Assembly (NCBI GenBank): GCA_026415135.1
Contig: JAOAHS010000033.1
Span: 1 to 32,852 of the forward strand
Source: Calditerrivibrio sp.
GTDB taxonomy: Bacteria > Chrysiogenota > Deferribacteres > Deferribacterales > Calditerrivibrionaceae
Direction: 5' to 3'
DNA length: 32,852 nucleotides
Made by a program: the position numbers and the translations under genes. Under the pieces are notes generated by a model that made no database searches, was not told the DNA's origin, and saw only the letters and a program-made list of their open reading frames with translations. Below are positions 1-32,852 of the stretch, in pieces (the first letter of the stretch is position 1; each line of letters begins with the position of its first letter).

Positions 1-270
1 ATAGTCCTGTTCAATATTTTTATTCTTCAGATCTTAACCGGTTTTGCCCTCTGGGCTCAAGCTAATCCCGATAGTCTATTATATACCCTAACAGGTTGGA
101 TATTCTCAATAGCAAGTAATCAGTGGGTAAGATTTTTTCACTATTTAGTTATGTTTCTCATAGGTGGTTTTGTAATAAATCACTTGTATAGCGCTGTATT
201 ATTTGACTTCAAAACGCAGTCTGGTGAAATCAGTTCAATATTCTCTGGTTGGAAACCTCAAAGGGATTAA
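1..270 (+). CDS. hyaC: Ni/Fe-hydrogenase b-type cytochrome subunit, C-terminal part (5' truncated by window edge)
   Basis: Reading frame 1 is open from the window edge to a TAA at 268-270 and gives 89 residues. The fragment has a hydrophobic segment, a loop, a second hydrophobic segment beginning with a His (FFHYLVMFLIGGF), then NHLYSAVLFD and a tail ending in SSIFSGWK. The paired His residues and the SSIFSG(Y/W)K ending are typical of the HyaC/HupC family. These membrane diheme cytochromes b anchor an uptake [NiFe] hydrogenase and pass its electrons to quinone. The hydrogenase subunits would lie outside the window to the left. A terminator follows directly, so this is the last gene of its operon. 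Start and total length cannot be seen. The family call rests on the last 90 residues only. Confidence 0.75.
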   Translation: MVLFNIFILQILTGFALWAQANPDSLLYTLTGWIFSIASNQWVRFFHYLVMFLIGGFVINHLYSAVLFDFKTQSGEISSIFSGWKPQRD

Positions 271-274
271 AAAG

Positions 275-298
275 GCAGGCTACCAGCCTGCTCTTTTT
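275..298 (+). terminator. Rho-independent terminator after the hydrogenase cytochrome gene
   Basis: GCAGGCT (275-281) and AGCCTGC (285-291) form a perfect 7-bp GC-rich stem with a three-base loop, followed by TCTTTTT. It begins 4 bases after the stop codon and would end the hydrogenase operon before the chemotaxis receptor gene. Confidence 0.9.
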
Positions 299-338
299 GT
301 ATTTACTAAAGGAACAATTTATTTGACCGATCTATTGA

Positions 339-369
339 TTGACTTTTAAGAATATGATATAATTATATA
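339..369 (+). promoter_or_regulatory. Possible promoter of the chemotaxis receptor gene
   Basis: TTGACT at 339-344 is followed 19 bases later by TATATA (364-369), within a very AT-rich stretch that also contains TATAAT at 358-363 (only 13 bases away). The spacing is not ideal for either choice, so the exact -10 is uncertain. A GGAGG ribosome site at 377-381 lies 9 bases before the ATG. Confidence 0.4.
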
Positions 370-390
370 TTATATTGGAGGTTTATTATT

Positions 391-2016
391 ATGAGCGTTA
401 GGTTTAGATTAGCATTGTCTTTTATTATAATGTTTTTGATAATACTGTTCATATCCATTTATTCATTCCAACAGATTAAGCGCAATAACTTCTTTGTGGA
501 AAATATATACAAAGAGAAGATGAAATCAATAGAAAACATGTTCAGGTTTTATAGAAATGCCACAAATGCTTTTGATAACGTTTTTAGAATTCGTGATGAT
601 CTTGCAAAACACACTAATCTTGATAAAGCAATTGAAAATACCAGAAAGGCCTACGTACAGATAGAAGAAGCCAACAAAGGTTTTGAAGTAATTAAACAGA
701 AAATTGCCTTTGAATCAGCAAAAGAGTTAGATGTTGCGATGAAGACCGTCATAAAAGAGTTTAATGAGTTGAAAACAGCTGTAGAAAAAAAAGATACACA
801 GAAAGCTTTAGAGATAATTGAGGTATTATCAGATGATGTTGAAAATTTAAAAGAAGCTATCCTTGTCGTCGTGGATGACATACAATTTAGTACAAAAGAC
901 TTTTACGATGAATCTAAATATATTTTCAAAAAATCTATATTTGTCCTAACAAGTGCCATCGTTATTGCTGTTTTATTATTCATCATAATAAGTATCTTCC
1001 TGGATAGATCTGTCATAAAACCAATAAACAACACAACAAGCATGTTAAAAGATATCGCAGAAGGTGAAGGGGATCTTACAAAAGAGATTATAACAAGGAA
1101 ATGTGAAAAAGATGAAATATGCCAGTTAGCCACATATTTTAATAATTTTGTTGCTAAACTAGGAAATATCATTAAGGATCTTAGGGATTATGCAAACGAA
1201 AATAGTACTGAAACAAAATCTATATCAACAATGATGGAAGAATTAGATAAAACCGCAAGCTCCTTAAACGATATAGTTTCCTCACTATCTTCAGCTATAG
1301 AAGAGATGAATGCAAATGTAAGAACAATAGCAGACAATTCAAACCATCTCACTGAAATGTCGGAAGAGGTAAGCAATTCCGTTACAATAGGGAGTAAAAA
1401 TGTTGATGAAAGTATCAAAAGAATTACAAAGATAGGTAATGAAACCAATAACCTTTTAGATCTTTTTACAAAGTTCAACGAAAACGTTAAAAAAATCGAA
1501 GAAGTAGTCATAGTAATAAACGATATAGCAGATCAAACAAACCTGTTAGCTCTGAATGCAGCAATAGAAGCAGCACGTGCAGGAGAACATGGTAGAGGCT
1601 TTGCTGTCGTAGCTGATGAAGTAAGAAAATTAGCAGGCAAAACATCCGACTCAACAAAAGAGATCGAAAATATCGCAAGAAGCATTAGTAAAGAATCCCA
1701 ATCAGTTCAAAACAGTATAGAAAACGTCAATCAAGAGGTGGAAATGGGTGTTGAAAAAATTAGTGAGTTAAAAGGTGTTTTTGGTCGTATATCAGAAAAC
1801 ATAGCAAACCTTAAGAATAAGATAAATAACATCAATATATCAATAAATGAACAATCATCAGCCATGAATGAGTTGGCTGTACAAACAAACCAGGTCACAT
1901 TAAGCACCCAAGAGATCAAATCTGCTATAGATAATGGTGTCCAATCAATAGAAACTCTTGAACAAACAGTCGAGAAGATGAATAAAATCGTCAGAATGTT
2001 TAAAATAAAAGATTAA
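391..2016 (+). CDS. Methyl-accepting chemotaxis protein
   Basis: This is an inner-membrane receptor of 541 residues that would control the CheA kinase through CheW. A first membrane helix spans about residues 7-26. A mostly helical periplasmic sensor region of about 150 residues follows, like the four-helix-bundle ligand domains. A second membrane helix lies at about 182-205, then a HAMP linker (about 206-258) and a long helical signalling domain. The highly conserved hairpin tip is at about 378-414 ([20 protein letters not shown], then [15 protein letters not shown]). There is no C-terminal NWETF-like pentapeptide for CheR/CheB tethering. The gene stands alone between two terminators with no che genes nearby, so its ligand cannot be read from context. 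The GGAGG at 377-381 supports the ATG start. Confidence 0.95.
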
Positions 2017-2037
2017 ACACATCAATATAAAACTACG

Positions 2038-2063
2038 GGCAGCCTTTGCTGCCTTTTATTCTT
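2038..2063 (+). terminator. Rho-independent terminator after the chemotaxis receptor
   Basis: GGCAGC (2038-2043) pairs with GCTGCC (2048-2053) around a CTTT loop and is followed by TTTTATTCTTT. It lies 22 bases after the receptor stop and just upstream of the recA promoter. Confidence 0.88.
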
Positions 2064-2074
2064 TAATTAACCCT

Positions 2075-2102
2075 TTGAATTTTATTATTTTTATATTATA
2101 AT
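2075..2102 (+). promoter_or_regulatory. Sigma70-type promoter of the recA operon
   Basis: TTGAAT (2075-2080) and a perfect TATAAT (2097-2102) are separated by 16 bases. The -10 ends 26 bases before the chosen recA start, giving a leader of about 20 bases. I see no Gram-positive-type or E. coli-type LexA box (GAAC-N4-GTTC or CTGT-N8-ACAG), so SOS control cannot be claimed from this site. Confidence 0.75.
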
Positions 2103-2128
2103 CAAAAAGCAAAAGGTTGGAGGAAGAT

Positions 2129-3130
2129 ATGGATAATGAAAAATTAAAAGCATTAGAAGCAGCTTTATCCAAAATAGAAAAAGACTTTGGCAAAGGCGCC
2201 GTAATGAAGCTTGGAGATAAGGCCATAGAAAAACCGCCCGTGATCCCAACAGGTATACTTACATTAGATGCAGCTCTTGGAATTGGAGGTGTTCCGAGGG
2301 GAAGGATCATCGAAATCTTCGGTAGCGAATCAAGTGGTAAAACCACCGTTGCCTTTCATATCATTGCCGAAGCACAAAAATTAGGTGGGATTGCCGCCTT
2401 TATAGATGCGGAACATGCAATGGACCCGGTATATGCAAAAGCTATTGGTGTTGATGTGGATAACCTTCTAGTAAGTCAACCGGATAACGGTGAAGCAGCC
2501 CTTGACATTGCAGAGACACTAGTAAGAAGTGGTGCTGTTGATATAATTGTTATTGACTCCGTTGCGGCCCTTACACCAAAAGCAGAGATCGAAGGGGAAA
2601 TGGGAGACTCTTTCATGGGTTTACAGGCAAGACTAATGAGTCAAGCACTAAGAAAGCTAACAGCTATAGTCAATAAATCAAAAACAGTACTAATATTCAT
2701 AAATCAAACAAGACAAAAAATCGGTGTAACCTATGGTAACCCTGAGACAACTACAGGTGGTAATGCCCTGAAATTTTATGCTACCATCAGGATAGAGGTA
2801 AAAAAGGCTGGACAGCTAAAGGATAAAGAGGAAAATGTAGGAAGCGAAACCATAGCAAAAGTGGTCAAAAACAAGGTTGCACCACCTTTTAAACAAGCCA
2901 AATTTGATATCCTTTATGGTACCGGCGTGTCTAAGGAAGGTATTATCATAGATTTGGGTGTAGAAGAGGGGCTGATAGGAAAATCTGGAGCATGGTTTAG
3001 TTATAAAGACACAAAAATAGGTCAGGGTAAAGAAAACGCAAGAACCTTTCTAAAAGATAACCCAGAGATCATGAAAGAGATCGAATCCGAAATAAGAAAA
3101 AAACTGGGTTTACCTATCCTTGAAAACTGA
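2129..3130 (+). CDS. recA: Recombinase RecA
   Basis: RecA forms the ATP-dependent filament on single-stranded DNA that drives homologous strand exchange and stimulates LexA-type autocleavage. The 333-residue product is the usual bacterial length. It has the Walker A motif GSESSGKT at residues 65-72, the [10 protein letters not shown] Walker B strand, the MAW-like segment [18 protein letters not shown] and the DNA-binding loop 2 around [15 protein letters not shown]. An in-frame TTG lies 12 bases upstream at 2117, but it is embedded in the GGAGG ribosome site (2119-2123), so the ATG at 2129, five bases after that site, is the better start. It is the first gene of the recA-pilT-recX-rplI-dnaB run. 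Confidence 0.97.
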
Positions 3131-3151
3131 TGGTTACACAAGGAGTGAACA

Positions 3152-4252
3152 GTGATAGATGATATATTAAAATCTGCTTTCATTAAAAAAGCTTCCGATA
3201 TACATCTTAAAGCAGGAAAAAACCCTATTTTTAGGATAAATGGACAACTCATCCCGTCAATCGATTTCCCCAAGCTCACCCCTGAGGATACAATAAAAAT
3301 AGCAGGCACAATTATGAGTAACCATGTCAAAGCAAAGTTTAAAGAGCAGTTTGAAGCTGATTTCTCTTACAGTGTAGCTGGTGTTGGACGTTTTAGGGTA
3401 AATGCATATATTCAAAGGGGAACGGTGGCTCTCGTTTTTAGAACCATACCTCAGGAAATACCATCTTTAGATAGTTTGGGTCTTCCCCCTGTGATCTCAA
3501 AAATTGCCGAAGAGCAAAGGGGTCTCATCCTTGTTACAGGTACCACGGGTAGTGGAAAGTCAACAACCTTAGCAGGTATGATAGACTATATCAATTCCCA
3601 CGACGATGTTAACATCATCACCATAGAAGACCCAATAGAATTTTTACATAAAGATAAAAAATCTATAATATCCCAAAGGGAGATAGGCACAGATACCCTA
3701 TCTTTTTCAGAAGCACTAAAAAGATCACTTAGACAGGATCCAGATGTTATCCTGGTTGGTGAAATGAGAGACTTAGAGACAATAGAAACAGCCCTCCATG
3801 CAGCAGAAACCGGCCATCTGGTTATGAGCACCCTTCATACCTTAGATGCACCAGAGACTATAAACAGAATAATTTCCATGTTCCCCCCCTATCATCAAAA
3901 ACAGATAAGAATCCAACTGGCCTCGGTACTAAAAGCGATTATTTCCATGAGACTTGTACAAAGAAAGGATGGAACGGGAAGGGTTCCTGCTGTAGAGGTT
4001 ATGATTAATACTGCTACTATTAAGGAGTGCATAATAGATAAAGACAAAACCCAGATGATAAATGACTATATAGAACAGGGAAAATCTGTATATGGTAGCC
4101 AGAGTTTTGATCAATCCTTGTATGATCTGTATAAAGCAGATCTGGTCACCCTTGAAGAAGCACTCAAATATGTCAAACGTCCTGATGATTTCAAACTGAA
4201 AATAAAAGGTATCAGCAGTTCTTCAGATACTTGGGGAGTTGATGACAGATAA
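3152..4252 (+). CDS. pilT: Type IV pilus retraction ATPase PilT
   Basis: PilT is a hexameric cytoplasmic ATPase that depolymerises type IV pili and powers twitching motility. The 366-residue protein has the PilT N-terminal PAS-like domain (DIHLKAG, RINGQL), the Walker A motif GTTGSGKST at 130-138, an Asp box (IITIEDPIEF), the Walker B region DVILVGEMRD and the His box around HLVMSTLHTLDAPETINRI. The length matches the family. The start is a GTG at 3152 with AGGAG (3141-3145) six bases upstream; the gene begins 21 bases after recA ends. No pilin or pilus assembly gene is in the window, so PilT is separated from its machinery and sits between recA and recX. The PilT/PilU distinction cannot be made with certainty. 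Confidence 0.93.
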   Translation: MIDDILKSAFIKKASDIHLKAGKNPIFRINGQLIPSIDFPKLTPEDTIKIAGTIMSNHVKAKFKEQFEADFSYSVAGVGRFRVNAYIQRGTVALVFRTIPQEIPSLDSLGLPPVISKIAEEQRGLILVTGTTGSGKSTTLAGMIDYINSHDDVNIITIEDPIEFLHKDKKSIISQREIGTDTLSFSEALKRSLRQDPDVILVGEMRDLETIETALHAAETGHLVMSTLHTLDAPETINRIISMFPPYHQKQIRIQLASVLKAIISMRLVQRKDGTGRVPAVEVMINTATIKECIIDKDKTQMINDYIEQGKSVYGSQSFDQSLYDLYKADLVTLEEALKYVKRPDDFKLKIKGISSSSDTWGVDDR

Positions 4253-4676
4253 AGTTTTTTCCTATGCTATAAAGCTTTTAAGTAGAAAAGACTATTTTGA
4301 GTCAGAATTAAAGGAAAAACTAAAAAGCAGATTTGATAATGTAGATATAGATTATGCGTTAAAAAAATTAAAAGATTTAGGCTACTTAGATGATAACAAA
4401 ACTAAACAAAATTATATAAGATCCCAATCTAAAAAAGGGTTTGGGCAGTATCTTATCAAAAGAAAACTATTAGAAAAAGGTATCGAAGTTGATGTTGTCG
4501 AAATCGACGATTACATAATAGAAGATGATCTAAAAAAGAAAATTAAAAGTAAATATTATAAATATCAAAGAGATAAAGAAAAGACTATTGCTTATTTTTA
4601 TAGAAAAGGTTACCCTTATGAAAGAATAAAGACTCTACTTTCGGAGGTTTTAGAAGATGAAAGTGATTTTTCTTAA
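4242..4676 (+). CDS. recX: Recombination regulator RecX
   Basis: RecX binds RecA filaments and limits their growth and activities. The 144-residue product is short, basic and helical. It has the RecX-type repeats: [20 protein letters not shown] near the start, a second unit ending DLGYLDD, and [22 protein letters not shown]. The ATG at 4242 overlaps the end of pilT by 11 bases and follows GGGGAG at 4233-4238. An in-frame TTG three bases earlier would leave no space after that site. RecX often follows recA directly; here pilT lies between them, but co-transcription is retained. Overall similarity of RecX proteins is low, so the call rests on repeat pattern, size and position. Confidence 0.88.
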
Positions 4677-5097
4677 AGATGTCAAAGGTGTTGCCAAAGC
4701 CGAAGAGGTAAAAGAGGTAAAAGAGGGGTATGCGAGAAACTATCTTTTTAAAAATAATCTTGCCATAGAAGCCACCGAGGCAAACCTCAATAACCTAAAG
4801 AGAAAAAAAGAACAGGAAGCAGCCGCCGAAAAAAATAAAATAGAAGAAGCAAAAGCTATCTCCCAGAAATTAAGCAATATAACTATAACCTTGAACAGAA
4901 AAGCGGGTGAAAAAGGTAGACTTTTTGGAGCAATTACATCCAATGAAATAGCAGAAGAATTAGAAAAAAATGGAATAAAGATCGACAAAAAACAGATAGA
5001 CCTCAAAGCCCCTATTAAGGAGACAGGCGAATACAAAATAAAAATCAATCTCTATAGGGAAATAAAAGGGGAATTTACACTTATTGTCAATGGCTAA
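4657..5097 (+). CDS. rplI: 50S ribosomal protein L9
   Basis: L9 is an elongated protein of the large ribosomal subunit near the L1 stalk. The 146-residue product starts with the characteristic N-terminal domain ([28 protein letters not shown]). A long charged connecting helix of about residues 40-75 follows, then the C-terminal domain with [16 protein letters not shown]. The ATG lies inside the 3' end of recX (20-base overlap) and is preceded by CGGAGG at about 4640-4646. The gene directly precedes dnaB, as in many bacteria. Confidence 0.96.
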
Positions 5098-6421
5098 CTC
5101 ACAGTTTAAAACCCTCCCCCACAGTGTTGAAGCAGAGCAGGCAGTACTTGCATCTATACTTCTTGACAATAGATCGTTGGACAGGATCATACATATAATA
5201 AGCATCGACGATTTCTATATCCCCTACAACAAATTGATCATGAGCAAGATCCTGGAACTTCAAGAGGAAGGCAAAGTCATCGATCTTGTCACTGTGGCTG
5301 AAAAGCTCATCACAGAAAACCTCATCGAGAAAGCTGGAGGTATGAATTACATCTCTGGTTTAGTAAATATTATCCCAAATGCCGCAAATGTAGTTCATTA
5401 TGCCACAATAGTTAGAGAAAAAAGTCTCCAGAGAAAGCTGATAGAAAAATCGGTCGAAATATCGGAATTAGCTTATAACTATTCAGGTGATATTAATGAA
5501 CTTTTAGACGATGCTGAGAAAAAGATCTTTGCTGTAGCAGAATCCAGAATAAGGGGTGATGTCAAACCATTAAGCCAGATTGTCACTAAAACATTTGAGA
5601 TAATAGAATCGATATACAACAGAAAAGGTCAACTTACAGGGACTCCCACCGGTTTTTTGGAGCTGGATAACCTTACAAATGGGCTTCAAAGGTCTGATCT
5701 TATTATTGTGGCTGGAAGACCCGCAATGGGTAAAACCGCTTTTGCTCTCAACATAGCTCTTAATGCCTGTATAAAATATAACAAAGTAGCAGTAATGTTT
5801 TCATTAGAAATGTCTGCAGGCCAACTTGTTCAGAGATTGCTTTCTGTGGAAGCAAACGTAGAGGTACAAAAACTGAGAAACGGTAAACTAAGTCTTGAAG
5901 AATGGCAAAAACTAGCTTCCGTAGCAGCTGCCCTTCACGATATAAACTTTTACATAGATGATACCCCAGCCATCTCTGTCACAGAAGTAAGAGCCAAATC
6001 CAGAAGAATAAAAAGGGAAAAAGGGTTAGACCTAATTGTGGTGGACTATCTTCAACTAATGAGCAGTAACAAAGGGGAAAGCAGAGAGCAACAGATATCA
6101 GAAATATCCAGGTCTTTAAAAGCATTAGCCAAAGAACTCGACGTTCCTGTGATAGCACTATCCCAGCTAAACAGAGGTGTAGAAAATCGTCACGACAAAA
6201 GACCTATACCTTCAGACTTAAGGGAATCAGGAGCAATTGAACAAGATGCAGACTTGATAATGTTCCTGTATAGGGATGAAGTATACAACAAAGACACAAA
6301 AGAACCCGGTGTAGCTGAAGTCATCATAGCAAAGCACAGAAACGGCCCCACAGCTACTGTCAAACTGGCGTTTATAAAACAATACACAAAGTTTGCCAAT
6401 CTCGAACACAATTATGTATAA
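5090..6421 (+). CDS. dnaB: Replicative DNA helicase DnaB
   Basis: DnaB is the hexameric 5'-3' helicase that unwinds DNA at the replication fork. The 443-residue product has the primase-interacting N-terminal domain ([17 protein letters not shown] at about 10-26), the linker, and a RecA-like C-terminal domain. That domain has the Walker A motif GRPAMGKTA at 209-217, Walker [11 protein letters not shown] at about 315-324 and [10 protein letters not shown] with the arginine-finger region. No intein is present. The ATG at 5090 overlaps the rplI stop by 8 bases. An in-frame TTG at 5084 lies 12 bases after a GGGG (5068-5071) and is a real alternative start, since the ATG is 18 bases from it. Confidence 0.96.
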
Positions 6422-6532
6422 AAAAATAGACACTATAAAAAATATTATGTCAATTAATTCAAACATAAAAAATATAACAGGGCGTACCATCTAAAACATT
6501 AATTTGGTATTCATTTTGCTAATCACTCGATT

Positions 6533-7462
6533 ATGAAAGGATATGGTGCTTACCAAACCACAATATGTTCTGAAATAAGTTTTTCTGGTATAGGGTTGCA
6601 TTCTGGCAAAGAGATTACAGTAAAGATATACCCTGCACCAGCAGATCATGGTATCCAATTTAAGAGGGGTGATGTTAAAAACTCAGATAGTGTCAAGTTA
6701 TCACCTTTCAGCGTCTACTCCACACAACTTGCCACTTCTATCAAATGTGGCGAACTACCTATAAGCACCATTGAGCATATATCAGCAGCATTCTATGGCA
6801 TGGGAGTAGACAACGCTCTTGTGGAAGTTTTTGGTACAGAGATCCCTATCCTTGATGGAAGCTCCTACCCCTTCGTAAAAATGATAAAAGAAGCAAGGAT
6901 CAAACAGTTAAATAAAAAAAGGAAGTTTATCAAGCTACACAGAAAGATAGTTATAGAAAAGGATGGTAAGCTCATTGAGATGCTTCCGTCAAGATTCATG
7001 AAGATAACAACACAGATAGATTTTGATAACCCTTTCATTGGATATCAAAAAGTCTTTATCAACATTACCCCTGAGAGCTTTGAGCGGGATCTTGCTCCAG
7101 CAAGAACTTTCGGATTTAAAAAAGATGTTGAATACCTTTGGTCTTTAGGTCTTGCAAAAGGTGGTTCTTTAGATAACGCAGTAGTTATAGATAACGACAA
7201 AGTACTGAACCCGGATGGGCTTAGAATGCAGGATGAACTTGTCCGTCATAAGGCATTAGACCTTTTAGGTGATCTTTCACTGATTGGATACAGATTCTTT
7301 GGGCATGTGAGAGCTTATAAATCTGGTCATCTTATAAACAACATCTTTGCAAGATCCCTTCTGGTATCCACTGATCTATATTCCCTTATTGAACTCGACG
7401 AGGAGTTTTCACCAAAGGCCTACGAATCACCTATTGCTGAACCTGCTCTTGCTGTTATTTAG
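6533..7462 (+). CDS. lpxC: UDP-3-O-acyl-N-acetylglucosamine deacetylase LpxC
   Basis: LpxC catalyses the committed step of lipid A synthesis, a zinc-dependent deacetylation of UDP-3-O-acyl-GlcNAc. The 309-residue product has the expected zinc ligands H82 (TIEH), H239 and D243 (RHKALDLLGD), the catalytic H266 (YKSGH) and the EIPILDGSSYPF segment. This shows that the organism makes a lipopolysaccharide-type outer membrane. A 111-base gap separates it from dnaB; I see no terminator there, so it may be read through or have its own weak promoter. The ATG has no recognisable Shine-Dalgarno sequence. Its 3' end overlaps the convergent gene at 7455-7895 by 8 bases. Confidence 0.95.
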   Translation: MKGYGAYQTTICSEISFSGIGLHSGKEITVKIYPAPADHGIQFKRGDVKNSDSVKLSPFSVYSTQLATSIKCGELPISTIEHISAAFYGMGVDNALVEVFGTEIPILDGSSYPFVKMIKEARIKQLNKKRKFIKLHRKIVIEKDGKLIEMLPSRFMKITTQIDFDNPFIGYQKVFINITPESFERDLAPARTFGFKKDVEYLWSLGLAKGGSLDNAVVIDNDKVLNPDGLRMQDELVRHKALDLLGDLSLIGYRFFGHVRAYKSGHLINNIFARSLLVSTDLYSLIELDEEFSPKAYESPIAEPALAVI

Positions 7463-7895
7463 AGCTCTTGTAGAGAAACCTTTGTAACATTATAATTACA
7501 GTAATCGCCAAAACAAAACGTATCCCAAAGAGAATAAACCCGTTTGCACCAACTGCTACAAAGATCAATGTATCTTCAATAACAGCATGACAAATGGATA
7601 AAAAGATAGCGGATAATACCGTATCCTTATGGGACATCTTGTTTTCCATAGCATTTTTAATAAGGATCCCTGCTCCGTATGTGATCCCAAGAACAAACCC
7701 AACCACCATAGTTATAGAAGCATTTGTGGAAATACCCAAAGCCTCCATTGGTGTCTTAGCATATTTTTGTGTCAACTCAAACAGCTTTGATCTTTCATAA
7801 AACTCATACAAAATCATCAACACAACAATTACTACAAATAGTTTTATACTCAACATGGTTGCAGCAATAAGTGAGGATACTATATCTATACCCAT
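7455..7895 (-). CDS. Small membrane protein of the Gate/nucleoside-recognition family, second half of a pair
   Basis: This is a 146-residue integral membrane protein with about four hydrophobic helices. Its C-terminal segment (ICHAVIEDTLIFVAVGANGFILFGIR) parallels that of the upstream gene (LAHNLFIETAVLSRAGANGYMILIVR), so the two are paralogous halves. This HxxxxE(D)T...GANG pattern fits the Gate domain of nucleoside-recognition proteins, also found in SpmA/SpmB, YjiH and the core of FeoB. The substrate is unknown. The gene is last in the mobB-dnaE-thiD unit, starts inside the upstream paralogue with a 10-base overlap, and ends inside the 3' end of lpxC on the other strand. The SpmA/SpmB names imply sporulation, which nothing here supports, so I give no symbol. 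Confidence 0.75.
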   Translation of the reverse strand: MGIDIVSSLIAATMLSIKLFVVIVVLMILYEFYERSKLFELTQKYAKTPMEALGISTNASITMVVGFVLGITYGAGILIKNAMENKMSHKDTVLSAIFLSICHAVIEDTLIFVAVGANGFILFGIRFVLAITVIIMLQRFLYKSSK

Positions 7896-8305
7896 ATTAG
7901 ATTTAATATCCCCGCAGCGAAAAATGCTCCTGTTATCCTAACAATCAGTATCATATAGCCATTGGCTCCAGCTCTGGATAAAACTGCCGTTTCTATAAAC
8001 AGATTATGAGCAAGGCCCAAAAACAACCCAGCGATAGTCATCTCTTTAGTAGTAAGACTAAGGGGAACAAGAGCCGCAATAGCTGCATACATATTCAACA
8101 TCATACCTGAAATAATACCTATAGCAGCCTCCCCAGGCAAACCTATTAAAACCATTAAAGGGGCACAAAATTGACCTATCTTGGTTAATACCCCTGTCTG
8201 TTTTAGGATATCCACAAAGATATACAGGGGAAATGTATAGATGATCATCTTATAGCTTATCTTTAGACCATTTAAAAAACCAGCTCTTATCGTATCAAAG
8301 ATCAT
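7886..8305 (-). CDS. Small membrane protein of the Gate/nucleoside-recognition family, first half of a pair
   Basis: This is a 139-residue integral membrane protein with about four hydrophobic stretches. It contains the motifs GLPGEAAIGIISGMMLN, LFLGLAHNLFIET and GANGYMILIVR, typical of the Gate (nucleoside recognition) domain. It starts one base after the thiD stop codon and overlaps the next gene by 10 bases, so it is probably translated in step with both. Two half-size Gate proteins made side by side suggest a heterodimeric channel or carrier. The link to thiD raises the possibility of a pyrimidine-like substrate, but that is inference from position only. Confidence 0.75.
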   Translation of the reverse strand: MIFDTIRAGFLNGLKISYKMIIYTFPLYIFVDILKQTGVLTKIGQFCAPLMVLIGLPGEAAIGIISGMMLNMYAAIAALVPLSLTTKEMTIAGLFLGLAHNLFIETAVLSRAGANGYMILIVRITGAFFAAGILNLIWV

Positions 8306-8306
8306 G

Positions 8307-9098
8307 TTAAAAGAGGAAGAAATGTTTTAAAGGTCCATGTCCCCGACCTATGTTTAAATCAGCCCCATGTAATATTGCATTATACACATAACTCTTTGAC
8401 AGCATCACAGACGAAAAAAAATCATAACCCTTAGCTAAATTAGAGGCTATAGCAGACGCCATCGTACACCCAGTTCCATGGGTATTTTTCGTTTCCACCT
8501 TTTGCATGGCAAAGATCTCCATCTTATTACCATCAAAAGCTATATCGTAGGTAAACTCCCCTTCCAGATGCCCACCTTTTAAAAGCACATTTTTACAACC
8601 AAGCTTTTTTAGCTCGTAGGTTACATCTTTCATATCATCGAGAGTACCAATAAAATCGATCCCCAACAAGACTTTGGCTTCTTCAATATTTGGTGTAATC
8701 ACATAAGCCAATGGGATAAGCTCATCTTTTAGCTTTGATATCGCTGAATCCTTCAAAAGTTTACTACCCCCTTTGGCCACCATCACTGGATCCACCACCA
8801 GTCTCTCCACCGAGTATTTTTTCATTCTATCCACTACCACCTCAATGATCTCAGAGGATGATAACATCCCCGTCTTTACTGCAGCAATATCAAAATCATT
8901 AAAAAGGGAGTCTATCTGACTGTAAATTATAGATAAAGGCAGATCGAATATATCAGTGACCCCTAATGTGTTTTGGGCTGTTATTGAAGTAATCACTGTA
9001 AGCCCATAAACACCATGGGCACTCATTGTCTTTAAATCGGCCTGAATACCAGCACCAGCTCCACTATCTGACCCAGCTATAGTTAATACCTGTATCAT
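8307..9098 (-). CDS. thiD: Hydroxymethylpyrimidine/phosphomethylpyrimidine kinase ThiD
   Basis: ThiD phosphorylates 4-amino-5-hydroxymethyl-2-methylpyrimidine and then its monophosphate to give the pyrimidine diphosphate used by ThiE for thiamine phosphate synthesis. The 263-residue ribokinase-fold protein starts with TIAGSDSGAGAGIQADLKT, has VVDPVMVAKGG in the middle, and ends with the anion-hole and catalytic motif NTHGTGCTMASAIA carrying the conserved Cys. It matches the family's usual length and has no fused ThiE or ThiN domain. A strong AAAGGAGGT site lies just upstream in the 18-base gap after dnaE. No TPP riboswitch is visible, as expected for an internal operon gene. Confidence 0.95.
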   Translation of the reverse strand: MIQVLTIAGSDSGAGAGIQADLKTMSAHGVYGLTVITSITAQNTLGVTDIFDLPLSIIYSQIDSLFNDFDIAAVKTGMLSSSEIIEVVVDRMKKYSVERLVVDPVMVAKGGSKLLKDSAISKLKDELIPLAYVITPNIEEAKVLLGIDFIGTLDDMKDVTYELKKLGCKNVLLKGGHLEGEFTYDIAFDGNKMEIFAMQKVETKNTHGTGCTMASAIASNLAKGYDFFSSVMLSKSYVYNAILHGADLNIGRGHGPLKHFFLF

Positions 9099-9116
9099 AA
9101 GACCTCCTTTACTACG

Positions 9117-12100
9117 TCATTGTGTAACAGTTATTTCAAACCTATTATCCCCAAAAAGACCATTTAACTGACTAAAAAAAGATAAACAGGGCTTTACCTT
9201 TAACTTACCGTTGATGTTTATCTTTACTCTATATTTGCCAGGATCTTCCACCGTGAGCTTTAATGCAGTGTTACCTGGATGTTGGTCTATAAGCTTTTTA
9301 AATTCTCTTAAATGCTCCTCTCTTAAGCCTAATAGATCAAATTTTACATTTATACCTGTAATTAATTTTTCAAGGGCCTCATTAGGTTCCATAATCTCAT
9401 TAGCTGTAACGGCTTTTCTATCACCATTAAAGGACAATCTTCCACGAACTATTATAATATGATCCTCTTCCAGTAGAGCTATCTTTTCCCTATAAAGGGA
9501 GCTAAAGACCACCACATCAAAACTCCCCTCTAGATCTTCAAGGGTAACAAAAGCCATCTTTTCCCCTGTCCTTGTGGTGTGGGTTTTTATATTCTTAATA
9601 ATACCACCGACCACAAGATCCTTCTCATCCTCCATCATTTCTATTTCATTGGAACTTGTCGTTAAGGTAAGCAGAATATTACTATATGCTGATAAAGGAT
9701 GGTTTGTAAGATAAAAACCCAATAACTCTTTTTCCATTTTAAGTATATCATGCTCTGAGAATTCATCCAGATCAGGATAGAACTCATTATCCATCTCCCC
9801 ATCAAACAAAAGATCCTCTATGGTAGTTATCCCCAATTCTCTGTTCCGTTGTTTTCTCTGACCTTCATCGATAGCATTATCTAAAACTGAGAGCAGTACC
9901 TTCCTCGTTTTACCAAACTCATCAAAAACACCAGTTTTAATTAGAGATTCTACTACCCTTTTGTTTACTACCCTTAAATCAACCCGTTTACAAAAGTCGT
10001 ATAGGCTTTTAAAGTCACCCCCATTCTCCCGAGCAGATATTATGGAATCTATTGCTGTAAAGCCCACATTTTTTATAGCACCCAAACCGAATCTTATGGA
10101 ATTTTGATCAATAATAAAGTCTTTACTACTCTTATTTATTGTCGGTGGCAACACCTTAATCCCCATACGCTTGCATTCCTCTATGAAAGCAACAATTTTA
10201 TCCCCTTTATCCAGTTCTGATGACAAAAGTTGGGACATATACTCCACAGGATAATGGGCTTTTAGATATGCTGTCTGATAGGAGATCATTGCATAAGCTG
10301 CAGAATGGCTCTTATTAAAACCATACTCAGCAAATTTCTCCATGAGGTTGAAGATCTCTTCTGCTATTTTTATATCAAAGCCCCTCTTCTTGGCCCCTTC
10401 TATCTTAAGCTCTTCACTGCCATATAGGAAGATCTCTTTATGTTTTTTCATCTCCTCCGGCTTCTTCTTACCCATAGCTCGTCTTAGGAGATCAGCGCTG
10501 CCCAAACTATAACCAGCTATAATTTGGGCAATCTGCATCACCTGCTCCTGATAAACGATGATACCATAGGTATCCTCAAGTATAGGCTCAAGTTCCGGAA
10601 AAAAATAAGTCACCTTCTGTTCCCCATGTTTCCTTTTCACAAAATCATCCAGCATCCCGCTACCTATCGGTCCAGGCCTATACAAAGCCACCAATGCAAT
10701 AATATCCTCAAACTTGTTGGGTCTAAGTTTTTTGAGCAGGTTTTTCATACCAGGGCTTTCAAGTTGAAAGATACCGGTTGTTTCACCGCTGGAAAGCAAT
10801 TCATAGGTTTTTTTGTCGTCTAATGGTATATTATTGATATCTAAATCTATACCATGCCTTTGTTTAATAAGCTTTACAGTATCATCAATTACTGTTAAGT
10901 TTTTAAGACCTAAAAAATCAAACTTTACCAATCCAATCTCTTCAAGGGTATTCTTCTCATATTGGGTCAGTATCTCATCATTCTGCCCCTTACAAAGAGG
11001 TACATATTCAATTAAAGGCTTATCAGCTATCACAATACCTGCTGCGTGCATACCAGTTTGCCGTAAAAGCCCCTCAAGCTTTCTAGCGTTAGTTAACAGC
11101 TCCTCACCTTTTTCTATCTGTTTTATATTCTTCTCTAACTCAGGATCCTCTTTCAAAGCTCTTTCAAGGGTCATTCCCGGTGATTCGGGAATCATCTTTG
11201 CTACCTTATCCACTATCTTAAGGGGTATCTCCAAAACCCTTCCCACATCCCTTATAACACCCCGAGCTAGCAACTGACCAAAAGTTACGATCTGGGCTAC
11301 TTTATCGTTACCATATTTGTCGATTACATATTTTATTACTTCGTCCCTTCTGTTCTTACAAAAGTCTATATCAAAATCTGGCATACTCTTGCGCTCTGGA
11401 TTTAAAAACCTTTCAAACAGTAAGTTAAACCTAATAGGATCTATATCAGTAATACCCAAAGCATACGCCACCAGAGAACCAGCTCCTGATCCTCTACCAG
11501 GGCCAACAGGAATTTTACTCTTTTTGGAGTAATTTATAAAGTCCCACACGATCAAGTAGTAACCCGCATACCTTTTCTCAATTATTACTTTAATCTCATA
11601 ATTTAGTCTTTCGATATATTTGCTTTGTTGATCTACAGGGATACGAGATAACTTTTTATGTAACCCTTGCCGAGCAAGATGCTCAAAGTACGTTTCCACA
11701 GTATATCCATCTGGAACCTCATAACGGGGCATGTGGAGATTACCCAGTTCTATACTTACATTACACTCCTCCGCTATCTTCAACGTATTATAACACGCTT
11801 CAGGGATACCATAAAAAGTTTCCCACATCTCCTGTGGGGATTTGAGATAAAGCTGATCAGAATGGAATTCAAGCTTATCCCTATTGGAAATGGTTGTTTG
11901 CATCTGGATACACATAAGGATCTGATGGGCCAAATGATCACCCTTTTCAAGATAGTGACAATCGTTTGTAGCTACCAATGGGATACCTGTTTTCTTGGAT
12001 ATATTAATAAGCTCTTTATTAACCTGATGCTGTTCGGGGATACCATTTTCCTGTAATTCAAGGTAGTAGTTACCCTTTCCTAATATATCCTCATACTCCT

Positions 12101-12587
12101 TTGCTGACAAAATTGCCGATTGTATATCACCTCTGAGGATATGTTTTGGTGGTTCCCCTGCTAAACAAGCAGACAAGCCAATTAACCCTTCAGCATATTG
12201 CGCCAGTAATTCCTTATCTATTCTCGGCTTATAATAAAACCCCTCTAACTGGGCAAGGCTCACAAGATATTGAAGGTTTTTAAGCCCTTTGTTATTTTTT
12301 GCAAGCAAAATTAGATGATAGTTTTTATCTTCACTCTTTTCATAATCCCGCTTTTTCCTGTTATCAGGGGCAACATAAACCTCGCACCCGATGATCGGCT
12401 TTATCCCGCTTGAAGTGGTTTTTTTGTAGAAATCTATGGCCCCATACATAGTACCATGATCGGTGATAGCTACTGCCGTAGAACCAAATTTTTGAAGCTT
12501 ATCTATGAGCTTATTTATCTGTATAGCCCCATCAAGCAAGGAGTACTGACTATGAAGATGTAGATGAACAAAATCTTTACTACCCAT
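9117..12587 (-). CDS. dnaE: DNA polymerase III alpha subunit DnaE
   Basis: This is the catalytic subunit of the replicative polymerase. The 1156-residue length is that of the E. coli/Thermus-type DnaE (DnaE1), not PolC. An N-terminal PHP domain starts with HLHLHSQYSLLDGA. The polymerase core has the catalytic aspartates in MPDFDIDF (residues 402-409, D404/D406/D408) and GPGRGSGAGS. Fingers and helix-hairpin-helix regions follow, then an OB domain (VVGGIIKNIKTHTTRTGEKM) and a short C-terminal domain. The PHP metal-ligand positions look intact, unlike in E. coli. No intein is present. The ATG abuts the mobB stop codon and has AGAGGA upstream, so dnaE appears to be translationally coupled to mobB. 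Confidence 0.97.
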   Translation of the reverse strand: MGSKDFVHLHLHSQYSLLDGAIQINKLIDKLQKFGSTAVAITDHGTMYGAIDFYKKTTSSGIKPIIGCEVYVAPDNRKKRDYEKSEDKNYHLILLAKNNKGLKNLQYLVSLAQLEGFYYKPRIDKELLAQYAEGLIGLSACLAGEPPKHILRGDIQSAILSAKEYEDILGKGNYYLELQENGIPEQHQVNKELINISKKTGIPLVATNDCHYLEKGDHLAHQILMCIQMQTTISNRDKLEFHSDQLYLKSPQEMWETFYGIPEACYNTLKIAEECNVSIELGNLHMPRYEVPDGYTVETYFEHLARQGLHKKLSRIPVDQQSKYIERLNYEIKVIIEKRYAGYYLIVWDFINYSKKSKIPVGPGRGSGAGSLVAYALGITDIDPIRFNLLFERFLNPERKSMPDFDIDFCKNRRDEVIKYVIDKYGNDKVAQIVTFGQLLARGVIRDVGRVLEIPLKIVDKVAKMIPESPGMTLERALKEDPELEKNIKQIEKGEELLTNARKLEGLLRQTGMHAAGIVIADKPLIEYVPLCKGQNDEILTQYEKNTLEEIGLVKFDFLGLKNLTVIDDTVKLIKQRHGIDLDINNIPLDDKKTYELLSSGETTGIFQLESPGMKNLLKKLRPNKFEDIIALVALYRPGPIGSGMLDDFVKRKHGEQKVTYFFPELEPILEDTYGIIVYQEQVMQIAQIIAGYSLGSADLLRRAMGKKKPEEMKKHKEIFLYGSEELKIEGAKKRGFDIKIAEEIFNLMEKFAEYGFNKSHSAAYAMISYQTAYLKAHYPVEYMSQLLSSELDKGDKIVAFIEECKRMGIKVLPPTINKSSKDFIIDQNSIRFGLGAIKNVGFTAIDSIISARENGGDFKSLYDFCKRVDLRVVNKRVVESLIKTGVFDEFGKTRKVLLSVLDNAIDEGQRKQRNRELGITTIEDLLFDGEMDNEFYPDLDEFSEHDILKMEKELLGFYLTNHPLSAYSNILLTLTTSSNEIEMMEDEKDLVVGGIIKNIKTHTTRTGEKMAFVTLEDLEGSFDVVVFSSLYREKIALLEEDHIIIVRGRLSFNGDRKAVTANEIMEPNEALEKLITGINVKFDLLGLREEHLREFKKLIDQHPGNTALKLTVEDPGKYRVKININGKLKVKPCLSFFSQLNGLFGDNRFEITVTQ

Positions 12588-13247
12588 CTAATCCTCTTTT
12601 ACCAAAATCCTAAGGGTCATATTGCTTTTTAAAAACTTTAACCCACTAAGGTTATAGACAATTACTTCAGATAGCATCTCCGAACACCCCTTAACATCTA
12701 TCTCCAAGTTAAAAGGGAGCATATTCCCTAAAAGAAAATCTGTAACACCATCCACATCATCTAACCCAAAAAAAACAACTTTTTCTGGGTTGGGATGACC
12801 TAAGTTAGTTAGCATCTCCTTCAATTGGTTCACTGCAAAATCCGATATCACCCCTATAAGAGTAGGGCTGTCAAAACATACAGGATGATTGTTGTTACCC
12901 CTTCTTAAAACCTCTAACTTTGGTATATCGCTTTTTTTATACCCCTCAGTAATAACAATATCCACATCCTGCATATACCTTATCACTAAATCCTCAATAG
13001 ATGGCTCCTTGTAAACATGGGATTGCACAAGCCCCATCTTTTCTCTGTTAGAAATGATCGATAATACCGCACCAGCTTCTTTAAACCTATAGGAGTCTTT
13101 ACCTGGTTTATCAATCTCAAATCTGTGGGCATCATGCTTTATAGCACCCACTCTTATCCCTTTTGATGTTAAGACCTTTATCAATTTTTCCACAAAGGTT
13201 GTCTTCCCACTACCAGAAGCTCCTACAAATGACACCACATTCTTCAT
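12588..13247 (-). CDS. mobB: Molybdopterin-guanine dinucleotide biosynthesis adaptor protein MobB
   Basis: MobB is a P-loop GTP-binding protein that assists MobA in making the guanine dinucleotide form of the molybdenum cofactor. The 219-residue product has the Walker A GASGSGKT at residues 9-16, AIKHDAHRFEIDKPGKDSYR typical of the family, and VDIVITEGYK. It is about 45 residues longer than E. coli MobB; the extra C-terminal part ends in a TLRIL strand, a tail I associate with delta-proteobacterial-type MobB proteins. The need for molybdopterin guanine dinucleotide fits anaerobic respiration with molybdoenzymes. It heads the mobB-dnaE-thiD unit; the -35/-10 candidate lies at 13276-13304 and a GGTG ribosome site lies just before the ATG. 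Confidence 0.9.
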   Translation of the reverse strand: MKNVVSFVGASGSGKTTFVEKLIKVLTSKGIRVGAIKHDAHRFEIDKPGKDSYRFKEAGAVLSIISNREKMGLVQSHVYKEPSIEDLVIRYMQDVDIVITEGYKKSDIPKLEVLRRGNNNHPVCFDSPTLIGVISDFAVNQLKEMLTNLGHPNPEKVVFFGLDDVDGVTDFLLGNMLPFNLEIDVKGCSEMLSEVIVYNLSGLKFLKSNMTLRILVKED

Positions 13248-13275
13248 CTATCACACACCTATCATGTTCTACAAG

Positions 13276-13304
13276 AAGATAAATATTAAGATAAGATAAG
13301 TCAA
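13276..13304 (-). promoter_or_regulatory. Candidate promoter of the mobB-dnaE-thiD unit
   Basis: On the minus strand TTGACT (13304-13299) is followed after 17 bases by TATCTT (13281-13276). The -10 ends about 28 bases before the mobB ATG. Each box differs from consensus at one or two positions, with ideal spacing. Confidence 0.6.
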
Positions 13305-13310
13305 TCTTTT

Positions 13311-13345
13311 TCTAAAAACCATAATCCTATATAGGATTTTTTAGA
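13311..13345. promoter_or_regulatory. Palindrome in the divergent mobB/CDF intergenic region
   Basis: AATCCTAT-ATAGGATT (13323-13338) is a perfect 16-base palindrome. It extends into TCTAAAA (13311-13317) and TTTTAGA (13339-13345) if a five-base insertion (ACCAT) in the left arm is allowed. It lies between the mobB -35 box and a TATAAT at 13356-13361 that could serve the plus-strand gene. With no loop it is a better DNA operator than an RNA hairpin. The protein that would bind it is unknown. Confidence 0.45.
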
Positions 13346-13355
13346 ACAGAGCTCC

Positions 13356-13408
13356 TATAATAAAAATATTAGGTACATCTATAGCCACTACGTATATAAA
13401 ACTTGACT
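13356..13408 (+). promoter_or_regulatory. Possible promoter elements for the cation efflux gene
   Basis: A perfect TATAAT at 13356-13361 has no good -35 partner, and a TTGACT at 13403-13408 has no good -10 at 16-18 bases. One of them probably contributes to the promoter of the plus-strand block, but I cannot decide which from sequence alone. Confidence 0.3.
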
Positions 13409-13448
13409 TTTATAGTTTATTTATCTACTCCTAATATAAGAGGTGTAC

Positions 13449-14360
13449 ATGCAATACCCCTATAAATGTTGTGATCATCACAGTAGCTTAGAAGAATTTT
13501 CAGCCAATAGGCTTTTTTGGGTTATTATTTTAAATGTTGGGATTACGCTATCTGAAATAATTGGTGGCGTTATCTCCGGTAGCCTTTCTCTTATCTCTGA
13601 TGCCCTTCACAATTTCTCAGATGCAGTCGCCGTAATAATAAGCTATATAGCTATCCAGCTTGGTAAAAAAAATAATTCTCTCAAACACACTTTTGGGTTA
13701 AAGAGGGCTGAAATCATAGCTGCCATGATCAATGCCTCTGTATTGGTAGGTGTATCCATTTACCTTTTTTATGAGGCCATCAAAAAGTTTTTAGTTCCAG
13801 AACCTATTATTGGAGATATTATGCTTTTAGTAGCAACTATTGGGCTTGTCGGTAACATAATATCGATTATCCTCTTAGAGTCTGGCTCAAAGGAAAATAT
13901 CAATATTAGATCCGCATACCTTCACATGCTCACAGATGCTATATCCTCTGTAGTAGTCATTTTAGGTGCTATATCTATTATACTTTTCAAAATATACTGG
14001 ATAGACCCTCTTCTAACTTTTTTAATAGGTTTATATGTTCTTAAAGAGAGCTTTGATATATTGAAAAACTCGACACATATATTGATGGAGGGTGCACCTC
14101 TACATATATCCCTTGATGAGATAAAAGAGGCTATAGAAAAAATAGACAAGATAACAAACATACATCATATACATATCTGGAGTATAGGGGAAAAGGATAT
14201 ACATATTGAAATGCATGTTGAACTTGAAGATATGCTCCTTAGTAAAACCGAGCCTATAAGAGAAAAGATCGAACAATTGTTGTCCCAATTCGGTATAAAC
14301 CATGTAACCATCCAGTTTGAAACAGACTACTGTGTCAACAAAAACCTAATCTGTAAGTAA
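13449..14360 (+). CDS. Cation diffusion facilitator family transporter (CzcD/ZitB type)
   Basis: This is an inner-membrane proton antiporter that exports divalent metals such as zinc, cobalt or cadmium. The 303-residue protein has about six membrane helices. The metal site is formed by HxxxD in helix 2 (H54, D58 in DALHNFSDA) and HxxxD in helix 5 (H159, D163 in HMLTDA), the pattern of zinc-type CDF proteins. A cytoplasmic C-terminal domain with HHIHIW and EMHVEL follows. The N-terminus carries a small Cys/His cluster (CCDHH, residues 7-11) that may bind metal. An in-frame GTG at 13443 lies six bases upstream but overlaps the AGAGG site (13439-13443), so the ATG at 13449 is preferred. It is the first gene of the plus-strand block. 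Confidence 0.92.
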   Translation: MQYPYKCCDHHSSLEEFSANRLFWVIILNVGITLSEIIGGVISGSLSLISDALHNFSDAVAVIISYIAIQLGKKNNSLKHTFGLKRAEIIAAMINASVLVGVSIYLFYEAIKKFLVPEPIIGDIMLLVATIGLVGNIISIILLESGSKENINIRSAYLHMLTDAISSVVVILGAISIILFKIYWIDPLLTFLIGLYVLKESFDILKNSTHILMEGAPLHISLDEIKEAIEKIDKITNIHHIHIWSIGEKDIHIEMHVELEDMLLSKTEPIREKIEQLLSQFGINHVTIQFETDYCVNKNLICK

Positions 14361-14415
14361 AAAGATAATTTAATGGTACATATCTACTCTTTCATAAACC
14401 TATAGGAGGATCTCT

Positions 14416-14838
14416 ATGAATAAGAAGAATCTTCTGTTTCTATGTACTGGCAATTCCTGCCGCAGTCAGATGGCAGAGGCTTACGGTAAGATCTTTTTGA
14501 GCAATAGATACAACATATATTCTGCTGGAATAGAAAAACATGGATTAAATCCTTACATGCTTAAAGTGATGGAAGAGGACGGTATAGACATGAAAAACCA
14601 TTATTCAAAAACCCTTTACGAACTTGATTCCATCCACTTTGACATAGTTGTTACAGTGTGCGATAATGCCAGCGAAACTTGTCCCTTATACCTTAAAGAG
14701 GCCACCAAAATACATAAAAGCTTTCAAGATCCAGCTAAATTCTTAGGAAGTGAAGAAGAAAAAATACACTTTTTCAGAAAGGTTAGGGATGAAATAAAGG
14801 CTTTTATAAGGGACGAACTAACGATCTTAAACTTGTAA
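14416..14838 (+). CDS. arsC: Thioredoxin-coupled arsenate reductase ArsC (low-molecular-weight phosphatase fold)
   Basis: This enzyme reduces arsenate to arsenite through a cascade of three cysteines. The 140-residue product has the phosphatase P-loop CTGNSCRS starting at C10. It has C82 and C89 in VCDNASETCP, the same positions as the redox cysteines of the Staphylococcus pI258 ArsC, and an Asp-Pro (QDPAKF, about residues 105-106) as general acid. This separates it from plain tyrosine phosphatases. AGGAGGA at 14404-14410 lies five bases before the ATG. No arsR, arsB or acr3 gene is adjacent, so export of arsenite must depend on a gene elsewhere. It lies 55 bases after the cation transporter. 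Confidence 0.9.
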   Translation: MNKKNLLFLCTGNSCRSQMAEAYGKIFLSNRYNIYSAGIEKHGLNPYMLKVMEEDGIDMKNHYSKTLYELDSIHFDIVVTVCDNASETCPLYLKEATKIHKSFQDPAKFLGSEEEKIHFFRKVRDEIKAFIRDELTILNL

Positions 14839-14866
14839 TATCAGAAAAAAAGTATATTATAGCTTT

Positions 14867-15700
14867 ATGATAATTACCATAATACTGTTACTTATACCCA
14901 CAAATCTTCTTGCCTGGGGACCAGAAACCCATATAAAAATAGCCCTTGATATACTCGAACACACAAACTTTTCTCTAATAAAAATACATCAAGCTTTCTT
15001 CATAACTGGTAACGTATTTCCCGATCTCTTTAATTTTTTTAAAGATATTTCCCAATTCAAAAAATCGCTCCCAACCCATTCATGGAGTACCGTATCAAAA
15101 CTTTTTTCAAATGCCAAAACAGATCAAGACAGGGCCTTTATCTACGGTTATTCGGCTCATTTAGCTGCAGATATCATCTCCCATAATCAGTTTGTACCCC
15201 AACAAACGATGTTGGTAAGTAGGTCAAGATTTTTATCCCATTTTCTCCTTGAACTTGCAAGCAGTTCTAACGATAAAAAATATAGATATGCCCTCATCGA
15301 AGTGTTGGAAAAAGCCAATGTCTATGGTAACGTTTTTTTAAATACCTTTAATATTGATGAAAGGTATTTCAAAAAAGAGTTATTTCTCCTTAAAAACGCC
15401 ATAAAGATGCAAAACCTCATAAAGATCCCCGAAATAATCTCCTACATGAAGAGAAAAAGAGATAGATCTTTTTTACTGAAATCCTCTATATACGAAGAGA
15501 AGTCTTTGGAGCTCGCAAAAAAAGCTGTAGAAAGCGGTTTTATTGACTTGATGAAATATGACCCAAGTGGTAAACAATCCATAAAACAAGCAAAAGAGAT
15601 GAGAAAAGAGCTTTTGGGCTCTTTTACAAAAAAAGAATTGAAAAACCACAATAAAGATCATATATTCACCTCAAAATTTGATCCTAAAAAGATGGACTAA
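14867..15700 (+). CDS. Exported zinc-dependent phospholipase C-like protein
   Basis: This 277-residue protein starts with a short hydrophobic signal ending LLA at residue 16, so the mature chain would begin with W17. Bacterial zinc phospholipases C use a mature N-terminal Trp as a zinc ligand. Further likely ligands are H22 (ETH), the Asp in GNVFPD, the His in PTHSW and the HxxxD plus His in GYSAHLAADIISHN. This fits the zinc-dependent phospholipase C/S1-P1 nuclease-like family. The C-terminal half is basic, helical and less conserved. The substrate, phospholipid or otherwise, is not known. The ATG has no strong ribosome site; the gene follows arsC by 28 bases and precedes the TauE-like gene by 3 bases. 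Confidence 0.75.
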   Translation: MIITIILLLIPTNLLAWGPETHIKIALDILEHTNFSLIKIHQAFFITGNVFPDLFNFFKDISQFKKSLPTHSWSTVSKLFSNAKTDQDRAFIYGYSAHLAADIISHNQFVPQQTMLVSRSRFLSHFLLELASSSNDKKYRYALIEVLEKANVYGNVFLNTFNIDERYFKKELFLLKNAIKMQNLIKIPEIISYMKRKRDRSFLLKSSIYEEKSLELAKKAVESGFIDLMKYDPSGKQSIKQAKEMRKELLGSFTKKELKNHNKDHIFTSKFDPKKMD

Positions 15701-15703
15701 TAG

Positions 15704-16525
15704 ATGGATATATTCATACTTATTTTAGTGGGTTTTATTGCTGGTATAATCGGCGCAATGTTAGGGATAGGAGGTGGATCTATTATTGTACCGATTCTTG
15801 TTATATTCCTCCATTACCCCATGCATACTGCAGTAGCAGTAGGATTAATCACAATAATAGCAACAAGTATATCTGTAGCCCATATAAATGTCTTAAAAGG
15901 TTTAGTAAATTTAAGATTGAGCTATCTTATTGAAGTAATAACAGTCCTTGCATCTATTACAGGAGGATTAGTTAGCAATAGTATAAAAGATGGAACTTTA
16001 CAGATAATTTTTGGTATCATCCTTGCCATCATGGCCATCATATATATAAAAGAGAGCATAAAACCAAATATAAACAAGATCACAATAATAGAAGAAAACC
16101 AATTTACAGATATATTCCTTGACCAGGAAGATGATAACAATATGATAAAGTACACCCCTGTAGCCATATCCAAAACACTCGCCGTATCCACATTTGCAGG
16201 TTTGGCCTCAGGTATGTTGGGTATAGGTGGTGGGGTATTCAAGGTACCAGCCATGAATCTGGTATCGAAAATACCTATTAAAGTTGCAATAGCCACAAGC
16301 AACTACATGATAGGTCTCACAGCAGCTGCAGGTGCCATACCATATCTTTTAAACGGCAGGATAGACCCTTCTGCTTCCATATACATGATCATCGGAGTCA
16401 TCTTTGGTTCTAAATATGCAGTTCTTAAATTTGGTAAGGTTACAGATAAAAAGCTTAGAATACTCTTTGCTTTATTCTTAATTTTTGTCTCCATACAGAT
16501 GTGTTATAAAGGACTTAGCAAATGA
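15704..16525 (+). CDS. TauE/SafE family sulfite/organosulfur anion permease
   Basis: This is a 273-residue inner-membrane protein with about eight hydrophobic helices in two repeats. Each repeat opens with the family motif: GAMLGIGGGSIIVPIL at about 18-33 and GMLGIGGGVFKVPAM at about 171-185. A charged cytoplasmic loop separates the halves. Members export sulfite, sulfoacetate or related anions or import them; the actual substrate is unknown. It starts 3 bases after the phospholipase-like gene and overlaps the DUF1634 gene by 4 bases (ATGA), the usual pairing for this subgroup. Confidence 0.9.
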   Translation: MDIFILILVGFIAGIIGAMLGIGGGSIIVPILVIFLHYPMHTAVAVGLITIIATSISVAHINVLKGLVNLRLSYLIEVITVLASITGGLVSNSIKDGTLQIIFGIILAIMAIIYIKESIKPNINKITIIEENQFTDIFLDQEDDNNMIKYTPVAISKTLAVSTFAGLASGMLGIGGGVFKVPAMNLVSKIPIKVAIATSNYMIGLTAAAGAIPYLLNGRIDPSASIYMIIGVIFGSKYAVLKFGKVTDKKLRILFALFLIFVSIQMCYKGLSK

Positions 16526-16827
16526 GAGATGAACATCTAAAAAAACAGATATCCTTAATATACGCTTTATCCTCAAAGATATCTTTAGCCCTTGCAATAA
16601 CATTTACACTTTTAAGTATCATCCTAAGAGTTGCTGGTCATCAAAACAGTTTTATTTATCTTTTTGGCATGATAATCATTTTCTTACTTATAGCAACCCC
16701 ATTTTTTGGTGTATTAACTGCATTGATTTATTATGTAAAAGAAAAGAATAAGATAATGGCCCTTGCAGCATTGGGCATCATTCTTATCATACTATCTGCT
16801 ATAGTAAAAGGTTATATATTCCGGTAA
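16522..16827 (+). CDS. DUF1634 family membrane protein
   Basis: This is a 101-residue protein with three hydrophobic helices (about residues 15-35, 43-67 and 76-97) and short charged ends. Its size and its ATGA overlap with a TauE/SafE permease match the DUF1634 family, whose genes are regularly placed after such permeases. A role as accessory subunit of that permease is inferred from this pairing; no activity is known. The last six codons and the stop lie inside the left arm and loop of the inverted repeat at 16808-16849. Confidence 0.8.
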   Translation: MRDEHLKKQISLIYALSSKISLALAITFTLLSIILRVAGHQNSFIYLFGMIIIFLLIATPFFGVLTALIYYVKEKNKIMALAALGIILIILSAIVKGYIFR

Positions 16828-16849
16828 GCCTATCAGAATATATAACCTT
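16808..16849. terminator. Perfect 14-bp inverted repeat at the convergent end of the DUF1634 and ftsZ operons
   Basis: AAGGTTATATATTC (16808-16821) pairs perfectly with GAATATATAACCTT (16836-16849) around a 14-base loop that holds the DUF1634 stop codon. Read on the minus strand, the hairpin lies 11 bases after the ftsZ stop and is followed by a short TTTTAC run. Read on the plus strand it has no T-tract. It most likely terminates the dcw transcript or protects its 3' end. The stem is AT-rich, so a classic strong terminator is not certain. Confidence 0.65.
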
Positions 16850-16859
16850 AGTGGGGGTG

Positions 16860-17990
16860 TTAATCCGCTTGATTTCTGATGTATGTAGGTATGTTTATCT
16901 CCTCATCATTGTAGTCATCAAGAGTTTTAAGCCCCAAATCCCTTTTTTTGATCTGCTGTATCTTTTTACCCACAGTTTCTATCGATTGTGACTTAGGCTG
17001 TATATAGTCAGTGATATTGACCGTTTTATTCTCTCTGACTTTACCGAGCCCGGTTGCAACGATGGTTACCTTTATGTACCCTTCCATACTATCATCAATG
17101 ACGACACCTTTGTATATGGATGCTTCTTCCCCAGCAGCCTCATAAACCACCTGAGCAATATTCTGAACTTCTGTCATAGTGATATCGTTCCCGCCTGTAA
17201 TATTCAAAAGAATAGCCTCCGATCCCTTTATATTGGAATCCACAAGGAGTGGGCATGTAAGGGCTTTTCTTGCTGCATCCTGATCCCTATTCTCACCACT
17301 TGCTACCCCGATGCCCATCATTGCCATACCCTTGGATGACATTATCGCTTTGATATCAGCAAAATCCACATTGATATAACCATTGCTATTAATGGTATCC
17401 GAGATCCCCTGAACACCCTGTCTAAGAACATCATCCGCAATTCTGAAAGCCTCTTTAAAAGGTGTATTCTTGTCTATAACATCAAGCAACTTATCATTTG
17501 GCACCACAATATAAGTGTCCACATGATCTTTTAAAAATTTTAATCCCTGTTCAGCAAACTCACTCCTTTTTTTCCCTTCCCAGTAAAATGGTTTTGACAC
17601 TACCGCAACAGTCAAAGCCCCGAGATCTTTTGCTATGCTGGCAATTACAGGGGCAGCACCGGTTCCTGTACCACCACCCATACCAGCGGTTATAAACACA
17701 AGATCAGCACCCCTTAAGGCATCTTCTATGACCTCTTGTTCTTCTATCGCAGCTTTTCTTCCAATTTCTGGGTTACCACCAGCTCCAAGTCCCCTTGTAA
17801 GCTTGCTTCCCAACTGAATCTTAATAGGCGCCTTATTAGCTGCAAGAGCTTGGGCATCGGTATTTGCTGCAATAAACTCAACGTTTGTTATCCCGGCATT
17901 GATCATATTATTGATGGCATTGCCACCAGCTCCACCAACACCTACCACTTTGATTACTGCACCTGAAATGATCTCTTCAAATTCAAACAT
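16860..17990 (-). CDS. ftsZ: Cell division protein FtsZ
   Basis: FtsZ is the tubulin-like GTPase that polymerises into the Z-ring at midcell. The 376-residue product has [15 protein letters not shown] (about 15-29), the tubulin signature GGGTGTG at 105-111 and [11 protein letters not shown] of the catalytic T7 loop at about 207-217. A linker of about 50 residues leads to the C-terminal peptide [10 protein letters not shown] at 367-376 that binds FtsA and other partners. GGGGGTG lies just upstream in the 18-base gap after ftsA. It is the last gene of the dcw cluster and is followed by the inverted repeat at 16808-16849. Confidence 0.98.
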
Positions 17991-18008
17991 AAAACACCCC
18001 CGTATTTT

Positions 18009-19244
18009 TTAAAAAAATTCCTTTATCATGCTTTTCATTTTTTCTAATATCTTATAAAGTTTTGTTTCATCACTACCCTTAGATATTGCTATCTTTGGGT
18101 GACCTTTTTTTGCTGCAATAAGGGCCAACCCAACTGAAGTTGAATACATTGGATCATTGATGGTATCCACAAGCCCCTTTTTAATCTTATCTGGCTTTGC
18201 TATCCTTATGGGTAGATTAAATATGGAGTAAGCTAACTCCTCAAGCCCTTCTATATTAGACATACCACCTGTAAAAACTATACCTGCACCTATCATATCA
18301 TAAAACTTCTTCTTATATAGTTCCCCTAAAAACATCTGAAGAATCTCTTCACACCGAGCGTGTAGTATTTGGGTTAAGACTGCCCTGGAAATCTTCCTCG
18401 GTGGCCTACCACCCACAGAGGGAACCTCAATGATCTCATCCGAAGACACATAAGGCATCCAAACGCATCCATAAGCCTTTTTTATCTTTTCAGCTTCAGA
18501 TTCTGGAGCATTTATACCTATAGCTAAATCTGAAGTACAATTATTACCCCCAAGTTGTAACACTGCAGTATGATACACTGTCCCTTTTTTTAGTATTATC
18601 ATATCGGTTGTTCCACCGCCACCATCGATAAGACATACCCCAACCTCTTTTTCCCCTTCACTCAAGACAGCCTCAGCAGACGCCAACTGCTCTAAAACTA
18701 TATCATCCACAACGAGCCCTGCCCTTTCACAGCTCTTTAATATATTTTGAGCACTTGAGACAGCACCCGTTATAATATGCACATCCACCTCTAACCTAAC
18801 CCCACTCATCCCTTTTGGGTCTCTTATTTCAGATTGACCATCCAGTGTATACTGTTGAGGTATAACATGTAAGACCTCACTACCTATTGGAATATCAACT
18901 GCAGATGCTGACTCTATTACTCTTTCAATATCTTTTTCAGATACCTCTCTGTTCTTTACAGCGATAATACCTTTCGAATTGAAGCTCTTTATATGCCCTC
19001 CAGCTATACCAACAGTAACATTCCTTATGGCTACACCAGCCATGCGTTCAGCATTTGCAACAGCTTCTTTAATGGAGTTAACGGTTGCTTCGATATTTAT
19101 CACCACACCTTTTCGTATACCTGTGCTGGGAGCAACCCCAACACCTACCACCTCAATTTCATCATTATCAGTCTTTCTTACAACAGTTGCACAGGTCTTT
19201 GTTGTTCCAATATCAAGGCCTACGTAAACATTGTCATGTTTCAT
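18009..19244 (-). CDS. ftsA: Cell division protein FtsA
   Basis: FtsA is the actin-fold protein that tethers FtsZ to the membrane and recruits later divisome proteins. The 411-residue product has the phosphate-binding motifs VGLDIGTTKTC near the N-terminus and LIDGGGGTTD in the middle, and a C-terminal amphipathic segment (KILEKMKSMIKEFF) that acts as membrane-targeting sequence. An in-frame ATG four codons upstream (19256) has no ribosome site, whereas the ATG at 19244 has GGAG six bases before it, so I use 19244. The start lies inside the end of ftsQ (11-base overlap). Confidence 0.96.
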   Translation of the reverse strand: MKHDNVYVGLDIGTTKTCATVVRKTDNDEIEVVGVGVAPSTGIRKGVVINIEATVNSIKEAVANAERMAGVAIRNVTVGIAGGHIKSFNSKGIIAVKNREVSEKDIERVIESASAVDIPIGSEVLHVIPQQYTLDGQSEIRDPKGMSGVRLEVDVHIITGAVSSAQNILKSCERAGLVVDDIVLEQLASAEAVLSEGEKEVGVCLIDGGGGTTDMIILKKGTVYHTAVLQLGGNNCTSDLAIGINAPESEAEKIKKAYGCVWMPYVSSDEIIEVPSVGGRPPRKISRAVLTQILHARCEEILQMFLGELYKKKFYDMIGAGIVFTGGMSNIEGLEELAYSIFNLPIRIAKPDKIKKGLVDTINDPMYSTSVGLALIAAKKGHPKIAISKGSDETKLYKILEKMKSMIKEFF

Positions 19245-19911
19245 TTTTAACTCCATCTATATAGATTTTTCCATTCACCCTCATATCAACATAGTTTACA
19301 CTTTTATAAAGTGTAACGAGACCTTCATAATACTTAAAGTTCCTTTTGAATATTTCAAAATTATAGGCACCTAATAACCTATGATCTTTCCTGACTATAA
19401 CCAAATGGGACGGCAATAGCTCTATTTGTGTAAAACCAGACTCACCAAGAAACTTCACAATCTCCGCAGCTGCAGAAAGTTTATCGTAATTAAGTTCTGT
19501 ATTATCAAACACCTTGACATCATCACAGGTCGCAGGTATAAGTTCACCTTCAAAGGCATAAAAATAGCATTTATTCTTATTTTTCAGTTTCATTACTGCC
19601 TTCCTCTCATACACCTCAATCTGTAATGTATCTGGGTAGATCTTTTTTATTGTAGCTTTTTTTATCCATGGATCCTGCAATATATCATCTGAAAAGCTTC
19701 TTATATAGTTTATATTTTGATCTCTATATCCATTAGTCCAAGAAGTAATCTTTTGGGTATCAGCATTTACCACACCCTTTATACTGATAATCTTAGTTTT
19801 GAAATAATTGGATCTCATAAATAGACCAACACTATAAAACATGGCAAAGCTAAAAGACAACATTATAAGAACTGTAATCATCCTTAAAAAAATGCCCAGA
19901 TAACTACCCAT
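19234..19911 (-). CDS. ftsQ: Cell division protein FtsQ
   Basis: FtsQ is a single-pass inner-membrane protein that links early and late divisome components through its periplasmic domains. The 225-residue product has one membrane helix at about residues 8-30. A POTRA domain follows, opening with KTKIISIKGVVNADTQKI and including YPDTLQIEVYERKAV, then a beta domain. Sequence conservation of FtsQ is low; the call rests on architecture and on its place between ddl and ftsA. It overlaps ddl by 8 bases and ftsA by 11. Confidence 0.92.
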   Translation of the reverse strand: MGSYLGIFLRMITVLIMLSFSFAMFYSVGLFMRSNYFKTKIISIKGVVNADTQKITSWTNGYRDQNINYIRSFSDDILQDPWIKKATIKKIYPDTLQIEVYERKAVMKLKNKNKCYFYAFEGELIPATCDDVKVFDNTELNYDKLSAAAEIVKFLGESGFTQIELLPSHLVIVRKDHRLLGAYNFEIFKRNFKYYEGLVTLYKSVNYVDMRVNGKIYIDGVKNET

Positions 19912-20800
19912 ATCTACATTTATCCCTAATATATATCATCTCAACCACATCCTCATAGCTAAGACCAAATTTCGCCGCTGCATTTGGTAACAAGCTTGTT
20001 TCCGTCATTCCGGGTAGGGTATTTACCTCTAAAACATACGGTGTTTTGCCATCATAGATAACATCCACCCTTGCAGCTGACCTACATTCTAAAATATCAT
20101 AAGCCCTTTTAGCTACATCTTTTACCAACTGCTCCTCTTTACAATCCAATCCTGTATCAAAAAGATATTCAGTAAGCCCCTTAGTGTATTTGGATGTATA
20201 ATCATAAAAACCCTTAAGCGGTCTTATCCAGATAATTGGTAGTATCAGATCATCTATGATAGATATAGTAAGTTCTTTACCTTGTACAAACTTTTCCACT
20301 ATAATCTTGTTATCATATCTTTTAGCTTCATCAATTGCAGAAACAAACTCACTATCATCCTTCACAATGGTAATTCCTATGGTAGAGCCTTCCCGTGAAG
20401 GTTTTACCACACATGGATAAAAGGGAGAAGAGCTCTCTCCATTATAAACAAAATAGTCAGCTGTTGGAATACCCGCTTCTTTAAAGATCTTTTTGCTCAA
20501 TACTTTGTCAAATGCTACAACACTTGCAGCCACACCAGAACCGTTATAAGGGATCCTCATCATCTCAAGGAGCCCCTGAATCGTCCCATCTTCACCATAT
20601 TTCCCATGTAATGCTATAAAACAGAAATCAGGTTTTTCCCTAATAAGTATCTCAGCGATATCCCACCCCACATCTATCAAAATGGTGTTATCATATCCTC
20701 GCTTTAATAAAGCACTATAGATCCCTCTACCTGTCTTCAGAGAAACCTCTCTTTCACTGGATACGCCACCATAAAGCACAGCTATTTTATCACTGTACAT
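19904..20800 (-). CDS. ddl: D-alanine--D-alanine ligase
   Basis: This ATP-grasp enzyme makes D-Ala-D-Ala for the peptidoglycan stem peptide. The 298-residue product has AVLYGGVSSEREVSLKTG near the start, FIALHGKYGEDGTIQGLLE, PCVVKPSREGSTIGI of the ATP-grasp lid region, and the metal-binding end VLEVNTLPGMTETSLLP. The short length (about 300 residues) is that of the DdlB type. It starts inside murC (11-base overlap) with GGAGAA upstream. In many cluster relatives murB lies between murC and ddl; here it does not. Confidence 0.97.
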   Translation of the reverse strand: MYSDKIAVLYGGVSSEREVSLKTGRGIYSALLKRGYDNTILIDVGWDIAEILIREKPDFCFIALHGKYGEDGTIQGLLEMMRIPYNGSGVAASVVAFDKVLSKKIFKEAGIPTADYFVYNGESSSPFYPCVVKPSREGSTIGITIVKDDSEFVSAIDEAKRYDNKIIVEKFVQGKELTISIIDDLILPIIWIRPLKGFYDYTSKYTKGLTEYLFDTGLDCKEEQLVKDVAKRAYDILECRSAARVDVIYDGKTPYVLEVNTLPGMTETSLLPNAAAKFGLSYEDVVEMIYIRDKCRYG

Positions 20801-22175
20801 CTTTGTTCTCCAGATATGTAGTAATCTCTTTGGATAGATTTGTAATGTTACCAGCTCCCAACGTCAAGAATATGGTTTTATCCATTATTCTTTCATCTAT
20901 AAAATTGAAAAAATCTGAGGGGGCCTTTATATGATGCACCTGTTTAAACCCACGTTTTCTTATCTCCATAACAAGATTTTCCGAAGTCACACCTTCAATG
21001 GGCTTTTCGCTTGCAGCGTATATATCCGTTACAAAGAGTTCATCCGCATCAAAAAATGCCTTGGAAAACTCATTCATTAAAAACTTTGTTCTTGTATACC
21101 TATGGGGTTGAAAGATAACTATCAACCTGTGATCGTCAAAAGCATCCCTTATTGCTCTCAATGTAGCCACAATCTCAGTAGGATGATGACCGTAATCATC
21201 TATAACCTTAATCTTTTTGTTATCAAACCTTACCGTTAACCTTCTCTGAACACCGCTAAACTCTTTTAGACTCTTTTTTATATCTTCAAAAGGTATTTCA
21301 AATTCTAACGATGCACCAATCGCTCCCAACGCATTTAATACATTATGTTCTCCAGGCACTGATATCTCTACTCTACCCATATTCGAACCTTTTACAATAA
21401 CATTAAAACTACTCCCAAAACCCTCTTTTTTTATGTCGGTCCCACGGATATCTGCCCTTGCACTAAAACCATATGTAACAAACTTTTTATTAATCATAGG
21501 GATGATATCTGCCACATTAGGGTCATCCAAACAGATAATATTTGCACCATAAAAAGGAACTTTGTTGGCAAAATCTGCAAAGCATCTTTTCACATCATCA
21601 AAATCAGCATAACTCTCCATATGCTCCTTGTCGATATTTGTTATTACACTAATAGTGGGAAAAAGCATTAAAAACGATCTATCACTTTCATCCGCCTCAG
21701 ACACCATATAATCGCTTTTACCAACAACGGCATTGTTTTCATTTCTGTTTAATCTCCCACCTATCACCACTGTGGGATTTAGACCAGCTGTATTAAAGAT
21801 TTCAGCTATCATGGATGAAGTGGTAGTCTTACCATGACTTCCTGCAACCACAACAGAATATTTCATCCTCATAAGCTCTGCAAGCATTTCACCCCTTTGA
21901 ATAACAGGGATATAGTTCTCATGGGCATATATGAGCTCTGGATTATCCTGGGAAACAGCTGAGGAATACACAACCAGGTCTGCACCGTTTACATTTTCTT
22001 TTTTATGCCCAATAAAGATCTCAATACCCAAACTCTTCAACCTTTGTACATTGGCATTTTCAGATATATCTGAACCGGTAATCTTGTACTCAAGATTGTG
22101 CAAAATCTCCGCAATACCACTCATGCCGATACCACCGATACCTACAAAATGGATCTTCTTGTATTTTCTAAACAT
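20790..22175 (-). CDS. murC: UDP-N-acetylmuramate--L-alanine ligase MurC
   Basis: MurC adds the first amino acid, L-Ala, to UDP-MurNAc. The 461-residue product has the N-terminal nucleotide-binding motif HFVGIGGIGMSGIAEIL (9-25), the ATP-binding GSHGKTT at 112-118, EADESDRSFL, ITNIDKEHM, and the C-terminal domain with DDYGHHPTEI and IFQPHRYTRT. The length is normal and no fusion to murB or ddl is present. It overlaps murG by 8 bases and ddl by 11. Confidence 0.98.
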   Translation of the reverse strand: MFRKYKKIHFVGIGGIGMSGIAEILHNLEYKITGSDISENANVQRLKSLGIEIFIGHKKENVNGADLVVYSSAVSQDNPELIYAHENYIPVIQRGEMLAELMRMKYSVVVAGSHGKTTTSSMIAEIFNTAGLNPTVVIGGRLNRNENNAVVGKSDYMVSEADESDRSFLMLFPTISVITNIDKEHMESYADFDDVKRCFADFANKVPFYGANIICLDDPNVADIIPMINKKFVTYGFSARADIRGTDIKKEGFGSSFNVIVKGSNMGRVEISVPGEHNVLNALGAIGASLEFEIPFEDIKKSLKEFSGVQRRLTVRFDNKKIKVIDDYGHHPTEIVATLRAIRDAFDDHRLIVIFQPHRYTRTKFLMNEFSKAFFDADELFVTDIYAASEKPIEGVTSENLVMEIRKRGFKQVHHIKAPSDFFNFIDERIMDKTIFLTLGAGNITNLSKEITTYLENKDVQ

Positions 22176-23211
22176 GTTCTAACTCCATCTCTTTTATAAT
22201 TATCTCCGCAGTATCCCTATAAAACACTTTTTCAAACCTATCTCTATAAAGCTCAAAACTATCATAGTAATGCTTTATTATCTCAAGTAGTTTAGCGCCT
22301 GTTGCCTTCTTTTCTTCCAATACCACCCCTACCCCTTTTTCCTCGATAAACTTTGCATTGTAATACTGATGGTTATCTGTGGCCTCTGAAAAAGGGATAA
22401 AAACCCCAAATCTCCTCGAATAAAGAATCTCAAACACCAAGCCAGCTCCAGCCCTGGAAATAACAAGATCTGCCCATTTAATAGCCTCCACCATATCATC
22501 AATATATTTCTTCACAGTAACATTACTAACACCTATCCCTTTTTCCCTATATCTTTCAATGGTTTCTTCATACAATCTGTCCCCAGTCTGATGGATAATA
22601 CTAAAGCCCATACCCAAAAGCTTATCAACCACATCCACCAACAGGTTATTTAGAAATCTACTCCCCTGACTACCACCAACCAACAAAAGATTTTTATCAG
22701 GTCTCACTTTAAAAGGTATATCCCTAAAAACAGCTCTCACAGGATTACCAACTACGATACTCCCCTCAGGAGCTTTTAACGTTTTATCAAAACTGACAAA
22801 TACCTTTTCAGCAAACCGGGAAAATATTCTGTTACTCAACCCCATCACAGAGTTTTGTTCATGGATGTATACTGGAACACGTTTTATTATCGATGCTACA
22901 CCAGCACTAAAAGATGCAAATCCTCCCAACAAGATAACCCTGTCATCCTTTGACACAGTATTTAATGCATCCATAACATTGCCTAAAATCTTACCAACAC
23001 TTTTTATCTTCTTACCTACCGATACACCTTTTAATGGGGTTTCAGGTTGTTCCACAAAGTTGAAACCCAACTCCGTCAATATCCTTCTTTCTATGCCTCT
23101 ATTGGAGACTAAAAATATAAACTCAAAACCCATATCCTTTAATTTTTCAGCTATTGCAATCCCCGGATACAAATGCCCACCAGTACCGCCACCAGCAATC
23201 ACAATCTTCAT
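22168..23211 (-). CDS. murG: Lipid II synthase MurG
   Basis: MurG is a peripheral membrane glycosyltransferase that transfers GlcNAc from UDP-GlcNAc to lipid I. The 347-residue product starts with IVIAGGGTGGHLYPGIAIAE, has HEQNSVMGLSNR and VGNPVRAVF at the end of the N domain, LLVGGSQGSRFLN, and the UDP-GlcNAc site around VISRAGAGLVFEIL and FIPFSEATDNHQYYNA. GGAGAG lies upstream of the ATG; the start overlaps ftsW by 4 bases (ATGA). Confidence 0.97.
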   Translation of the reverse strand: MKIVIAGGGTGGHLYPGIAIAEKLKDMGFEFIFLVSNRGIERRILTELGFNFVEQPETPLKGVSVGKKIKSVGKILGNVMDALNTVSKDDRVILLGGFASFSAGVASIIKRVPVYIHEQNSVMGLSNRIFSRFAEKVFVSFDKTLKAPEGSIVVGNPVRAVFRDIPFKVRPDKNLLLVGGSQGSRFLNNLLVDVVDKLLGMGFSIIHQTGDRLYEETIERYREKGIGVSNVTVKKYIDDMVEAIKWADLVISRAGAGLVFEILYSRRFGVFIPFSEATDNHQYYNAKFIEEKGVGVVLEEKKATGAKLLEIIKHYYDSFELYRDRFEKVFYRDTAEIIIKEMELEHV

Positions 23212-24293
23212 TTGCTCTCCTCAGCACTTCTCAAAAGTACCCCAAGAATAAACATCTGACATATAAGTGCGCTACCTCCATAACTTACAAAAGGGAGAGT
23301 AATACCTTTAGTAGGAAGTAACCCAACAGTTACCCCTATATGCATCAGCGACTGGATTATAAACATAAAACCGAAACCAAGTGTCAAAAATCTTTTATAT
23401 TTATCATAATGTTTCATCCCAATTCTGTAGATGGTGATGAAAAGATAAATGATCAAAAACAAAACAAAAAGGGAACCCATAAATCCAAACTCCTCACTGA
23501 TAATCGCGTACACAAAATCTGTGTGAGCTTCTGGCAAGAAAAAAAGTTTTTGGGAGCTATTACCCAGCCCTTTGCCTGTTATTCCTCCACTGCCGATTGC
23601 CACAAGTGACTGTATCAACTGATACCCCAAAGTATTTTTATACTCCCATGGGTTAAGGAAACTAACGATCCTTGCTTTTCTATACCCCGCCATCAAAACA
23701 ACAGTAACAGCTATGGGTATAAGTATAAACACCACATAAAATATGTACTTTTTATCCATCCCACCTATAAAGAGTAGAATAATGCTCACAGACAGGATTA
23801 ACACCGATGTTCCAAAATCTGGCTCGGCTACGATGAAGGAGATCATTATACCGAGCATAACACTTGCAGGGAAAAGCCCCCTTGCAAAGTATTGTATCTT
23901 ATCCTCTTTTTTATCTAAATAATGAGCAAAATAGAAAACGGTCACTATCTTAGCAAGCTCCGATGGTTGAAAACTGAATATCGGTAGAGGTATCCATCTA
24001 TTGGCACCATTTACAGGTTTAAAAAAGAATACCATGACTAATAGTGTAAGTGTGGTAAAGTAAAGTACCGGAATATACTTCCTGTAGGTTTCCAGTGAAA
24101 TCCTGTAGCCTATATACATAAAAATTAGCCCCAATATCGCTGCAGTAAGCTGTTTGAATAGAAAATAGTATTCCATCTTCCCTATTCTATTAGCCTGGAG
24201 GGCACCGATTGAGTAAACATAGAGGAATCCAACGATGATCAACATAAATGCCACAGATATAATCTGAATCCGTTCATCTCTCAAACTAATCAT
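23208..24293 (-). CDS. ftsW: Septal peptidoglycan polymerase FtsW (SEDS family)
   Basis: FtsW is the multi-pass glycosyltransferase that polymerises lipid II at the septum together with FtsI. The 361-residue product has about ten membrane helices and the SEDS hallmarks FQPSELAKI, AEPDFGTSVLI, NPWEYKNTLGYQLIQSL, GITGKGLGNS, LPEAHTDFVYAIISEEFG and the ending LPFVSYGGSALI. A TTG four codons upstream (24305) leaves only one base after the AGGGG, so the ATG at 24293 is preferred, although its own spacing (13 bases) is long. It overlaps murD by 8 bases and murG by 4. Its place in the dcw cluster argues for FtsW rather than RodA. Confidence 0.95.
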   Translation of the reverse strand: MISLRDERIQIISVAFMLIIVGFLYVYSIGALQANRIGKMEYYFLFKQLTAAILGLIFMYIGYRISLETYRKYIPVLYFTTLTLLVMVFFFKPVNGANRWIPLPIFSFQPSELAKIVTVFYFAHYLDKKEDKIQYFARGLFPASVMLGIMISFIVAEPDFGTSVLILSVSIILLFIGGMDKKYIFYVVFILIPIAVTVVLMAGYRKARIVSFLNPWEYKNTLGYQLIQSLVAIGSGGITGKGLGNSSQKLFFLPEAHTDFVYAIISEEFGFMGSLFVLFLIIYLFITIYRIGMKHYDKYKRFLTLGFGFMFIIQSLMHIGVTVGLLPTKGITLPFVSYGGSALICQMFILGVLLRSAEESK

Positions 24294-25533
24294 CGCTTTT
24301 TTCAAACCCCTTTACTAAGGTTTTAAAATACCTACCCCTTTCCTCAAAGTTTTTAAACTCATCAAAACTTGCACAGGCTGGTGAAAACAATACCGTCCCA
24401 ACCTTCGTCAACTCCTTTGCAAGTATCACGGCATCTTTCAACCTCTCAACCAGCTCTATCCTACTTTTGATTCTACCCTTCAAAGCATTATATATCTTGC
24501 CCCCAGATCCACCAAAACATATAACAAGGGAACATTTATTGTCTATTTCATCCACAAGTGTAGTAAAATCACCATCTTTATCTTTACCACCCAGTAAAAG
24601 TGTAGTTGGGTATGAAGAGCTTTTAAGCGCAGTAAGAGTTGAATCGACATTTGTACCCTTAGAATCGTTTATATATTTTACCCCATTAACAGTGCCCACA
24701 TATTCACATCTATGCTCCAATGCAGTTAAATTTTCAACGAGATGGGTAATATCCCCCTTAAATGCAGCTACAGTATCAGCCATCAATATAGCAAATGCCA
24801 AATTTATAAGGTTATGAAAACCAAACAGCCTATATCCTCTTATGTCAAGATAAAAATCACCAAACTCTAACCTATTATCCAGCAGTTTAGGCCATTTTCT
24901 TAGTTTTGGATCAACAGAGATATATTTAACATCTGAAAAATACCTATTCCAACCCTCATTCTCTTCTAAATAAACAACCTTTTTGGTAAAATCTGCTATA
25001 CGTTTTTTAGAAAGAATATATTTTTCCATACTACCGTATCTATCCAAATGATCAGGGGTAATATTCGATATACACGAAGAGTAAAATTCAAATATTTTAA
25101 GTAGATCCAGTTGAAAAGAACTCACTTCAACAACATATATTTCAGGATCATTCTCCAAATACATATCACCTAAAGTGACACCTATGTTGCCACAATACTC
25201 AACGTTATAACCAGCATTCTTAAGGATATTAGCAGTTAAAAAAGTAATAGTAGATTTACCATTTGTTCCTGTGACCCCTAAAAGAGTTTTATTTTTAATA
25301 AATTCATAAGCTAATTCCAATTCACTGGTTACTTTATCCATATCTACTCTTAACTTTGAGGGATCAATACCCGGACTTACCACAATCATATCATACTTAT
25401 CATCAAACTCTGATAGTTTCTGATAACCAGGGATATTGTCATCATAGATAGTTATCTCTTTAGTACCTTTTTTGAGTAAAAGTTTTTCAGCTGTTCTTCC
25501 GCTTTTACCAAACCCAAGTATAGCAACCTTCAT
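24286..25533 (-). CDS. murD: UDP-N-acetylmuramoylalanine--D-glutamate ligase MurD
   Basis: MurD adds D-Glu to UDP-MurNAc-L-Ala. The 415-residue product has the N-terminal KVAILGFGKSG, the ATP-binding GTNGKST at 89-95, VEVSSFQLDL, ISNITPDHLDRY, NDSKGTNVDST and the ending LFSPACASFDEFKNFEERG, all typical of MurD. Three starts are stacked: GTG 25539, ATG 25536 and ATG 25533. The GAGG at 25542-25539 lies five bases before the last one, so I use 25533, which leaves a two-base gap after mraY. Confidence 0.97.
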   Translation of the reverse strand: MKVAILGFGKSGRTAEKLLLKKGTKEITIYDDNIPGYQKLSEFDDKYDMIVVSPGIDPSKLRVDMDKVTSELELAYEFIKNKTLLGVTGTNGKSTITFLTANILKNAGYNVEYCGNIGVTLGDMYLENDPEIYVVEVSSFQLDLLKIFEFYSSCISNITPDHLDRYGSMEKYILSKKRIADFTKKVVYLEENEGWNRYFSDVKYISVDPKLRKWPKLLDNRLEFGDFYLDIRGYRLFGFHNLINLAFAILMADTVAAFKGDITHLVENLTALEHRCEYVGTVNGVKYINDSKGTNVDSTLTALKSSSYPTTLLLGGKDKDGDFTTLVDEIDNKCSLVICFGGSGGKIYNALKGRIKSRIELVERLKDAVILAKELTKVGTVLFSPACASFDEFKNFEERGRYFKTLVKGFEKSDD

Positions 25534-25535
25534 CA

Positions 25536-26621
25536 TCACCTCAATTTAAGGGTACTTAAAGCCAGCAATGCCAGAACAAAGGATACAATCCAAAACCGCA
25601 CTATTATTTTTGGCTCACTCCAGCCCTTTAATTCGAAATGATGATGAATAGGAGCCATCCTAAAAAGCCTTTTCCCTTTTGTCATTTTAAAAAAGCCCAC
25701 CTGAAGTATAACCGATATTGTTTCTAAAACAAAAACTCCACCAACTATTGCAAGAACGATCTCCTGTTTTACAATTACAGCCACAGTGCCCAGTGTAGCC
25801 CCCAAAGGGAGACTCCCCACATCGCCCATAAACAGGGATGCAGGATATGCATTAAACCATAAAAACCCCAAACCAGCACCCACCATAGCACCACAAAAGA
25901 TCGAAAGTTCACCAGCACCTTTTACATTTAAAATCTGTAGATAAGCTGCTATCTTGGCATGTCCAGCAACATATGCAAAGATAATGAACGTACCAAACGC
26001 TATTACCGTAGGCATAATAGCAAGACCATCCAGTCCATCCGTAAGATTGACTGCATTTGAAGTCCCAACTATAATAAAAACACCCAGTAATATATAAAAA
26101 TAGCCCAAATCAATCACAAAATTTTTAAAAAACGGAAATGCCAGCTTATCCGCATTACCTGAAGCATCCACATAATCCACCAGCAAAACAGCGATTGTAC
26201 CCACTAACAGCTGCCCATAAAACTTCACCTTTGGATGAAGCCCCTCTGGGTTCTTTCTTATTGTTTTTATATAATCATCAAAAAATCCAATAGCCCCTGT
26301 ACCTACCATAACAAATATAACAATCCAGACATAATAGTTTGTCAAATCTGACCACAGTAAGGTAGCGATAACTGTGCTCAACAATATTCCCAGACCACCC
26401 ATCGTCGGAGTGCCTTCTTTCTCCTTATGTCTCTCAGGCTCATAACCTTTTGTCTTCTGTGAGAGCTGGAGACTTTTAAGCAGTTTTATCAGATAAGGTG
26501 TAATAATAAGACTTATTAGTAATGCAGTAATTATTGCGTACGCCGTTCTAAAGGTAATATATTTAAATACATTGAAAACTGAAATATACTGACTTAAAGG
26601 ATACAAAAGATTATAGAGCAT
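25536..26621 (-). CDS. mraY: Phospho-N-acetylmuramoyl-pentapeptide transferase MraY
   Basis: MraY is an integral membrane enzyme that transfers phospho-MurNAc-pentapeptide to undecaprenyl phosphate, giving lipid I. The 361-residue product has about ten helices, the motif [12 protein letters not shown] (70-80), the catalytic DD at 115-116 (GFFDDYIK), NLTDGLDGL (192-200), and [12 protein letters not shown] near the C-terminus. AAGGTG lies upstream of the ATG, which is inside the end of murF (11-base overlap). Confidence 0.98.
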
Positions 26622-27939
26622 TTTTCACCTTCTTTATATATTCTACTATCTCCTCAAACCTTTTACCCCTTGATGCCTTTACTAAAAATACACCATCATC
26701 CTTATAAAGCTTTTCATCAAACAACATCTGTTTGTCCCTAAATACCATTACGTTGTCTAACCCCTTAAAAGATTCATACCTTTCACCTACAAGATAAAAC
26801 CTTATACTACTCTGCTCCCCTACAACCTTTTTCAACTCCTCATAAAGTTTATCCTCAAAACCATCTATCTCAGCCATCTCCCCCAATATTGCCCATTTGT
26901 TTTCACCAAAAGAACAAAGGTTCTTTATTGCACTCACCATTGCCTCAAATCCAGCATTATAGCTATCATCGATTATAATACTATTACCAACTTTGATAAT
27001 CGAACCCCTTCCCTCCACAGGAGTGAAAGCTAATAACCCCCTGTATATCTCCTCATAATGAAGCCCCTCATCTAAAGCAATACCTATAGCTGGCAAGGCA
27101 TTTAGTGCAAAATGTTTATATGGGTGATGAATACAAAAACTGTACTTAACACCACGATAGCTAACAATAAAATTAAGATCACCATCTGTAGTAATTTCTT
27201 CCAAATATATATCTGATCCCTTGTTAAAACCAAATTTTTTAGTATTTTTAGGTAGCTTAATACCCTCCACCTCAATACCATCATGTATCCATGCTATACC
27301 ATCCCCCACCAGATAATCCAATAGAGATAATTTCTCTTTTCTTAGATGGGCAATGTCCCCAAAACGACCTATATGAGAATGCCCTACGTTTGTGACCACA
27401 GCAACATCAGGCCTTAAAATACTTGAAAGGAGAGCTATTTCACCAGGATTATTGGTACCTATCTCAAAAACAGCTATTTCACTATTATGATCGATATTAG
27501 AAGTCACTATAGCAATACCTAACTCATTGTTGTAGTTTTTGTAAGCCTCATAAACATTAAACCTATTAGAAAGGACTCTTGCTATAAGAGCTTTTGTGGA
27601 GGTCTTACCCACACTGCCAGTAATAACAATCTTTTTACCTTTATACAAGCTCAGATTATAGTCAGACAACTGTTTTAGTGCTAAAAACCCATCTCTTACT
27701 AAAATAAGTTTTTTTGATCTATCATAAAACCTTTCATCAGAGATCAAACAGCAAATAGCACCCTTCTCAAACGCCTGATCAATATACAGATGGCCGTCAG
27801 TTTTTTCCCCCTTTAAAGCAACAAATATATCACCCCTTTCCACTTTACGACTATCGATGGTCACAGAACCATACTCTACAAACTCTAAAGTAGTAGAAAC
27901 ACAATTTTTGAATACATCACGTACACTAATGCGCTTCAA
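26611..27939 (-). CDS. murF: UDP-N-acetylmuramoyl-tripeptide--D-alanyl-D-alanine ligase MurF
   Basis: MurF adds D-Ala-D-Ala, completing the UDP-MurNAc-pentapeptide. The 442-residue product has the N-terminal [18 protein letters not shown], the ATP-binding GSVGKTS at 108-114, [30 protein letters not shown] and [11 protein letters not shown]. The start is a TTG at 27939; no ATG or GTG precedes the conserved N-terminus, and AGGGG lies six bases upstream. The start is inside the end of murE (14-base overlap), the longest overlap in the cluster. Confidence 0.96.
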
Positions 27940-29380
27940 ACTCCACCCCTAAATTTTTTGCCACCTCTTCTCTATCATCGAAGTGGTATTTAGTTTTACC
28001 TATGATTTGATAATTTTCATGCCCTTTACCAGCAATCAAAACTATATCCCCTTCTTTTGCCTGCTTACATACTAATGATATAGCTTTTCTTCTATCCTCT
28101 TCTACAATGACATCCCCTTTTCTATTAAATCCAGCTAATATTTCACTGATGATCCCTTTCGGATCTTCTGTTCGGGGGTTATCACTTGTTACAACCACCA
28201 GGTCAGAAAATTCTTCAGCCACCTTAGCCATTCTTGGTCTTTTTGTTCTATCCCTATCACCACCACACCCAAAAACGGTTATAAGCCTATTTTTCTTAAA
28301 AGGTCTAAGGGCAGTAAGCACATTTCTAAGGGCATCATCAGTATGGGCATAATCTACAAAAAAATATACCCCATCCTTTGAAAATTTTTCAAGTCTGCCT
28401 GGAACATTCTTAAATTGGTTTATACCTTCTTTAATCACATCTATTGGTATTTGGGTAACATAGGTTGCCGTCACAGCAGCAAGTATATTTTCCAGATTAT
28501 GCCTACCCACAAGGGGAGAATCTACCTCGATTGCTCTATCACCTAACACTACCACACAACGTGTCCCTTCCAGAGAATAATTGACATTTTTAGCATAAAC
28601 ATCAGCTTTCAATGTTGAATAAGAGTGCTTCTCTATATCAACCTCTTCATAAAGCCTCTTTCCATATTCATGATCAATGTTAATACAACAACTTTTTGAA
28701 TACTGTTTTGTAAAAAGCTTTCTTTTAGCCTGATAATAGTCCTCCATAGTCTTGTGATAATCGAGATGATCCCCACTTAAGTTTGTAAAAACGGACACAT
28801 CAAAATTCAAACCAAATACCCTACCTTGATCCAATGCGTGGGAGGAAACCTCCATACAAACCGCATTACCACCCTTTGTTAGCCCTTGTCTAATCATGGA
28901 GAAAATATCATATATACCAGGTGTTGTATTAACTGCTTCGTACTTTTCATCCACAATACAATAGTCGGTAGTTCCAATTCGAACTGTTTTATAACCTGCT
29001 TTTCTTAGAATATTGTCTATTAGGTAATTGGTAGTAGTTTTACCATTAGTCCCTGTCACACCGAAAAGCTTTACTTTTCTAAAGTCTATATCAAAAAGAT
29101 TTCTACAGATAATCCCAAAAGCAGACCTACAATTTGACACCACCACACACGGTATCCCTTGTAATGGTATCTCAGAGATAAAAAATAATACTTTACCACT
29201 CCTATACAAATCATCCACCACTTTGTAAGGATCAAAGCTACTACCTTTTATCAATACAAAAACAGATTGTTCTTTTATATCGTTGGTATTAAAAGAGATA
29301 TCCATTACCTCTAATTCCAAAAGTTTAGTATCCGATATGGAACAATATTCCACACCGTTGAGTAGATATTTAGCTAACAT
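27926..29380 (-). CDS. murE: UDP-N-acetylmuramoyl-tripeptide synthetase MurE (meso-diaminopimelate-adding)
   Basis: MurE adds the third residue of the stem peptide. The 484-residue product has GTNGKTT at 110-116, NTTPG, EVSSHALDQGR, FTNLSGDHLDYH, DYAHTDDAL and the specificity motif DNPR at 400-403 (TSDNPRTEDP), which marks enzymes that use meso-diaminopimelate rather than lysine. This fits a Gram-negative wall. GAGGAT lies just before the ATG, which overlaps the end of ftsI by 11 bases. Confidence 0.97.
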   Translation of the reverse strand: MLAKYLLNGVEYCSISDTKLLELEVMDISFNTNDIKEQSVFVLIKGSSFDPYKVVDDLYRSGKVLFFISEIPLQGIPCVVVSNCRSAFGIICRNLFDIDFRKVKLFGVTGTNGKTTTNYLIDNILRKAGYKTVRIGTTDYCIVDEKYEAVNTTPGIYDIFSMIRQGLTKGGNAVCMEVSSHALDQGRVFGLNFDVSVFTNLSGDHLDYHKTMEDYYQAKRKLFTKQYSKSCCINIDHEYGKRLYEEVDIEKHSYSTLKADVYAKNVNYSLEGTRCVVVLGDRAIEVDSPLVGRHNLENILAAVTATYVTQIPIDVIKEGINQFKNVPGRLEKFSKDGVYFFVDYAHTDDALRNVLTALRPFKKNRLITVFGCGGDRDRTKRPRMAKVAEEFSDLVVVTSDNPRTEDPKGIISEILAGFNRKGDVIVEEDRRKAISLVCKQAKEGDIVLIAGKGHENYQIIGKTKYHFDDREEVAKNLGVEFEAH

Positions 29381-31034
29381 GCTTAATCCTCAGATGTTTG
29401 ATTTTATATCCCATAATAACTGCGATCTCCTCTGCAATTTTCTTAAAAGTCACAGCAGCAGTAGCTCCACCATAAATCGATTTTTTAGGGTTCTCATATA
29501 TCACAACCATTGAGATTTTCGGATCGTCATACGGGAAAAAACCAGCAAAACTTGCCACATACTCAGTATTAGAGTATTTCCCCAATTTTTTATCAAACTT
29601 TTGTGCTGTCCCTGTTTTACCAGCTATCGGGACATAAGTACTTTTTGCCGTAGTAGCTGTCCCTCTCTCCACAACGTCCCGTAATAATGGTTTAATGTCG
29701 TTTAGACTTTTTTCACTAAAGACCTTCACCGCCTGATTCTCTTTTTCATCCTTGTTAATGAACTTAGGTTTTACTAGATAACCACCATTAGCAATAGCGG
29801 CATACAGTCTAACTATCTGGATAGGTGTTACCAACAGTTCCTGACCTATGGATATAGATGGTTGGGAAAGCCCAGACCACTTTTTATAACTTCTTAAAAG
29901 TCCTTCCTCCTCACCACTACCAATAACCTTTGTACTATCCCCCAAACCCAACTTCTTAAGATACTCGTAGAAATCTTTTGGAGGTATACGGGAATTTAAT
30001 TTGATGGTACCTATATTACTAGATTTCACCAAAACATCTGCAGCAGTCAACTTACTGTAGGGGTGAACATCCTTTATTGTATGATTAAACATAGTCAATT
30101 TCCCATTTTCGCAATCAACCACCTCACCGAGATTCAACATCCCATTTTCAAGGAGATAGATAAATGTAAAAGGTTTCAATATAGACCCCGGCTCAAACAG
30201 GTAATACGTGGCATAGTTTTTCCAAAGTTCTTGATTGTATTTAGTATATCTATTAGCATCAAAACCTGGATATGTAACAGCAAAAAGTATCTCTCCAGTT
30301 TTAACATCCATACCAATAGCTATCCCTTTATCAGCACCAAATTCTTCTACTCCACTAATGAGGTTTAACTCTGCTGTTTTTTGCATATTTTTATCTATTG
30401 TTATATAAAATTCCCTTTCAGAAGCTGTTATCCCTTCTTTATCATGAAAAAGTATAAATTTACCTGTACTATCCTTCATAGCGATGATGGATATCTCCTC
30501 ACCTTTTAGCTCCTCATCATATATCTTCTCTATCCCATAAAGACCCTGATTATCAACACCCACAAAACCTAATATCTGGGAAAAAAGGTTGTGATAAGGG
30601 TAATATCTACCCTCATCCACAATGTAACCCACATATTTATATTTCTGAGCAAAACTCTCTGCTATTGCGATATCTACATCCCTTGACAACCATACAAATC
30701 CAGACTTAGCAAGTATTTTGTCTACTGTCTTCTTACTCAATTCAATACCAGCCTTTCTAAGCTCTGATATGATCTTTTTAGGATCATCCGCTTGCTTTGA
30801 AAATATATACATGGAAGCATATTTTTTATTTTTAGCTATTACCTCCCCATTTCGATCTTTAATAATTGCCCTATTCTGCATAATTGCAAACTCTTTGGAA
30901 GATTGATTTTGTGAAATATTTGAGTAAAATTCATATTTTATTATCTGGATATGTATTAGCTTCCAAATAACGCCGATTACAAACAAGAGCAAACAGACAT
31001 TAATAACCCGCAGTCTATTCTTTTCACTCCACAT
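29370..31034 (-). CDS. ftsI: Septal peptidoglycan transpeptidase FtsI (penicillin-binding protein 3)
   Basis: FtsI crosslinks septal peptidoglycan as partner of FtsW. The 554-residue product has one N-terminal membrane helix (about 10-28). A dimerisation or pedestal region opens with NRAIIKDRNGEVIAKN. The transpeptidase domain has the three active-site motifs SILK (S284-K287), SSN (338-340) and KTGT (473-476). There are no PASTA repeats, so it is the Gram-negative FtsI type rather than the SpoVD/PBP2x type. It lies between ftsL and murE with 11-base overlaps on both sides. Confidence 0.96.
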   Translation of the reverse strand: MWSEKNRLRVINVCLLLFVIGVIWKLIHIQIIKYEFYSNISQNQSSKEFAIMQNRAIIKDRNGEVIAKNKKYASMYIFSKQADDPKKIISELRKAGIELSKKTVDKILAKSGFVWLSRDVDIAIAESFAQKYKYVGYIVDEGRYYPYHNLFSQILGFVGVDNQGLYGIEKIYDEELKGEEISIIAMKDSTGKFILFHDKEGITASEREFYITIDKNMQKTAELNLISGVEEFGADKGIAIGMDVKTGEILFAVTYPGFDANRYTKYNQELWKNYATYYLFEPGSILKPFTFIYLLENGMLNLGEVVDCENGKLTMFNHTIKDVHPYSKLTAADVLVKSSNIGTIKLNSRIPPKDFYEYLKKLGLGDSTKVIGSGEEEGLLRSYKKWSGLSQPSISIGQELLVTPIQIVRLYAAIANGGYLVKPKFINKDEKENQAVKVFSEKSLNDIKPLLRDVVERGTATTAKSTYVPIAGKTGTAQKFDKKLGKYSNTEYVASFAGFFPYDDPKISMVVIYENPKKSIYGGATAAVTFKKIAEEIAVIMGYKIKHLRIKHVS

Positions 31035-31323
31035 AAAACACCCTTTCTGGCTTAGGTGGATAAAGATTTAAGTAAGCTGCATGCTTGAAAAGCTTTTCAG
31101 GCTGAACCAGCATATCCCTCTCTTCGACTATATTCTGCAGTTTGATCTTTTTAACCTCTATCTCCTGGGAAAGATTATATATTTCATAACCTATCTTCAC
31201 ACACTCCATCTTTATGGTAGCGATAAAGAACAGCAAAACAACTATCACCAACAGATGGATAATAAAAAAAATGTCTATTGTTATACTCAAAGGCTTAATC
31301 CGTGGCAGAGTAATATGTATCAT
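31024..31323 (-). CDS. ftsL: FtsL-like cell division protein
   Basis: This 99-residue protein has a short cytoplasmic N-terminus, one membrane helix (about residues 17-37), and a periplasmic heptad-like segment of about 30 residues (YEIYNLSQEIEVKKIKLQNIVEERDML) followed by a short tail. This is the FtsL architecture, a bitopic coiled-coil protein that joins FtsB and FtsQ to activate FtsW-FtsI. FtsL sequences are poorly conserved, so the call rests on topology and on its invariant place between rsmH and ftsI. It overlaps rsmH by 4 bases (ATGA). Confidence 0.85.
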   Translation of the reverse strand: MIHITLPRIKPLSITIDIFFIIHLLVIVVLLFFIATIKMECVKIGYEIYNLSQEIEVKKIKLQNIVEERDMLVQPEKLFKHAAYLNLYPPKPERVFYVE

Positions 31324-32258
31324 ACCCTTTCTCCAGCCCTGAGCTTTGCACTTCTGCTATATGGATTTTTTATTACCTCATCTTTCGAAGGTAAAACAGG
31401 CTTTTTGGTCAAAATCCTAAAGGTCTGTTTTTTCCCACAGGTGCAAATAGGCTGACCATGAGGACAGATACAGCTCTTGGAATAATGGGTAAAAAAGTCC
31501 TTCACAAGACGATCCTCCAATGAATGAAATGATATAAATACAGCCCTACCACCAATCACAATGAGCTTTTCCAGAGATTTTAACAAAGACTCTATGGCCT
31601 CCAATTCTTTATTTATAAAGATCCTTATGGCCTGAAATGTTCTCGTGGCAGGATTCATCCCTTTTTTCTGAAACCTCATAGGTATAGATTTAGCCACAAT
31701 TTCAGCAAGCTCTTTTGTTGTTTTTATCTTTTTTAAATTGCGATGCTTTACAATTTCGTATGCTATCTTTTTCGCAAAAGGATCCTCACCATATTTTTTT
31801 ATAATATTTTCTAAAGTTTGCTGCGGGAAACCATTTACAACATCATAGGCAGAAACCTCTATCCGTGGATCCATTCTCATGTCAAGGGGCTCATCAAACC
31901 TAAAAGAAAAACCTCTTCCAGTATTTGAAATCTGAAATATGGACACACCAAAATCTGCCAATATACCGTTTACTACAAGCCCTTTGGAAGACATGATATT
32001 ATACAAGTTAGCAAAATTTTCGTTAATTATCTCTACATTGTGTCTATCTTTGAACATATTTTGAAGTCTTTCACATGCCTCCGGATCCCTATCAAGTATA
32101 ATAAGCTTTCCATTAGGGATCTTCTCTAAAATAGCTGCAGAATGACCACCACCGCCACCAGTACAATCAACATAAATACCGCCATCCACAGGATTAAGAT
32201 ACCTCAACGTTTCAGTTAGCATCACAGGAATGTGTGAGATGGCTGCTTTTTTTGTCAT
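31320..32258 (-). CDS. rsmH: 16S rRNA (cytosine(1402)-N(4))-methyltransferase RsmH
   Basis: RsmH (MraW) methylates N4 of C1402 in the 16S rRNA decoding site using S-adenosylmethionine. The 312-residue product starts with SHIPVMLTETLRYL, has the SAM-binding DCTGGGGGHS (31-40), the GILADFGVS and GRGFSFRFDEPLDMRMD segments, NPATRTFQAIRIFINKEL and VFISFHSLEDRLVK, all standard for the family. AGAGGAAT lies before the ATG; the gene starts nine bases after mraZ. Confidence 0.97.
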   Translation of the reverse strand: MTKKAAISHIPVMLTETLRYLNPVDGGIYVDCTGGGGGHSAAILEKIPNGKLIILDRDPEACERLQNMFKDRHNVEIINENFANLYNIMSSKGLVVNGILADFGVSIFQISNTGRGFSFRFDEPLDMRMDPRIEVSAYDVVNGFPQQTLENIIKKYGEDPFAKKIAYEIVKHRNLKKIKTTKELAEIVAKSIPMRFQKKGMNPATRTFQAIRIFINKELEAIESLLKSLEKLIVIGGRAVFISFHSLEDRLVKDFFTHYSKSCICPHGQPICTCGKKQTFRILTKKPVLPSKDEVIKNPYSRSAKLRAGERV

Positions 32259-32267
32259 TTATTCCTC

Positions 32268-32735
32268 TTACAAATTTATTTCTGGAAACTTCGAACTTAG
32301 CTCAGTAAAAAGTTCCTCCACGACGATTTTTTCGTATTTTTCCTCCCATTTCTCTTTTGGCCAGATCTCAATTTTATTTCTAAGACCTATAATTACACAT
32401 TCATTTTTCAGACCTACACTCTCTCTCAAATGCGGTGGAATAAGGATCCTACCCTGCTTATCAACAGAACAATCCTCAGCAGTAGAGTATAAATACCTCA
32501 AGAACTCATTAACCTTTGGATCGTTTGGCCTTTCTTTATCCCAGATCTCTTCTAACCTATTCCACTCTTGATATGGATAGGCCACGATATGGCTTCCCAA
32601 TGTTACGAGGATAAGGGACTCATCGTTGTACTTGGCTTTTAATATATCCCTGAATTTAGCAGGGATACTAACCCTACCAGCATCGTTGATACTGTGATAA
32701 CTTTTGCCTTTAAAGCTTAGAAATTGGCTTCCCAT
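32268..32735 (-). CDS. mraZ: Transcriptional regulator MraZ
   Basis: MraZ forms ring-shaped oligomers and represses its own operon by binding short direct repeats upstream of it. The 155-residue product has two SpoVT/AbrB-type half domains, each with the DxxGR motif: NDAGRVSIPAKFR at about 17-29 and DKQGRILIPPHLR at about 94-106. The N-terminus is six or seven residues longer than the common MF(R/K)G start. The ATG is preceded by GAGG with only one base between, an unusually tight spacing, but no other start is available in frame. It heads the dcw cluster behind the promoter at 32768-32797. Confidence 0.96.
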   Translation of the reverse strand: MGSQFLSFKGKSYHSINDAGRVSIPAKFRDILKAKYNDESLILVTLGSHIVAYPYQEWNRLEEIWDKERPNDPKVNEFLRYLYSTAEDCSVDKQGRILIPPHLRESVGLKNECVIIGLRNKIEIWPKEKWEEKYEKIVVEELFTELSSKFPEINL

Positions 32736-32780
32736 ACCTCATACCATTTTATGACATTTTATGCCAAATTATACACACTA
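32731..32780 (-). promoter_or_regulatory. Tandem 10-base repeats upstream of mraZ, candidate MraZ operator
   Basis: Read on the minus strand, consecutive decamers are TAGTGTGTAT (32780-32771), AATTTGGCAT (32770-32761), AAAATGTCAT (32760-32751), AAAATGGTAT (32750-32741) and GAGGTATGGG (32740-32731). The first four share the pattern NANNTG(G/T)(T/C)AT in exact 10-base register, one helical turn per unit. MraZ is known to bind direct repeats of about 10-base period upstream of its own gene. The units match the AAAGTG(T/G)-type box described in Mollicutes better than the TGGG box of E. coli. The array overlaps the -10 box and the start of the transcript, as expected for repression. Confidence 0.75.
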
Positions 32781-32797
32781 AACCCATAATATGTCAA
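32768..32797 (-). promoter_or_regulatory. Sigma70 promoter of the dcw cluster
   Basis: On the minus strand a perfect TTGACA (32797-32792) and a perfect TATAAT (32773-32768) are separated by 18 bases. Transcription would start near 32761, about 25 bases before the mraZ ATG. It is the only clear promoter for the cluster in this window. The remaining bases to the window end (32798-32852) are AT-rich with no gene visible. Confidence 0.85.
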
Positions 32798-32852
32798 TAG
32801 AAATGATTAACAAAAATAAAAATTATAAGTAACATTTTTATTCAATTTTGAT

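Follow-up and report, generated by a model that had tools for sequence, protein, structure and literature searches.

In many bacteria the division and cell-wall (dcw) cluster is headed by MraZ. Described MraZ operator sites were found in the literature for E. coli and for the Mollicutes, the reference for the Mollicute site reportedly being Fisunov et al. 2016. A passage of PMC8475190 traces the name and the binding of the E. coli MraZ box to Eraso et al. 2014, and the method used here finds a period-10 GTGG array, TCAGTGGGAA ATTGTGGGGC AAAGTGGGAA, upstream of E. coli K-12 mraZ (L179). The Mollicute site is given as (AAAGTGKN3)3 in passages of PMC5282649 and PMC8475190, the latter of which states that it occurs a single time in the M. 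genitalium chromosome. The open-access full-text literature yielded no recognized treatment of the Deferribacterota MraZ operator or of MraZ residue 13 (E. coli numbering, used throughout), which is not a claim that these are absent from print.

The window analyzed here is a whole contig of 32,852 nt from a Calditerrivibrio genome. Its first dcw gene is mraZ (32268-32735, minus strand, 155 aa), and the contig ends 117 nt before it. The gene is followed by rsmH (mraW; 31320-32258, minus strand; Pfam PF01795, E = 1.2e-107), a 99-aa ORF in the place of ftsL that has no Pfam match, and a gene for an ftsI-like penicillin-binding protein (29370-31034, minus strand; PF00905 and PF03717), which we take to be the usual dcw order. 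The closest named relatives are Calditerrivibrio sp. W28 and C. nitroreducens ZAV-05, of the lineage Deferribacterota, and a scan of a collection of named genomes gave only two close loci and one partial locus.

The MraZ protein of the window matches Pfam PF02381 in two stretches (E = 1.3e-26) and TIGR00242 with E = 3.8e-26 and 92 bits, the latter being below the model cut-off of 98.35 bits. The loop arginines R21 and R96 are both present and are invariant in 12 aligned sequences. The first loop reads N17-D-A19-G-R21 and has no Lys of the kind seen in D-x-K-G-R, a description of the loop that comes from the alignment made here and is neither part of the Pfam definition nor a published criterion. 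By alignment, Ala19 (codon 32679-32681, minus strand) occupies the position of E. coli Lys13. A structure model of the protein (pLDDT 90.6) places Ala19 in the beta-hairpin loop 17-20, between strands 10-16 and 21-23. The model matches five MraZ structure entries with Z scores of 18.9-20.0, the next row having a Z of 4.5, and among these are the cryo-EM entries 9sz7 and 9r4j, which by their titles contain M. genitalium MraZ with promoter DNA, a 4-box promoter in the title of 9sz7.

The predicted mraZ promoter has a -35 hexamer TTGACA (32792-32797, minus strand) and a -10 hexamer TATAAT (32768-32773, minus strand) separated by an 18-nt spacer, and the perfect consensus promoter of the preliminary description holds, with 12 of 12 bases matching. 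Relatives have TTGAC at a similar distance from the array. The array itself overlaps this predicted dcw promoter, since its first box, AATTTGGCAT (32761-32770, minus strand), covers the last three bases of the -10 hexamer. It continues in register with AAAATGTCAT (32751-32760, minus strand) and AAAATGGTAT (32741-32750, minus strand), and the mraZ ATG follows at 32735. In the other direction, the slot that overlaps the -10 hexamer, TAGTGTGTAT (32771-32780, minus strand), is degenerate, with GT instead of TG at positions 5-6, and is not a box, while the next slot, ATTATGGGTT (32781-32790, minus strand), is a box-like unit with TGG in register inside the promoter spacer; this TGG lies at the same distance from the -35 hexamer in three other Calditerrivibrio genomes. 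Four decamers of the pattern NANNTG(G/T)(T/C)AT had been described from 32780 to 32741. Three of them (32770-32741) fit the pattern and the fourth, at 32780-32771, does not, so that the "four sites" are better read as three contiguous 10-base direct repeats upstream of mraZ plus one in-register unit beyond a degenerate slot. A or T precedes TG in all four window units, and none of them has a GTGG or GTGK core.

Like the E. coli operator, the window has tandem TG-core decamers upstream of mraZ, with rsmH as the next gene. The E. coli units have G before TG and a TGG core throughout, and its MraZ has Lys13, whereas the window units have A or T before TG, TGG or TGT, and mostly YAT after it, and its MraZ has Ala at residue 13. 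The Mollicute site and the window share at least three decamers, A-rich sequence before the core, G or T after TG, and rarity, with one chromosomal occurrence and one exact genome match, respectively. They differ in the core, which is GTG(G/T) in Mollicutes and (A/T)TG(G/T) in the window, and in the loop, which is LDNKNR with a Lys in M. genitalium and NDAGR here. The closeness to the Mollicute box AAAGTG(T/G) that had been proposed is thus half right, because the Mollicute site as it is given in passages of PMC5282649 and PMC8475190 has G before TG. With its AAAGTG[T/G] site and its loop Lys, the Mollicute system obeys the relation between Lys13 and G at box position 4 (G4) that is described below. 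The structure entries 9sz7 and 9r4j resemble the window in fold (Z 18.9, rmsd 2.5-2.8 over 138-139 residues) and in having a box-repeat operator; they differ in sequence (21% identity) and in box layout, the window's fourth unit being separated from its three contiguous boxes by a degenerate slot. Only by analogy with these two entries, which are known here by title, might several subunits of an MraZ ring occupy the array.

For comparison, "Deferribacterota" denotes the 44 usable genomes of the 47 (G000-G046) in the class of the source genome; G019, with no MraZ N-terminus at a contig start, and G043 and G044, with no MraZ match, were left out. Three genomes of family f10, in the same phylum and outside the class (G047, G048, G049), also gave no MraZ match, and mraZ may therefore be absent from them. 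The outgroup derives from about 158 genomes with a match, from which 118 regions in 116 genomes were taken by coordinates (118 of 119, L134 having no start candidate). Seven further outgroup loci came from a separate search and 30 from a renewed search of 33 genomes, G106 being left out; sister genomes from the orders of G177 and G107 and the class of G089 (1, 1 and 3) added almost nothing. The mraZ starts were picked automatically and may be off in some outgroups. The combined set of 264 loci excludes exact duplicates and the poorly alignable or truncated G053, L252, L238 and L247.

Arrays of period 10 are widespread upstream of mraZ. With an array defined as at least three TG[GT] among five slots of period 10 within 130 nt of the start, they are found at 194 of the 264 loci, compared with 3-11 at periods 7-9 and 11-14. 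In 80 of the 118 outgroup regions there are TG[GT] runs of at least three units at period 10, and at most 3 regions have them at periods 7-9 and 11-14. Runs of at least three [AT]TG[GTA] at period 10 occur in 29 of 51 upstream regions (the 44 Deferribacterota and 7 others), with none at periods 6-9 or 11-14 and five at period 15. The conservation in relatives on which the preliminary description depended is borne out, since 33 of the 44 Deferribacterota have an array by the fixed definition. Of the 11 genomes without one, three belong to genus g14 and are described below; contig ends truncate the region in G040 and G042, the arrays of G007, G020 and G028 are interrupted, G012 shows two in-register units, and G045 and G046 have ATGAC/ATGG-like units.

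In genus g14 (L038, L031 and L028, which are G025, G027 and G036), mraZ is preceded at about 200-390 nt by the promoter and array-like units. TTGAC lies at -284, -393 and -290 in G025, G027 and G036, with 2, 4 and 3 in-register [AT]TG[GT] units behind it, implying a long 5' leader of mraZ; in the fourth genome of the genus the region is truncated by a contig end. Family f5 (L025, L048 and L050-L055, with G007, G020 and G028) has arrays with broken slots, for example TTTGGCAT AAATTGTACG ATAATGTCAT CAATAGGTAC AAATTGG in L051, and this recurring alternation of filled and degenerate slots may be relevant to ring binding.

The position of the array is set relative to the promoter. Measured from the start of TTGAC, the first unit detected is 29-31 nt away in 27 of the 33 Deferribacterota with arrays. 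For the four Calditerrivibrio genomes the unit met first is that in the spacer, at 11 nt, with the first downstream slot at 31, where the window has the TGG of TTTGG and the other three the TGC of TTTGC. The distance deviates in G023 (47) and in G024 (20, with the next unit at 30). The distance from the array to the start codon varies widely in Deferribacterota and the spacing from the -35 hexamer is nearly fixed, so the array goes with the promoter and not with the reading frame.

The Deferribacterota box differs from that of other bacteria in the base before TG. When the decamers are aligned by their TG, 80% of the 288 outgroup units carry G at position 4, against 2% of the 112 units from Deferribacterota, which have A (55%) or T (41%) instead. 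The lineage-specific box of the preliminary description is right in this respect, as the G before TG is missing in the window and kept in most outgroup units. Position 7 is looser too, being T in 61% of Deferribacterota units versus 11% of outgroup units, and positions 9-10 favor AT in Deferribacterota (A 0.77, T 0.78). The same division runs through the protein: all 75 outgroup sequences with G-type arrays have Lys at column 13, compared with 0 of 36 Deferribacterota, and across the 44 Deferribacterota genomes residue 13 is never Lys (0/44), being Ala, Thr, Ser, Asn or Val instead.

Among the 264 loci, those with Lys13 have a G-type array in 118 cases, a non-G array in 11, a tie in 6 and no array in 46, and the 83 loci without Lys13 have a G-type array in none, a non-G array in 58, a tie in 1 and no array in 24. 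In terms of the 194 arrays, 118 of 135 are G-type with Lys13 and 0 of 59 without it. Lys13 does not force G, because 11 Lys13 loci are mostly not G and six are ties. After filtering at 85% identity, which preceded both the column-information and the correlation analyses, column 13 accounts for 0.517 of the 0.86 bits of box state and the next column for 0.135 (148 sequences below 85% identity). Among 14,160 correlations between residues and bases, that of residue 13 with position 4 ranks first (r = 0.81). For position 7 (G/T) the best correlations are with Cys at 108 (0.41), Asp at 54 (0.38) and Lys13 (-0.37).

The array is very probably an MraZ operator. Our main reading, to which we assign a probability of roughly 0.78, is that it is a self-repressing MraZ operator that was recoded along with the loss of Lys13, and that Lys13 most likely reads G4. 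An MraZ multimer would bind successive decamers with one hairpin per decamer, one helical turn apart. Bound just downstream of the -10 hexamer and partly over it, MraZ would exclude RNA polymerase from the -10 hexamer and the start site, and by this exclusion it would repress its own dcw operon, as judged from MraZ proteins that have been studied. The box base covaries with a single loop residue, from which we infer a direct contact of Lys13 with the G at position 4 or with its base pair. With Lys13 lost from the N-terminal hairpin loop (Ala19 here), this G would go unrecognized and A or T could take its place at position 4, so that the Deferribacterota box would have been recoded from GTGG to (A/T)TG(G/T) alongside the Lys13 loss. 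The change at position 4 and the coupled loss of Lys13 in Deferribacterota are new here and suggest a simple rule for how MraZ reads DNA. Prediction of the operator from the MraZ sequence would then become possible, and a search based on GTGG or AAAGTGK would overlook it throughout the Deferribacterota class.

The link between Lys13 and the base may instead be indirect, if the approach of the hairpin or the geometry of the ring has changed and other residues contact the base. More of the loop has changed than residue 13, because residue 11 also differs: most sequences have Asp there, whereas most Deferribacterota and the order of G120 have Asn, Ser or Thr, and this change accompanies YAT at box positions 8-10. 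The frequency of YAT there is 0.04 with Asp11 and Lys13 (111 loci), 0.53 with Lys13 and a residue 11 other than Asp (24 loci), 0.21 with Asp11 and no Lys13 (17 loci) and 0.64 with neither (42 loci). Position 4 nonetheless follows residue 13 alone, whatever residue 11 is, the frequency of G4 being 0.82 and 0.87 with Lys13 (Asp11 and non-Asp11, respectively) and 0.08 and 0.05 without it, and we regard an indirect link as unlikely. Residue 11 and box positions 8-10 may be a second letter of the code. Their link is a lead only, because few clades carry it, 22 of the 24 loci with Lys13 and no Asp11 forming one clade, and L141 and L151 are visible counterexamples to it.

The Lys13-G4 link also recurs beyond the Deferribacterota. 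In the order of G120, families f189-f192 have a T-(D/E)-K-G-R loop with Lys13 and mostly GTGG boxes (e.g., AAAGTGGCAT), and f81 and f194 have Thr13 and mostly (A/T)TGG boxes (e.g., ATTATGGCAT, ATAATGGCAG, AAATTGGCAT), with a G unit present in some of these arrays; mixed boxes occur in two members with Lys, L202 and L210. The eight genomes of family f22, in the class of G209, carry Ala, Thr or Val as residue 13, and the six of their loci that have arrays are mostly not G. In the rest of this class, 22 newly fetched loci have Lys (16), Arg (5) or Gly (1) at this position, and of the ten Lys loci with arrays eight are G-type and two are not (L264, L272). Four of the five Arg13 loci in the class of G209 have no array, and the array of L275 is non-G. 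Non-G arrays in single genomes go with Asn (L125), Ser (L235) and Gln (L226). In a quick MraZ tree with the loop columns excluded, there are at least 9 changes of residue 13 and 16 of the box. Supported branches give three independent pairs, which change the same way in 2.9 of 3 cases on average and the contrary way in none; these are too few for significance (sign test, p = 0.25). All branches of the tree give nine pairs, and an earlier tree with fewer loci gave three supported pairs and six on all branches. The tree sets G005 and G023 apart from the other Deferribacterota and places L226 among the Deferribacterota, so the number of switch events is uncertain. A broader reading, toward which we lean slightly, is a modular one-loop code in which Lys13 reads G4 and residue 11 influences box positions 8-10, the Deferribacterota and several other lineages having independently lost Lys13 while regulators and operators co-evolved into incompatible types.

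It is also conceivable that the operator is real and that A or T at position 4 merely comes from AT-rich genomes, the loss of Lys13 being a coincidence of lineage. The upstream regions of Deferribacterota are mostly AT-rich, the largest block without Lys13 is one class, and the supported independent pairs are few. Base composition is not the reason for the change at position 4, however. In four bins of rising upstream GC (<0.30, 0.30-0.36, 0.36-0.45 and >0.45), loci with Lys13 have a mean G4 of 0.79, 0.79, 0.79 and 0.80 (23, 36, 35 and 41 loci), and those without it 0.05, 0.04, 0.09 and 0.08 (29, 21, 5 and only 4 loci); G is mostly kept with Lys13 even in the most AT-rich regions and is rare without it in the most GC-rich. 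Column 13 is also the best predictor outside the Deferribacterota, with r = 0.68 compared with 0.46 for the next (131 rows, 14 of them non-Lys13) and a mean G4 of 0.80 with Lys13 versus 0.13 without. A coincidence of lineage and composition is quite unlikely on these figures.

The repeats may be bound by a regulator other than MraZ, since a repeat alone names no protein, and in Mollicutes HsdC has similar TG repeats, spaced one base differently, according to a passage of PMC5282649. The array precedes mraZ itself at 194 of 264 loci, however, a period-10 GTGG array likewise stands before E. coli K-12 mraZ, and the box base varies together with a residue of MraZ, all of which make another regulator very improbable.

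A chance period-10 run of TG in AT-rich DNA is already refuted by conservation: exact period-10 arrays are found in 33 of 44 Deferribacterota, and 194 of 264 loci have arrays at that period, other periods giving 3-11. When the 129-nt region is shuffled with its dinucleotides preserved, a period-10 run of at least three [AT]TG[GT] units arises in 271 of 20,000 shuffles (about 1.4%), and one of at least three bare TG in 1,417 of 20,000. Taken by itself, the array of the window is modestly unusual and no more than suggestive, and it is convincing because it is conserved across loci.

Across the 1.98-Mb genome, mraZ is the only place where the three-unit pattern matches exactly, and no site matches it with a single mismatch. 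With up to two mismatches the pattern has 9 matches, compared with 10 for a reversed control. These 9 are the exact match, a shifted overlap of it, and seven matches with two mismatches. No further target in the genome is supported, because the remaining matches are an overlap or have two mismatches and are at the level of the control.

Some minor observations concern unusual loci. L140 (G094) encodes an MraZ with Asn13 and has a different 10-base repeat upstream, with a GGTGA-like core. Two genomes have two mraZ genes each, L068 and L078 in G222 and L138 and L170 in G144, and one copy in G222 has Arg13 (DARDR) and a mixed ATGG/GTGG array. The pattern matches also exposed two repeated elements, one in G011:C1 (TTATGATATTATGTGATAATATGTATT), with many exact copies listed, and another in G001:C1, with three copies.
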